Below are positions 1 to 64,000 of a stretch of 64,000 nt of DNA, one piece after another. The position numbers and the translations under genes are program-made. This DNA comes from an uncultured Pelagibacteraceae bacterium (GTDB lineage Bacteria > Pseudomonadota > Alphaproteobacteria > Pelagibacterales > Pelagibacteraceae). Under the pieces are notes generated by a model, which was given only the letters and a program-made list of their open reading frames with translations, searched no databases and was not told the DNA's origin. Within the stretch, counting starts at the first letter, position 1. Each line of letters starts with the position of its first letter. The DNA is taken from contig CACARD010000004.1 in assembly GCA_902534735.1 (NCBI GenBank), forward strand, positions 1 to 64,000, in the 5' to 3' direction.

Positions 1-72
1 GCAATACAAAGCTGCGTCACCAAGATTTAATATATTTTTTATCATACCATGTTATACTTATGATTTATTAGT

Positions 73-846
73 ATGGAAATTAATATCAATTGTGATTTAG
101 GTGAAAAATCAAAGCATCATTCAGATGAAAATGATCCAAAATTACTGGAAATTGTCAATTCAGCTAATGTTGCTTGTGGTTATCATGCTGGTGATGAAGA
201 TAGCATGAACCAAGTTGTAAAAATTTGTAAGAAAAACGGTGTTAGCATAGGTGCACATCCATCATTTAATGATCCAGAAAACTTTGGACGTAAAAGACTA
301 AATTTATCGTCATATGAAATAAATAAATTATTAATTGATCAGTATGAAAATTTACAAAATATAGCTGAAAAACATGGTGAAATCGTTACACATATTAAAC
401 CACATGGTGCATTAAATAATATGGCTTGCGAAGATATTGAGCTTGCAACAATCATTGCAAAATCAATCTGCAATTTTAATAAAGATTTAATTTATTTAGT
501 GCCTACAGGTTCAAAGATGGAAGAAGCTGCAAAGAAATTTGATATGAGGATAGCATGTGAGATTTTTGCAGACAGAAATTATGAAGATGATGGAAACTTA
601 GTATCTAGAAAAGAGCCTCATGCACTTATTACAGATCCAGATAAAGCAAAAAGTCACGTTTTAAGCATGGTTCAGAACCAAGCCATTAATTGTCACAGTG
701 GAAAGCAAATACCTTGTGAAATAGACTCTGTGTGCATACATGGCGATAACGAAAGTTCTCTAGCTACAGCTATATCTATAAAAAACAATTTAATAGATAA
801 TGGCTTAGAACTAAAAACACTAACTAACTTAAGGAAATTTAAATAA
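73..846 (+). CDS. pxpA: LamB/YcsF family protein, 5-oxoprolinase subunit A-like
   Basis: N-terminal MEININCDLGE and SANVACGYHAGD motifs typical of the LamB/YcsF family. Confidence 0.9.
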   Translation: MEININCDLGEKSKHHSDENDPKLLEIVNSANVACGYHAGDEDSMNQVVKICKKNGVSIGAHPSFNDPENFGRKRLNLSSYEINKLLIDQYENLQNIAEKHGEIVTHIKPHGALNNMACEDIELATIIAKSICNFNKDLIYLVPTGSKMEEAAKKFDMRIACEIFADRNYEDDGNLVSRKEPHALITDPDKAKSHVLSMVQNQAINCHSGKQIPCEIDSVCIHGDNESSLATAISIKNNLIDNGLELKTLTNLRKFK

Positions 847-1334
847 TGATAAAGAAAATATTTTTTTCAATATTCTTTTTAATTTTTTTAGCAGGAACAT
901 CTTTTGCTGCTGGATCTAGTAGTGATTCTGGATCAACAGAAAGCCATTATGATAAGGCAGTGAAATTGATTAAAGCTGCAAAAAAATTAGAAAAAAAAGG
1001 TAAAACAGAGAAAGCGATTAAAAGATACGAAAGAGCAATTAAATTTTTAGTAAAGTCAAATAAGATGAAGCCAAATAAAGCAGACACATTAAATTATCTT
1101 GGATTTGCAACTAGAAAAACTGGTGATTTTGAAAATGGTGAGAAATATTATCTTCAAGGTTTAGCTATTGAGCCAAATCACATAGGAATTAACGAATATC
1201 TTGGTGAATTATATGTTGCAACCAATAGGATGAATTTAGCAAAAGAAAGATTGAGTGTTCTAGAGGGATGTAATTGTGAAGAATACAATCAGCTAAAAGG
1301 TGTTATAGACGGATCTAAAAAATCAAAATACTAG
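846..1334 (+). CDS. TPR-repeat exported protein
   Basis: N-terminal signal peptide; TPR-like repeats (LNYLGFATRKTGDFENGEKYYLQGLAIEPNH). Confidence 0.75.
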   Translation: MIKKIFFSIFFLIFLAGTSFAAGSSSDSGSTESHYDKAVKLIKAAKKLEKKGKTEKAIKRYERAIKFLVKSNKMKPNKADTLNYLGFATRKTGDFENGEKYYLQGLAIEPNHIGINEYLGELYVATNRMNLAKERLSVLEGCNCEEYNQLKGVIDGSKKSKY

Positions 1335-2641
1335 TTTATATTTTTTATCATTTGCTCAGGCATCCAAAGAGCAATTTCTGGAAATATCACAACCAAGATA
1401 ACAGCAAAAATCATTAGCAAGAAGAGTGGAAACGCGCTTCTTGCTATATAACCCATATCTTTATTAGCCATACCCTGAAGAACAAAAAGATTAAAACCAA
1501 CCGGCGGCGTGATCTGAGCCATTTCGACAACAATAACTAGAAAAACACCAAACCAAATCATATCAAAACCTGCTTGTCTAATCATTGGTTCAATTATAGC
1601 CATTGTTAAAACTACAGCAGAGATACCATCAAGAAACATTCCAAGAATTATATAAAAGATCATTAAAACAAAAATTAAAACATATGGAGAAAGTTCCATT
1701 CCTTCAATCCATAGAGCAAGATTTCTTGGCAATCCTGTAAAACCCATTGCCAAAGATAAAAAAGTGGCTCCAGCTAATATAAAAGCTATCATGCAAGAAG
1801 TTTTAGTAGCACCCAAGAGAGACTCTTTAAATGTTCTTAAAGACAAACTCTTTTGAAAGTATGATAAAATTAATGCACCTACTACACCCAAAGAAGCTGC
1901 TTCAGTTGCGGTTGCTATACCAGTATAAATTGAGCCAATAACTGAAACTATTAATAATATTACAGGTATCAGTTTTCCTGATTTCCTTACCTTTTCCATG
2001 AGTGAGAAGTCTTGTTTAAAAGTAGGCATGGATTTTTTATTTATTAACGACCAAATCATTACATATGTCATAAAGATCAACGCAATCATTATTCCTGGTA
2101 CAATTCCTGCAATAAATAGTTTTGCTATCGACTCTTGGACAGTCACACCATAAATAATTAAAATAATTGAAGGTGGAATTAGAAGACCCAGCGTTCCTGA
2201 ACCAGCTAAACTTCCAAGCAGAATACTTTCTGGATATTTTCTTTTTCTTAGTTCTGGAATAGACATTTTTCCTACTGTGGCTACAGTTGCTGCAGAAGAT
2301 CCTGAAATAGCTGCAAATAAAGCACATCCAACTACATTAACATGCACTAAGCCACCGGGTAGTTTCTGCATCCATGGGGATAATCCTTCAAATAAATTTT
2401 CAGATAACTTCGTCCGAAATAAAATTTCACCCATCCAAACAAATAAAGGAAGTGCAGTTAAAGTCCATGAAGATGAAGCTCCCCAAATTGTTGTTGCCAT
2501 CGCATCACCAACTGGCCTTGTGGTGAACAGCATCATTCCTATTGACGAAACTCCAACCATACTTATAGCAACCCAAATTCCTGAGCCTAAAAATATCAAG
2601 AGAACACTTATGAAAAATATAGTAAGTAAAATTTCAGTCAT
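1331..2641 (-). CDS. dctM: TRAP transporter large permease (DctM)
   Basis: Polytopic 436-aa protein with DctM-like sequence; adjacent to dctQ and dctP. Confidence 0.92.
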   Translation of the reverse strand: MTEILLTIFFISVLLIFLGSGIWVAISMVGVSSIGMMLFTTRPVGDAMATTIWGASSSWTLTALPLFVWMGEILFRTKLSENLFEGLSPWMQKLPGGLVHVNVVGCALFAAISGSSAATVATVGKMSIPELRKRKYPESILLGSLAGSGTLGLLIPPSIILIIYGVTVQESIAKLFIAGIVPGIMIALIFMTYVMIWSLINKKSMPTFKQDFSLMEKVRKSGKLIPVILLIVSVIGSIYTGIATATEAASLGVVGALILSYFQKSLSLRTFKESLLGATKTSCMIAFILAGATFLSLAMGFTGLPRNLALWIEGMELSPYVLIFVLMIFYIILGMFLDGISAVVLTMAIIEPMIRQAGFDMIWFGVFLVIVVEMAQITPPVGFNLFVLQGMANKDMGYIARSAFPLFLLMIFAVILVVIFPEIALWMPEQMIKNIN

Positions 2642-3125
2642 TTTTTTTTGTTTGTATTTTCAAAACTAATTGATGAAATACACATATGAAAAATATTAGT
2701 GATCCTAAAGCAACACTTGATTGTGGTATCCAAATTAAAATTTCGTCAGCTCCTTCACTTCTCTCTTGAAATTCATAAGATATTTTTAGCATTTTTAAAA
2801 AATAAAAAGCTAGATAACCAGAAAAAATAGTTGCAACTATCAAACTCCATAATTCCAAAAATCTCTTTTTAATCCCTGTAGCTTTTTCTAAAAATAAAGT
2901 AATTCTAATGTGACCACCTTCTACAAAAGTATAAGATAAAGCAAAAAAAGATGAGGCAGCCATACAATATCCAGAATATTCAGCTAGGCCTCTTATATAA
3001 AAACCAAATATTCTTGATGAAATTCCAATTAAAATAAAAACTGCAACCAAAATAAGAAAGAATGCAGCGATATAGCCTGAGTAACTATAAAGATTATTTA
3101 AAAATTTATTGACTTTAGTAAACAT
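2634..3125 (-). CDS. dctQ: TRAP transporter small permease (DctQ)
   Basis: Four predicted TM segments; overlaps the dctM start. Confidence 0.88.
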   Translation of the reverse strand: MFTKVNKFLNNLYSYSGYIAAFFLILVAVFILIGISSRIFGFYIRGLAEYSGYCMAASSFFALSYTFVEGGHIRITLFLEKATGIKKRFLELWSLIVATIFSGYLAFYFLKMLKISYEFQERSEGADEILIWIPQSSVALGSLIFFICVFHQLVLKIQTKKND

Positions 3126-3127
3126 AT

Positions 3128-3154
3128 AAAAAGGCCGTTTAATACGGCCTTTTT
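3128..3154 (-). terminator. Perfect 11-bp hairpin with T-run between dctP and dctQ (intra-operon attenuator candidate)
   Basis: aaaaaggccgt-ttaat-acggccttttt; the stem is a perfect inverted repeat. Confidence 0.85.
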
Positions 3155-3166
3155 AATTATAATGAT

Positions 3167-4138
3167 TTAATTATAAGCAGCAAGAACACTAGCACCTCTA
3201 TCGCCAGCTTTTTTCTTCCATTCTTCTGCCATTGTAGCACCAACTTTTTTGAAATGACTTTCTAGGGCTGAATTTACTGTGCCTACTTTCATTCCAGCAT
3301 CAGCTAAAGCTTTTTTATCAGCAACATTTCCTTTTTTGGAAAGTGCCCAACCTTTTTTCTCAGCAACTGCTGCCTCTTCCATAATCATTTTTTGTGTAGC
3401 TTTATCTAATTTATTCCAAGAACCTCTGTGAGCTACAATCATATTTTTTGGAAACCAAGCTGCAATATCATAAAAATACTTTACTCCATTTTCCCAAATT
3501 TTACTGTTCTTACCAGTAGTTGGTGAAGTAATCATACTTTCAACCGCACCAGTTGAGAATGCTTGGCTTATTTCAGCTGCTTCTATTTTTGTAGGAGCCA
3601 TACCTGTCAACTCGGCCATTCTAATAGTTGCAGAATTATATGCTCTAAATTTTAAACCTTTTAAATCAGCAACACTATTAATTTCCTTTTTACTATAAAG
3701 ACCTTGAGCAGGCCATGGTACAGCGTATAAAAATACAAGACCTTTTTGATCTAGACCTTTAATTATTGCAGGCTTAGATGCTTGATACAGTTTCATAGCA
3801 TCATCATAAGATGTCGCAAGAAATGGTTGTGAATCAATCTCTAATAACGGATCCTCTTTACCTAGGGCCGACATAAATCTCTCACCAATTTGAGCTTGTC
3901 CAGTTCTAACAGCCCTAAATATCTCTCCACCTTTAAATAGAGATCCACCTGGGTGTGTTACTATTGTTAATTTCCCCCCACTTTTTTCTGAAACATTTTT
4001 AGCAAATTCAGCTGCATTAGCAGAATGGAAGTTGCTTGCACCATATGCTAGTGCCATATCCCATTTTTCTGCGGCAAAAGCATTAGCAGTTAAAAGAACA
4101 GAAAATAAAACAGAGAGCAAAATTTTGAAAAGTTTCAT
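3167..4138 (-). CDS. dctP: TRAP transporter substrate-binding protein (DctP)
   Basis: Signal peptide; DctP-family features (GLKFRAYNSATIRMAELTGMAPTKIEAAEISQAFSTGAVE). Confidence 0.92.
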   Translation of the reverse strand: MKLFKILLSVLFSVLLTANAFAAEKWDMALAYGASNFHSANAAEFAKNVSEKSGGKLTIVTHPGGSLFKGGEIFRAVRTGQAQIGERFMSALGKEDPLLEIDSQPFLATSYDDAMKLYQASKPAIIKGLDQKGLVFLYAVPWPAQGLYSKKEINSVADLKGLKFRAYNSATIRMAELTGMAPTKIEAAEISQAFSTGAVESMITSPTTGKNSKIWENGVKYFYDIAAWFPKNMIVAHRGSWNKLDKATQKMIMEEAAVAEKKGWALSKKGNVADKKALADAGMKVGTVNSALESHFKKVGATMAEEWKKKAGDRGASVLAAYN

Positions 4139-4250
4139 AAATCCTCCATATTTCTAAAAAACATATCTCATTATGTATTAAAACTTAAATCAATAAAAAT
4201 TTTTGATGTTTTATTGAAAAATAATAAATAATTACTATTATAATAACATC

Positions 4251-4862
4251 TTGATCGAACAATCACTCATTTTACTGCAAATTATATTTATAGATATTAT
4301 TCTTGCGGCAGATAATGCAATAATAATAGGATTAATAGCAGCTAATTTTGTCCCAAAAAATAGAAAAAAAATAATATTCTGGGGAGTAGTTGGAGCGTTA
4401 GTTTTCAAAGTTATATTTGCAATATTTGCAACATATTTATTTAAGTTTTACTTCATTAAAATTCTTGGTGGATTACTTTTAATTTGGATTGTTAATGACT
4501 TAAGAAAAGATTTATTTGAAATTCAAAAAATTAAGTCTCCTAAAAAGAAATCTATGGAACCTTCATTTATCAAAAGTATTTACAAAGTATTATTTGCAGA
4601 TATTACGATTAGTTTTGATAACGTTATTGGCGTTGTGGGTGCAGCCAAAGGTAATTTTGGTTTTATGATTTTTGGCTTAGTATTATCAGTAGTTCTTACT
4701 GGAGCCTTAGCTACTTATTTAGCAAATTATATACAAAAACATCTATGGATAGCTTATATTGGTTTAGGCTTTATATTATTGGTTGCTATTCAATTAGTAA
4801 TAGGTGGATTAGTCGATTTAGAAATTTTAAATATTAACGAAAAGTATATAAAGTATTTCTAA
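4251..4862 (+). CDS. TerC/YjbE family integral membrane protein
   Basis: IDIILAADNAIIIG and ADITISFDNVIGV motifs; TTG start. Confidence 0.85.
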   Translation: MIEQSLILLQIIFIDIILAADNAIIIGLIAANFVPKNRKKIIFWGVVGALVFKVIFAIFATYLFKFYFIKILGGLLLIWIVNDLRKDLFEIQKIKSPKKKSMEPSFIKSIYKVLFADITISFDNVIGVVGAAKGNFGFMIFGLVLSVVLTGALATYLANYIQKHLWIAYIGLGFILLVAIQLVIGGLVDLEILNINEKYIKYF

Positions 4863-4864
4863 TA

Positions 4865-5284
4865 TTACCAAGTTCCAGTATTTTCCATTGATGACCAGGG
4901 CTCTTTAGGAGGAAGATTTCCCTCCTGAAGTATTTCAATTGATATTTTATCTGGTGATTTCACAAATGCCATATGACCATCTCTAGGTGGTCTATTAATT
5001 GTATAACCCATATCCAGTAGTCTTTGACATATTTCGTATATATTTTTAACTCTATAAGCTAAGTGACCAAAATTTCTAGATCCCTCTCCTAAATTGTCAC
5101 CGTCCCAATTATAAGTTAGTTCAATTTCTGCATTATTGTCGTTTGGTGCAGCTAAAAAAATTAATGTATATCTGCCTTTTTCATTTTCCATTCTTTTTGT
5201 CTCTTTTAAACCCAGTCCATCACAAAAAAATTTTAATGACTCCTGAATATTAGAAATTCTGATCATTGTGTGTAAATATTTCAT
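4865..5284 (-). CDS. gloA: Lactoylglutathione lyase / glyoxalase I
   Basis: MKYLHTMIRISNIQESLKFFCDGLGLKETKR and ELTYNWD motifs. Confidence 0.9.
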   Translation of the reverse strand: MKYLHTMIRISNIQESLKFFCDGLGLKETKRMENEKGRYTLIFLAAPNDNNAEIELTYNWDGDNLGEGSRNFGHLAYRVKNIYEICQRLLDMGYTINRPPRDGHMAFVKSPDKISIEILQEGNLPPKEPWSSMENTGTW

Positions 5285-5304
5285 AGTAAAATTATAATTT
5301 ATTT

Positions 5305-6876
5305 CTATTCTAGTTCAATAGTACTTGGTGGTTTAGAAGTCACATCATAAACTACTCTATTTATACCTCGAATATTATTAACTATTTTATTCGATACTAT
5401 TTGCATAAATGATTTATTAAATTGAAAATAATCCGCTGTCATTCCATCTTCAGATGTTATTGCTCTGAGTAAACATAAATATTCATATGTTCTATTGTCT
5501 CCCATTACACCAACTGTTTTAACAGGTAGTAATGCAGCATAAGCCTGCCATATCTTATGATATAGATTGTGTTCTCTTAATGCATTTACAAAATAATTAT
5601 CTGCTTCTTTTAAAATTTTTATTTTTTCTTTAGTAATTATGCCTGGCATTCTAATTGCTAAACCAGGACCAGGAAAAGGATGTCTAGAAATAATTTCTTT
5701 ACTTAAATTTAATTCTAGACCTAACATTCTAACTTCATCTTTAAATAAATACTTTAATGGCTCAACCAATTTTAATTTCATCCTTTTCGGCAGACCACCT
5801 ACATTATGATGAGACTTAATTTTTGACGTTTGACTTCCTGTTACAGATTTACTTTCAATTAAATCAGGGTATAGAGTTCCTTGAGCTAAAAATTTTACAT
5901 TTTTTATTTTTTTCGCATATTTTTCAAAAAGTTTGATGAATAAATTTCCAATAATTTTTCTTTTTTTTTCTGGATCTGTTACGTTTTTTAATTTGCTTAT
6001 AAATAATTGTTCAGCATTTACATAAATTAAATTCAATTTAAATTTTTTTCTAAAAGTATTTACTACTTGTTTTTCTTCGTTTTTTCTGAGCAGGCCAGTA
6101 TTAACGAATATACAAGTTAAATTTTTTCCAATCGCATTACTAATTAATTTTGCTACTACACTACTATCTACTCCACCAGATAATGCACAAATTACTTTAG
6201 AATTTCCAACTTTTTCTTTAATCTGTTGCATAAGTTTAGATTTTTGATTTTTTGATGTCCAATTTTTTTTAATTTTACAAATTTTAATTACAAAGTTTTT
6301 TAATATTACTTTGCCTTTAACTGTATGGGAAACTTCTGGATGAAACTGTATGCCATATATTTTTTTTTTTACATTTTCTATCATGCATAATTTCGAATTT
6401 GAGGATTTTGCTATAACTTTAAAACCTTTAGGTAATTTAATTACCTCATCTCCATGGCTCATCCATACATTTGTAGATTTTTTTGAAAAGAAATTTTCGG
6501 TTAAAGCGCTTTTTTTTAATTTTATAACTTTTGCTAACCCGAATTCTCTTGATTTTGCTCGTTTTACTTTACCTCCTAATTCTTTAGAGATTATCTGGTG
6601 GCCAAAACAAATACCTAAAATTGGAATATTTAAACTTAATATACTTCTATTGAATTTAACTTTTTTATTTTGATAAACATTTAAGGGACCACCTGATAAA
6701 ATGATGCCTTTCACATTTTTTTCTTTTTTGTAGTCTTTAAGTTTGTTGTGACTTATAATTTCACAAAAAATATTTAATTCTCTTACCTTTCTTGCAATTA
6801 ATTGTGTAAACTGAGACCCAAAATCGATTATTAAAATTTTATCTAGATTATTTTCAAGACGCATCTTTTTTTTCAA
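5305..6876 (-). CDS. guaA: GMP synthase (glutamine-hydrolysing)
   Basis: Class I GATase (GICFGHQ) and [12 protein letters not shown]-loop; C-terminal [11 protein letters not shown]. Confidence 0.97.
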
Positions 6877-7288
6877 ACTCTTTTAGGCGTTTGTTAATAG
6901 ATGCGATTTTATCACAAAGGTTCGAACATATTTTCTTAAAATCTTCTCTAAGTTCCTCTGCTTTAGAAAAATTAGATCTTTCTAACTCAATGTCTATTAA
7001 TAGATACATTGCCTCTTCGTTGTTTGGCTCGAGTAGTAAGACTGTATTTATATTTTTTTCCAGTTCTGTTTTGTTTTCTTCATTTTTAAATATTTTTGCT
7101 AAATATAGATATGACTTTGAGTCTTTGGGATTGTATACAATATTTCTTTGAAATAAAAATTTTGAATCTTCATATTTTTCATTTTCATAAAGATTTTTTG
7201 CTTCATCAAAAAAATTAACTTTCTCCGCGTTAACATTAAAAATTAAAGTAAAAATTAAAATTATTGCTAAGGTAATTTTTTTTATCAT
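6854..7288 (-). CDS. TPR-like exported protein between guaB and guaA
   Basis: Signal peptide; TPR-like helices; overlaps both neighbouring genes. Confidence 0.7.
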
Positions 7289-8349
7289 CTTTTTATTTCG
7301 TCTATGTTATGTACCATACTTTCATAAAAACCCGCTTTAGTAATTTTGACAAATTTTGGTTTTTTTCTAAGATCTTTAATTCTTTTTGCACCTAAGTAAC
7401 CCATTGATGATTTTAAACCCCCTACTAGTTGGTAGATGATTTTTTCAACTGTGCCTTTGTATTTGACAAAACCTTCAACACCTTCTGCTACATATTTTGA
7501 AGTATCTTTTTGTTTTGATTGAAAATATCTATCTGCTGAACCTTTATTCATTGCTCCAATAGATCCCATTCCCCTAAAACTTTTAAATAATTTACCACCT
7601 CTTTTGATAATTCTACCTGGAGCCTGATCTGTTCCTGCAAATAAAGATCCAATCATCACCGCATCAGCTCCTGCTGCAAGTGCTTTTGCAATATCCCCAG
7701 AAAATTTGATACCTCCATCAGCTATTAATGTTGTTTTACTTTTGCCCATACCTTTTTTTACATCTAAAATTGCACTTAACTGTGGAACTCCAATCCCGGC
7801 AACTAATCTTGTAGTGCATATAGATCCTGGTCCAATTCCAACTTTTATAATATCTACTCCTTGCTTAATCAGAAATTTAGCTGCTTCTGCTGTAGCAATA
7901 TTACCTGCACATAAAGCTGTTTTAGTTGGTTTAATTTTTTTAATTTTTTTTATTATTTCAGCTACTTTTTTTGTGTGGCCATGAGCTGTATCAACAACAA
8001 TTAAATCGATATTTTCTTTTAAAATCTTTTGAGCTCTTATGTGTTCGTTTAAACTTGCACCAACAGCTGCACCAACTAACATTTTTTTTGCTTTTACTTT
8101 CCTTATTTCTTTTATCTGATCATTTATTGATAAATTTCTATGTATAACACCTATTCCACCCTTTTTACCGATTGAAATAGCCATATTAGACTCTGTTACA
8201 GTATCCATTGCTGAAGTTAGAAGGGGTATAGAAATATTTAAGTGTTTTGATAATTTAACTTCTGTCTTTACTTCTGAAGGTAAAATTTCAGAATAATTTG
8301 GTGCTAAAGTTACATCATCGAAAGTGAGCGCTTCTTTGATAGGATCCAT
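7285..8349 (-). CDS. guaB: IMP dehydrogenase lacking the CBS (Bateman) domain
   Basis: GIGPGSICTTR catalytic loop; FRGMGSIGAMNKGSADRYFQ flap; EGVEGFVKYKG; no CBS insert. Confidence 0.93.
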   Translation of the reverse strand: MDPIKEALTFDDVTLAPNYSEILPSEVKTEVKLSKHLNISIPLLTSAMDTVTESNMAISIGKKGGIGVIHRNLSINDQIKEIRKVKAKKMLVGAAVGASLNEHIRAQKILKENIDLIVVDTAHGHTKKVAEIIKKIKKIKPTKTALCAGNIATAEAAKFLIKQGVDIIKVGIGPGSICTTRLVAGIGVPQLSAILDVKKGMGKSKTTLIADGGIKFSGDIAKALAAGADAVMIGSLFAGTDQAPGRIIKRGGKLFKSFRGMGSIGAMNKGSADRYFQSKQKDTSKYVAEGVEGFVKYKGTVEKIIYQLVGGLKSSMGYLGAKRIKDLRKKPKFVKITKAGFYESMVHNIDEIKR

Positions 8350-8386
8350 GTCCTTATATAAACGATTCTAAAAAAAATGAAAGTAT

Positions 8387-8998
8387 CTATCTTAAATTTT
8401 TGCAGATTAAAAAACTTTCTTTAGAGTCTTTTCTGCTTGCTGGAGGCTTATAGACATTAAATTTTACAAAATTTTTTTTTGAAAATGCTATTATTTCGTT
8501 AAAAGAAGTTCCCATAAATAATTTTGAGACAAAATAGCCATTTGGCTTCATGATTTTTGTAGCGAAATCCAAAGCTTCTAAAACTAATTCTCCAGTTACC
8601 ATAGAGTCTAGATTTTTATTTCCCGTAGTATTGACTGCCATATCTGAAATAATTAGGTCAATTTTTCCGCCAAAATAATTATTAATTTTATTTTGTTGTT
8701 CAGTATCTGTAAAATCTCCTTTTAAAATTTTTACATTCTTTATTTCTTCTATTTCTTTCAAATCAATTGCTAAATGCTTATTACATTTTAAATTACTTGA
8801 TATATATTGAGACCAGCTTCCAGGAGCAGCTCCAAGATCTATTACTGATATATTATTTTTTAAAAATTTAAATTTTTCGTTAATTTCTTTTAATTTATAA
8901 ACGGCTCTTGATCTATATCCTTCAACTTTTGATTGTCTAACATAAATATCTCTTCTCTGCTTATTAATCCAATTTTTTGAGATTTTATTTTTTTTCAA
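8387..8998 (-). CDS. rlmE: 23S rRNA 2'-O-methyltransferase RlmE (FtsJ/RrmJ)
   Basis: YRSRAVYKLKEI; VIDLGAAPGSWSQY; DLIISDMAVNTTG. Confidence 0.93.
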   Translation of the reverse strand: MKKNKISKNWINKQRRDIYVRQSKVEGYRSRAVYKLKEINEKFKFLKNNISVIDLGAAPGSWSQYISSNLKCNKHLAIDLKEIEEIKNVKILKGDFTDTEQQNKINNYFGGKIDLIISDMAVNTTGNKNLDSMVTGELVLEALDFATKIMKPNGYFVSKLFMGTSFNEIIAFSKKNFVKFNVYKPPASRKDSKESFLICKNLR

Positions 8999-9909
8999 TT
9001 AGTTTTGAACCTTAAAGATTTTGAGATTTTATTATTATCCAAAGTATTTAATTCTATCTCTAGATTTTTCTCCTTTCTCATATCTTTATCATTTACTTTA
9101 ATACCACTAGCCAAATGTATAATTCCAATTTTATGATTTGGTAAAAAAGGCTCCACGAAAATTTTATTCTTTTCATCAAACTTTGGAAGTAAGTTGCTAG
9201 CTAACCAGTTGCAATTATGAGGAAGAAATTCAACATCTACATTATCAATATATACGCATATATTTATTGCTAATTGCTCTGAACCAAATATTTGGCCATG
9301 ACTAAGAGTAGTTTTTAAATTTTTTTGCCAAACATTCCAACAGCTAGAGTCTTTTTCTAATGAGAAAACACCAATATTAATATGCGGAGCAAATGCTAAC
9401 TTTCTTGCTTTATTAATATCAATTTTAGATTTAATAGCATGTTTAAAATTTTGAGATTTTATAATTGCTAATTTTCCAAACAACCAATTAACGTTACTTA
9501 ATATTCTATATCCAGGTGTCATTGTCTGGGTAATGCCTAGTTTGCCATTATCACAAGCTTTAAAATATAAGTCTATTGAACTCCAATCTTGAACCCAAGC
9601 ATCACAATCGATCCACAGGTATTTTTTATAGTTTGGAAAATATTTAGGAAGAAATGCTCTTGATACCTGACTTTTTAGCCATTCTTTACCTTTAACTTTA
9701 GATTGTGGAACCTCAATATCCCATTCAGCTTTTTTGATCTCATCTACTTTATTTTTTAGAAGAGCAGTTTGCTCCTCTGTTAAACCCGCATCAAGTATAC
9801 AAATAGCAACCTTTTCACTGTGATTGAATTGTTTAATAGAGTCTATTAATTCATTTAGCAATTCAAAGTAATTAGAATCTGCTAGAGAAATAATTGCATT
9901 CTCTTTCAT
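8995..9909 (-). CDS. Glycosyltransferase (GT8-like)
   Basis: KYLWIDCDAWVQDW DxD-like motif; overall glycosyltransferase-like sequence. Confidence 0.6.
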   Translation of the reverse strand: MKENAIISLADSNYFELLNELIDSIKQFNHSEKVAICILDAGLTEEQTALLKNKVDEIKKAEWDIEVPQSKVKGKEWLKSQVSRAFLPKYFPNYKKYLWIDCDAWVQDWSSIDLYFKACDNGKLGITQTMTPGYRILSNVNWLFGKLAIIKSQNFKHAIKSKIDINKARKLAFAPHINIGVFSLEKDSSCWNVWQKNLKTTLSHGQIFGSEQLAINICVYIDNVDVEFLPHNCNWLASNLLPKFDEKNKIFVEPFLPNHKIGIIHLASGIKVNDKDMRKEKNLEIELNTLDNNKISKSLRFKTN

Positions 9910-10706
9910 TACAAAATATCTTCGTGATGATCAACACTATCATCTTTTTCTTTATTTTGTTTTTTTAAAAATATATAATGGAATGAACTTGCTGGAATCA
10001 TTAGTAAATAAATAATTCCTGAAATTATAATTGTATTAAAGGTATATATTAGCAACAAACCAAAATATAAAATTATTCCAAATAAAAGAAATATTGAGGT
10101 ACTTCTTGGAACAACAATTCTTTTCAAAGAATATGTGGGAATTTTACTTATCAAAAGTACAGAAATAATAATGAATAAAGATGGAACAATTATATTTTTA
10201 TTAATAGTTATAAACTGAACTTCACTAAAACTATAAATTAATGGCATTAATACCAATACTCCACCTGCTGGTGATGGAATACCTTCGAAAAAATTATCTC
10301 TCCATGAAGGCTCACCTCCTGTTGAAACATTAAATCTTGCAAGTCTTAAGGCAACACAAATCACATATATTAAAGATATTAACCAACCAAATCTGCCGAT
10401 ATTATCTAGCGCCCAAAAATACATTATGAATGCTGGTGCAACTCCAAAACTAATTACATCAGTTAATGAGTCTAATTCTTTTCCAACTTTTGATGTGGCT
10501 TTAATTAATCTGGCAATTCTTCCATCTAAACCATCAATTATTGCGGCAATTAAAACTGCGATAACTGATAACTCAAATCTTCCATCAAATGCAAATTTAA
10601 TTGAAGTCAAGCCAATACACACTCCAACTAAAGTCATAATATTTGGCAAAATAACTCTTGAATTCTTATTTGAAACTAATCTTATATTCTTTTTTGGATT
10701 TTCCAT
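9909..10706 (-). CDS. pssA: CDP-diacylglycerol--serine O-phosphatidyltransferase
   Basis: CDP-alcohol phosphatidyltransferase motif DGLDGRIARLIKATSKVGKELDSLTD. Confidence 0.93.
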   Translation of the reverse strand: MENPKKNIRLVSNKNSRVILPNIMTLVGVCIGLTSIKFAFDGRFELSVIAVLIAAIIDGLDGRIARLIKATSKVGKELDSLTDVISFGVAPAFIMYFWALDNIGRFGWLISLIYVICVALRLARFNVSTGGEPSWRDNFFEGIPSPAGGVLVLMPLIYSFSEVQFITINKNIIVPSLFIIISVLLISKIPTYSLKRIVVPRSTSIFLLFGIILYFGLLLIYTFNTIIISGIIYLLMIPASSFHYIFLKKQNKEKDDSVDHHEDIL

Positions 10707-11354
10707 TTATCTTTTAGCTATCAATGTTTCTCCAGCAACTGCTCTTTGATTAACTTTTACTAATGGTTCATAGTTTTCAAAATATAAATCTGCTCTACTT
10801 CCAAATCTAATCATCCCTATTCTAGATCCTTGATCGACATTTTCTTCAACTGAGGTATCTGTTACTATTCTCCGTGCAACCAGTCCTGCTATTTGGACTA
10901 CAATTATGTCTTCTCCATGAGAATTTTTAATTTTATAATAATTTCTTTCATTATCCTCGCTAGCTTTATCAAGAGATGCATTAATAAATTTTCCTGGTTT
11001 ATATAAAATTTCTTCAATTTTTCCTGAACATGGGGATCTATTCACATGACAGTCAAATACATTCATAAATATACTTACTTTCTTAAATTTTTTATTTTCA
11101 AGTCCCAATTCTTTTGGTCCGTTTGTATCTAAAACTTGTAAAACCAATCCGTCAGCAGGACTTGTTAAATAGTTCTCATCATTTATTGGAATTCTCTCTG
11201 GGTCTCTAAAAAAATAATAACACCAAATACTTAAGACCAAACCTATGAAACCTAAAAAACCATGAATGAAATATAGAATGATCGTTGCTACTACGAAAAT
11301 TACTATAAATTTATAGCCTTCGTTATGAATTTTTGGAAAAATTTTGTCTATCAT
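10707..11354 (-). CDS. psd: Phosphatidylserine decarboxylase
   Basis: FFRDPER; SPADG; FGSRADLY (GS pyruvoyl-forming site). Confidence 0.92.
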   Translation of the reverse strand: MIDKIFPKIHNEGYKFIVIFVVATIILYFIHGFLGFIGLVLSIWCYYFFRDPERIPINDENYLTSPADGLVLQVLDTNGPKELGLENKKFKKVSIFMNVFDCHVNRSPCSGKIEEILYKPGKFINASLDKASEDNERNYYKIKNSHGEDIIVVQIAGLVARRIVTDTSVEENVDQGSRIGMIRFGSRADLYFENYEPLVKVNQRAVAGETLIAKR

Positions 11355-11428
11355 AATCGTTCAATTGATAATTCTGGATTAATATGTATATAAAAAGTAT
11401 AAATTCAATTATTAAGATACATCAAAAA

Positions 11429-12643
11429 ATGAGCAAAATTAAGGTAAAAAATCCCATTGTCGAGCTAGACGGCGATGAAATGACAAGAGTAATTTGGGAA
11501 TTCGTCAAAAACAAATTAATTCTACCTTATTTAGATTTAGGCATTGAATATTACGATCTAGGAATGAAAAGCAGGGATGATACAGATGACAAGATTACTA
11601 TCGACTGTGCTAATGCAATCAAGAAAAATGGAGTAGGTATCAAATGCGCTACTATAACTCCTGACGAGGCCAGAGTTGAAGAATTTAAATTAAAGAAAAT
11701 GTGGAGATCTCCGAATGGAACAATAAGAAATATTATTGGAGGAACGGTATTTAGAGAACCAATAATTTGTAAAAATATTCCTAAACTTGTCCCATCTTGG
11801 ACGGATCCATTAATTATTGGAAGGCATGCTTTCGGTGATCAATATAGAGCTACAGATTTTTTAGTTCCAGGAAAAGGTAAATTAGAAGTTAAATGGACAT
11901 CAGAAGATGGAAGTGATGAAAAGAAATATGAAGTATTCAATTTCCCAGGACCAGGTATTGCTCTTTCGATGTATAATTTAGATAAATCAATTGAGGACTT
12001 TGCAAGGTCATGTTTCAATTATGGCCTAATAAAAAAATGGCCAGTATATTTATCAACTAAGAATACTATACTAAAAAAATATGATGGTAGATTTAAAGAT
12101 ATATTTCAAAATGTTTTTGAAAAAGATTTTAAATCAGAATTTGAAAAAAATAACATAACTTATGAACATAGGCTAATCGATGATATGGTTGCTTGTGCAA
12201 TGAAGTGGCATGGTAAATATATCTGGGCTTGTAAAAATTATGATGGTGATGTTCAATCAGACACTGTTGCTCAAGGTTATGGTTCTTTAGGTTTAATGAC
12301 AAGTGTTCTATTAGCGCCTGATGGTAGAACAATGGAAGCAGAAGCGGCTCATGGAACTGTAACTAGACATTTTAGAATGCATCAGCAAGGTAAAGAAACA
12401 TCAACCAATCCAATTGCATCTATATTTGCGTGGACAAGAGGTTTGGCGCATAGAGGAAAGTTAGATAGCAATGATGAATTAATTAAATTTGCCAAAACAC
12501 TTGAAGAAGTATGTGTTGAGTCAGTTGAATCAGGATCAATGACCAAAGATTTGGCAATACTTATTGGTCCTTCTACAAAATATTTAACAACTAACCAGTT
12601 TTTAGATGTAATTGATGGAAGTTTAAAGCAAAAGTTAAATTAA
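11429..12643 (+). CDS. icd: NADP-dependent isocitrate dehydrogenase
   Basis: [26 protein letters not shown] extends to 11384 but the conserved start is at 11429. Confidence 0.95.
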
Positions 12644-15298
12644 GGTTTTTAGTTTTTCTAAAGCTTCATCGATTTTATTTGAGTCTTGACCCCCAGCTTG
12701 TGCAAAATCTTTACGACCTCCACCGCCCTTTCCACCAATAATTTCAGATCCTAGTTTTGCAAATTTAACTGCATCGTATTTATTTGTTAAATTTTCTGTT
12801 ACACCTACTGCAAGACCAACTTTCTCATCCTTATTTGCAAATACTACTACTATTCCTTCACCCAATTCTTTTTTACCTGCATCAACAAGTTTTCTTAGGT
12901 CTTTTGGAGATAAATCTTGAATTTTTTGTAATCTAACTTGAGTGCCATTTATATTTTCATCTTTAATTATGTTTTTTGTTTTATCAGCTAAAACTGATTG
13001 AACATTTAATTGTTCTAATTGTTTATTAAGGTCTTTAATTAATCCTTTCGTATCTTTATTGTCTAGATTTGGTTTTCCACCTAATTTAATAATTTGAGCA
13101 GACACCTCTTTAATACTGTCTTCATCCTTTTGTGCTGAAAGGTTTGACATTTTTTCCTTATTTTTTAAGAATATTTCTAGTTGTTTGTCCCTTAAAGCTT
13201 CAACCCTTCTAACTCCAGCAGCTATTGAGGATTGGCTAACAGTTTTAAATTTTCCAATATCACCTGTATTTTTTACATGTGTTCCACCACATAATTCTGT
13301 TGAAAAATAAGAGTTATTTTCCGCTCCCATAGAAACTACTCTCACTTCTTCTCCATATTTTTCTCCAAAAAAAGCTAAAGCACCTTTTTCAATGGCAGCT
13401 TTTGGTGTCATAATTCTTGTAGTTACATCAGTTTTGTTTTGTACATAATCATTAACTAATTTATCTATAATTGTTAATTCATCCTCAGTAATTGGTTTCA
13501 TATGACTAAAATCAAATCTTAGTCTATCAGGCGCAACTAAAGATCCTTTTTGCATAACGTGTTTTCCCAATGTTCTTCTCAAAGACTCGTGTAATAAATG
13601 AGTTGCAGAATGATAAGCCTTAAGATTGTTACGTCTTTCAATATCTATTTTCATTTCTACAACATCTTTAATCTTAATCTCACCAGATTTTAGAATTCCA
13701 TGATGTATAAATAGATCTCCAAGTTTTTTTTGAGTATCTGTAACCTCAAATACTGAATTACCAGATACAATTGTTCCTTGATCTCCAACTTGTCCACCAG
13801 ACTCTCCATAAAAAGGGGTTTGATTAGTAATAATTATCCCTTCCTCACCATTTGAAATTTTTTGTGCTTCTTTATTATTTTTAATTATTGATAACACCAC
13901 TCCTTCTGATTGGTTAAACTCATATCCAAGAAACTCTGTAGGTCCTATTTTATCTTTTATACCAAACCAGATTTCTTCTTCAGAGGCGTCTCCGGAACCT
14001 TTCCAGTTTTGTTTTGCAAGTTCTTTGCTCTTTTTCATTAGTTCATCAAATTTATTTTGATCAACGGTCAAAGATTTATTTTTTAAAATATCTTCTGTTA
14101 AGTCTAGTGGGAAACCATAAGTATCATATAACTTAAACGCTACTTCACCTGGTAAAACTTTTTTTATTTTTGAAATTTCATCATTCAAAATTTTAATTCC
14201 TCTATCAAGTAGTACTAAAAATTTTTCTTCTTCCATTTTTAATGTTTCTTTAATCAAAGTCTCTGATCTTTCTAATTCAGGATAATTTCCTTTCATTTCA
14301 TCTTTCAATGTATCAAAGATTTTATTGAAGACTGGTTCTTTAGAACCTAGCAAATGAGAATGTCTCATTCCTCTTCTCATTATTCTTCTAAGAACATAGC
14401 CTCTACCTTCGTTTGAAGGTAATACTCCTTCTGCAAGAAGAAATGAGCTAGCTCTTAGGTGATCTGCAATTACTCTAAAGCTTGATAAATTATTTTCATC
14501 TTGTTTTACTTTTGTAAATTCAGAAATCGAACTAATTAATTTTTTAAAATGATCTGTTTCGTAATTATCATGTGTGCCCTGAAGTAATGCTGCAATTCTT
14601 TCTAAACCCATTCCAGTATCTACTGAAGGTTTTGGAAGATTAATTCTTTTATCTTTTGAAACTTGCTCAAATTGCATGAAGACTAAATTCCATATCTCAA
14701 TATATCTATCGCCATCCTCATCTTTAGTTCCGGGTAAACCACCTTTTAAATGATCTCCATGATCATAAAATATCTCTGAACAAGGTCCGCATGGGCCCGT
14801 TTCGCCCATTGACCAAAAGTTATCTGAAGTAGCTATCCTAATAATTCTATCGTCGCTAAAACCCGCTATTTTCTTCCAAAAATTGAACGCTTCATCATCT
14901 TCATGAAATACTGTTACATATAATCTATCTTTATTTAATCCAAAATCTTTAGTAATTAAATTCCAAGCAAGTTCAATTCCCCTTTCTTTGAAATAATCTC
15001 CAAAAGAGAAATTTCCTAGCATTTCAAAAAACGTGTGATGTCTTGGAGTGTAACCAACATTTTCTAGATCGTTGTGTTTACCTCCTGCTCTTACACATTT
15101 TTGAGAAGTAGTAGCTCTTTGATAATCTCTTTTTTCTAATCCGGTAAAAACATTTTTAAACTGAACCATGCCTGAATTTGCAAACATTAGTGTTGGATCA
15201 TTATTTGGAACCAAATTGCTAGATTCAACTATTTTGTGATCATTTTTTTCGAAATAATCTAAAAAAGTTGATCTGATCTCGTTTAATGTTTTTGCCAT
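12635..15298 (-). CDS. alaS: Alanyl-tRNA synthetase
   Basis: [38 protein letters not shown]-terminal [16 protein letters not shown]. Confidence 0.98.
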
Positions 15299-15348
15299 AT
15301 TTTGTTAAAATACAGCTTTTTCTATTGATGTCTACACCTCTGAAGGGA

Positions 15349-15376
15349 AAAAAGGCGCCCTTTCGAGCGCCTTTTT
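15349..15376 (-). terminator. Rho-independent terminator downstream of recA
   Basis: Inverted repeat aaaaaggcgc...gcgccttttt with flanking A/T runs. Confidence 0.88.
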
Positions 15377-15395
15377 AATAACTAAAAGTTATCTG

Positions 15396-16520
15396 CTAAT
15401 TTTTTTTAGTAGGAATTTCTTCTTCTTTTTTTTGAGCCTCTACTTTTTCCTCGCTTAGTGGATTTCCCTCAATTTTCTTTGAGATGACACCAGCTTTTTC
15501 TCTGATTGCCATTTCAATTTCAGCAGCGGCTTTAGGATTTTGTTCAAGGTAAAGTTTAGCATTTTCTCTACCTTGACCAATTTTTTCACCTTTGTAAGCG
15601 TACCAAGCTCCAGATTTCTCTACGATATCTGCTTTGGCACCTAGGTCTATTAGTTCCCCTACTTTACTAATTCCTTTTCCATACATTAAGTCAAACTCAA
15701 CAACTTTAAATGGTGGAGCAACTTTATTTTTCACAACTTTAACTCTTGTTGTGTTACCAACGATATTATCTTTATCTTTGATTGCTCCAATTCTTCTAAT
15801 GTCCATTCTAACTGATGAGTAGAATTTTAAAGAATTTCCACCCGATGTTGTTTCTGGGCTTCCAAACATAACACCAATTTTCATTCTAATTTGGTTAATG
15901 AAAATAACCATTGTATTAGTTCGTGAAATTGAGCCTGTTAATTTTCTCAATGCTTGAGACATCAATCTAGCTTGCAAACCAACATGAGTATCACCCATAT
16001 CGCCTTCAATTTCGGCTCTTGGTGTTAATGCTGCAACAGAGTCCACTACAAGAACTGACATTGAGCCAGATTTAATTAATGTATCAGTAATTTCTAAAGC
16101 TTGTTCACCTGTATCTGGTTGAGAAATTAGTAACTCTTCAGTATTTACACCTAATTTCTTTGCATACACTGGGTCTAAAGCATGTTCTGCATCAACGAAA
16201 CCACAAATTCCGCCTGCCTTTTGAGCTTCTGCAACTACTTGCAATGCTAAAGTAGTTTTTCCAGATGACTCTGGTCCATAAATTTCAATAATTCTTCCTT
16301 TTGGTAATCCGCCAATTCCTAAAGCAAGATCTAAGCTTAAAGATCCTGTTGAGATAGACTCAACATCCATAGCTTTTTGCTCACCAAGCTTCATTACTGA
16401 GCCTTTTCCAAAGCTATCTGTAATTTGGCTGATTGCTGCGTCTAATGCTTTATTTTTCTCTTTGTTTTCCAATTCTTTATCTTTTGCGGTTTTCACCACT
16501 TTTAGGTTATTTTTAGTCAT
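15396..16520 (-). CDS. recA: Recombinase RecA
   Basis: [13 protein letters not shown] Walker [24 protein letters not shown]. Confidence 0.98.
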
Positions 16521-16570
16521 TTTTTGCCTCTTTTTTTGCTTTTTTTAACACTCGAATCATGAAATTAAAT

Positions 16571-16585
16571 GTACACATTTTGTTC
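16571..16585 (-). promoter_or_regulatory. Degenerate LexA-like site upstream of recA (GAAC-N7-GTAC on the minus strand)
   Basis: gagaacaaaatgtgtac read on the minus strand, about 50 nt upstream of the recA ATG. Confidence 0.5.
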
Positions 16586-16627
16586 TCATTAGCAATATAT
16601 TTCTTAAAATAGCTTAAAATCGTTAAA

Positions 16628-17920
16628 TTACTTAAGTTTTAGGTATTCGCTATTCAATAAGCCAATGGCTTTTAGAACATTATATTGAGCGATAAGATTA
16701 TTTCTCTCAGATTCTGCTAGGGAAATTTTTGCAGCCAACAACAAAGAGTTTGATTGAATAACATCTAGCGTTGTTCTTGAACCTCTTTCATACTCTGCAG
16801 CTATTCCTTCGTTAGCAATTTTTGCTGCTCTAACTTGAGATCTTACCGAATTTAAAAAACTTTTAGATGCTTCGAGATTCGACCATGCGCTTCCAACATT
16901 TTTTTCAGTTGTTTTTACTGCATCCTCAAATAACAAAATTTTTCTAGTTTTAAGATTTGTATTCTTGTTTATTTTTGCACGTTTACTTCCACCTGAATAA
17001 AATGGCCAGCTAATTGTTGCTTTAAGTGTATCCTTTTCTCTTTGGTCATAAGTTGAACTAAAATCCTCAGCATATGATCTTTCTAAAGATAAAGATGCGC
17101 TAGGTTTTAAGTCACTTTCAGCAATTGCAATATCCATTTCGGACTGATTTAATTCTATTTTAGCGATCATTATATCTGGGTTGTTCTCTCTTGCTAAATT
17201 GATTGCTGTACTAAGTTCACTTGGAACTCCTACAATTGCTCTGTTTGTCTTTTTTAATTCATTTGTATTTAAGAGTTTGCCAATAATATTTTCGTAATTT
17301 AATTTGTTAATCATTAATTCACTTCTTGCCTGAGTTAGTTGGGCACTTGCTCCAGCAAGAGAAGATTCAGTTTGTGATAAATCTGCAGTTTTTATTTGTC
17401 CTCTATCCAATCTAACTTTATCATTTTCAAGTTGTTTAATAAGTAAGTTTAAATTTTGTCTATTAATCGCAACTTTTTCTCTTGATAAAATTACGGATGT
17501 AAAGGCTTCTATGGCACTGTAAAGAACATCTTGTTCTTTTTTAAATAATCTTGCTTTTGAAAGTTCTAAACCTATTAAATTCTTTTCATAATTAAGGTCT
17601 CTTCCAAAATCTAATAAGGTTTGTTCTAATTTAATAGATGTGGTGAATGGATCAGAGTCGCTAATAGTTGCATCACCTCCGCTCTGGTTGGTTAGTTTAT
17701 TTGTTTCTTCAAGGCTCTTGGACCCACTTAAACTCAAAGAAGGCATATAATCAGATTTAGAAATATTTAGATCTTCTTCTGATGCTTTTATATTTTCTCT
17801 CTCAGCATTTAATTGTTTGTTATTGTTATAAGTTTCGTTTAATGCTTCATATAATGTGACAGCAAGCGATTGGGCTGTTAACCAAAAAAAACTAAAAATT
17901 ATTATTATTATTTTTTTCAT
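16628..17920 (-). CDS. tolC: TolC family outer membrane efflux protein
   Basis: Signal peptide; TolC repeat architecture (LYEALNETYNNNKQLNAERENIKASEEDL; GSRTTLDVIQSNSLLLAAKISL). Confidence 0.9.
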   Translation of the reverse strand: MKKIIIIIFSFFWLTAQSLAVTLYEALNETYNNNKQLNAERENIKASEEDLNISKSDYMPSLSLSGSKSLEETNKLTNQSGGDATISDSDPFTTSIKLEQTLLDFGRDLNYEKNLIGLELSKARLFKKEQDVLYSAIEAFTSVILSREKVAINRQNLNLLIKQLENDKVRLDRGQIKTADLSQTESSLAGASAQLTQARSELMINKLNYENIIGKLLNTNELKKTNRAIVGVPSELSTAINLARENNPDIMIAKIELNQSEMDIAIAESDLKPSASLSLERSYAEDFSSTYDQREKDTLKATISWPFYSGGSKRAKINKNTNLKTRKILLFEDAVKTTEKNVGSAWSNLEASKSFLNSVRSQVRAAKIANEGIAAEYERGSRTTLDVIQSNSLLLAAKISLAESERNNLIAQYNVLKAIGLLNSEYLKLK

Positions 17921-18846
17921 TAGTTGTACTTTACAGAATTAATTTGATGATTAGAATTTAATTTAATAACTATAGATGCGTATTTTGGCGCATATTTAAA
18001 CATATTCTGAGTAATTCTCTGGTAAGTTTGCATAAATTTTAAAACTTCTTTTTTTGTCATAATTTTTTGTTTTGTTTTTTTATTCTTATTTTTTAATTTA
18101 AGTTTTTTTTCCTGAATAACTCTCCACTTTTGTAATAAACTAAAATTTTCTGCCCTTAAAAATAATAAACAATCGAGCTTACTATAAAGTTTTTTATATC
18201 CTTTTTTTAGCTGGTCATTAACGTGTTTTCTCCAGATTAATTTATTATCATCATTTTTTTCCATAAAATTTACACTTTTTTTTAATGTTTTTAAGTTTTC
18301 AGGTCTTGCTCCAACACACCAACCTTCGAAAATAATTACATCTGGTCTGCTATTTACTTTGTACCAATTTTTTTTTGTAAATCTGTCATCAATTGCCTTA
18401 TCGAACTTGGGTAATATAATTGATTTAAATTTTCTAGAGTTTGCTTTTTTAATAAAGCTAGACATATAACTTATGTCATGGGTCCCAGGTACACCTCTTG
18501 TCAATAATAATGGATGAACTTTCTTTGATAACTTTATTCTATCGTTCTTTGTTTTGTAAATATCATCAATTGATATTTTGAAAACTTTTAACTTAAAATA
18601 TTTCTTTAAAATTATCATTAAGATAGAGCTTATAGTAGTTTTTCCAGTTCCTTGTCCTCCTGTTAAACCAACAATATAAGGTTTCTTAAAATTTGTTTTT
18701 TTTGCAATCCAGAAACTCATCGGGACAAGATAATGTTTTAACATCTTGTCTTTGTTTTTAAATTTATCAGAAGATGTTTCTTGTGTTTTAATAAACTTAT
18801 AACAATCTTTTTTTACTTTATTTAAACAATCCTCAACTAAATTCAT
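17920..18846 (-). CDS. P-loop kinase, D-glycerate 3-kinase-like
   Basis: GLTGGQGTGKTTISSIL Walker A; FEGWCVGARP motif. Confidence 0.75.
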   Translation of the reverse strand: MNLVEDCLNKVKKDCYKFIKTQETSSDKFKNKDKMLKHYLVPMSFWIAKKTNFKKPYIVGLTGGQGTGKTTISSILMIILKKYFKLKVFKISIDDIYKTKNDRIKLSKKVHPLLLTRGVPGTHDISYMSSFIKKANSRKFKSIILPKFDKAIDDRFTKKNWYKVNSRPDVIIFEGWCVGARPENLKTLKKSVNFMEKNDDNKLIWRKHVNDQLKKGYKKLYSKLDCLLFLRAENFSLLQKWRVIQEKKLKLKNKNKKTKQKIMTKKEVLKFMQTYQRITQNMFKYAPKYASIVIKLNSNHQINSVKYN

Positions 18847-18852
18847 TTAATT

Positions 18853-19218
18853 TTATTCTTGGTCAAGTGGATGGTTTAAACCATCAAAGAAAACAACATC
18901 TTTTAAATCGTCGACTTTAACTTCATCTACACAACCTAAATTAAATCCAGTCATGGCAGGTGCACTTCTTGGGTTATGATGTGTGTAAATTCCACATTCA
19001 ATACAAAAGTAATGATTAGCAACTTTTGTATGGTACTGATAAAGCTTTAATTTATCTTCTCCCTTAGTGACTTTAAAATCTTCATTTTTTACCATTCCCA
19101 TTGTTGCATTTTTTCTTTTACATATAGAACAGTTACATCTCACAATTTTTGGTAATTCATTGATTGGAACATTAATTTCTGCTTCTACACATCCACAATG
19201 ACATGTTAGTTTCGGCAT
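18853..19218 (-). CDS. GFA (glutathione-dependent formaldehyde-activating) family zinc protein
   Basis: CHCGCVE; CNCSICKRK; FCIECGIYTHHNPR cysteine motifs. Confidence 0.85.
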   Translation of the reverse strand: MPKLTCHCGCVEAEINVPINELPKIVRCNCSICKRKNATMGMVKNEDFKVTKGEDKLKLYQYHTKVANHYFCIECGIYTHHNPRSAPAMTGFNLGCVDEVKVDDLKDVVFFDGLNHPLDQE

Positions 19219-19221
19219 TAA

Positions 19222-19572
19222 TTATTCTCCCCATTTTCCATGAAACTCATAAACAACTGCTGGCTTATCACCAACTACCCAGCCGTCATGACCTGGGTCA
19301 ATTGAATATGCATCGCCTGCTTTATATGTTAATTCTGTTCCATCATCATGTTTGGCGCAAACTGCTCCTGAAACTATTACTCCAAGATGTTTTGCTTTAC
19401 AGCTATCAGTGCCTACAGTTGGTTTAATATCTTGTGACCATTTCCATCCTGGCTGCAAAACTAATCTCATTACTCTTTGATCTCCCACTTTTACGATATC
19501 CATTTTAGCATTGTTGAAACTGTTATTGCTTTCATCTGGATTATCAAAACTTTTAACTTCAATTGAACTCAT
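19222..19572 (-). CDS. Cupin domain protein
   Basis: LGVIVSGAVCAKHDDGTELTYKAGDAYSIDPGHDGWVVGD cupin-like core. Confidence 0.75.
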   Translation of the reverse strand: MSSIEVKSFDNPDESNNSFNNAKMDIVKVGDQRVMRLVLQPGWKWSQDIKPTVGTDSCKAKHLGVIVSGAVCAKHDDGTELTYKAGDAYSIDPGHDGWVVGDKPAVVYEFHGKWGE

Positions 19573-19710
19573 ACCCTTCTCCTTTTATAATTAAATTTAG
19601 ATCATAGACTACTAATGGTTTAAGTTATCCACAATAGCACAAAATATGGTTTTGGATGTTCACGTTTTGATTCACTTTTGATTCACTTACAGACTCAAAA
19701 TACAACCTAA

Positions 19711-19740
19711 TTGACACTATTGTATAACTCATGTACTAAT
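19711..19740 (+). promoter_or_regulatory. Predicted sigma70-type promoter of umuDC
   Basis: TTGACA at 19711-19716; -10-like ACTAAT at 19735-19740 (18-nt spacer) or TACTAA (17-nt spacer). Confidence 0.55.
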
Positions 19741-19742
19741 AA

Positions 19743-19757
19743 GAACAAAACAAGAAC
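19743..19757 (+). promoter_or_regulatory. LexA-like SOS box, GAAC-N7-GAAC
   Basis: GAACAAAACAAGAAC just upstream of the umuD ATG (19762); same form as the alphaproteobacterial GTTC-N7-GTTC motif on the opposite strand. Confidence 0.7.
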
Positions 19758-19761
19758 ACTT

Positions 19762-20157
19762 ATGAAGCTAACAATACCTTATTATTTACATAAAGCAGGA
19801 GCTGGTTTTCCTTCCCCTGCAACTGACTACATAGAAGAAGATATAGATTTAAACGTACATCTAATCAAAAATGTTCCAGCAACTTTCATCATAAGAGTTC
19901 AAGGAAAATCAATGGTGGATGTTGGAATAAATGATGGTGATTTATTAGTTGTAGACAAAAGCTTAACTCCAAAAAATTTTTCAACTGTTATAGCAAATGT
20001 TCACGATGAACTTGTTGTTAAAACTTTAGTTAAAGAAAAAGACAAACAATTTTTAACGTCAGGATCTAAAGAATTTTCTGATCGAATTTTAATTAATGAA
20101 GAACAAGATATTTTTATTTGGGGAGTAGTCACCTATGTCATACATTCAGTACACTAA
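19762..20157 (+). CDS. umuD: UmuD-like S24 peptidase (translesion polymerase V subunit)
   Basis: AGAGFPSPATDYIEEDIDLN; VQGKSMVDVGINDGDLLVVD; LVVKTL; true start taken as 19762. Confidence 0.92.
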   Translation: MKLTIPYYLHKAGAGFPSPATDYIEEDIDLNVHLIKNVPATFIIRVQGKSMVDVGINDGDLLVVDKSLTPKNFSTVIANVHDELVVKTLVKEKDKQFLTSGSKEFSDRILINEEQDIFIWGVVTYVIHSVH

Positions 20158-21412
20158 AAAATTAGCACTAGTTGACTGCAATTCTTTCTATGTCTCTTGC
20201 GAAAGATTATTTAATCCAAAAATAAGAAAAAAACCTGTTGTAGTTTTATCTAATAATGATGGCTGTATAGTTTCAAGATCTACTGAAGCAAAAGCCTTAG
20301 GAATTAAAATGGGTGAACCTTACTTTAAAGCAAAAGATATTATTATAAAAAATGATGTACAAGTGTTCTCATCAAATTATTCTTTATATGGAGATTTATC
20401 TAGAAGAGTAATGAGAACTTTAAAAAGATTTAACTCTGATATTGAAGTTTATTCGATTGATGAAGCATTTATGGATTTATCAAATTTTTCTGACAATGAA
20501 GTAGAGCAAGTTGGAAGAGAAATTAGAGAAACAGTTTTAAAGTGGACTGGTATTCCAACAAGTATAGGAATAGCTAAAACTAAAACTTTAAGCAAAGTTG
20601 CAAATCATATAGCTAAGAAAAAACAATCAGGTGTTACAAGTTTAATTGGAATAGAAAATCTCGATCCTATTCTTGAAAAAATTGATATCAATGATGTTTG
20701 GGGTGTTGGGAGACAGATGACAAAGTTTTATCAAAAAAATGGAATTTATAATGCTAAACAATTAAAAAATAAATCAAACACCTGGATTAAAAAATCCTCA
20801 AATGTTCTAAGTTCAAGAACAGCAATGGAACTTAGAGGTGTCCCTTGTATTGATTTAGAAAAAACTGCATCAAAAAGAAAAAGCTGTGTAGTATCAAGGT
20901 CATTTGGAAAAAGAATAGAAAAATTCCAAGAACTTGAAGAAGCTGTTGCTAGTTATTGTTTAAATGCATCAGAAAAAATAAGATCTGAAAACCTTGTTGC
21001 AAAAGCAGTTATGGTATTTGTTAGAACCAGTCCTTTTCAAAAACAATTTGGTTTTTATTCAAACTCCAGAACTGTTGATTTTCCTATAGCAACTAACAAT
21101 AGTATAGAGATCGTAAAAAATGCTTTATCTGTCTTAAAAGTAATCTTTAGGAAGGGACATCGTTATCAAAAAGCAGGAGTGATGCTAACTGGATTAACAG
21201 ATGCTGAAAATAATGAAAACTTATTCTCATCAGCAAAAGATGAGAGAATTAATAGATTAATGAGATCAATTGATAATACAAATTATAGGTATGGAAGGTC
21301 GACATTAAGTCTTGCAAGTGCCGGGGTTAGAAAGTCCTGGAGCATGAAAAGGGATTACAACTCAAAAATAGATACTGCTGATTTCTATTGTTTGCCAACA
21401 ATCAGAGCTTAA
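20135..21412 (+). CDS. umuC: DNA polymerase V catalytic subunit UmuC
   Basis: LALVDCNSFYVSCERLFNP; VYSIDEAFMDL; Y-family polymerase motifs. Confidence 0.96.
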   Translation: MSYIQYTKKLALVDCNSFYVSCERLFNPKIRKKPVVVLSNNDGCIVSRSTEAKALGIKMGEPYFKAKDIIIKNDVQVFSSNYSLYGDLSRRVMRTLKRFNSDIEVYSIDEAFMDLSNFSDNEVEQVGREIRETVLKWTGIPTSIGIAKTKTLSKVANHIAKKKQSGVTSLIGIENLDPILEKIDINDVWGVGRQMTKFYQKNGIYNAKQLKNKSNTWIKKSSNVLSSRTAMELRGVPCIDLEKTASKRKSCVVSRSFGKRIEKFQELEEAVASYCLNASEKIRSENLVAKAVMVFVRTSPFQKQFGFYSNSRTVDFPIATNNSIEIVKNALSVLKVIFRKGHRYQKAGVMLTGLTDAENNENLFSSAKDERINRLMRSIDNTNYRYGRSTLSLASAGVRKSWSMKRDYNSKIDTADFYCLPTIRA

Positions 21413-21417
21413 AAAAA

Positions 21418-22287
21418 TTATTTTATCGTATCAATACTTTCAATATTACTAAGAGAATTATTTAATTCCTCTAAATTTTCTCTTCTTCCAATCATCACAA
21501 CTGATAATCCAAATGCGATAATTAGAGCTAAGGGGATAGCTGTAACAACGCTTATGTAATCAGCCATTAATATTAAATAAATGGCATAAAATAAAATTGA
21601 TCGAATAATAACTGTAGATTTAAAAACAGCTATGATTGCTAAAGAATGTTTAATCAAATTTTTAAAACTCATCTTGGAAGGACCAAAATATCTTGTCCCT
21701 CTTTCTGAAGGAGATGAGGATCTATCTTTTTCTAATTTTGCCAATGCTCCTGAAAAGCTGCACCAAGTAGATTTATCGTTTATTAATTTTTCAACAGTTG
21801 ACCTTGGAAGACAAGTATAATTTCCAAATTTTATCGAATGACCAGTAAATACATAAGTGATTATTTTATGGAAATGATAACAAATTTTAAAAATAAAATT
21901 TTCAGATCTTTTTACTCTTTCTCCAACAATTGGTTTTCCTTCGTCATATTTTATGTATTCTAGAAAACTTTTAATTTCTTCAGGTCTATCTTCACCATCT
22001 GAATCCATTGGAATTACATAATCAAATTCTTTTTTTTGAAATATATGTTTAAGTCCTGTTGCAATACATCTTCCATGTCCTTGATTGTTGTTAATATTTA
22101 AAATTTCAACAGACAATAGGTTTTCTGTATTGGAAATAGAAGTTGGTTTTTCCTCAGTTGACGCATCGTTAACTATTACAAGAGAAAATTCAGCATCTAA
22201 ATCTTTTACAATAGTATTTATTTCTTCAATTAATTTTGAAGCTGATTTCCAGTCATTGTAAACTGGTGTTAAAATAGAAATTTTCAT
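21418..22287 (-). CDS. Glycosyltransferase family 2, membrane anchored
   Basis: ISILTPVYNDW; VIVNDAS; PMDSDGEDRPEEI; C-terminal TM segments. Confidence 0.88.
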   Translation of the reverse strand: MKISILTPVYNDWKSASKLIEEINTIVKDLDAEFSLVIVNDASTEEKPTSISNTENLLSVEILNINNNQGHGRCIATGLKHIFQKKEFDYVIPMDSDGEDRPEEIKSFLEYIKYDEGKPIVGERVKRSENFIFKICYHFHKIITYVFTGHSIKFGNYTCLPRSTVEKLINDKSTWCSFSGALAKLEKDRSSSPSERGTRYFGPSKMSFKNLIKHSLAIIAVFKSTVIIRSILFYAIYLILMADYISVVTAIPLALIIAFGLSVVMIGRRENLEELNNSLSNIESIDTIK

Positions 22288-22291
22288 TTAT

Positions 22292-22396
22292 TTAACTTGC
22301 AAGCAACCTCAATAAAGAGGCTACAATTCCATGTCCAGACAATTCTATTATTACAACAATAAAGACGATGAATAGTATATTTTTATTGAATTTCAT
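22292..22396 (-). CDS. Small single-TM protein (34 aa), not in the supplied ORF track
   Basis: MKFNKNILFIVFIVVIIELSGHGIVASLLRLLAS*; ATG 2 nt after the GT39 stop, TAA 4 nt before the GT2 start. Confidence 0.55.
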   Translation of the reverse strand: MKFNKNILFIVFIVVIIELSGHGIVASLLRLLAS

Positions 22397-22398
22397 AT

Positions 22399-23754
22399 CT
22401 AAGACCCTACGCAAATCTTATCAATACAAATATATTTTTCAAATGAATTCAATTTTTGCTTTGTCACAAAGCCTTTCCAAATAGGCCTTGAATTAATGTG
22501 ATATGATAAATTTCCAGCGGCCCATTCATCGCCAAGCACATATTTAATAGGTTCATCATGTTGTTCATGCCATGCCATTTGAACTTTTATAGCTATATCT
22601 TTTCCAGGATAATCAGTCCTTTTATCAGTCTGAGATATTGAGACATAACCATACAAAATTGGAGATAATAGAAATAAAAATATAAAACCTATTAAAAAAG
22701 AATTTAGTTTCTTAATGTTTATTTGATCTTTCAAAAGGTAAATAAATAAAGTTCCAAAGAATATGTAAAAAGGGGTCATCCACATAGTTCTAATTTTTGA
22801 TCCACTTATTAACGCTGTCATAAAAACTAGAAAAATTGGGACTAAATTTATAAATATTAAAAATAAAAGTTTTTCATCTTTTAATTTTAATTTTTTAGGA
22901 ATTTTTTTTATTAGTAGCCATACTAAAATTAAAAATGGTATTAAAATACCAATTTGTTTTAATGTGAATATCAGTGGATATTTAAGATGATTTATCATCT
23001 GCCCCTCATCCAAGCCTGCTCTGGCAAAACCATACTTGATAGTAATAAAATCATTATTGAATAACCAAATTATATGTGGGATTAAAATTACAAAAAATAC
23101 TTCTAAAGAAATTAAATATTTAAAATCAAACTTTTTTGATTTTTTAAAAAATATTAAATATGCAAACAATAAATCTATTGCGACTAATAAATATATAAAA
23201 AGATATTTAGATAAAATACCTAAAGCTGCTGTGGCTCCTAATAAAATACAATCATAGAGCTCAATTTTTTTACTGTTGTATATTTTCCAAGTATAATAAA
23301 CTGTCAAACACCAAAAAGGTAACTGGCAAATATTTACATTAAATTCTGGAGTTGTAAAATTATAGAAGTATATCCCTTCAATAAGAAAAACTGATAACAA
23401 ACTCAAAGTGCCATCATTAAAAATTTCCTGTGATAGTTTAAAAATAATGCAAAAAGATATAACAACAAAAATTTGACTTAACAAATAATAAGCCCAATCT
23501 TGTGGTCCAAATATTTGAAAAAAAACTTCTGAAAAAAATGCACTTAATGGTGGATGTTTGTTAAATCCCCATTCTAAATTACTACCCCAAGCCAAAGCTT
23601 CAATTGTATCTAAAGGTAAATTTGAGTTTGTGATAGTTGGAACAACTGTCCATAGAATTAAGTGAGTCGTTACAAAAATATAAAATATACTATCTATATT
23701 TCTTTTATTTAAGGCCATTTTCATCAATCTATATGAATAAACCGTTCTTGACAC
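22399..23754 (-). CDS. GT39/ArnT-like polytopic glycosyltransferase
   Basis: EALAWGSNLEWGFNKHPPLSAF motif and multiple TM helices typical of PMT_2 proteins. Confidence 0.85.
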   Translation of the reverse strand: MSRTVYSYRLMKMALNKRNIDSIFYIFVTTHLILWTVVPTITNSNLPLDTIEALAWGSNLEWGFNKHPPLSAFFSEVFFQIFGPQDWAYYLLSQIFVVISFCIIFKLSQEIFNDGTLSLLSVFLIEGIYFYNFTTPEFNVNICQLPFWCLTVYYTWKIYNSKKIELYDCILLGATAALGILSKYLFIYLLVAIDLLFAYLIFFKKSKKFDFKYLISLEVFFVILIPHIIWLFNNDFITIKYGFARAGLDEGQMINHLKYPLIFTLKQIGILIPFLILVWLLIKKIPKKLKLKDEKLLFLIFINLVPIFLVFMTALISGSKIRTMWMTPFYIFFGTLFIYLLKDQINIKKLNSFLIGFIFLFLLSPILYGYVSISQTDKRTDYPGKDIAIKVQMAWHEQHDEPIKYVLGDEWAAGNLSYHINSRPIWKGFVTKQKLNSFEKYICIDKICVGS

Positions 23755-23797
23755 TCATTTATTCATGAATATATTCACCAACTCAAAATAGCTTGCT

Positions 23798-24214
23798 ATG
23801 GTAAGAATTTCAAAAACTTATATACCAAAAGAAAAAGAGAAATACATGTGCGCTAAACATTTAGCGTATTTTAAGATGAAATTAATGGAGTGGAAAAAAG
23901 ATTTAAAGAGATCAAATAACGAGGCGATTTTTCAAGCGTCGATGGATGATAATAGTGCATCAGCTGATATAGTTGATCAAGCAAGTTCATATACTGAGAA
24001 AAATGTTGAAATGCGAGCAATTAATAGACAAATCAAATTAATTTCTAAAATAGATGGTGCATTGAAAAAAATACAGGATGGAACATACGGTTTTTGTGAA
24101 GAAACTGGTGAGCCTATTGGTTTAAAAAGATTAATGGCTAGACCAGTGGCAACTCTTTGCATTGCAGCTCAAGAAAAACACGAAAAAGACGAAAAAGTTT
24201 ACGCAGACGATTAA
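23798..24214 (+). CDS. dksA: DksA/TraR family transcription regulator
   Basis: YGFCEETGEPIGLKRLMARPVATLCIAAQEKHEK. Confidence 0.92.
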   Translation: MVRISKTYIPKEKEKYMCAKHLAYFKMKLMEWKKDLKRSNNEAIFQASMDDNSASADIVDQASSYTEKNVEMRAINRQIKLISKIDGALKKIQDGTYGFCEETGEPIGLKRLMARPVATLCIAAQEKHEKDEKVYADD

Positions 24215-24222
24215 AAAAATTT

Positions 24223-24639
24223 TTATTGAGATTTAAATCCACTTTCTGTTGTTTCATTGATTACCCATTCAGTTGAAAAAAGGCCCTGCTTTACACTAAT
24301 TAGGTAAAAGTAGTTTTTTCCATCTCCAATTCCTGAAATTGAATCACTACCCATGCCCAACCCTCCTATGCCTGCACCTGTTACTTTTATTTTGTATTTT
24401 CCACTAACAGTGTGAACGACATTTTCTTTTACTCCGAGTTTAGCAATTTCCAGTCCATTCACATTGACTTTGGCTAAAACGGCACTTGCTACAAATCCAC
24501 TTTCCCTGAGAAAATACAATTTTGTTTCCCCTGAACTACTTGATGATATGGTTGGTTTCATTTTAGATCCCGTACCAGAACATTGGTATAGGCCTAAAAT
24601 GAATATAATAATAAAAAATAGTTTAATTTTATTATTCAA
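24223..24639 (-). CDS. Putative lipoprotein (DUF2846-like)
   Basis: Signal peptide with lipobox-like LYQC; GGLGMGSDS glycine-rich segment. Confidence 0.5.
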   Translation of the reverse strand: MNNKIKLFFIIIFILGLYQCSGTGSKMKPTISSSSSGETKLYFLRESGFVASAVLAKVNVNGLEIAKLGVKENVVHTVSGKYKIKVTGAGIGGLGMGSDSISGIGDGKNYFYLISVKQGLFSTEWVINETTESGFKSQ

Positions 24640-24652
24640 AAAACTTATAGAA

Positions 24653-25240
24653 TTAGAACATTACGCCATAATATAACATGGTCATATCTGAGTCTCCATC
24701 GCCGCCGACATCAGAATAGTAAGTTATACCTACTCTGTTTCCATCTAATTCTAATCCTCCACCAACTAAATAACCAGTTCCAGAGATTGTTTCGGAAACA
24801 TTATATGTTGTCCCACCGATAGTTAAACTTGCATTACCTTCTAATTCAGATCTATGCATTCCTGCTTTAAAAAAGATATCGTCTGATTTAAACACTGCAG
24901 CAGCATCAACACCTCTAGCATCATATCCTTCAGTGGCCGATGCACCAGAAATAGTATAAGTTGCGTCTAGACTTCCAGTTAAGAAAAATCCTACTTCAAC
25001 ACTCATATCAGATGATATAGGCATATCAGCAAATAATCTTCCGATCCACGTTGCTTCATCATATGTGTATGTTACTGTTGAGCCAGATGCATTTGCTAAT
25101 AATTGTGCAGTTTCTTCAGCTCTCATATCAGCGTAAACTAATCCACCTTCAAAACCCATTCTCATTTCTTCAGATATTGAATTTTTGACACCAGTAAATG
25201 AAATTATTAATACCAAAAAAAACAATTTTATTTTTCTCAT
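24653..25240 (-). CDS. Putative outer-membrane beta-barrel protein
   Basis: Signal peptide, alternating amphipathic strands, aromatic/hydrophobic C-terminus (MLYYGVMF). Confidence 0.6.
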   Translation of the reverse strand: MRKIKLFFLVLIISFTGVKNSISEEMRMGFEGGLVYADMRAEETAQLLANASGSTVTYTYDEATWIGRLFADMPISSDMSVEVGFFLTGSLDATYTISGASATEGYDARGVDAAAVFKSDDIFFKAGMHRSELEGNASLTIGGTTYNVSETISGTGYLVGGGLELDGNRVGITYYSDVGGDGDSDMTMLYYGVMF

Positions 25241-25332
25241 AAATACTCCATCAAATTTAAGTTAATAATAACAATCAATTTACAAATTATAAACATTTTT
25301 TTTTGAAAAAGAGCACATATTATCCCCAAATA

Positions 25333-25956
25333 TTAAGGAAAGTCTATTTCAGCATCTTTATTTAAAGCTTTAAACCCTTTGATTACAGCTGGACGTTCAG
25401 CAATTTCAACAAACCACCTAGACAAGTTTTTAAAATTATTTAATCCAATATCATGCCTTTTATGTCTTGCAATCCACGACCATGTGGCGATATCAGCGAC
25501 AGAGTATTTATCATTTGCTAAAAATTTACTTTGAGCCAATCTAGCTTCAAGATCTTCATAAATCTTTCTTGTAATTTTGAAGTATCTTTCCTCACCCCAC
25601 TGGCTTTTTCCTTGATGATAATAATGAAACTGATGATGTTGGCCTATCATTGGACCTACAATAGCCATTTGAGCCATCAACCACTGATTAATTTCAAGCC
25701 TATCCCCTTCAGGATAAAATTTGTTACTTTTCTCTCCTAAATACATAAGGATAACTCCAGACTCGAATACAGTCTTATTATTTTCATGATCTATAATTAC
25801 AGGAATTTTATTGAATGGACTTATTTTTTTAAATTCTGGTTTGAATTGATCTCCACTCAAATTAACTTTTGTAAGCTTGTATTTCAAATCAATTTCTTCC
25901 AACATTATACTAATTTTCCAACCATTAGGTGTATCAGCGGTGAAGAGTTCGATCAT
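25333..25956 (-). CDS. Glutathione S-transferase family protein
   Basis: MIELFTADTPNGWKISIMLEE; KIPVIID; C-terminal GST domain ATWSWIARHKRHDIGL. Confidence 0.92.
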   Translation of the reverse strand: MIELFTADTPNGWKISIMLEEIDLKYKLTKVNLSGDQFKPEFKKISPFNKIPVIIDHENNKTVFESGVILMYLGEKSNKFYPEGDRLEINQWLMAQMAIVGPMIGQHHQFHYYHQGKSQWGEERYFKITRKIYEDLEARLAQSKFLANDKYSVADIATWSWIARHKRHDIGLNNFKNLSRWFVEIAERPAVIKGFKALNKDAEIDFP

Positions 25957-26969
25957 TCTTTTACACCCAATCTATCTTTGATAGTGCTGGATGCAGTTGT
26001 AAATTCAAATCTATATTTTTCATCAGGTCTTGCGTATTTAAAGCAGCCTCTTGCAGCTAAAGCTCCCTCATGAAAACCTGAAAGTATTAACTTTAATTTT
26101 CCCGGGTAAGTGCAGATATCTCCAATTGCAAATATTCCCTTTTTATTTGTCTCGAAATTTTCTGTATTTACTGGAATAGTTTTTTTATCTAAATTTAATC
26201 CCCATTCAGCAATTGGACCTAATTGCATAATTAATCCAAAGAAACCTAAAACATAATCAGCTTTTATAACTTTAATATCACCTGTCTCACTTTTTATTTC
26301 TACACTTTCTAATGAGCCATTTCCTTTGACATCTTTAATTGAGTATTTGGTAATTAAATTGATAGTTTTATTATCACTTAATTCTTTTATTTTTTGAACA
26401 CTTGCAGGCGCTCCTCTGAACTCATCTCTTCTATGAATAAGAGTTACTTTAGATGAATTAGACAATTCTATAGCCCAATCAAGTGCACTATCTCCGCCTC
26501 CAAATATAGCTACTGATTTATCTTTGAAAATAGTTTTATCTTTTATTGAATATAATACTGATTTTCCGTCATACTTTTCTGCACTTTTTGTTGGAAATTT
26601 TCTTGGTTCAAAAGAACCTACGCCTCCTGCTATAACAATATTAGTTGTTTCAAATTCTTTACCGTTTAATGTTTTAACTAACCATTTATTGTTTTCATTT
26701 TTTAATTCTTGAACTCTATCACTTAAATGAAAGTTAAAATTAAATGGTTTTATTTGTTCAATTAAATTATTTGTAAGTTCTTCTCCTGTGCATTTAGGAA
26801 CTGCAGGAATATCATAAATTGGTTTATCAGGATAAAGTTCAATACATTGTCCTCCAATTTTATCTAGGTTATCAACTATTTCGCATTTTAATCCAATAAT
26901 ACCTAATTGATGTGCACAAAATAAACCTGTGGGTCCTGCACCAATAATTACTACATCTGTTTTTATCAT
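25953..26969 (-). CDS. Ferredoxin--NADP reductase (thioredoxin-reductase-like fold)
   Basis: VVIIGAGPTGLFCAHQLG; IFGGGDSALDWA; FAIGDICTYPGKLKLILSGFHEGALAA. Confidence 0.9.
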   Translation of the reverse strand: MIKTDVVIIGAGPTGLFCAHQLGIIGLKCEIVDNLDKIGGQCIELYPDKPIYDIPAVPKCTGEELTNNLIEQIKPFNFNFHLSDRVQELKNENNKWLVKTLNGKEFETTNIVIAGGVGSFEPRKFPTKSAEKYDGKSVLYSIKDKTIFKDKSVAIFGGGDSALDWAIELSNSSKVTLIHRRDEFRGAPASVQKIKELSDNKTINLITKYSIKDVKGNGSLESVEIKSETGDIKVIKADYVLGFFGLIMQLGPIAEWGLNLDKKTIPVNTENFETNKKGIFAIGDICTYPGKLKLILSGFHEGALAARGCFKYARPDEKYRFEFTTASSTIKDRLGVKE

Positions 26970-27292
26970 TAAACCTGTTTCTCCGGCATATGGACGGTTA
27001 AACCATCTAAGTCATCTGACACAATTAATTGACAACTCAATCTGCTATTAGATTTAGGTTCATAAGCTTGATCTAACATATCGTCTTCACCCATTTCTTT
27101 TTCTGGAAGTTTTTTAAACCATTCATCATCATTAATATATACATGACATGTAGCACATGACATTCCTCCTCCACAATCTGCATCTATTCCAGGAATATTG
27201 CCATGAACCGCTCCTTCCATAACGGTCATACCATTAGGAACTTCTATTTCATGTTCTTTACCATTAAACTCAATATATTTAATTTTAGCCAT
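26969..27292 (-). CDS. 2Fe-2S ferredoxin
   Basis: CGGGMSCATCHVYI...SRLSCQL cluster-binding cysteines. Confidence 0.93.
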   Translation of the reverse strand: MAKIKYIEFNGKEHEIEVPNGMTVMEGAVHGNIPGIDADCGGGMSCATCHVYINDDEWFKKLPEKEMGEDDMLDQAYEPKSNSRLSCQLIVSDDLDGLTVHMPEKQV

Positions 27293-27381
27293 TATAATAA
27301 ATAACTTTTATTAACTAATTTTTGACTGCGGCAAATTTTTGAAGTTTCTCAACATTTTAAATTAATATATGATTTTGAATA

Positions 27382-27422
27382 AAAAAAAAGGCAGGTATGT
27401 TTTAGCATACCCGCCTCTTTTT
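27382..27422 (-). terminator. Rho-independent terminator downstream of proteorhodopsin
   Basis: GGCAGGTATG/CATACCCGCC stem (9 of 10 pairs) flanked by A and T runs. Confidence 0.85.
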
Positions 27423-27437
27423 AATATTAAAAGCTAA

Positions 27438-28208
27438 TTATCTAGCTCGTGCTCCACCTTGTGAAACTGCTGCTGACCAGATTACTAGACCAAAAGCAAT
27501 TTTATTGATGAAGTCTGCTAAGTTGTAAATCACGTTCAATGAGTTAGCGTCTACTCCACCTACTAGGTAACCAAAAATGTAACCTAATGGGTAAATAGCC
27601 CAACCGATTGTTACGATCATTCTCATAGCACCCCATGCAGTTGCTAATGGCTTGTTTCCAGTTTTAGCTGCAATTTTTCCAGCTTCACCAGAGAATACTT
27701 CATATAAGATGTAGATCCATCCAGCCATACCGACTATGAAACCAAGCATAGCATTGATGTAACCTGCTTCTCCTAAGTATCCACCAATTAACATCACAAG
27801 CGAACCAATTAATAATCTCCAGAATATTGCTCCTGGGATTTTCTTAACTGCTGCTAGAATTAAGTAAAACTCGATCATCTGTAATGGTACAGTGATTAAC
27901 CAATCAATATATCTATATACCGTTGGAGAATCTCCAGTCATTACCCATACATCTCTCATGTACATGTAGTGAATGAATGCAACACCAGTTACAAGACCAG
28001 CTACTGTTACTGAAGTTTTCCAGCCTGCTGCAACAGTATTTCTTTCCATAAAGAAGAATACTGTAGCTGCTGCCATACCCATTGCGATCACCCAAAAGGA
28101 AATCCCAACGAAGTCGTCAGAAGCTAACATAGCAGTTGCTGCGTTTGCTGCACCAGTAAGTCCAAATAAAGCCACTGCTGCTAACGCAAACATTTTAAGT
28201 TTTTTCAT
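27438..28208 (-). CDS. Proteorhodopsin, predicted blue-absorbing proton pump
   Basis: RYIDWLITVPLQMIEFYLILAAV (acceptor D, donor E, tuning Q); retinal lysine in LADFINKIAFGL; signal peptide. Confidence 0.97.
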   Translation of the reverse strand: MKKLKMFALAAVALFGLTGAANAATAMLASDDFVGISFWVIAMGMAAATVFFFMERNTVAAGWKTSVTVAGLVTGVAFIHYMYMRDVWVMTGDSPTVYRYIDWLITVPLQMIEFYLILAAVKKIPGAIFWRLLIGSLVMLIGGYLGEAGYINAMLGFIVGMAGWIYILYEVFSGEAGKIAAKTGNKPLATAWGAMRMIVTIGWAIYPLGYIFGYLVGGVDANSLNVIYNLADFINKIAFGLVIWSAAVSQGGARAR

Positions 28209-28236
28209 AAAAAACTCCCTCTCGTTAGTTTTTTTT

Positions 28237-28254
28237 TAGTTTAAATTTAAACTA
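28237..28254. repeat. 18-bp perfect palindrome in the proteorhodopsin leader
   Basis: tagtttaaatttaaacta is identical to its reverse complement. Confidence 0.85.
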
Positions 28255-28255
28255 C

Positions 28256-28278
28256 GGATAAACCACAAAGGTTTCTCC
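28256..28278 (-). promoter_or_regulatory. Predicted leader stem-loop upstream of proteorhodopsin
   Basis: GGAGAAACC-TTTGT-GGTTTATCC on the minus strand; 8 of 9 positions pair. Confidence 0.5.
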
Positions 28279-28423
28279 AAAGTTAGGGGCTTAATATCAA
28301 ATTAAATTAGTTTGTTGAAGACTTTTTGCCGCGTTATAAGTGTTGATTTTACTGACTTTTTAAAATTAAATACAACCTGTTGCATAAATTCAATAGAAAA
28401 ATGACACCAAATAGCAAATCAAA

Positions 28424-30319
28424 ATGAATAGAAATTACAAAGAAATTTACGACGAATCTCTAAAAAATCCTGAGGAGTTTTGGCAGAAAGTTTCTGAAGA
28501 TGTGTTTTGGTTCAAAAAACCAACTAAGATTTTAAAAAAAGACAACCCTCCTTTCTATAAATGGTTTGAAGATGGTGTAACAAATACATGCTACAACGCC
28601 TTAGACCTTCACATTGATCAAGGAAGGGGTGATAAAACAGCTTTAATCTATGACAGTCCTATAACAGAAAGTAAAGCAAAGTTCACTTTCAAAGAATTAA
28701 AAGAAAAAGTTTCAAAATTTGCAGGCGCTTTAGATAAGCAAGGAGTTAAAAAGGGGGATCGAGTAATAATTTATATGCCGATGATACCAGAAGCGGTAGT
28801 TGCGATGCTTGCATGTGGGAGAATTGGAGCAATTCACTCTGTTGTATTCGGTGGTTTTGCCTCAAATGAATTAGCTAGCAGAATTGATGATAGTAAAGCT
28901 AAAATTTTAATCACAGCTTCATGTGGATTTGAGCCTGGAAGAACAGTTGAGTATAGACCACTTGTAGATGGAGCTTTAAAATTAGCAATACATCAAGTTG
29001 AAAAGGTAATACTATTTCAGAGAAAAGATCACGAGGTAAAATTAAATAAGCCATTAGAAATAAGTTGGGATGAAGCGCTATCTGGAGCTAATGATAAAGA
29101 TTGCGTTGAGATGGGCTCTAATGATTATGCTTACATCCTTTATACTTCAGGGACCACTGGTATTCCGAAAGGAATAGTTAGAGATATTGGTGGTCACATT
29201 GTTGCTCTTAAATGGACAATGAAAAATATTTATAACATTGATCAAGATGATGTATGGTGGTCAGCAAGTGATATTGGATGGATAGTAGGTCACTCTTATA
29301 TTGTCTATGCTCCATTATTCAAAGGATGTACAACACTTCTATTTGAAGGCAAACCAGTGGGTACTCCTGATGCTGGAGTATTTTGGAGAATAATATCAGA
29401 ATATAAAATTAAGTCATTATTCACAGCTCCAACTGCATTTAGAGCAATAAAGAAAGAAGATCCAGAGGGTAAGTTTTTTTCTAAATATGATTTAAGTTCA
29501 TTTAAGTCATTATTTTTAGCAGGTGAAAGAGCAGACCCTGATACAATTAAATGGGCAGAAAATTTACTTAAGGTTCCTGTAATTGATCATTGGTGGCAAA
29601 CTGAAACTAGTTGGGCGATAAGTTCAAATTGTACTGGAATTGAAATGCAAGAAACAAAATATGGATCTGCTTGTAAAGCTGTTCCAGGTTATGATGTAAA
29701 AATAATTAAACCTGATCAAACAATAGCAAGCCCAAATGAGATGGGAGATATTGTGGTTAAACTTCCGCTTCCTCCAGGAACTTTCCCAACTTTATGGAAT
29801 GCAGATGAGAGATACAAAGAAAATTATATGTCAAATTATAATGGCTATTACCAAACCTACGATGCAGGGCATATTGATGATGATGGATATATTTGGATTA
29901 TGTCTAGAACAGATGATATAATAAATGTTGCAGGTCATAGACTTTCAACTGGTGCAATAGAAGAAGTTTTGTCTGAACATCAGTCTGTTGCTGAATGTGC
30001 TGTGATAGGAATAAAAGATCAGCTGAAAGGTCAATTACCAATTGGTTTAATTGCTCTAAAAGCAGGAGTTTCTAAAGATAATGAGACTATTTCAAAAGAG
30101 TGTGTAAAAATGGTTAGAGATAAAGTCGGACCTGTTGCAGCTTTTAAGATAGCAATTGTTGTTAAAAGATTACCAAAAACTAGATCTGGAAAAGTTCTAA
30201 GGGGAACAATTAGAAAGATTGCTGACAAAGAAGAATATAAAATGCCTGCAACGATTGATGATCCTACAATCCTTGATGAGATAAAAGAAGACTTAATAAA
30301 TAGCAATATTTTAAAATAA
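28424..30319 (+). CDS. prpE: Propionyl-CoA synthetase / acetyl-CoA synthetase family
   Basis: YTSGTTGIPKGIVRD; WWQTETSWAI; KTRSGKVLRGTIRKIAD. Confidence 0.88.
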   Translation: MNRNYKEIYDESLKNPEEFWQKVSEDVFWFKKPTKILKKDNPPFYKWFEDGVTNTCYNALDLHIDQGRGDKTALIYDSPITESKAKFTFKELKEKVSKFAGALDKQGVKKGDRVIIYMPMIPEAVVAMLACGRIGAIHSVVFGGFASNELASRIDDSKAKILITASCGFEPGRTVEYRPLVDGALKLAIHQVEKVILFQRKDHEVKLNKPLEISWDEALSGANDKDCVEMGSNDYAYILYTSGTTGIPKGIVRDIGGHIVALKWTMKNIYNIDQDDVWWSASDIGWIVGHSYIVYAPLFKGCTTLLFEGKPVGTPDAGVFWRIISEYKIKSLFTAPTAFRAIKKEDPEGKFFSKYDLSSFKSLFLAGERADPDTIKWAENLLKVPVIDHWWQTETSWAISSNCTGIEMQETKYGSACKAVPGYDVKIIKPDQTIASPNEMGDIVVKLPLPPGTFPTLWNADERYKENYMSNYNGYYQTYDAGHIDDDGYIWIMSRTDDIINVAGHRLSTGAIEEVLSEHQSVAECAVIGIKDQLKGQLPIGLIALKAGVSKDNETISKECVKMVRDKVGPVAAFKIAIVVKRLPKTRSGKVLRGTIRKIADKEEYKMPATIDDPTILDEIKEDLINSNILK

Positions 30320-30651
30320 TGCTTAAGACATATCTTTTTTTAGTAGGAGCAATCATTTGTGAAGTTTGTGGGACAATGCTTCTTCCTGTTACTCAAAACT
30401 TTACAAAAGTAACACCAACAATATTTTTGGCTGGATTTTATTTATCTGCCTTTTATTTACTTACTTTTGTTGTTGATAAACTACCTATTGCGATTGTTTA
30501 TGGAACATGGAGCGGACTTGGTATTTTTACTATAGCAATATTGGGCTATATATTTTTTAAACAATCTTTAAGTTGGCAAGCTATTTTGGGTATGTTTTTT
30601 ATTGTAGTTGGAGTAACACTTGTAAATATGTATTCAAGTAAAACTATTTGA
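30319..30651 (+). CDS. SMR family multidrug efflux transporter (EmrE-like)
   Basis: 110 aa, four TM segments; GAIICEVCGTMLL and IAIVYGTWSGLGI motifs. Confidence 0.88.
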   Translation: MLKTYLFLVGAIICEVCGTMLLPVTQNFTKVTPTIFLAGFYLSAFYLLTFVVDKLPIAIVYGTWSGLGIFTIAILGYIFFKQSLSWQAILGMFFIVVGVTLVNMYSSKTI

Positions 30652-30652
30652 C

Positions 30653-31963
30653 TTAATCAAAAAGAATAGGTTTGCCTGATGGGTCTCCTAAAATTTCATC
30701 TTCTTTCATTTTAATATCACCATTAATAATTGTATAAACTGGTGATCCTTTAAATTTGTAACCATGAAATGGGCTCCATCCACACTTGCTATGAATATTT
30801 TCGTTTTTGATTTCAATTGTTCTATTCATATCTATTATTGTAAAGTCAGCATCATAATCTTTTTTGATAAATCCCTTCTTTTTAATGCCAAATACAGAAA
30901 CTGGATTTTCACAAAGAAGTTTAATTAGCTGATCTAATGTAAGTTTTTTGTCATTCACATGATTTAGCATAACTGGTAATAATGTTTGGACGCCAGGCAT
31001 ACCAGATGGTGACTGAGGATATTCTTTTAATTTATTTTCTTTTAGATGCGGTGCATGGTCTGAACCAATAGTATCGTTATAGCTATTTCGAATAGCGTAC
31101 CACAATCTATCATAATGAGACTTGTCTCTTAAAGGAGGGTTCATCTGAGCAAAGGTTCCAAGTTTATCATAACAATCAGGGGCATATATTGTTAGATGTT
31201 GTGGAGTAATTTCAAAAGTTATGTTTCCTTTATTTTGAGAAAGGAAATCTACTTCTTCTTTTGTTGTAACATGTAATATATGTGCTTTTTTATTTAGTCT
31301 TTTTGCAATCCTAACAATCCTTCTTGTAGATGACATTGCACATTCTTCATTCCTCCATACAGGATGAGTATGAACATTGCCTGTTTCAATTAATTTTTTT
31401 CTTAAATTGATTATTTCTTCATCTTCAGAATGTACCGCAACTATTTTTGAAGTATTTTGAAAGACTTTTTCGATATCTTCTTCTTTATCAACTAAAAGAT
31501 TTCCAGTTGAGGAACCTGCAAAAAGCTTTACTCCACAACATCCATCTATACCTTTAAGCTTTGCCAAATCGGAGGAATTATCTGGTGTTGCTCCAAAGTA
31601 AAAAGCATAATTTGAATACATCCTATTTTTTGCAAGATTTAACTTATTATTAAATTCTTTCATATTTGCTGTTGGAGGATTTGTGTTTGGCATCTCAAAA
31701 ACACTCGTAATACCCCCAGCAATAGCTGCTTTACTACCAGTATGTAAGTCCTCTGCATTAGTTGATCCAGGCTCACGGAAATGAACTTGAGTATCCATGC
31801 AACCAGGTAGAACTAGTAAATTGCTTGCATCAATAGTTTCTTTGCTTTGTTCTTCACTTAAATCACCAATAGTTGTGATTTTTCCATTTTGAATACCAAT
31901 GTTAGTTTTATTGAGTTTTCCATCAATATAACACTCTCCATTATTTATTATAAGATCTAACAT
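30653..31963 (-). CDS. pyrC: Dihydroorotase
   Basis: DTQVHFREPGSTNAEDLHTGSKAAIAGGITSVFEMPNTNPPT; GSDHAPH. Confidence 0.9.
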   Translation of the reverse strand: MLDLIINNGECYIDGKLNKTNIGIQNGKITTIGDLSEEQSKETIDASNLLVLPGCMDTQVHFREPGSTNAEDLHTGSKAAIAGGITSVFEMPNTNPPTANMKEFNNKLNLAKNRMYSNYAFYFGATPDNSSDLAKLKGIDGCCGVKLFAGSSTGNLLVDKEEDIEKVFQNTSKIVAVHSEDEEIINLRKKLIETGNVHTHPVWRNEECAMSSTRRIVRIAKRLNKKAHILHVTTKEEVDFLSQNKGNITFEITPQHLTIYAPDCYDKLGTFAQMNPPLRDKSHYDRLWYAIRNSYNDTIGSDHAPHLKENKLKEYPQSPSGMPGVQTLLPVMLNHVNDKKLTLDQLIKLLCENPVSVFGIKKKGFIKKDYDADFTIIDMNRTIEIKNENIHSKCGWSPFHGYKFKGSPVYTIINGDIKMKEDEILGDPSGKPILFD

Positions 31964-32006
31964 TTTATGAAATCGTTACTATATTATTCTCAAGTATCTA
32001 TCAATA

Positions 32007-32897
32007 ATGAAAAAAAATAATGTTTATATCTTAGAGGACAGAGGACTTTTATATGTCTCAGGTGAAGACTGTAAAGAGTTTCTTCAAAATATAGTTACAA
32101 ATAATATCAACAATGTAGATGAAAAAAATTCATGTTATTCAGCTTTACTTACTCCACAAGGAAAATATTTGCATGACTTCAATATATTAAGACATAAGTC
32201 TGGATATTTTTTAGATTGTGAGAAAAAAAATATAGATAATTTATTTAAACAATTAAATTTATATAAACTTAGATCAAAGGTAGAAATTTTAAATTTAAGT
32301 AATGAATTTGTAATTGCAGTTATTAGTAAAGAAAGATTTTTGGATATGGAAAATTCAAGTTCTATTGCTGGATGTACAATTAAATTTAGAGAAGATAATA
32401 TTTTTTTAGATCCTAGAAACATAAATCTTGGAGCAAGAATAGTAACCAATTTAGAAAAATTATACTTATCATTAAAAAAACTTGGTCTTCAAAGTGCAGA
32501 TAAAAACGAATATTACAAATTAAGCCATGAAATTGGTATTCCACAAAATAATACAGAAAAACTTCAAAATAAACTTTTTGGCATTGAGTGTAACTTTGAT
32601 GAATTAAATGCGATAGATTTTAAAAAAGGTTGTTACGTGGGCCAAGAAAATACTGCAAGAATTAAGTTAAAAGATAAATTGAGTAAACGTCTTCTGCCAA
32701 TTGAAGTAATAGAAGGTAATTTAGAAAATGAAATTATATCAGATGATAAAGATGAAATAGGAAAAGTATTAATAGAAGATAATTATCCCTATGCTCTTAT
32801 CAAATTTAAGAATGAAAAATTTGATTTTAGCAAAACTTTTAATTGTGGATCTGCTAAAGTTAAAATCAAGAAACCTGACTGGCTAAAAATTACTTGA
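32007..32897 (+). CDS. ygfZ: YgfZ/GcvT folate-binding protein
   Basis: DFKKGCYVGQENTARIK signature (KGCYxGQE). Confidence 0.88.
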   Translation: MKKNNVYILEDRGLLYVSGEDCKEFLQNIVTNNINNVDEKNSCYSALLTPQGKYLHDFNILRHKSGYFLDCEKKNIDNLFKQLNLYKLRSKVEILNLSNEFVIAVISKERFLDMENSSSIAGCTIKFREDNIFLDPRNINLGARIVTNLEKLYLSLKKLGLQSADKNEYYKLSHEIGIPQNNTEKLQNKLFGIECNFDELNAIDFKKGCYVGQENTARIKLKDKLSKRLLPIEVIEGNLENEIISDDKDEIGKVLIEDNYPYALIKFKNEKFDFSKTFNCGSAKVKIKKPDWLKIT

Positions 32898-33261
32898 TAA
32901 ATTTAGATAAATCAGGTTTAAAATAGTTTGGACCTTTCATAACTTTACCCTGATCATTATAAATAGGTTTGCCATTATTTCCTAACTTGCTCATATTTGA
33001 ATTTTGAACTTCCTCAAAACAAGCATCTAAATTAATACCAAAAGCATGCCCAGCACCGTATGTAACATACAATATATCTGTCAAAGCATCTGCGACCTCT
33101 AAAAGATCACTGTTGTCTAAAGCCTGTTTAAATTCATCCAATTCTTCTTTAATTAAATTGTACCTAAGCATATTAATTTTATTAGAACTAAATGATGGTC
33201 TTGATTTAACTTCTTGCCCAAAAGTCTCCATAAAATTTTTTACTTTTTGAAAATTTGTCAT
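32890..33261 (-). CDS. MazG-like / phosphoribosyl-ATP pyrophosphohydrolase-like protein
   Basis: LIKEELDEFKQALDNSDLLEVADALTDILYVTYG (EExxE...D helix motif). Confidence 0.8.
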   Translation of the reverse strand: MTNFQKVKNFMETFGQEVKSRPSFSSNKINMLRYNLIKEELDEFKQALDNSDLLEVADALTDILYVTYGAGHAFGINLDACFEEVQNSNMSKLGNNGKPIYNDQGKVMKGPNYFKPDLSKFIK

Positions 33262-33322
33262 TTTACTCCTGTAAGATTTATAGAAACTAGTATATAAATT
33301 ATTTAGTTAATTTTTCAAACAA

Positions 33323-34711
33323 ATGAAAATAAGAAAAGAATTTGATAGTATTGGTGGAATAAATGTGCCAAATGATAAATATTGGGGTGCATCAACACAA
33401 AGATCAAAAAAATTTTTTAATATCGGCAAAATATACGTGCCACAATCAATCATAAGATCTATTGCAATCATTAAGAGATGTGCTGCTATAGTTCATCAAA
33501 AAGATGGTATGATTTCAACAAAAATTTCAAGAGCAATAATTAAAGCATCAAATGAAGTTATAAACGGTAAAATGAATGAAAATTTTCCTCTAAAAGTTTG
33601 GCAAACAGGCTCAGGAACACAAACAAATATGAATGTAAATGAGGTAATAGCTAATAGAGCTATAGAAATTCTGAAAGGAAAAAAAGGTTCAAAAAAACCA
33701 GTTCACCCAAATGATCACGTAAACAAATCTCAGTCAACAAATGATGTTTTTCCAACTGCAATGCATATTTCAGTAGCAAAAGAAACTATTGATAAACTTT
33801 TACCAAGTTTAAAATTATTAAAGATTGCTTTAGCAAAAAAAAGCAAAGAATTTAAAAAAATTGTTAAAATTGGAAGAACCCATCTTCAAGATGCAACTCC
33901 TTTGTCACTTGGACAAGAGTTTTCTGGATACCATGAACAAATAAAAAAGAGTATAGAAAGAATAAATTATTGTCTAGAGGATATTTATTTTTTAGCCCAA
34001 GGAGGAACTGCTGTGGGAACCGGAATTAATTCAAGAAAAAACTTTGATAAAAAAATTGTTAAAGAAATCAAAAAATTTTGTGGAATTAACTTTAAATCTG
34101 CACCAAATAAATTCTCTGAGCTAGCTGCTCATGATGCAATTGTTAATTTTTCAGGATCGTTAAATTCATGTGCAGTTGCACTAATGAAAATATCTAATGA
34201 TATAAGATTTTTAGGTTCAGGTCCTAGAGCTGGTTATGGGGAACTTATATTACCAGAAAATGAACCTGGATCATCTATAATGCCTGGAAAAGTTAATCCA
34301 ACTCAATGTGAAGCAGTTACAATGGTTTGTGCAAAAGTAATAGGAAACCATACAGGAATAACCGTTGCTGGTAGTCATGGACATTTTGAATTAAATGTAT
34401 TTAAACCTTTAATCGCTTACAATATTTTACAATCAATAGATATTTTATCAGATAGTGTGAAAAACTTTAGTTTGTATTGCGTTAAAGGTATTAAAGCTAA
34501 TAAAAAGAAAATTAAGGAACATTTAGACAATTCTCTAATGTTGGTAACTGCGTTAGCGCCAAAAATAGGTTATGACAATGCAGCTAAAATTGCTAAAAAA
34601 GCACTCAAAAATGGAACAAGATTGAAGCAAGAGGCTGTTAAATCTGGTTTAATTAGTGAGAAAGATTATGATTTATTAATTAACCCAAATAAAATGATAA
34701 AGCCCAGTTAA
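33323..34711 (+). CDS. fumC: Class II fumarate hydratase
   Basis: [39 protein letters not shown]. Confidence 0.97.
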
Positions 34712-36078
34712 TCAATAACTTTTCGAATATATGATCTTAAATTTTGTATATTTTTAACTACAAATACGCCATCAGAATTTGTGAAACTACCACTTCTATT
34801 AATTTTTACATTTTTTAATATTAAATCCGAAGAACCTAAATCTTTTTCGAGATCAAAATAAATCTCTTGTATATCTTTGACATTTTTAGACCCAACTTGA
34901 AAAGTTTTAGCAAATTCAATATGATTTTTTACATTTAATTTATTTTTAGAAATAAATCGTGTAGTGCCATTGTGCTCTGTAAATTTTATTTCTGTCATAA
35001 TACTTCCAATTTTATTTAAGTTAAAATTGGCTTCATTAAAAATAATTTTTTTTTCATTAATTACTAAATTAATTTCACCATTTTGTAATAATTTATTATC
35101 TAATTTATCAAATTTAATTTTTAATGTGCCATTGAAATTTCCTACAAATTTTTCATCATACAAGTAAAGTTTTGATAAAAGATTATCTATTATTAAATCT
35201 ATTTTTTTATCTTTAATTAGCAGTTTTCCATCGAAATAAAATGGTTTGAGTTGAGCACTTCCTTCAAAAATAAAATTTAAATTTTTTTTTTGTTTCGGCG
35301 ATATAAATTTAACAACGTTATCTTTAAATATTAAATTATATTCCATTTTATTTTGTGAATAGCTCATTATGGATTGCCCATTAAAATTCTGTGTGTTCTC
35401 AAATTCAAAGGTATTTTTTATCTCTAAATTTGGATTAAATATATTTATATTGTGAATACTAGTTTTTGGGGACTTATAGTCTCTTCTCCAATCAGACTTA
35501 AAATTTAATCCAAATATTTCACCAGTTAATTTTAAATTTTTAATTTTATTTTTCTTGTCAATTTTATAGGAAATTTTTTTTATTGGTGAAATCAAAATTA
35601 CTTCCATATTTTTATTTCGAATAAATATTTTACAGTTATCTAAATAAATCGGATTGTTCACTTTTTGGTACAAATGTTTTCTTAATTCTTTTAAATCTTC
35701 CATTTTAAAATTTAAGTTTGAATTAGATATTTCTGTAGACAAAAAATTACTGAATGATCTAAGGTATATATCTCTTAAAGAAATATAAATTTTGAGATTT
35801 GAAGTTGTAATTAAGTCATTTTTTTCAGAAGAATTATCAAGATTAAGTGAGGCATTTTCTACTAGCAAGTGTGGCTTTGGAAATGGTTTATACTTAATTT
35901 CACCAGATGATTTAATATAAATTTTAAAATTTTTATAAAAATTTTTTTCTATTACAGGAACTTTACTTTTATAATTAAATAAAACTGGTAAAGATAAAAT
36001 TGTTAAAGATGAAAAAATTATTGCAAGGATAGACAATATTAAATTAAATGTGATTTTATTTTGCTTAATTTTGTTCAT
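34708..36078 (-). CDS. AsmA-like exported/membrane-anchored protein
   Basis: N-terminal TM anchor followed by a long beta-rich region with an AsmA-like [32 protein letters not shown] segment. Confidence 0.6.
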
Positions 36079-38093
36079 TAAAATAATAATATTAAATAAA
36101 TGTTAAGATCTGATTATTTGTCAAATTTAAATGAAAAGCAACAAGAAGCAGTAGTTTCTCTCGATGGTCCCCTTCTTATAGTTGCTGGCGCTGGATCAGG
36201 TAAAACAAAGGTGCTGACATCAAGAATTGCTCATATAATTAAAAGTCATAAAGCTTTTTCAAACCAAATACTTGCAGTTACTTTTACAAATAAAGCTGCA
36301 AAAGAAATGCAAATTAGAGTATCAAAACTTTTAAGAAAGGAAGCCACTGGATTACCTTGGCTTGGTACATTTCATTCTATAAGTGCAAAAATTCTCCGGA
36401 AACATGCGGAAGCTGTTGGGTTAAAATCAAATTTTACAATTATAGATCAGGATGATCAAATAAGATTAATTAAAAATATTTGTAAGTCTGAAAATATAGA
36501 TATAAAAAAAATATCTCCCAAGTATGTCTTAGCCATAATTGATAAATGGAAAAATAATGGATTATATCCAGATGATGTGGTTTTAAAAAAAAAAGAAGTC
36601 TTAGAAAAAAATTTTTTAAACGTATATAAAATCTATCAAGAAAAACTAATAGATTTAAATTCTGCTGATTTTAGTGATTTAATTTTGCATACATTAAAAA
36701 TTTTTAAAAACTATAAAGATATATCTTCTTTATATTCAAGAAAATTTAAATATATTCTAGTAGATGAATATCAAGATACCAATTTTATACAAAGTGAATG
36801 GCTAAAACATTTGTCTGCAACCAACATGAATCTATGTTGTGTGGGAGATGATGATCAATCAATTTATAGTTGGAGAGGCGCAGAAATTAAAAATTTTTTA
36901 GAATTTGATAAAGTCTATAAAAATACTAAAATTATAAGATTAGAAAAAAACTATAGATCTACTCAAAATATTTTAAATGTTGCTTCAAAATTAATAGAGA
37001 ATAATCAAAATAGAGTGGGTAAAACTTTATATACCAATCAAGAAGATGGTGAACTTGTTACATTAGATTGTTTTAGGAATGTTAAAGATGAGGCGACAGA
37101 AATAAGTTCAACAATCGAGAATTTCAAAAAAAAGAATTCATTAAATGAGATTGCAATATTAGTAAGAGCAATTTTTCAAACCAGAGAATTTGAAGAAAGA
37201 TTTTTGAAAGTTGGAATTCCATATAGAATAATTGGAGGAATTAAGTTTTATGAAAGAGCAGAAATTAAGGATTGTGTGGCTTATCTAAGATGTATTTATC
37301 AACCGATGGATGATTTATCTTTTGAAAGAATTATCAATGTTCCTAAAAGATCAATTGGAGATACCACTATCAAAAGTATTTCTGAATATGCAAAAAATAA
37401 TAATTGTTCTTTAGAAATTGCATCAAAAAAATTAATAGAATTAAATAAAATAAAACCAAAAACAAAAATAGGTTTAAAATTTTTATTAAATCTCCTGGAC
37501 AAATGGAGAGATGATCAAAAAAAAAAAATAAGCCAGGTAAAACTTCTGCAAACTGTTTTAGATGAATCTGGATATAGTGAGATGTTAAAAAATAAGAAAG
37601 ATCTTGAGAATGAAAATAGAATTGAAAATATAAAAGAACTTTTGATAGCAATGAAGGAGTTTGATAATTTAGAAAGTTTTTTAGAGCATGTTGCACTTGC
37701 AACATCGCTAGATCAAGATTGGGAAAGTGAAAAAGTAAATCTTATGACTTTACATGCATCTAAAGGACTTGAATTTAATATAGTTTATTTACCTGGGTGG
37801 GAGGAGGGTCTATTTCCTCATCAAAAAAGTATAGAAGAGAAAGGAGAAAATGGACTTGAAGAAGAGAGAAGACTTGCATACGTTGGAATAACAAGGGCTA
37901 AAAAAATAGCTAAAATTTCCTTTTCTATGAACAGGTTTTATCAAGGTGATTGGATTGATAGTATGGCATCTCGGTTTGTAGATGAACTTCCAGATGAGTT
38001 TATAAAAAAAAATAATACTTTTAACGATAATGAGGAAAATGATTTTGAATTTAATCAAGATATAGAATTTGATAACGAAATAAGAAGTCCTGG

Positions 38094-41810
<3,717 letters not shown>

Positions 41811-42647
41811 TTATTTAAATAATTTTTTAAATTTTTTTAAGATTGTATCGCTGTTATCTTTGATCAAAACTTTATCTCTTTCGTAATTTTGATCCAATAT
41901 TTTATAGCTCGCTTCGTACCATTTACTAGACTGATAATTATAACCAAGTAAGTATGCATATTTTTCTGCTTCACTAATTAATCCCAATTTATAATGCAAT
42001 TCAACTAGTCGATGTAATGCTTCTTCAACGTAAATAGTTGTATCATATTCATTAACAACTTTTTTAAATCTATTAATAGCAGGTATCCATTTTTCTCTTT
42101 CAACATAATATCTAGCTAAATACATTTCTTTTGAGGCGCTGATTTCAATAATTAATTCTAATTTATACTTTGAGTCTATTGCATAGTCAGTATCTGGAAA
42201 ATCATTAATTACAATTTCAAAATATTTTTTTGCTTCAAGAATTTCATTGAAATCTTTTTTTTCATCAATAATTTGATCATAATGACAAAGTGCAAGTAAA
42301 TAATAAGCATAATCTGTTTGTGGGTGATTTTTATATTTAAAAATAAATCTCTCTAGATCATTTATAGCATCATTGTAATAGCCTTGTGAGAAATAACCAT
42401 AAGCAGACATTAGCACTGCTCTGGGAGCCCATATTGATTGGGGATATAATAATTCAGCTTCACTAAACTTTTTTCCCGCATAAATTACATCTCCTCTTTC
42501 AAATTCTGCCATTGCTTCGCTATAAACTTCGATCATTTGAGTTTCTAAATTTTTTTCTTTTAGAACACTAACTTTCTCCTTTTTACCGGAACAAGAAATA
42601 ATCAAAATAAAAATAATTAAGAGGGATAAATTAAATTTATTATTCAT
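41811..42647 (-). CDS. bamD: Outer membrane assembly lipoprotein BamD
   Basis: Lipobox IISCSG; MIEVYSEAMAEFERGDVIYAGKKFSEAELLYPQSIWAPRA. Confidence 0.9.
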   Translation of the reverse strand: MNNKFNLSLLIIFILIISCSGKKEKVSVLKEKNLETQMIEVYSEAMAEFERGDVIYAGKKFSEAELLYPQSIWAPRAVLMSAYGYFSQGYYNDAINDLERFIFKYKNHPQTDYAYYLLALCHYDQIIDEKKDFNEILEAKKYFEIVINDFPDTDYAIDSKYKLELIIEISASKEMYLARYYVEREKWIPAINRFKKVVNEYDTTIYVEEALHRLVELHYKLGLISEAEKYAYLLGYNYQSSKWYEASYKILDQNYERDKVLIKDNSDTILKKFKKLFK

Positions 42648-42685
42648 CTAATAATTTTATCAGATAAATTTTAAATTTCTAACTT

Positions 42686-43606
42686 TTAAGCTATTGATTT
42701 TAAATTTTGATAATTGGTGAAAGTATGAGGTAATTGCTTGCCTTTAATTTCTATCAATGAGTAATTATTTTTATTTTGGAATACTTTTCTTAATAATTGG
42801 TTTGTTAAATGATGTCCACCTTGTGTGCATTTTAAAGATCCTATGATTTTATATCCAGATAAAAATAGATCACCCATGCAATCTAATATTTTATGATTAA
42901 CGAATTCAAGATTATTTCTCAACCCATCTTTATTTAAAATCTTATTATTGTTGACTACAACCGCATTTTCTAAACTACCGCCTTTACCAAGATTTAATTT
43001 TTTTAATTTTTCAATATCTTCATATAAACAAAAAGTTCTTGAGTTAAAAATATTTTCTAAATTGTCTTCAAAAATATTAACTTTATTTTTTTGAGTATCA
43101 ATTATTTTATTTTTATATTTAATTTCAAATTCAATTTCACTTGTAACATTTGAGATATCTAGAGAAATAAATTTTTCAACATCATTAAGACTTACTTTTT
43201 TATTTATTTTAATAATTTTAATTGGTTGATCGCTGAATGTTATTCCAGCATTATTAATACCCTCTACAAAGTTTTTTGCTGAACCATCTAGTATTGGAAC
43301 TTCCTCTGAATTTATTTCAATTACAACATTATCAATTCCTATACCGTAAAGAGCGCCCATTAAATGCTCAATTGTTGAAACTTTTACACCATGTTCGTTG
43401 GATATGGTTGTACAAAGTTTTGTATCTGAGACATTATTATAAAGCGGATATATTAAGTTATTTTTTTTTAAATCTACTCTTTTAAATAAAATTCCTGTAT
43501 TTGGAGCCGCTGGTAAAATATCTAATTTTACATTTTTTCCTGAGTGAATACCAATTCCACTAAGAGATATCTTTTTTGAAATTGTTTTTTGAGTAAGTAT
43601 AGACAC
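42686..43606 (-). CDS. lpxC: UDP-3-O-acyl-N-acetylglucosamine deacetylase
   Basis: QKTISKKISLSGIGIHSGKNVKLDILPA; STIEHLMGAL; NHKILDCMGDL. Confidence 0.95.
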   Translation of the reverse strand: MSILTQKTISKKISLSGIGIHSGKNVKLDILPAAPNTGILFKRVDLKKNNLIYPLYNNVSDTKLCTTISNEHGVKVSTIEHLMGALYGIGIDNVVIEINSEEVPILDGSAKNFVEGINNAGITFSDQPIKIIKINKKVSLNDVEKFISLDISNVTSEIEFEIKYKNKIIDTQKNKVNIFEDNLENIFNSRTFCLYEDIEKLKKLNLGKGGSLENAVVVNNNKILNKDGLRNNLEFVNHKILDCMGDLFLSGYKIIGSLKCTQGGHHLTNQLLRKVFQNKNNYSLIEIKGKQLPHTFTNYQNLKSIA

Positions 43607-43668
43607 GTTAAATTTATATAAAATGTTCCGTAGATTAAATACTCAAGAAATATTACAAGAAAATACCA

Positions 43669-44835
43669 TCATTTATCGAAAAAGTTAAAAAATTTTTCAA
43701 AGATTCCGTATTTTTTATTACTTATTTTTGGTAGTTCATAGTTTATCTTATGATTTTCCAGGCCACATTTGCAGATTTGAACATCTGACTCACTATAATA
43801 ATTAATTGACTTAAAACCAAATCTATCATGCAAATAGAAAGAATTATTTTTAAATAGTTTTGATCCTTCGCCAATCAAGAATAGATCAGAGCCTTTTAAG
43901 ACATTTTTACGATCATTAATATTTGATTTTTTAAATATTAAATCTATGATTTCCTGAACTCTGCACAAAATCACTTTTTTTAACAAATCTACTGAAATAT
44001 TTTTATTAATAATTTCATGAATAACCATCGTATCTTGTGACGTTTTATTTTTGTATGAAAATTCTGTGTCGGTTTTATTAAATGATTTTTTTAGTTTTTC
44101 TGCTTCCACTTCTGAAATCTTAAAAATTTTTGATATATCTATTGTGATATGATGTCCACCTATTGGGATTGTTTCGATTAATTTAAGTTTTTTATTTTCG
44201 AAAAAAAAGATTGAAGATCTTCTCAATCCAACATCTAAAAAGGTGGTTTTGTTTTCATTTAATTTTTTTACATATGATTGAGATTTTATATATGAAGAAC
44301 AAAATATATTTATTATATTTAAATTAAATTTAATAAAATTATCTTTTATTTTCTTTATAAACAATTTTGGAAAACATATTAATTTAAAGTCAACTTTTAA
44401 ATTATTATCTACTATTTTATCTTTAGGAAATTCTTCAAAAATTTTTTCGTCATCTATTATACATTTATCCATTATTATATGGGATAAATAATATTTATCA
44501 TAATTTGATTTAATTATTTGATTTAATTCTAATATTAAAGGCTCATATAATTTATTTATTTTTGAACTTCTATCTAAATTTTTTGTTAATGATATATCTA
44601 TTGTAAATAACTGGTCAGTATCTAAAATTAAAATAATATCTTCGATATGATCAGAAAAATTTTTTTCTGCTTTTTTTATAATTTTATTAATTGCCTCAAA
44701 ATGACTTTGTAAATTCTCGTTTGTGAATACTTTTATTGATTCTGAAAATTTTTCATCTAGGTTATTATCAAAAGATGCAAATCGAATTTTAGATGATCCA
44801 AAATCGATGACACTGAAATAACTGTTTTTACCCAT
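43669..44835 (-). CDS. ftsA: Divergent cell division protein FtsA
   Basis: Actin-fold motifs VIDFGSSKI, FLDVGLRRSSI, GGHHITIDIS; position after ftsQ; C-terminal amphipathic helix GIFEKFFNFFDK. Confidence 0.82.
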   Translation of the reverse strand: MGKNSYFSVIDFGSSKIRFASFDNNLDEKFSESIKVFTNENLQSHFEAINKIIKKAEKNFSDHIEDIILILDTDQLFTIDISLTKNLDRSSKINKLYEPLILELNQIIKSNYDKYYLSHIIMDKCIIDDEKIFEEFPKDKIVDNNLKVDFKLICFPKLFIKKIKDNFIKFNLNIINIFCSSYIKSQSYVKKLNENKTTFLDVGLRRSSIFFFENKKLKLIETIPIGGHHITIDISKIFKISEVEAEKLKKSFNKTDTEFSYKNKTSQDTMVIHEIINKNISVDLLKKVILCRVQEIIDLIFKKSNINDRKNVLKGSDLFLIGEGSKLFKNNSFYLHDRFGFKSINYYSESDVQICKCGLENHKINYELPKISNKKYGIFEKFFNFFDK

Positions 44836-45517
44836 TTCTTAAAATTAATCTATTTTTAATTCTTAAATCAATAATTGTGTTTGAATTTATATTGTTTTTT
44901 GATGTAAATTTTTTGAAAAGATTTATTGCTTCAGAAATGTTTTTATTAGGTAATTGAATTATAATATTATTTGCAAAATATAAGTCCCATCTTTTATTTT
45001 TATGAAAATAGTATCTAGTTATTCCATCTAAATCAATTTTTTGATTTAAAAGTTCTCTTTGAAGAAAAATGTAATCTTCTGGTTTAAATTTTCCAAAAAT
45101 AGTTGGTAATTTTTTTTTATTTGAAATTTGTTTTGCTATTATAAATTTTCCATTTTGACCTACAAAATATTTTTTTTGGTCTAGGTAGGTGATTGCAATT
45201 AAATTAGTTTGTTTAGTTTGAATATTAATAATTGAAGGATATTTTTTTTTGATACTTATGCTTTCAATAAAATTGAGTTTATCAAATTTTTCTAAAAGAA
45301 AATTTTTGTTTACAAAAAAAATATTTTCACCTAATAAAAAACTAGTATTTGATAATATATTGTCATTAATTTCTTTTTTAACATTTTCAACTTTAACTTC
45401 TCTAATCTTAAAAACATTTTTCAAATTACTTATTAAATTATTATTGAAGATTGTTGATATAAATAAAAATGAAACCAAATAAAAATATATTTTTTTTTTA
45501 TTTATTGATTGAAGCAT
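44828..45517 (-). CDS. ftsQ: Cell division protein FtsQ
   Basis: Position between ddl and ftsA; N-terminal TM; POTRA-like region; GQNGKFI. Confidence 0.8.
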   Translation of the reverse strand: MLQSINKKKIYFYLVSFLFISTIFNNNLISNLKNVFKIREVKVENVKKEINDNILSNTSFLLGENIFFVNKNFLLEKFDKLNFIESISIKKKYPSIINIQTKQTNLIAITYLDQKKYFVGQNGKFIIAKQISNKKKLPTIFGKFKPEDYIFLQRELLNQKIDLDGITRYYFHKNKRWDLYFANNIIIQLPNKNISEAINLFKKFTSKNNINSNTIIDLRIKNRLILRNG

Positions 45518-46418
45518 CTTCCAAAATTTTTATTATCAAATTTTTGAAAGTAATGTTATTAAAATTTGCTATTTCAGGCACAAGTGATAGTGAGGTCATT
45601 CCTGGTTGTGTGTTAGTTTCTAATAAATAAAAGGAGTTTTTATAATACCTAAAATCTGATCGTGTAACACCTCTACAATTTAAAATTTTATGTGCTTTTA
45701 GAGCAATTTTTGTTAATTCCTGATATTTTCTTTTTGAAATTTCCACAGGAATTATATGCTCCGTTCTTGCTTTTGGGTTATATTTGGCTTGATAATCATA
45801 AAATTTTCTAGTTGGTCTAAGCTCAATTGCTCCGAGCACTTTATTTTCTAAAATTGCAACTTGTATTTCTCTCCCAGGTATATATTTTTCTAATAAAACC
45901 TCTCCATATTCATTTAGATTTGTAAGAGTTTTCAAAATATTATTTTTGTTACATATAAAAACATTTACACTAGAGCCTTCATTAAGAGGTTTTACAACTA
46001 AAGGAAATCCAATCTTTTTTTGTAAATTATTTATTAATTTCAATTTGTTTATATTATTTCTGTAAGAGAATTTAAGATACTTAGGTGTCAAAATGTTGTT
46101 TTTAATAAATATTTTTTTTGACAGTTCCTTATCTATTGCTAAAGAAGACGATAATACGCCTGAATGAGTATATTTTACTTTTTCAGATTCTAAAATTGCT
46201 TGAATATAGCCATCTTCTCCATATCTCCCATGCAATAAATTTAATACTATATTTGGATTAAAGTTTCTTAATACTTGAACAAATTTACCATCAGGATTTA
46301 CTACCTTAATTTTATATTTTTTATCTTTATTTAATTCTGAGTAAACGCTTTTTGCAGTTTGTATACTAACTTCTTTTTCTTTTGAATATCCACCCGCCAA
46401 AATTAGAATTTTTTTCAT
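45498..46418 (-). CDS. ddl: D-alanine--D-alanine ligase
   Basis: LAGGYSKEKEVSIQTAKSV; LLHGRYGEDGYIQAILE; ETNTQPGMTSLSLVPE. Confidence 0.95.
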   Translation of the reverse strand: MKKILILAGGYSKEKEVSIQTAKSVYSELNKDKKYKIKVVNPDGKFVQVLRNFNPNIVLNLLHGRYGEDGYIQAILESEKVKYTHSGVLSSSLAIDKELSKKIFIKNNILTPKYLKFSYRNNINKLKLINNLQKKIGFPLVVKPLNEGSSVNVFICNKNNILKTLTNLNEYGEVLLEKYIPGREIQVAILENKVLGAIELRPTRKFYDYQAKYNPKARTEHIIPVEISKRKYQELTKIALKAHKILNCRGVTRSDFRYYKNSFYLLETNTQPGMTSLSLVPEIANFNNITFKNLIIKILEDASINK

Positions 46419-47326
46419 TATTCTATAATTTTGATTTCTAAATTAATATTAATCCCAGTTTTATCTTTAACATTTTTTTTTACAAAATTTATTAAAGAGT
46501 TCATTTCTTCAAATGACGCGTTTTTTTTATTAATAAAAAAATTTGAGTGTTTTTTTGATATACTAGCATCTCCAAAACTTATATTTTCTGGAACTGATTC
46601 TTTTATTAGTTCCCAAGCTTTTTTTGTTGTTTGATCGATTGGGTTTTTAAAAGTACTACCGCCAGTCTTAATTTTTGAGGGTTGAGAATTATTTTTTTTT
46701 ATCGCCAATTCTTCCATCAAATTTTTTATTTTACTTTTATTTAATAAATCACCTTTAAAAGTAGCACTTAAAAAAATTAAATTTTCGTTTAATTCTATTT
46801 TTCTATACTGAAATTTAATTTTTTTAGATGGGATAACTTTTATATTTCCCTTTGTATCTATACATTGCAAAGAGATTAATTTGTCTTTAAATTCTGTCCC
46901 AAAACATCCAGAATTCATTTGAAGACCTCCTCCAACCGAACCAGGAATGCAGTACATAAATTCAAAACCACTTATTCCATTCTCTAGTGCAAATTCTGAA
47001 AGTTTTTTTTGTGAGCAAGCTGAGCCTGCTATTATTGTGTCTGGTTTTAATTTTGATAATGTACTAAAATTGTGGCTAAGTTTGATTATTACTCCTTCAT
47101 AAGTATTATCTTTAAATAACACATTTGATCCCATTCCTAATATAAACATTTTTCCTCTATTATTATACAGTTTTAGGAATTCCTTTAATTCTATAAGATT
47201 TTTTGGTTTAAAAAAGATTTTTGATTTACCCCCTATATTAAACCAATTAAGTTTTTTGATATTAGTATTAAAAAACAGATCTGCATTATATTTACTTTTA
47301 AAATCTTCAATATCTTTTAATTCCAT
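46418..47326 (-). CDS. murB: UDP-N-acetylenolpyruvoylglucosamine reductase
   Basis: NTNIKKLNWFNIGGKSKIF; FEFMYCIPGSVGGGLQMNSGCFG; GGSTFKNP. Confidence 0.95.
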   Translation of the reverse strand: MELKDIEDFKSKYNADLFFNTNIKKLNWFNIGGKSKIFFKPKNLIELKEFLKLYNNRGKMFILGMGSNVLFKDNTYEGVIIKLSHNFSTLSKLKPDTIIAGSACSQKKLSEFALENGISGFEFMYCIPGSVGGGLQMNSGCFGTEFKDKLISLQCIDTKGNIKVIPSKKIKFQYRKIELNENLIFLSATFKGDLLNKSKIKNLMEELAIKKNNSQPSKIKTGGSTFKNPIDQTTKKAWELIKESVPENISFGDASISKKHSNFFINKKNASFEEMNSLINFVKKNVKDKTGININLEIKIIE

Positions 47327-47327
47327 A

Positions 47328-48710
47328 TCAATTAAGATTTCTTACCCAATTTGTTATAGATCCAGCACCCATAGCAATAAAAATTTTATTTCCGAATGCA
47401 ATATTTTTAGTAATTTTTTTTAAATCTATTTCATTTTTAAGCATTATCAGATTAACTTTAGAATTTTTTGCAATTAATTTTGCAAATGAAGTGTATGAAA
47501 ATCCTAATTTTATAGTTTCACTAGCTTTATAAATTGGACAAAGTAAAACTGTGTTTGCATTTTTAAAGCATTTAGAAAATTCAATTTTTAAATTTTTTAC
47601 TCTTGAAATTCTATGCGGTTGAAAAATACAAACTATTTCTTCTTTATTATATACTTTACTGACACCATCTAACACTGATGAAATTTCAGTTGGATGATGA
47701 GCGTAGTCATCGAAAAATGGCACTTTATTAATTTCAAATAAGAAATTAAATCTTCTCTGGACTCCGTTAAAGTTTTTGAGACCTAATTTAATTATTTTAT
47801 CTGATACACCAATTGAAAAAGCTACTGCCAATGCAGATGTTGCATTTTTAATATTATGCAAACCTAACAAAGGTATTGAAATATTTTTTATAATTTTTGT
47901 TTTGCCCGGTATTTTTATTTTAATATTAAATTTTGAATAATATTTATTCTGAATTATATTGAAAATATGAAAATTTGATTTCTTATTTAAACCAAATGTA
48001 TAGTAATTGTTATTTTTAATTTTTGGTAAAATATTTTTTACATTTTTGTCATCTAAACACAGAAAAGCCTTTCCGAAAGATGGTGTTTTATCAATAAATT
48101 CTATGAATTTATTTTTTAAATTTTTCATAGTTCTGTAATAATCCAAGTGTTCATTGTCAATGTTGGTTATTATTGAATAATTAAAAGGTATTTGAAGAAA
48201 ACTTCCATCCGACTCATCTGATTCAACTAAACTCCAATCACTTTTTCCTAATTTTGCCGAACTTCCTATTGAATTCAAAACACCGCCGTTAATTATTGTC
48301 GGATCTAATTTTGCATAATTCAAAATATTTGACAAAATTGATGTTGTTGTTGTTTTGCCGTGTGATCCTGTCACAACAATATTTTTCATTAAAGAAACTA
48401 TATGACCTAACAATTCTCCTCTTTTATATATTGGAAGGTTTAATTTTTCAGCATGTCTGTATTCTGGATTTGATTTTTTTATAGCTGATGAAACGACTAA
48501 TACAGTACAATTTTTTATATTTTGCTTATTATGATTTAAATAAATTGGAATTTTTCTTTTTCTTAGTAAATTAAGATTTTTATTATCTGATTTGTCACTT
48601 CCTTGTATTTTAAAGCCTAAACTATCCATTATTAATGCTAAACCACTCATACCAATACCACCAATTCCAACAAAATGAATTAGTTCAGTTTTTCCGATAT
48701 TAATTTTCAT
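47328..48710 (-). CDS. murC: UDP-N-acetylmuramate--L-alanine ligase
   Basis: HFVGIGGIGMSGLA; VTGSHGKTTTTS; FDDYAHHPTEI. Confidence 0.97.
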   Translation of the reverse strand: MKINIGKTELIHFVGIGGIGMSGLALIMDSLGFKIQGSDKSDNKNLNLLRKRKIPIYLNHNKQNIKNCTVLVVSSAIKKSNPEYRHAEKLNLPIYKRGELLGHIVSLMKNIVVTGSHGKTTTTSILSNILNYAKLDPTIINGGVLNSIGSSAKLGKSDWSLVESDESDGSFLQIPFNYSIITNIDNEHLDYYRTMKNLKNKFIEFIDKTPSFGKAFLCLDDKNVKNILPKIKNNNYYTFGLNKKSNFHIFNIIQNKYYSKFNIKIKIPGKTKIIKNISIPLLGLHNIKNATSALAVAFSIGVSDKIIKLGLKNFNGVQRRFNFLFEINKVPFFDDYAHHPTEISSVLDGVSKVYNKEEIVCIFQPHRISRVKNLKIEFSKCFKNANTVLLCPIYKASETIKLGFSYTSFAKLIAKNSKVNLIMLKNEIDLKKITKNIAFGNKIFIAMGAGSITNWVRNLN

Positions 48711-49776
48711 CTATAATTTCTATAATCTTTTTGTTTATATTATTCCAAGTATTTTTTTTAGTAATTTCCTCAAGATTTTTAAATTTTTCGTTGTAATTTT
48801 TATATTCGTTAAATATTTCAAATATCATCTTTGAAAATTTTTTAAATTCGAATTCCTTTTGTTTTATTAACCAACAACAATTTTTTTTATAGTAAAATTC
48901 TGAATTATAGAATTGGTGATTATCTCTTGCAGATGGTAGAGGTATTGAAATAAACGGTATGTTTAAGAATGAAAGTTCACTTAGTGTGCTTGCACCTCCT
49001 CTGGTAATTGCTAGATCTATACCATTGTAGAGTTCATGACTATCATTGGTAAATTCAATAAATTTGTAGCTTATATTTGATTTTTCATATTTATTTTTTA
49101 TTGAAGATAAATTATTAATATTTGATATTTGTTGTATAACTTCGAAATTTCGTTTTTTTGAAATTTCAATAATTAATTCAGTAATATTTTCGTCAAAAAA
49201 CGATGCACCCTGACTGCCACCGATGATGAGAATTTTTTTTATTTCCTTTTTTAAATTAATTTTATTTTTTTCTAAGTTATATATTTCTTTTTTTAAAATA
49301 GGTTTGACTATAACTTTTTTAGAATTATATTTTATTGGAAAGTTTCTTAAGTTTTCATCGTAACAAATTATCTTTGTTGAAAATTTTAAAGCAAAGCGGT
49401 TAGATCTACCTAAAACACTATTAGGCTCAAATAAGAAAACTTTTTTTTTTAATATAAATGCAGCTAAGCTAAATGGAAATGTCATGTACCCACCAGTACT
49501 AATAACAATATTTGTCTTATTATTTTTTAAAAATCTAATAGATTGAAAAATGTTTAGAAAATATTTTAAAATATTTATTGGAAGTAAATAAGGTTTTAAA
49601 AATAAATTAGGTACATCTATTAATTCATATTTAAATTTTTCAGTATTTATATATTTACTTCCTCTCAAATCAGATACCATTTTTACAGAAAATTTATTTT
49701 TCAAATGTTCAAACAAAGAGGTAGATGGTACTACGTGGCCACCAGAACCACCTGTTACTATAAGTATATTTTTCAT
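48700..49776 (-). CDS. murG: UDP-GlcNAc:lipid I N-acetylglucosaminyltransferase
   Basis: TGGSGGHVVPS; ILIIGGSQGASFFDE; ITRGGASTLSEL. Confidence 0.96.
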   Translation of the reverse strand: MKNILIVTGGSGGHVVPSTSLFEHLKNKFSVKMVSDLRGSKYINTEKFKYELIDVPNLFLKPYLLPINILKYFLNIFQSIRFLKNNKTNIVISTGGYMTFPFSLAAFILKKKVFLFEPNSVLGRSNRFALKFSTKIICYDENLRNFPIKYNSKKVIVKPILKKEIYNLEKNKINLKKEIKKILIIGGSQGASFFDENITELIIEISKKRNFEVIQQISNINNLSSIKNKYEKSNISYKFIEFTNDSHELYNGIDLAITRGGASTLSELSFLNIPFISIPLPSARDNHQFYNSEFYYKKNCCWLIKQKEFEFKKFSKMIFEIFNEYKNYNEKFKNLEEITKKNTWNNINKKIIEIIDEN

Positions 49777-49777
49777 A

Positions 49778-50887
49778 CTAATTTAATTTTCTCTTCGTCA
49801 AATTTAATATTATTCCAGTTAAAATTGATGTTCCAACTATTGAAGAACCACCATAACTAATAAATGGCATTGTCATTCCTGTAGTAGGAAGCATTCTTAT
49901 GTTTACGCCAATATGAATAAAAGTTTGCAATAGTATTATTGAAATACTTCCAACTAATATAAGTTTAAAATTATTATTTTTTGTAAAATTTATTTTTTTT
50001 AAAACTCTATAAGATAGTATTAAATAAAGTAATATTATACCTATTAAGATAATGACTCCAAATTCTTCTGCAATTACAGAAATTATATAATCTGTATGTG
50101 CTTCTGGTATTCTTGAATTTAAAGTTCCTTCACCTATTCCTTTACCAAAAAAACTTCCACTGGATATTGCATCGCTTGCTTTATCAGCCTGGTAATTATT
50201 ACCGCTAGAATTATCTAAAAATGACATTAATCTTATTCTTATGTATTCAAACTTTGGCACCAAAAAGACTAAAAATAAAGTTAATGAACCCACAGCTAAT
50301 AATGAAATTGCGAAAATTAATAAATTTATTCCTGAAACAAAAATAATGGCAAGCCAAACAGATATTATTAATAATGTTTGTCCTAAGTCTGGTTGAGATA
50401 AGAGTAAAATTATAATTGGCACTAAAACGACTGAACTCAAGAGATATTTTATATAAAGGTTTTTTTTTTCTAATGATATTATTAGTGAAATAACAATAAC
50501 AAAAAAAGGTTTTAAAGTTTCAATAGGTTGAAACCTAGGTAATGAGCCAACATCTAACCATCTCTTTGACCCTTTGACCTCCACTCCTATTAAGGGAACT
50601 AAGAATAAACTTATAAATGTGATAACAAATAGTACGACTGATAACCTAATTAAAATTTTTTGATCTAGTAGAGATAAAAATAAAATTAAACATATTCCTA
50701 TTAAAACAAAAATTAAATGTTTTAAAAAAAAATAGTAAGAATTTGTGTTTAATTTATCTGATGCAATTATTGAAGTTGAAACTAAAGAAAAAAATAATCC
50801 TAGTGAAAATAATAGACTTATTATCAAAAAAATTGTTTTATCGATGTTTTTCCACCAATCATAAAATGTATCAAAATATTTGTTCAT
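49778..50887 (-). CDS. ftsW: Lipid II polymerase / division protein FtsW
   Basis: Polytopic SEDS protein; KGSKRWLDVG; PEAHTDYIISVIAEEFG; PTTGMTMPFISYGGSS. Confidence 0.95.
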   Translation of the reverse strand: MNKYFDTFYDWWKNIDKTIFLIISLLFSLGLFFSLVSTSIIASDKLNTNSYYFFLKHLIFVLIGICLILFLSLLDQKILIRLSVVLFVITFISLFLVPLIGVEVKGSKRWLDVGSLPRFQPIETLKPFFVIVISLIISLEKKNLYIKYLLSSVVLVPIIILLLSQPDLGQTLLIISVWLAIIFVSGINLLIFAISLLAVGSLTLFLVFLVPKFEYIRIRLMSFLDNSSGNNYQADKASDAISSGSFFGKGIGEGTLNSRIPEAHTDYIISVIAEEFGVIILIGIILLYLILSYRVLKKINFTKNNNFKLILVGSISIILLQTFIHIGVNIRMLPTTGMTMPFISYGGSSIVGTSILTGIILNLTKRKLN

Positions 50888-52173
50888 TCAATTGGTAAAT
50901 ATCTTTTAATTAACATATTGAATTGTCTACCTCTTTCTTCAAAATTTTTGTATTGATCAAATGATGCAGCCGACGGGCTAAATAAAACTGTAACTTTTGT
51001 TCTTATCTCCTTAAGGTTTGGAATTTTTTTAAGAATATTTCTCAGATCTTTTGATAGATTAACTTTAATTTTATTTTTAAATAGTTTTAGGAAAACTTGT
51101 CTATCTTTCCCGTAAATATACGCTTCTAAATTTTTAAAATACTTTTTATTTAAATTAAATTTGTCACCCTTTTTAAATAATCCTCCCAAAATCCATATAA
51201 TTTTTTCATTAGATTCTAAAAATGGAACAGTAGAGGATAATGTTGTTGACTTTGAGTCGTTTATTATTTTTAAATATTTTGATTTATGGATTACTTCCTG
51301 TCTAAATTTCAAAGGTTTAAATTTATTAATAGTTTTTATTACAGTTTTTAAATTAAGTTTCATATGTTTTGATAGCTCAAATAAAAAATTTAAATTTTGA
51401 AAATTTGTTGAATTTTTAAAATTATCATTACTTAATTTATTTTTTAAATATGCATACTTATTTTTACTTACATATATTATTTTGGATTTTATATTTTTAG
51501 TTCTTAATAAGTCTTTCAATAAATTAGTGTTTGTTATTATTGCTACATCATTTTCGTTTTGTCTTATTACACATTTTAATTTTGATAATACATAATTTTT
51601 CATTGTATTATGCCTTTCTAAATGATCTGGAGAAATATTGATGATTATAGAAAATTTTGATTTGAAATACCTACTATAAGCTAGCTGATAAGAAGAAGCC
51701 TCAATAACAAAGATAGTATTTTTGGTAACTCTTTTTTCCTCTAAAATAGGATTTCCAATATTTCCAGTTAGCCTAGTATCATAATGATGTTTCTTTAAAA
51801 TATCATAAAGTAACTTACTTGTGGTTGACTTTCCGTTCGTACCAGTGATCGTGATTGTTAAAACTTCAGGGTTAAATTTATAAAAAATATCAAAATCAGT
51901 AATAACTTTTTTTTGGTTCTTTTTTAAATAATTTGATAACTGGCATTTATTTATATTAATACCAGGACTTATAACTATATAATCAAAATTATTATTTAAT
52001 AATTTTGATTTAGAAATAAAAAATTTTTTATATTTATTTTTAATTTTTTTCTTATCATCATCGAAAATAAAACACCTATTTTTCTTATTTAAATATTTTA
52101 ATGATGAAATTCCAGATTTTCCAAAACCATAAATTAAAAAATTTTTACTTAACGTTTCATTTTTTAATTTCAT
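50884..52173 (-). CDS. murD: UDP-N-acetylmuramoylalanine--D-glutamate ligase
   Basis: YGFGKSGISSL; ITGTNGKSTTSKLL; NISPDHLERH; INDSKSTT. Confidence 0.95.
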   Translation of the reverse strand: MKLKNETLSKNFLIYGFGKSGISSLKYLNKKNRCFIFDDDKKKIKNKYKKFFISKSKLLNNNFDYIVISPGININKCQLSNYLKKNQKKVITDFDIFYKFNPEVLTITITGTNGKSTTSKLLYDILKKHHYDTRLTGNIGNPILEEKRVTKNTIFVIEASSYQLAYSRYFKSKFSIIINISPDHLERHNTMKNYVLSKLKCVIRQNENDVAIITNTNLLKDLLRTKNIKSKIIYVSKNKYAYLKNKLSNDNFKNSTNFQNLNFLFELSKHMKLNLKTVIKTINKFKPLKFRQEVIHKSKYLKIINDSKSTTLSSTVPFLESNEKIIWILGGLFKKGDKFNLNKKYFKNLEAYIYGKDRQVFLKLFKNKIKVNLSKDLRNILKKIPNLKEIRTKVTVLFSPSAASFDQYKNFEERGRQFNMLIKRYLPIE

Positions 52174-53258
52174 TATCTAAGTTTCAAAGTAGCTAATCCA
52201 ATCATTGCTAGAATAATAGAAATTATCCAAAATCTAATTACAACCGTTGACTCTGGCCATCCTTTTTTTTCAAAATGATGGTGTATTGGAGCCATTTTAA
52301 ATATTCTTTTACCTGTTAATTTATAGGAAATAACTTGAACTATTACAGAAACAGCTTCTAAAACAAACAATCCGCCTGTTATTGCTAACACAATTTCGTG
52401 CTTAGTTATTATACCAACCGCTCCCAGTGAACCACCTAATGATAAAGATCCAGTGTCTCCCATAAAAATTTTTGCTGGAGGTGCATTAAACCATAAAAAA
52501 CCTAAACAAGCTCCAATTATTGATCCACAAAAAATCGAAGCTTCTCCTACGCCTTCTATGTATGCGATCTGAAGATAATCAGAAAAAATTATGTTACCAG
52601 AGACGTAACTAATAAATGCAAAACAAGCGGCAACTAACATAACAGGAACTGTTGCTAATCCGTCTAAACCATCTGTTAAATTAACTGCATTTGAAGCTCC
52701 AACTAATATGAACATATAAAAAGGTATAAAAAACCAGCCAAGATTGATTACTAAGTTTTTGAAAAAAGGAAAATATAGATTGTTTATTTGATCAGAATTA
52801 CTTGTGATATAAAGTATAAATATACCAATCAAGGCTAAAATAATTTGTAGAGAGAACTTAAATTTAGAAGAAATTCCATGCGAACTTTTTAACTTTATTT
52901 TTTTATAATCGTCATAAGCTCCCAATAAGCCAAAAGAAGCTGCAATAAATATTAAAAACCAATTGTAAGTATTTGATAAGTCACCCCATAGCAATACTCC
53001 TGAAAAAACACCTAGTAATATTATTAGCCCTCCCATTGTAGGTGTTCCAATTTTTCTAATTATATGATCGCTAGGTCCATCTTCTCTGATTGGATTATGA
53101 ATCTGTTTTGAAGAAAAAAAATTAATTAATGGGTTTCCAACTAAAAAAACAACAACCATAGCTGTAAACATAGAAAGACCAGTTCTTACTGTTAAATATT
53201 TAAAAACATTCAAAAAACTAAATTGATCTACTAGAATTGAAAAAAGTTCAAACAACAT
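52173..53258 (-). CDS. mraY: Phospho-N-acetylmuramoyl-pentapeptide transferase
   Basis: GTPTMGGLIIL; NAVNLTDGLDGLA; FMGDTGSLSLGG; APIHHHFEKKGWPE. Confidence 0.97.
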   Translation of the reverse strand: MLFELFSILVDQFSFLNVFKYLTVRTGLSMFTAMVVVFLVGNPLINFFSSKQIHNPIREDGPSDHIIRKIGTPTMGGLIILLGVFSGVLLWGDLSNTYNWFLIFIAASFGLLGAYDDYKKIKLKSSHGISSKFKFSLQIILALIGIFILYITSNSDQINNLYFPFFKNLVINLGWFFIPFYMFILVGASNAVNLTDGLDGLATVPVMLVAACFAFISYVSGNIIFSDYLQIAYIEGVGEASIFCGSIIGACLGFLWFNAPPAKIFMGDTGSLSLGGSLGAVGIITKHEIVLAITGGLFVLEAVSVIVQVISYKLTGKRIFKMAPIHHHFEKKGWPESTVVIRFWIISIILAMIGLATLKLR

Positions 53259-56086
53259 TAAGATTTTGATCCAATTTGTTTGGTTATTTGATTTAGTCCT
53301 GTAGAATTTGAGCCCTTTATCATTAAAAAATCACCATTATTTAAATCATTTTTTATTATATTAAGAATTTCACTAGTTGATTTAAGTATTTTTCCTCTTT
53401 TTTGTGTTCTAATTTTGTTAAATGTTTCTGTGATATAATTCCCATAAACAAACAACTTTTTAAACTTTGCCTTATTGATACCTTTTGCAGCTTCAATATG
53501 AAGTTTTTTTGAAAATTTTCCTAATTCTAACATGTCACCTAGTAGCATAAATTTTTTATTTGGATTTACTTTTAAATTATCAAATTTCTTAATTGAGAAA
53601 TTAAGAGATAATGGATTTGAGTTATAACTTTCATCTATTATATTAACTTTTTTTGAGCCGACAGTTAATTTTTTTATATTTCCTCTACCACTTGGTATTT
53701 TATAATTAGAAAAAAAGTTACTTTTTATTTTATCAATGATATTTAAACTTTTACAAACTGCTATGGAAGCCAATATATTATCCAAATAAGGTAATAAGTT
53801 ATTATTAATTTTAAAATTAAAAGTTTTAGAAGCTACGTCAATATAAATGATATAAGATTTCGTAGATTTTTTTAATTTTGATAATCTAATATTAGAATTT
53901 TTATGTTTACCAAAAGAAATGATATTTAAATTATTCTTGTTTGCTAAATTTGAAAAAAAATTAAAAAATTTATCATCTTTATTCAATACAATTGTACCAT
54001 TTTTTCTTATGTTGAAAATAATCTCTGATTTGGCTTTAGCTATATCCAATAAAGATTTAAAATTTTTGGCGTGCGCATAACTAATATTTGTAATAACTCC
54101 AACGTCTGGTTTAATTATTTTTGATAAATAGTCTATTTCTCCCTTTTTATCCATTCCAATTTCAAATATTCCATAAGTCGTATCCTTATTTAAATTTATT
54201 AATGAAATCGGTAAACCAAATTTATTATTGAATGAATTTTTTGAATATGTTGTGGAATAATTTTTTTGAAGACATTGTCCTAACAATTCTTTCAGCGAAG
54301 TTTTGCCTGAAGATCCTGTTATTGCAACTTGAGATGCATTAGAAGAAATTCTTATCTTATGTGAAAATTTAATTAATAATTCTAGAGTACTTTTAACATT
54401 AATCTTTTTTTTACTATCATTTTTGTTATTTTGAAGTATTGCTAATTTTGCTCCATTTTTTAGAGCTTCGTCTGCAAAATCATTTCCATTAAAAGATTTC
54501 CCCTTAATTCCTAGGAAAATTTTACCTTTATTTTGTTCTTTCGAATTAGTGCTAATTTTTAAATTTTTTATTCTATCTAATTTTTTGTCATTTATAATTT
54601 CTTTAAGCATATTTAATTTCCAATCATTTGATAAAATTCTATTTTTTAAAATTATTGATTTTTTTATATTATCTTTGTCAGAAAATTTATTTTTCTTAAT
54701 ATATTCTTGAGTGTTTTCATGCCCCTTTCCTGCAATAATTAAAATCTCATCAGACTTACTGTTTAAAATTGCTTTTTTTATAGCTAATTTTCTTGATGGT
54801 ATTTCAATCATTTTAGATGGTAAAATTGATTTCTTAATACTTGCTCTGATATTTTCTGGATTTTCACTTCTAGGATTATCGTCTGTAAGATAAATATAAT
54901 TACATAGTTTGTTGGCAATTTTGCCCATTATTGGTCTTTTTTCTTTATCTCTTTCACCGCCACATCCAAATACAATATTAATTTTTCTTAAACCAAATTG
55001 TTCTTTAATATTTTCTATACTTGTTTTAAGAGCCTCTGGAGTATGAGCATAGTCTAAAATAAAAATTGAATTATCTTTTGTTGTTCCGATTATCTCTAGC
55101 CTTCCTTTTGCGGGTTTAATATACTTAAGTTTTTTAACAATATCATCAATTTTTAGATTACTTTTAATTGCTGCTGCAATAGCCATCATCAAATTCTTAA
55201 TTTGTATCTTTCCAATTAGGCTTGTTTTAAATTGGTATTCCTTGTTTTGAAAAGTAAACTTTATATGTTGGTAGTTATTTAAAATTTTAATTGAATTAAT
55301 TTTTAAATGACTATCTGATGTACCAATTTTTAATAAATTAAATTTTTTTCTTTTGGCTATTTTTTTAAAAATTTGTGAATATTTTAAATCATTATCAAAT
55401 ATCAAATTTCCATTTTTATTTGTCAATTCATTAAATAAAATTAATTTTGAATTAAAATAATTTTTATAATTTTTGTGATAATCTAAATGATCTCTACTTA
55501 AATTAGTGAATATAGATGTGCTAAATTTAATACCATGTAATCTTTTTTGATGAAGGCCATGACTTGATGCTTCTAAAATTACATTTTCAATTTTTTTATT
55601 TTTTAAATTTGCAAGTATTTTATTAATTGTAATAGCATCAACAGTTGTATTATTAAGTTTTAAGCTAACACCATTCGATTTAACGCCTAGAGTTCCAATT
55701 GAGGCTACTCTTTTTTTATTAAGTTTTAATATCTGGTAATAAAAATTGACTATAGATGATTTACCGTTTGTACCAGTTACAGCAATTATATTATTTGGTT
55801 TTTTATTATAATATTTATTTGCAAAACTTGATAAGGCTAATCTAGGATCGCTTACTTTTATGTATAATACACCTTTATTGATTCCAGTTTTAAATTTATT
55901 TGATACAATTATTCGGGCTCCTCTTTTAATTGCATCATTTATGAAATTATTTCCATTAAATTTACTACCCTGTATTGCAAAAAATATATAATTTTTTTTT
56001 ATTTTTTTTGAATTAAATTCAAATCCATTAAAACTTTTATTATTAAAATCTTTTTTAAGATTTTTAAAAAAGCTTTTTAATATCAT
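53258..56086 (-). CDS. murEF: Fused MurE-MurF (bifunctional Mur ligase)
   Basis: 942 aa with two Mur ligase modules: N-terminal VTGTNGKSS...TDDNPRSE (MurE) and C-terminal ITGSSGKTSLKELL...DESYNSNP (MurF). Confidence 0.93.
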   Translation of the reverse strand: MILKSFFKNLKKDFNNKSFNGFEFNSKKIKKNYIFFAIQGSKFNGNNFINDAIKRGARIIVSNKFKTGINKGVLYIKVSDPRLALSSFANKYYNKKPNNIIAVTGTNGKSSIVNFYYQILKLNKKRVASIGTLGVKSNGVSLKLNNTTVDAITINKILANLKNKKIENVILEASSHGLHQKRLHGIKFSTSIFTNLSRDHLDYHKNYKNYFNSKLILFNELTNKNGNLIFDNDLKYSQIFKKIAKRKKFNLLKIGTSDSHLKINSIKILNNYQHIKFTFQNKEYQFKTSLIGKIQIKNLMMAIAAAIKSNLKIDDIVKKLKYIKPAKGRLEIIGTTKDNSIFILDYAHTPEALKTSIENIKEQFGLRKINIVFGCGGERDKEKRPIMGKIANKLCNYIYLTDDNPRSENPENIRASIKKSILPSKMIEIPSRKLAIKKAILNSKSDEILIIAGKGHENTQEYIKKNKFSDKDNIKKSIILKNRILSNDWKLNMLKEIINDKKLDRIKNLKISTNSKEQNKGKIFLGIKGKSFNGNDFADEALKNGAKLAILQNNKNDSKKKINVKSTLELLIKFSHKIRISSNASQVAITGSSGKTSLKELLGQCLQKNYSTTYSKNSFNNKFGLPISLINLNKDTTYGIFEIGMDKKGEIDYLSKIIKPDVGVITNISYAHAKNFKSLLDIAKAKSEIIFNIRKNGTIVLNKDDKFFNFFSNLANKNNLNIISFGKHKNSNIRLSKLKKSTKSYIIYIDVASKTFNFKINNNLLPYLDNILASIAVCKSLNIIDKIKSNFFSNYKIPSGRGNIKKLTVGSKKVNIIDESYNSNPLSLNFSIKKFDNLKVNPNKKFMLLGDMLELGKFSKKLHIEAAKGINKAKFKKLFVYGNYITETFNKIRTQKRGKILKSTSEILNIIKNDLNNGDFLMIKGSNSTGLNQITKQIGSKS

Positions 56087-56097
56087 TATAGAATTTC

Positions 56098-57729
56098 TTA
56101 ATATTTTATGGCTAAAATAGGCCCGATTTTTTCAATTATATTTTTGGCAACCTCAACAGAAGTCCAGCCAGCAGTATTAAAAGGTGTACCTATTATCTTC
56201 TTTTTTTTACCATCATTATATTCATAAATATAAGTTTCACTCAATTTTGGTTCATCTAACAAAACAATTAAAACATATTTTGGAGAAGATATTGGAAAAA
56301 TTGAAGCAAAAGTATTTATTTTTTTTTTAGAATATTTACCCTTTATAGATTTTTGAGCTGTTCCTGTTTTTCCAGCGATTTCATAACCAGCAATATTTGC
56401 TAAATTAGCTGTGCCCTGTTCGGATGTTACAATTTTTCTCAAAATTTCATTAATTTTATTAGAATTTTCCTGTGTAATTATTTGCTCACCTTTTTTTAAA
56501 TTTTTCTCTTTTTTAATTAAAGTTGGTTTTATTTTATATCCACCATTTGCAATTATTGCATAGGCTTTTGCAAGTTGAAGAGGTGTGGTTGTTATACCAT
56601 GACCATATGCTGATGTAGCTAATTTACATTTTCCCCATTTAAACGGAATTGGATTTCCAACTTCTTCAATATCAAATTGTATTTTATTTAATAAATCTAA
56701 ATTTTCTAGAAAATCTTTAAAATTTTCTAAACCGACTTTCTGAGCAATTTTGATTGAACCAATATTTCCAGATCTAATTAATATTTCTTCTGCAGTAAGA
56801 CTAGATGGAATATCCATATCATATTCAGAGATTGACCTTCCCGCACATTTTATTTTTTTTGGTAAATTTTTAAAAAGAGTATCTTCTTGAATAACATTTT
56901 GTTGAAGTCCAGCAGCCAATGTAAATGTTTTAAAAACTGATCCAAGTTCATAAACACCTTTAGTGGATCTGTTTATAAATTTTTTATCAGAAATATCGTC
57001 TCTTTTATTTAAATCAAAATCTGGTATAGAAACCATCGATATAATCTCACCGCTGTTAACATTCATTAAAATAGCTGTACTTCCATAACTATCAAAAATT
57101 TCTTGAAATCTTATCAATTCCTCTCTTATCAAATATTGTATTTCAGTGTCTAAAGAAAGATTTAATGGCTTGTTTGAAGTTGTTAATTCATAGTCAAAAG
57201 ATTTTTCTATACCAGACACACCATTGTTATCTGTATCAATCTGTCCCAATATATGACTGAAAAGATTACCGTTGGGATAAACACGAGCAATATTTTCTTC
57301 CTCCCTAAACGATTTTTCTCCCAGTAATTTTATTTTTTCTAGTTTTGCTGGAGATATTTTCTTTTTGACATAAAAAAACTTTTTTCCGATGATTTCCTTT
57401 TCAAAATTCTTGTCAGGAAATATTAATTTTAAGGAAATTAATAATTTTTCTTTGTTAATTACTTGATTTGGATTTATGCCTAAATTGGTCACACGCACTG
57501 TTTTAGCAATAATATTTCCATTTCTATCCATGATAGAGGCTCTATATTTTTCTTTTTCTTTTAAAGTTTGAGTTTGGTTTGTTTTTTTAAATCCTAGATA
57601 GATAGTTTTAGACGTAAAAATTATTGTAATTATAAAAAAAATAAAGAAAATAAATGATATACGTTCAAAGGATATTTTTAAATTTGATCTATTTGCTTCA
57701 AATTTGAAATTTTCTTCAATATTATTCAT
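56098..57729 (-). CDS. ftsI: Peptidoglycan transpeptidase FtsI (PBP3)
   Basis: ELGSVFKTFT (SxxK), RSGNIGSIK (SxN), AGKTGTAQK (KTG). Confidence 0.95.
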   Translation of the reverse strand: MNNIEENFKFEANRSNLKISFERISFIFFIFFIITIIFTSKTIYLGFKKTNQTQTLKEKEKYRASIMDRNGNIIAKTVRVTNLGINPNQVINKEKLLISLKLIFPDKNFEKEIIGKKFFYVKKKISPAKLEKIKLLGEKSFREEENIARVYPNGNLFSHILGQIDTDNNGVSGIEKSFDYELTTSNKPLNLSLDTEIQYLIREELIRFQEIFDSYGSTAILMNVNSGEIISMVSIPDFDLNKRDDISDKKFINRSTKGVYELGSVFKTFTLAAGLQQNVIQEDTLFKNLPKKIKCAGRSISEYDMDIPSSLTAEEILIRSGNIGSIKIAQKVGLENFKDFLENLDLLNKIQFDIEEVGNPIPFKWGKCKLATSAYGHGITTTPLQLAKAYAIIANGGYKIKPTLIKKEKNLKKGEQIITQENSNKINEILRKIVTSEQGTANLANIAGYEIAGKTGTAQKSIKGKYSKKKINTFASIFPISSPKYVLIVLLDEPKLSETYIYEYNDGKKKKIIGTPFNTAGWTSVEVAKNIIEKIGPILAIKY

Positions 57730-57997
57730 TATTAAATTTAAAAATTTTTAAATCTGTAATTTTTTTTTTTTTTAATTCTTTATCAAAATATATTTTTGAA
57801 TATTCCATTAATTTATTTGGTGATGTAAGATAGTTGTAATCAAATAAAACTAACTCATAAATATCATTGAGAGCCCTGATATCTTCTTGAGTTTCAAAAA
57901 TTTGTTTATCAAGTTTTTTTGTCGAATTTTTTGTGAAAGCTGTTGAAATTATAAGAATAATAATTGGGATAAATAAAAGAATTTTTTTATGCATCAA
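57722..57997 (-). CDS. ftsL: FtsL-like small bitopic protein
   Basis: 91 aa, N-terminal TM, between rsmH and ftsI. Confidence 0.65.
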   Translation of the reverse strand: MMHKKILLFIPIIILIISTAFTKNSTKKLDKQIFETQEDIRALNDIYELVLFDYNYLTSPNKLMEYSKIYFDKELKKKKITDLKIFKFNNE

Positions 57998-58979
57998 AGT
58001 TCAAATTTTCTATATCTTTTAAGTATTTAAAATTACTAACAAATTTTTTAAAGTTACATCCATTCTCTAATTTGTATGCAAATCTAAGTTTTGCTGACCT
58101 TGAGGGGGGATTAATATTAATCTCACTGGATGATGGAGTTATTGGTTTTTTTTTGGTTAAATTAAAATACTTTTTAGTTGAAATATTTTTTGGTAAATAT
58201 CTAGAAGAATTTTTTACTTCTGAGTATTCTTTAAAAAAAAACTTTACTATTTTATCCTCGATTGAATGAAAAGTAACAACTGCTATTGCTCCACCAATTG
58301 GCAAAATATTATAGGCTTTTATTAAACCATATATCAGTTCGGTTATCTCTTTATTTACAAAAATTCTAAGAGCTTGAAAAACTTTAGTGGATTTGTTTTT
58401 TCCACTTTTCTTTTTTTTTACACTTTCAATGATTTCTACTAAATTTTCAGTTTTAATTTTTTTATTTTTTCTTAATTGTATTATTTTTTTTGAAATTGGT
58501 TTTGCATATTTTTCATCACCGAAATACTTGAAAATTTTATAGAGACTTTGTTGGCTCATTTTTGAAATTACATCATCACAAGAAAAATCATTTAATCCCA
58601 TTCTCATGTCAAGTTTGCCTTTACTATTAAAAGATATGCCTCTACTTAGATCAGAAATCTGATTTAATGAATATCCCAGATCAAAAATAATTGCTTTAAC
58701 ATTATCTTCTTTTATTTGATCAATATCCGAAAATTTTTTGTTATAAAATTTAAATCTTTTTTTATACTTTGTGTGGAATTGATTAGCTATAATATTGACG
58801 GAATTATCTCTATCTAATGCTACTATATTGTTTAAGTTATTCTCTAATATTTTTTTTGAATAACCACCTGCACCAAATGTACAATCGATAAATGTGCCAC
58901 CATAAAGAGGGGAAATAATACTAACTAGTTCGTTTAGTAATACTGGAAAATGTTTTTCCAGATTTATGGTGGCATTCAT
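57987..58979 (-). CDS. rsmH: 16S rRNA (cytosine-1402-N4) methyltransferase
   Basis: HFPVLLNELVSIISPLYGGTFIDCTFGAGGYSKKIL; RGISFNSKGKLDMRMG; VTFHSIEDKIVK. Confidence 0.96.
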   Translation of the reverse strand: MNATINLEKHFPVLLNELVSIISPLYGGTFIDCTFGAGGYSKKILENNLNNIVALDRDNSVNIIANQFHTKYKKRFKFYNKKFSDIDQIKEDNVKAIIFDLGYSLNQISDLSRGISFNSKGKLDMRMGLNDFSCDDVISKMSQQSLYKIFKYFGDEKYAKPISKKIIQLRKNKKIKTENLVEIIESVKKKKSGKNKSTKVFQALRIFVNKEITELIYGLIKAYNILPIGGAIAVVTFHSIEDKIVKFFFKEYSEVKNSSRYLPKNISTKKYFNLTKKKPITPSSSEININPPSRSAKLRFAYKLENGCNFKKFVSNFKYLKDIENLNFDA

Positions 58980-58997
58980 TTATTTTTTTGAAGACCA

Positions 58998-60443
58998 TTA
59001 ATTCTTTTGTCTTCTCAAAAATGCTGGAATTTCTAAATCTTCTTCTTCCTCAGAGTTTATATCTTGTGGTGAAGTTGATAACTCCTCGTTAGCATCTGAA
59101 TTAAATAGCTCTGGGGTATCATCATCACTCAACTCAAAATTCTCCAAACCATTATTTTCAGTTACTTGCTCATCTACATTGCTTTCAAATTCGGAGTTTA
59201 CTGAGCTAGCTACAGGTGCATCAGTTTGCTCTAAATCGTCGCCATTTATAGAGCTTGATGCCTCATTTGCATAATTAGTATCTATACTTTTAGAACTCAA
59301 TTCTTCATTTTTCTCTACTTCCTCTATTTTAAGAGCGTTAGCTCCATTAGTAATAATTGAATTATTATTTGTAAATTGGAAAGAATGAGTTGATGCAGAA
59401 TTTGAAAACTCAGAATAACCTGGATTTCTATTTTGAATTCTATGGACCATGTTAATTACTGATTTAGGCTCAGGTTGTTGTCCATCTAATGCAGTAGCAA
59501 CGATTGAAACTCTCATTAATCCATCCAAACTATCATCCGTTATAGCTCCTATAATTAATTCTGCTTCTGGATCGACTTCGGCTCTTACTTTATTAACAGC
59601 TTCATCTACTTCAAATAATTTTAAATCTTTACCTCCAGTGATATTAACCAAAAGTCCTTTTGCCCCTTTTAAAGAATAATCATCAATCAATGGATTATTA
59701 ATTGCTGACTCAGCAGCTTTGACAGCTCTTCCTTCTCCTTCAGCTTGACCTGTGCCCATCATAGCTTTGCCCATTGAACTCATAACAGTTTCAACATCAG
59801 CAAAATCAAGATTTATAAGCCCTGGTCTAACCATTAAATCAGTTATACTTTGAACACCATGAAGTAAAACATCATTTGATAAAGCAAAAGATTCTTCAAA
59901 AGTTGTTTGTTCACTTGCAATCTTGAATAAATTTTGATTTGGAACAACTATAATGGTATCAACATGTTTTCGAAGTTCTTCTAAGCCTTGTTGCGCTTTT
60001 CTCATTCTTGAAGGGCCCTCATATAAGAAAGGTAGAGTTATAACCCCGACTGTTAATATATTGAGTTCTTTTGCAGCTCGAGCAATTACATGAGCAGATC
60101 CGGTTCCAGTTCCACCACCCATTCCGGCTGTAATGAAAACCATATTTGCACCCTGCAATATATTTACAATTTCATTTAAAGACTCGTCTGCAGCAGCTTG
60201 ACCTATATCTAGTTTTGCACCTGCTCCTAGTCCTTTAGTTAAATTTAATCCCATTTGTATTTTTGTTTGTGCCTTACTTAATCTTAAATCTTGAGCATCT
60301 GTATTAACTGCAATAAACTCAACGCCCTGAAGGCCGGCATCAATCATTCCATTGATTGCATTTCCACCCGCTCCTCCTACTCCCAATACTAGAATTCTAG
60401 GTTTCAGTTCTTTTATATCTGGTGTTTTAAAGTTTATTGTCAT
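58998..60443 (-). CDS. ftsZ: Cell division protein FtsZ (start corrected to 60443)
   Basis: [32 protein letters not shown]-terminal peptide [15 protein letters not shown] extension upstream overlaps mraZ. Confidence 0.97.
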
Positions 60444-60456
60444 ATTTTTCCCCTTT

Positions 60457-60912
60457 TTAGTTATTAAATTGCTTTTCCCATTTAAGACTTGCTCGATTAA
60501 TATTTGATTTTTTCCTAGCGTTTGCCCTAAATTTTTCAAAATGTGTTGGTTCCCAAATTTGAAATGTTTTACCTTGACCAACAAATAACATGCTATTTTT
60601 AATTCTTGCATGTTTTAGTAATTTTGTCGTTATTTGAACTCTGCCTTCACTATCAAATTGTAAATTTGTACTTTCCGATAATATAGATGTTGCAAAATAA
60701 TCTTTCTTTTCTTCAAACGGATTTAATGAGTCTATTGCATTAGATATTTTTTCAATTCGATCTTGCGGCCATGCTTCAATACATAGATTGTTAAATGATG
60801 GATAACAAATTATTCCATTGTAGCCTATGTTTGATAAATATGATCTATATGATGCAGGCACTGAAACCCTTCCCTTTTTGTCCAATTTGTTTTCGTAGGT
60901 TGATAAAAACAT
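60457..60912 (-). CDS. mraZ: Transcriptional regulator MraZ
   Basis: [39 protein letters not shown]. Confidence 0.95.
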
Positions 60913-60932
60913 AAACCATATTATCCTAAATT

Positions 60933-60956
60933 TGGGTTTTTATGGGATATTATGGG
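60933..60956 (-). promoter_or_regulatory. Three TGGG repeats at 10-bp spacing upstream of mraZ (MraZ-operator-like)
   Basis: TGGG at 60933, 60943 and 60953 on the plus strand: tgggtttttatgggatattatggg. Confidence 0.75.
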
Positions 60957-60975
60957 TTTTATTTGTTAGCGTCAA
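60947..60975 (-). promoter_or_regulatory. Predicted sigma70 promoter of mraZ/dcw
   Basis: Minus strand TTGACG (60975-60970), 17-nt spacer, TAATAT (60952-60947). Confidence 0.7.
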
Positions 60976-61038
60976 TAGCAAATATTATGTAACTCTTGAG
61001 TAAAAATTTAATAATTATTTCGATTTATTTTAATGAAT

Positions 61039-61395
61039 TGCCAGATAAACTATAAGCCGGGTTCTGTCTTTTAAACTTATCATTTATCTAGGCTTTAAAT
61101 CACTTTAAAGCTCAAGCAACTAACCCTGATGACTAGCCAAAGACTGCTTTTAGTTATTTCTAACAGTGTCATCTCTACTCAGTCTTGCTCCCAGTGGGGT
61201 TTTCCATGCGCTAGTTGTTACCAACTTAGCCGGTGTGCTCTTACCACACCTTTTCACCCTTGCCTTGATAAGGCGGTTTATTTTCTGTGGCACTATCCCT
61301 AGGGTTTCCCCTGCCAGCCGTTAACTGGCACTGTGTCTTTGTAGAGCCCGGACTTTCCTCTTTATAAATTAAAGCGATAAGTCATTTATCTGGCA
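61039..61395 (-). ncRNA. rnpB: RNase P RNA (bacterial type A)
   Basis: Minus strand contains gaggaaagtccgggctc, aggggaaaccctagggatagtgccacagaaa, gtaagagcacaccg and gacagaacccggcttat; perfect 11-bp terminal helix TGCCAGATAAA/TTTATCTGGCA. Confidence 0.95.
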
Positions 61396-61444
61396 TGCAA
61401 AGAAGTATTCTTTTTTCAAAAAATTTCAACTATTTTTAACTCAA

Positions 61445-62176
61445 TTAAATCAAGGATTTTAAAATTTCATAAGCCTCTTGATCAACAACACTACTAATTA
61501 ATTGTGGCCTGAACCTTCTTTGAAAGCTTTTATAAATTTTAATTTTTTCTTTATTATTGTTTGATGATTGATAACCGAATTTAAACAATAATTTATAAAA
61601 ATCTTTATTATCTGTTATTTTTTTTTTTCTTAAGTTTTTACATTTTTTTTCATTTAAATTATGCCATAAAGATATTCTTTTTTTATTAAGTAAATGCCAA
61701 GGAAATTTCTCTCCCGGATCTTTTTTTCTTAAAGGAGCAATATCAGAATGTCCTAAAATATTTTCTTTTTTAATTTTATATTTTTTTATTAATTTTTTAG
61801 ACAAACTTAAAACTGACAAAATCTGTTTATGATTAAAATCGCTGTAACCATATTCATGTCCACGATTTGAGATTTCAATACCTATTGAATTTGAGTTGAG
61901 AAATACATCTTTTTTCCAAGATGAAATTCCAGCATGCCATGCTACATATAAATCTGGAACAATTCTCACAATTTCTCCATTAAACTTAATTAAGTAATGA
62001 CAGCTCACTTTTGAGTTGAGGCTTGTTAATTTTTTTATGGCTGCGATTTCAGATTTCATTCCTGTATAATGAAAAATTAGGTACTTTATCATTGATCTAC
62101 TTCTTTTTTTTGTATTAAAATTTGGAGAGTAATTTATAGACATTTTTTCAACATTTTTATGCATAAATTCAAACAA
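61445..62176 (-). CDS. ampD: N-acetylmuramoyl-L-alanine amidase (AmpD/amidase_2 family)
   Basis: LIFHYTGM; SCHYLIKFNGEIVRIVPD; AWHAGISSW; GHSDIAPLRKKDPGEKFPW. Confidence 0.92.
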   Translation of the reverse strand: MFEFMHKNVEKMSINYSPNFNTKKRSRSMIKYLIFHYTGMKSEIAAIKKLTSLNSKVSCHYLIKFNGEIVRIVPDLYVAWHAGISSWKKDVFLNSNSIGIEISNRGHEYGYSDFNHKQILSVLSLSKKLIKKYKIKKENILGHSDIAPLRKKDPGEKFPWHLLNKKRISLWHNLNEKKCKNLRKKKITDNKDFYKLLFKFGYQSSNNNKEKIKIYKSFQRRFRPQLISSVVDQEAYEILKSLI

Positions 62177-62216
62177 TTTATCTTTATATTACCTTCAATT
62201 ATACTATAACTATTCT

Positions 62217-63014
62217 ATGAGCAGACAACTATCCATTTTAATAATTATTATTTTTGCATTTATTAATAGTTATGCAAATGCTGGGGATGATGGCAAACTT
62301 AAATTAAATGAGAATAAAAATGGATATGTAGAAGTTGGTGATTGTTTTGAAAAAGTTAATAGAGGAATTTTTGCATTCAACCAAGCATTAGATAAGGTAA
62401 TTTTTAAACCATTAGCAAAAGGGTACAGAATGTTTCCTCAACCTATTAGATCTGGCACAAGCAATGCATTAAGTAATATTGGGAATGTGGTAACTATTCC
62501 CAATAATGTACTACAAGGTCAATTTAAAGATGCAGGAATAAATTCTGCAAGATTTGTTATTAATTCAACTCTTGGAATTGCAGGAATATTTGATGTAGCT
62601 TCATATTATGGTTTAAAAAAACGTGATAAAGAGGACTATGGACAGACACTTGGAGTTTGGGGAGCTGGTCCTGGTTGTTATTTTGTTTTGCCTGTTTTAG
62701 GTCCAACTACTGTAAGGGACTCAATTGGATCTGTAGTTAATATTATAGGTGGAGATGCGTGGTATAATGTTACCGTAGCTAATGATACTCAATATTTTTC
62801 CGAAGCAGATTATTATGCATCAAGATTATTAGATGGAGTTGATTTTAGAGCAAAAAATTTAGAATCATTTGATAGTCTTGAAAACAGTTCTGTCGATCTT
62901 TATGCATCAGTTAGAAGTTTATATTTGCAAGATAGATACAGAAAAATTAGAAATATAGACAAAACTACCGATACTCTTAGCGACGATGATTGGGAAGAGC
63001 TAGATACTCAATAA
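62217..63014 (+). CDS. mlaA: MlaA/VacJ family phospholipid-transport lipoprotein-like protein
   Basis: NRGIFAFNQALDKVIFKPLAKGYR; DFGQTLGVWG-like DYGQTLGVWGAGPGCYFVLPVLGPTTVRDSIG. Confidence 0.92.
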   Translation: MSRQLSILIIIIFAFINSYANAGDDGKLKLNENKNGYVEVGDCFEKVNRGIFAFNQALDKVIFKPLAKGYRMFPQPIRSGTSNALSNIGNVVTIPNNVLQGQFKDAGINSARFVINSTLGIAGIFDVASYYGLKKRDKEDYGQTLGVWGAGPGCYFVLPVLGPTTVRDSIGSVVNIIGGDAWYNVTVANDTQYFSEADYYASRLLDGVDFRAKNLESFDSLENSSVDLYASVRSLYLQDRYRKIRNIDKTTDTLSDDDWEELDTQ

Positions 63015-63025
63015 TTTATCTTAAA

Positions 63026-63616
63026 ATGAAATTACTTAGATATTTAATTATATTTTTATTTTTTACTAATTTCTACAATGTATCCTTTGCAAAAGATCCT
63101 AGCGCGTTAATTAATGAAATAGTTGATGAAGCAGCAAAAGTATTGTCAAGTGATGATCCTGTTGAGTCTAAAATAATAAAGCTTAATGCGATTGCCGAAA
63201 GTAGTGTTGATATAAATGGAATAGGCATGTACACTTTAGGTAAATACAGAAAATCTATTAGTGTAGAACAAAAAGCCAAATATCAAAAACTATTTAGAAG
63301 TTATTTTTTAAAAAGTTTCTCAAGTAGATTGGTTGATTATACAAATCCAAGAATTAATGTAGTCTCACAAAAAAAAATTAATGATAAATACACTATAGTA
63401 AACAGTATATTAGAGGCGACATCAAAAAGACCTCAAGTAAAAATAGATTGGAGGATTTATACAAAAAATCCAGATATGCCTTTAATAAGAGATTTAATTG
63501 TAGAAGGATTAAGTTTGGCAAGAACACAAAAAGAAGAATTTAATTCAATCATACAAAACAATGATGGTGATATAGATGCATTATTCAAAACACTTGAGGA
63601 ATTTTTAATTAAATAG
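63026..63616 (+). CDS. mlaC: MlaC/Ttg2D-like phospholipid-binding protein
   Basis: Signal peptide; ABC toluene-tolerance family pattern (QKAKYQKLFRSYFLKSFSSRLVDY). Confidence 0.85.
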   Translation: MKLLRYLIIFLFFTNFYNVSFAKDPSALINEIVDEAAKVLSSDDPVESKIIKLNAIAESSVDINGIGMYTLGKYRKSISVEQKAKYQKLFRSYFLKSFSSRLVDYTNPRINVVSQKKINDKYTIVNSILEATSKRPQVKIDWRIYTKNPDMPLIRDLIVEGLSLARTQKEEFNSIIQNNDGDIDALFKTLEEFLIK

Positions 63617-63617
63617 T

Positions 63618-64000
63618 TTAATAAAATCCAATTTCACTCAAGCAAATATCTGATTTAAAATCATCAAAACCAGCAACTAAACCGATGGACTTTATATTTT
63701 GTCCTATGATACTTTCAGGTTGATAAAAATTAGATTTCTTAAATTCTTTTAACGGAGCCTTAATTTCACTCCAAGTTTGTGTGGTAAAAAAAGTGTAACT
63801 ATAATACTGCCATGGAGCTAGTGTTAATCCAGTTCTTAAATGAAGATTATAATTTTTTTCATTACCATAAACTTTAATGTATACTCCTTCGTAATCTTTA
63901 CTATTAATTTCTGGATTTAATTTTGCTCTGATTTGTATAAATCCACCATTGTTTTTAGTGGTCACATCCCCTGTCATTCTATAACATTTCACTCCATCAA
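63618..64000 (-). CDS. CIA30-like domain protein, truncated by the window edge
   Basis: MTGDVTTKNNGGFIQIRAKLNPE...VYGNEKNYNLHLRT...W.YYSYTFFT; reading frame remains open through 64000. Confidence 0.7.
   Translation of the reverse strand, partial: DGVKCYRMTGDVTTKNNGGFIQIRAKLNPEINSKDYEGVYIKVYGNEKNYNLHLRTGLTLAPWQYYSYTFFTTQTWSEIKAPLKEFKKSNFYQPESIIGQNIKSIGLVAGFDDFKSDICLSEIGFY

Follow-up and report, generated by a model that had tools for sequence, protein, structure and literature searches.

Described MraZ operators

MraZ is among the most widespread division regulators, with an operator that has been defined from few species. In E. coli the protein is stated, in a passage of PMC7761207, to bind repeats 5' of its own gene and to repress the dcw operon. 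In E. coli K-12 the repeats read AGTGGGAAAT-TGTGGGGCAA-AGTGGG on the coding strand and lie 8 nt downstream of the −10 sequence TAAACT. Purified MraZ of Burkholderia cenocepacia binds a fragment with four repeats spaced at 10 bp (PMC7761207), and loss of MraZ in Mycoplasma genitalium raises the mRNA of mraW and ftsZ (log2 2.34 for ftsZ; PMC8475190). The Mollicute MraZ box is AAAGTG(T/G), with a cluster arranged as mraZ-mraW-MG_223-ftsZ (PMC8475190, PMC5138195). For the Alphaproteobacteria, the literature searched yielded neither a published MraZ operator nor any report of MraZ binding, footprints or mapped start sites, an earlier mention of such an operator being possible.

Here, three TGGG repeats in the mraZ promoter of the window (the whole stretch of DNA analysed, 64,000 nucleotides) were compared with these systems. 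It is considered very probable that the repeats are an MraZ operator through which the protein would repress its own operon.

Loci and criteria

The DNA upstream of mraZ was collected for the genus from whole genomes of relatives and from 80 public contigs. All of these carry the label Pelagibacteraceae, and most come from single cells. The 110 genus loci with sufficient upstream DNA represent 102 distinct promoter sequences, with a few genomes being present twice. From the record labels and the small, AT-rich genomes we infer that the order sampled corresponds to the HIMB59 clade, also known as SAR11 subclade V (PMC10308909). The comparison set comprised 30 non-alphaproteobacterial Pseudomonadota loci and 70 alphaproteobacterial loci from outside the genus, the latter made up of 10 from a sister family, one from another genus of the same family, three from a family designated f9 and 56 others. 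Gene starts were anchored by tblastn and an array was called when at least 11 of 12 bases matched over three copies, with this one cut-off applied to all sets.

The mraZ promoter and its TGGG boxes

The sequence-only reading had reported three TGGG repeats in register with a minus-strand TTGACG-17-TAATAT promoter in front of mraZ, and each of these elements was found at the coordinates given for it (Table 1). The naming of the gene 3' of this promoter is supported by both Pfam and NCBIfam, with PF02381 matching in two stretches and the cut-off of the curated MraZ equivalog NF001477 being passed, which places the protein in the MraZ family. Its loop motifs are intact, with DKKGR at residues 11–15 (DxKGR) and DSEGR in the second domain (DxxGR). 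Residues D11, K13 and R15 and the D, G and R of the second domain are invariant or nearly so in both the alphaproteobacterial and the non-alphaproteobacterial sets. The PDB matches were exclusively solved MraZ structures. A search of a phage collection for MraZ returned distant matches alone (20–29% identity), mostly from unannotated, bacterial-looking records.

Table 1. Features of the mraZ promoter and the downstream division and cell-wall genes, in order of transcription; positions are those of the window.
Feature	Position	Strand	Remarks
rnpB (RNase P RNA, class A)	61037..61393	-	just 5' of the promoter; Rfam RF00010, 288.6 bits
−35 hexamer TTGACG	60970..60975	-	TTGAC invariant, its start 19 nt before box 1 in 110/110 genus loci
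Box 1 (predicted MraZ), TGGG (CCCA in mraZ sense)	60953..60956	+	the first box that transcription meets; lies between the −35 and the −10
−10 hexamer TAATAT	60947..60952	-	T1, A2 and T6 invariant in 45 thinned sequences
Box 2 (predicted MraZ), TGGG	60943..60946	+	abuts the downstream edge of the −10
Box 3 (predicted MraZ), TGGG	60933..60936	+	approximately +5 to +8, given an inferred start near 60940
mraZ, 151 aa	60457..60912	-	Pfam PF02381, 3.4e-23; NCBIfam NF001477, 183.9 bits (cut-off 162)
ftsZ	58998..60443	-	TIGR00065, 381 bits (cut-off 295); 13 bp after mraZ; sole genomic copy
rsmH (mraW), third gene	57987..58979	-	TIGR00006; usually right after mraZ in other Pseudomonadota
Remaining co-directional dcw cluster after rsmH	42686..57997	-	ORFs and NCBIfam, some scores below cut-off

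In the sense of mraZ, the −35 hexamer is followed by 17 nt, the −10 hexamer and a further 34 nt before the ATG at 60912, and the array reads CCCA-TAATAT-CCCA-TAAAAA-CCCA. The site has three direct repeats with a 10-bp period 5' of mraZ. The 6-nt spacer of boxes 1 and 2 is exactly the −10 hexamer. An overlap of the repeats with the −10 had also been claimed; none of the tetramers themselves overlaps the hexamer. A scan for the sigma-70 consensus on its own was not significant, with five promoter-like sites against 4.2 expected. The mraZ promoter is credible because of its conservation instead, as sigma-70 type hexamers at 17-bp spacing are retained across the 110 loci in TTGAC, in the TTGAC-box distance and in the −10 bases T1, A2 and T6.

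Conservation and uniqueness of the array

An alignment of the promoter across relatives, suggested as a check in the sequence-only reading, found all 12 box bases kept in all 110 genus loci, together with the distance from TTGAC to box 1, and the distance from box 1 to the ATG varying between 43 and 61 nt. After thinning at 80% identity, the invariant columns of the 45 remaining sequences were TTGAC, one A, CCCATA...T-CCCA and CCCA, with many flanking columns down at 33–60% consensus. Since the boxes and their fixed distance from TTGAC are kept while the flanks drift, the TGGG array is real and under strong selection, and the alignment thus points to operator and promoter forming one rigid unit. 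CcrM sites (GANTC) at the −35 were also considered and rejected, TTGACTC being present in just 11 of the 110 genus loci.

The pattern TGGG-N6-TGGG-N6-TGGG is present once in the window and in none of 100 shuffles, and it is also the only copy in the 1.15-Mb genome, where the reversed control pattern gave none. Exactly one triplet was found in 48 of 61 genus genomes, none in 13 and two in no genome, with the reversed control in 0/61. The genomes lacking the triplet are mostly incomplete; of the ten genus genomes that are at least 90% complete, nine carry it. Many of the sampled genomes are closely related single-cell genomes, which would favour reading the repeat as a chance occurrence in an AT-rich promoter or as mere shared ancestry of near-identical sequences. 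Such a reading was ruled out, and is regarded as vanishingly improbable, on the basis of the shuffles, the single copy per genome, the invariance of the boxes in the thinned sequences and the arrays found class-wide, including those of the sister family, where MraZ identity is 42–47%.

Orientation and half-site across the Alphaproteobacteria

Period-10 arrays on the strand opposite to the coding strand of mraZ (CCCA in its sense) were detected at 168 of the 180 alphaproteobacterial loci (58/70 outside the genus), and same-strand TGGG arrays of this period at 0/180. The same-strand type was found in E. coli and at 12 of the 30 non-alphaproteobacterial Pseudomonadota loci, a set with no CCCA arrays (0/30). 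Most of the remaining 18 loci of that set have weaker GTGG repeats, also on the coding strand. Periods from 6 to 16 other than 10 gave 0–2 matches each, in either orientation, among the alphaproteobacterial loci. The inversion of the array relative to E. coli is class-wide across the Alphaproteobacteria sampled.

The arrays upstream of mraZ at 44 of the 56 alphaproteobacterial loci that belong neither to the HIMB59 order nor to family f9 share with this site the inverted orientation, the 10-bp period, a TTGAC 5' of the array and a placement of the boxes around the −10 region, though not an identical one. They differ in mostly having four to five boxes, as against three in the genus (the sister family has four to five), in a TTGAC/box register of mostly 6–7 mod 10 as against 9 mod 10, and in having rsmH as the second gene. 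The base 5' of TGGG is G in 92% of non-alphaproteobacterial boxes, and 80% of the boxes from other Alphaproteobacteria have A there. In the genus it is A or T and never G (0%), so that the boxes read (A/T)TGGG and have no GTG-containing half-site. Speaking against the operator reading, a few alphaproteobacterial mraZ loci, among them L144 and L167 (both of family f59) and L161, have no recognisable box array; in the 0.9-Mb genomes of L144 and L167 rsmH is also absent beside mraZ.

The promoter Pmra (mraZ1p) of E. coli resembles this site in its TGGG direct repeats with a 10-bp period, which stand just before mraZ where the dcw cluster begins, and the E. coli protein shares the DxKGR and DxxGR loop motifs. 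However, the repeats of Pmra are on the coding strand, downstream of the −10, with the sequence GTGGG, whereas those described here are on the opposite strand, around the −10, with the sequence (A/T)TGGG; the second gene is rsmH in E. coli and ftsZ here. The two arrays had been said to have the same geometry, which is accurate for the 10-bp period and incorrect for the strand, the position relative to the −10 and the half-site. PmraBc of B. cenocepacia has 7-nt repeats with 3-nt spacers, giving the same 10-bp period, and its site overlaps the start site (PMC7761207), but its four repeats are downstream of the −10 and contain a GTG motif, while here the boxes flank the −10. The Mollicute system has in common a small genome and a single MraZ site (predicted here) controlling an ftsZ-containing cluster, and differs in its box sequence and in the presence of mraW and another gene between mraZ and ftsZ.

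Recognition by MraZ in the inverted orientation is an extrapolation, because the boxes are inverted and one half-site base differs from the proven sites. As (A/T)TGGG is unlike the GTGG of those sites, the repeats might bind another regulator and precede mraZ by coincidence. This is thought very unlikely given that the sole triplet of the genome precedes mraZ and that throughout the class mraZ has a 10-bp array in front of it, as it does, with the array inverted, in other Pseudomonadota. The comparative genomics strongly backs the MraZ operator proposed in the sequence-only reading, and the array most probably represents an inverted type of MraZ operator characteristic of the Alphaproteobacteria.

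G-quadruplex (G4) motifs have been described in the mraZ promoters of several bacteria (PMC11796246), and the G-runs of this promoter could act as such a structure, a role that the paper claims for the one in Staphylococcus aureus. Four G-tracts on one strand with loops of at most 7 nt are indeed present in 8/10 sister-family and 27/56 other alphaproteobacterial loci. However, there are only three G-tracts at the site, the four-tract motif is found in 2/110 genus and 0/30 non-alphaproteobacterial loci, and conservation extends to the exact 10-bp spacing and to the T that precedes GGG. The G-quadruplex was rejected for this site and is given a negligible probability. In some species, what has been described as a G4 motif before mraZ (PMC11796246) may be no more than an array of MraZ boxes in which the loops are 7 nt long.

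Position of ftsZ and the dcw cluster

That ftsZ is the gene following mraZ, as had been proposed, was borne out (Table 1), and no ftsZ is present between ftsA and lpxC (43606–43669 of the window). After rsmH the order is an ftsL-like ORF, ftsI, a fused murE-murF, mraY, murD, ftsW, murG, murC, murB, ddl, ftsQ, ftsA and lpxC, with every gene on the minus strand. The fused MurE/F, MraY, FtsW, Ddl, FtsA, LpxC and the ftsI-type PBP are backed by NCBIfam (some below cut-off), with ftsL, murD, murG, murC, murB and ftsQ named by position and sequence alone. The murE-murF fusion (53258–56086, 942 aa) scores 869 bits against the bifunctional model NF008896, below its cut-off of 1023, and FtsA (43669–44835) has diverged strongly, with 76.5 bits against TIGR01174 (cut-off 175.85).

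Among the 111 genus loci, ftsZ is directly after mraZ in 107; in three more the distance, measured in the same way, is 187 nt, and in one the contig ends. It is also behind mraZ in nine of ten sister-family loci (the tenth contig ends) and in the second genus of the family. The adjacency is found at 120/120 testable loci of the order and also at 3/3 loci of family f9. Elsewhere among the sampled loci rsmH is next after mraZ, with three loci having neither gene there. In several independent sister-family genomes (L149, L154, L156, G057 and G058) a contig ends approximately 1.15–1.2 kb downstream of mraZ, inside ftsZ, so that one and the same spot is either where assembly breaks or where the sequence varies. 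An RsmH tree grouped f1, f2 and f9 (96/81). This fits a single relocation of ftsZ but is a weak indication of it, because all three are AT-rich with skewed composition. With ftsZ moved from behind ftsA to behind mraZ, ftsZ would be the first gene to come under the operator, and direct control of ftsZ by the predicted operator is plausible in view of the 13-bp gap and the adjacency throughout the order.

Proposed regulation

By analogy with E. coli, B. cenocepacia and M. genitalium, MraZ would bind the three boxes along one helix face. With a transcription start near 60940, the boxes flank the −10 and extend to approximately +8, and because of this placement bound MraZ would exclude RNA polymerase from the −10 and start region and so repress its own operon. 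This operon would comprise mraZ, ftsZ and then the remaining division and cell-wall genes, with co-transcription presumed as far as lpxC, and the resulting negative feedback loop would set the levels of MraZ and FtsZ jointly. The box positions in E. coli and in the HIMB59-type promoter would both suit a repressor, with the HIMB59-type MraZ covering the −10 itself.

The sign of regulation is not simply transferable from E. coli, because the orientation and position of the operator differ. MraZ at the boxes could instead activate the promoter or reshape the DNA for polymerase, or its effect could depend on the number of bound subunits. A passage of PMC8475190 cites higher FtsZ upon overexpression of MraZ in M. 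gallisepticum. These alternatives are nonetheless judged unlikely, as the boxes adjoin the −10 and box 3 is beyond the probable start, which is the position of a repressor. A wider regulon was also sought: four other two-box matches were found in the genome, all inside ORFs and not clearly above the count of three for the reversed-pattern control. The predicted regulon is therefore the mraZ operon alone, and MraZ probably controls one operon in this genome.

Implications

Autoregulation by MraZ is already known, and what is apparently new is the inversion of the operator and its extent across the class, together with the altered half-site and the relocation of ftsZ. On balance we favour, with moderate confidence, the combined view that the alphaproteobacterial MraZ operator is inverted relative to that of E. 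coli, built around the −10 and changed in its half-site, and that ftsZ has moved behind mraZ in the HIMB59 lineage and in one other family, making autorepression a one-operator feedback switch for FtsZ. If the class-wide inverted operator is true, repression would be independent of the direction of the array, and the inverted arrays would be a natural experiment on how the MraZ ring reads direct repeats. These marine bacteria have streamlined genomes and few regulators, and division control in them would be unusually simple and testable if mraZ and ftsZ are governed by the one operator predicted here.
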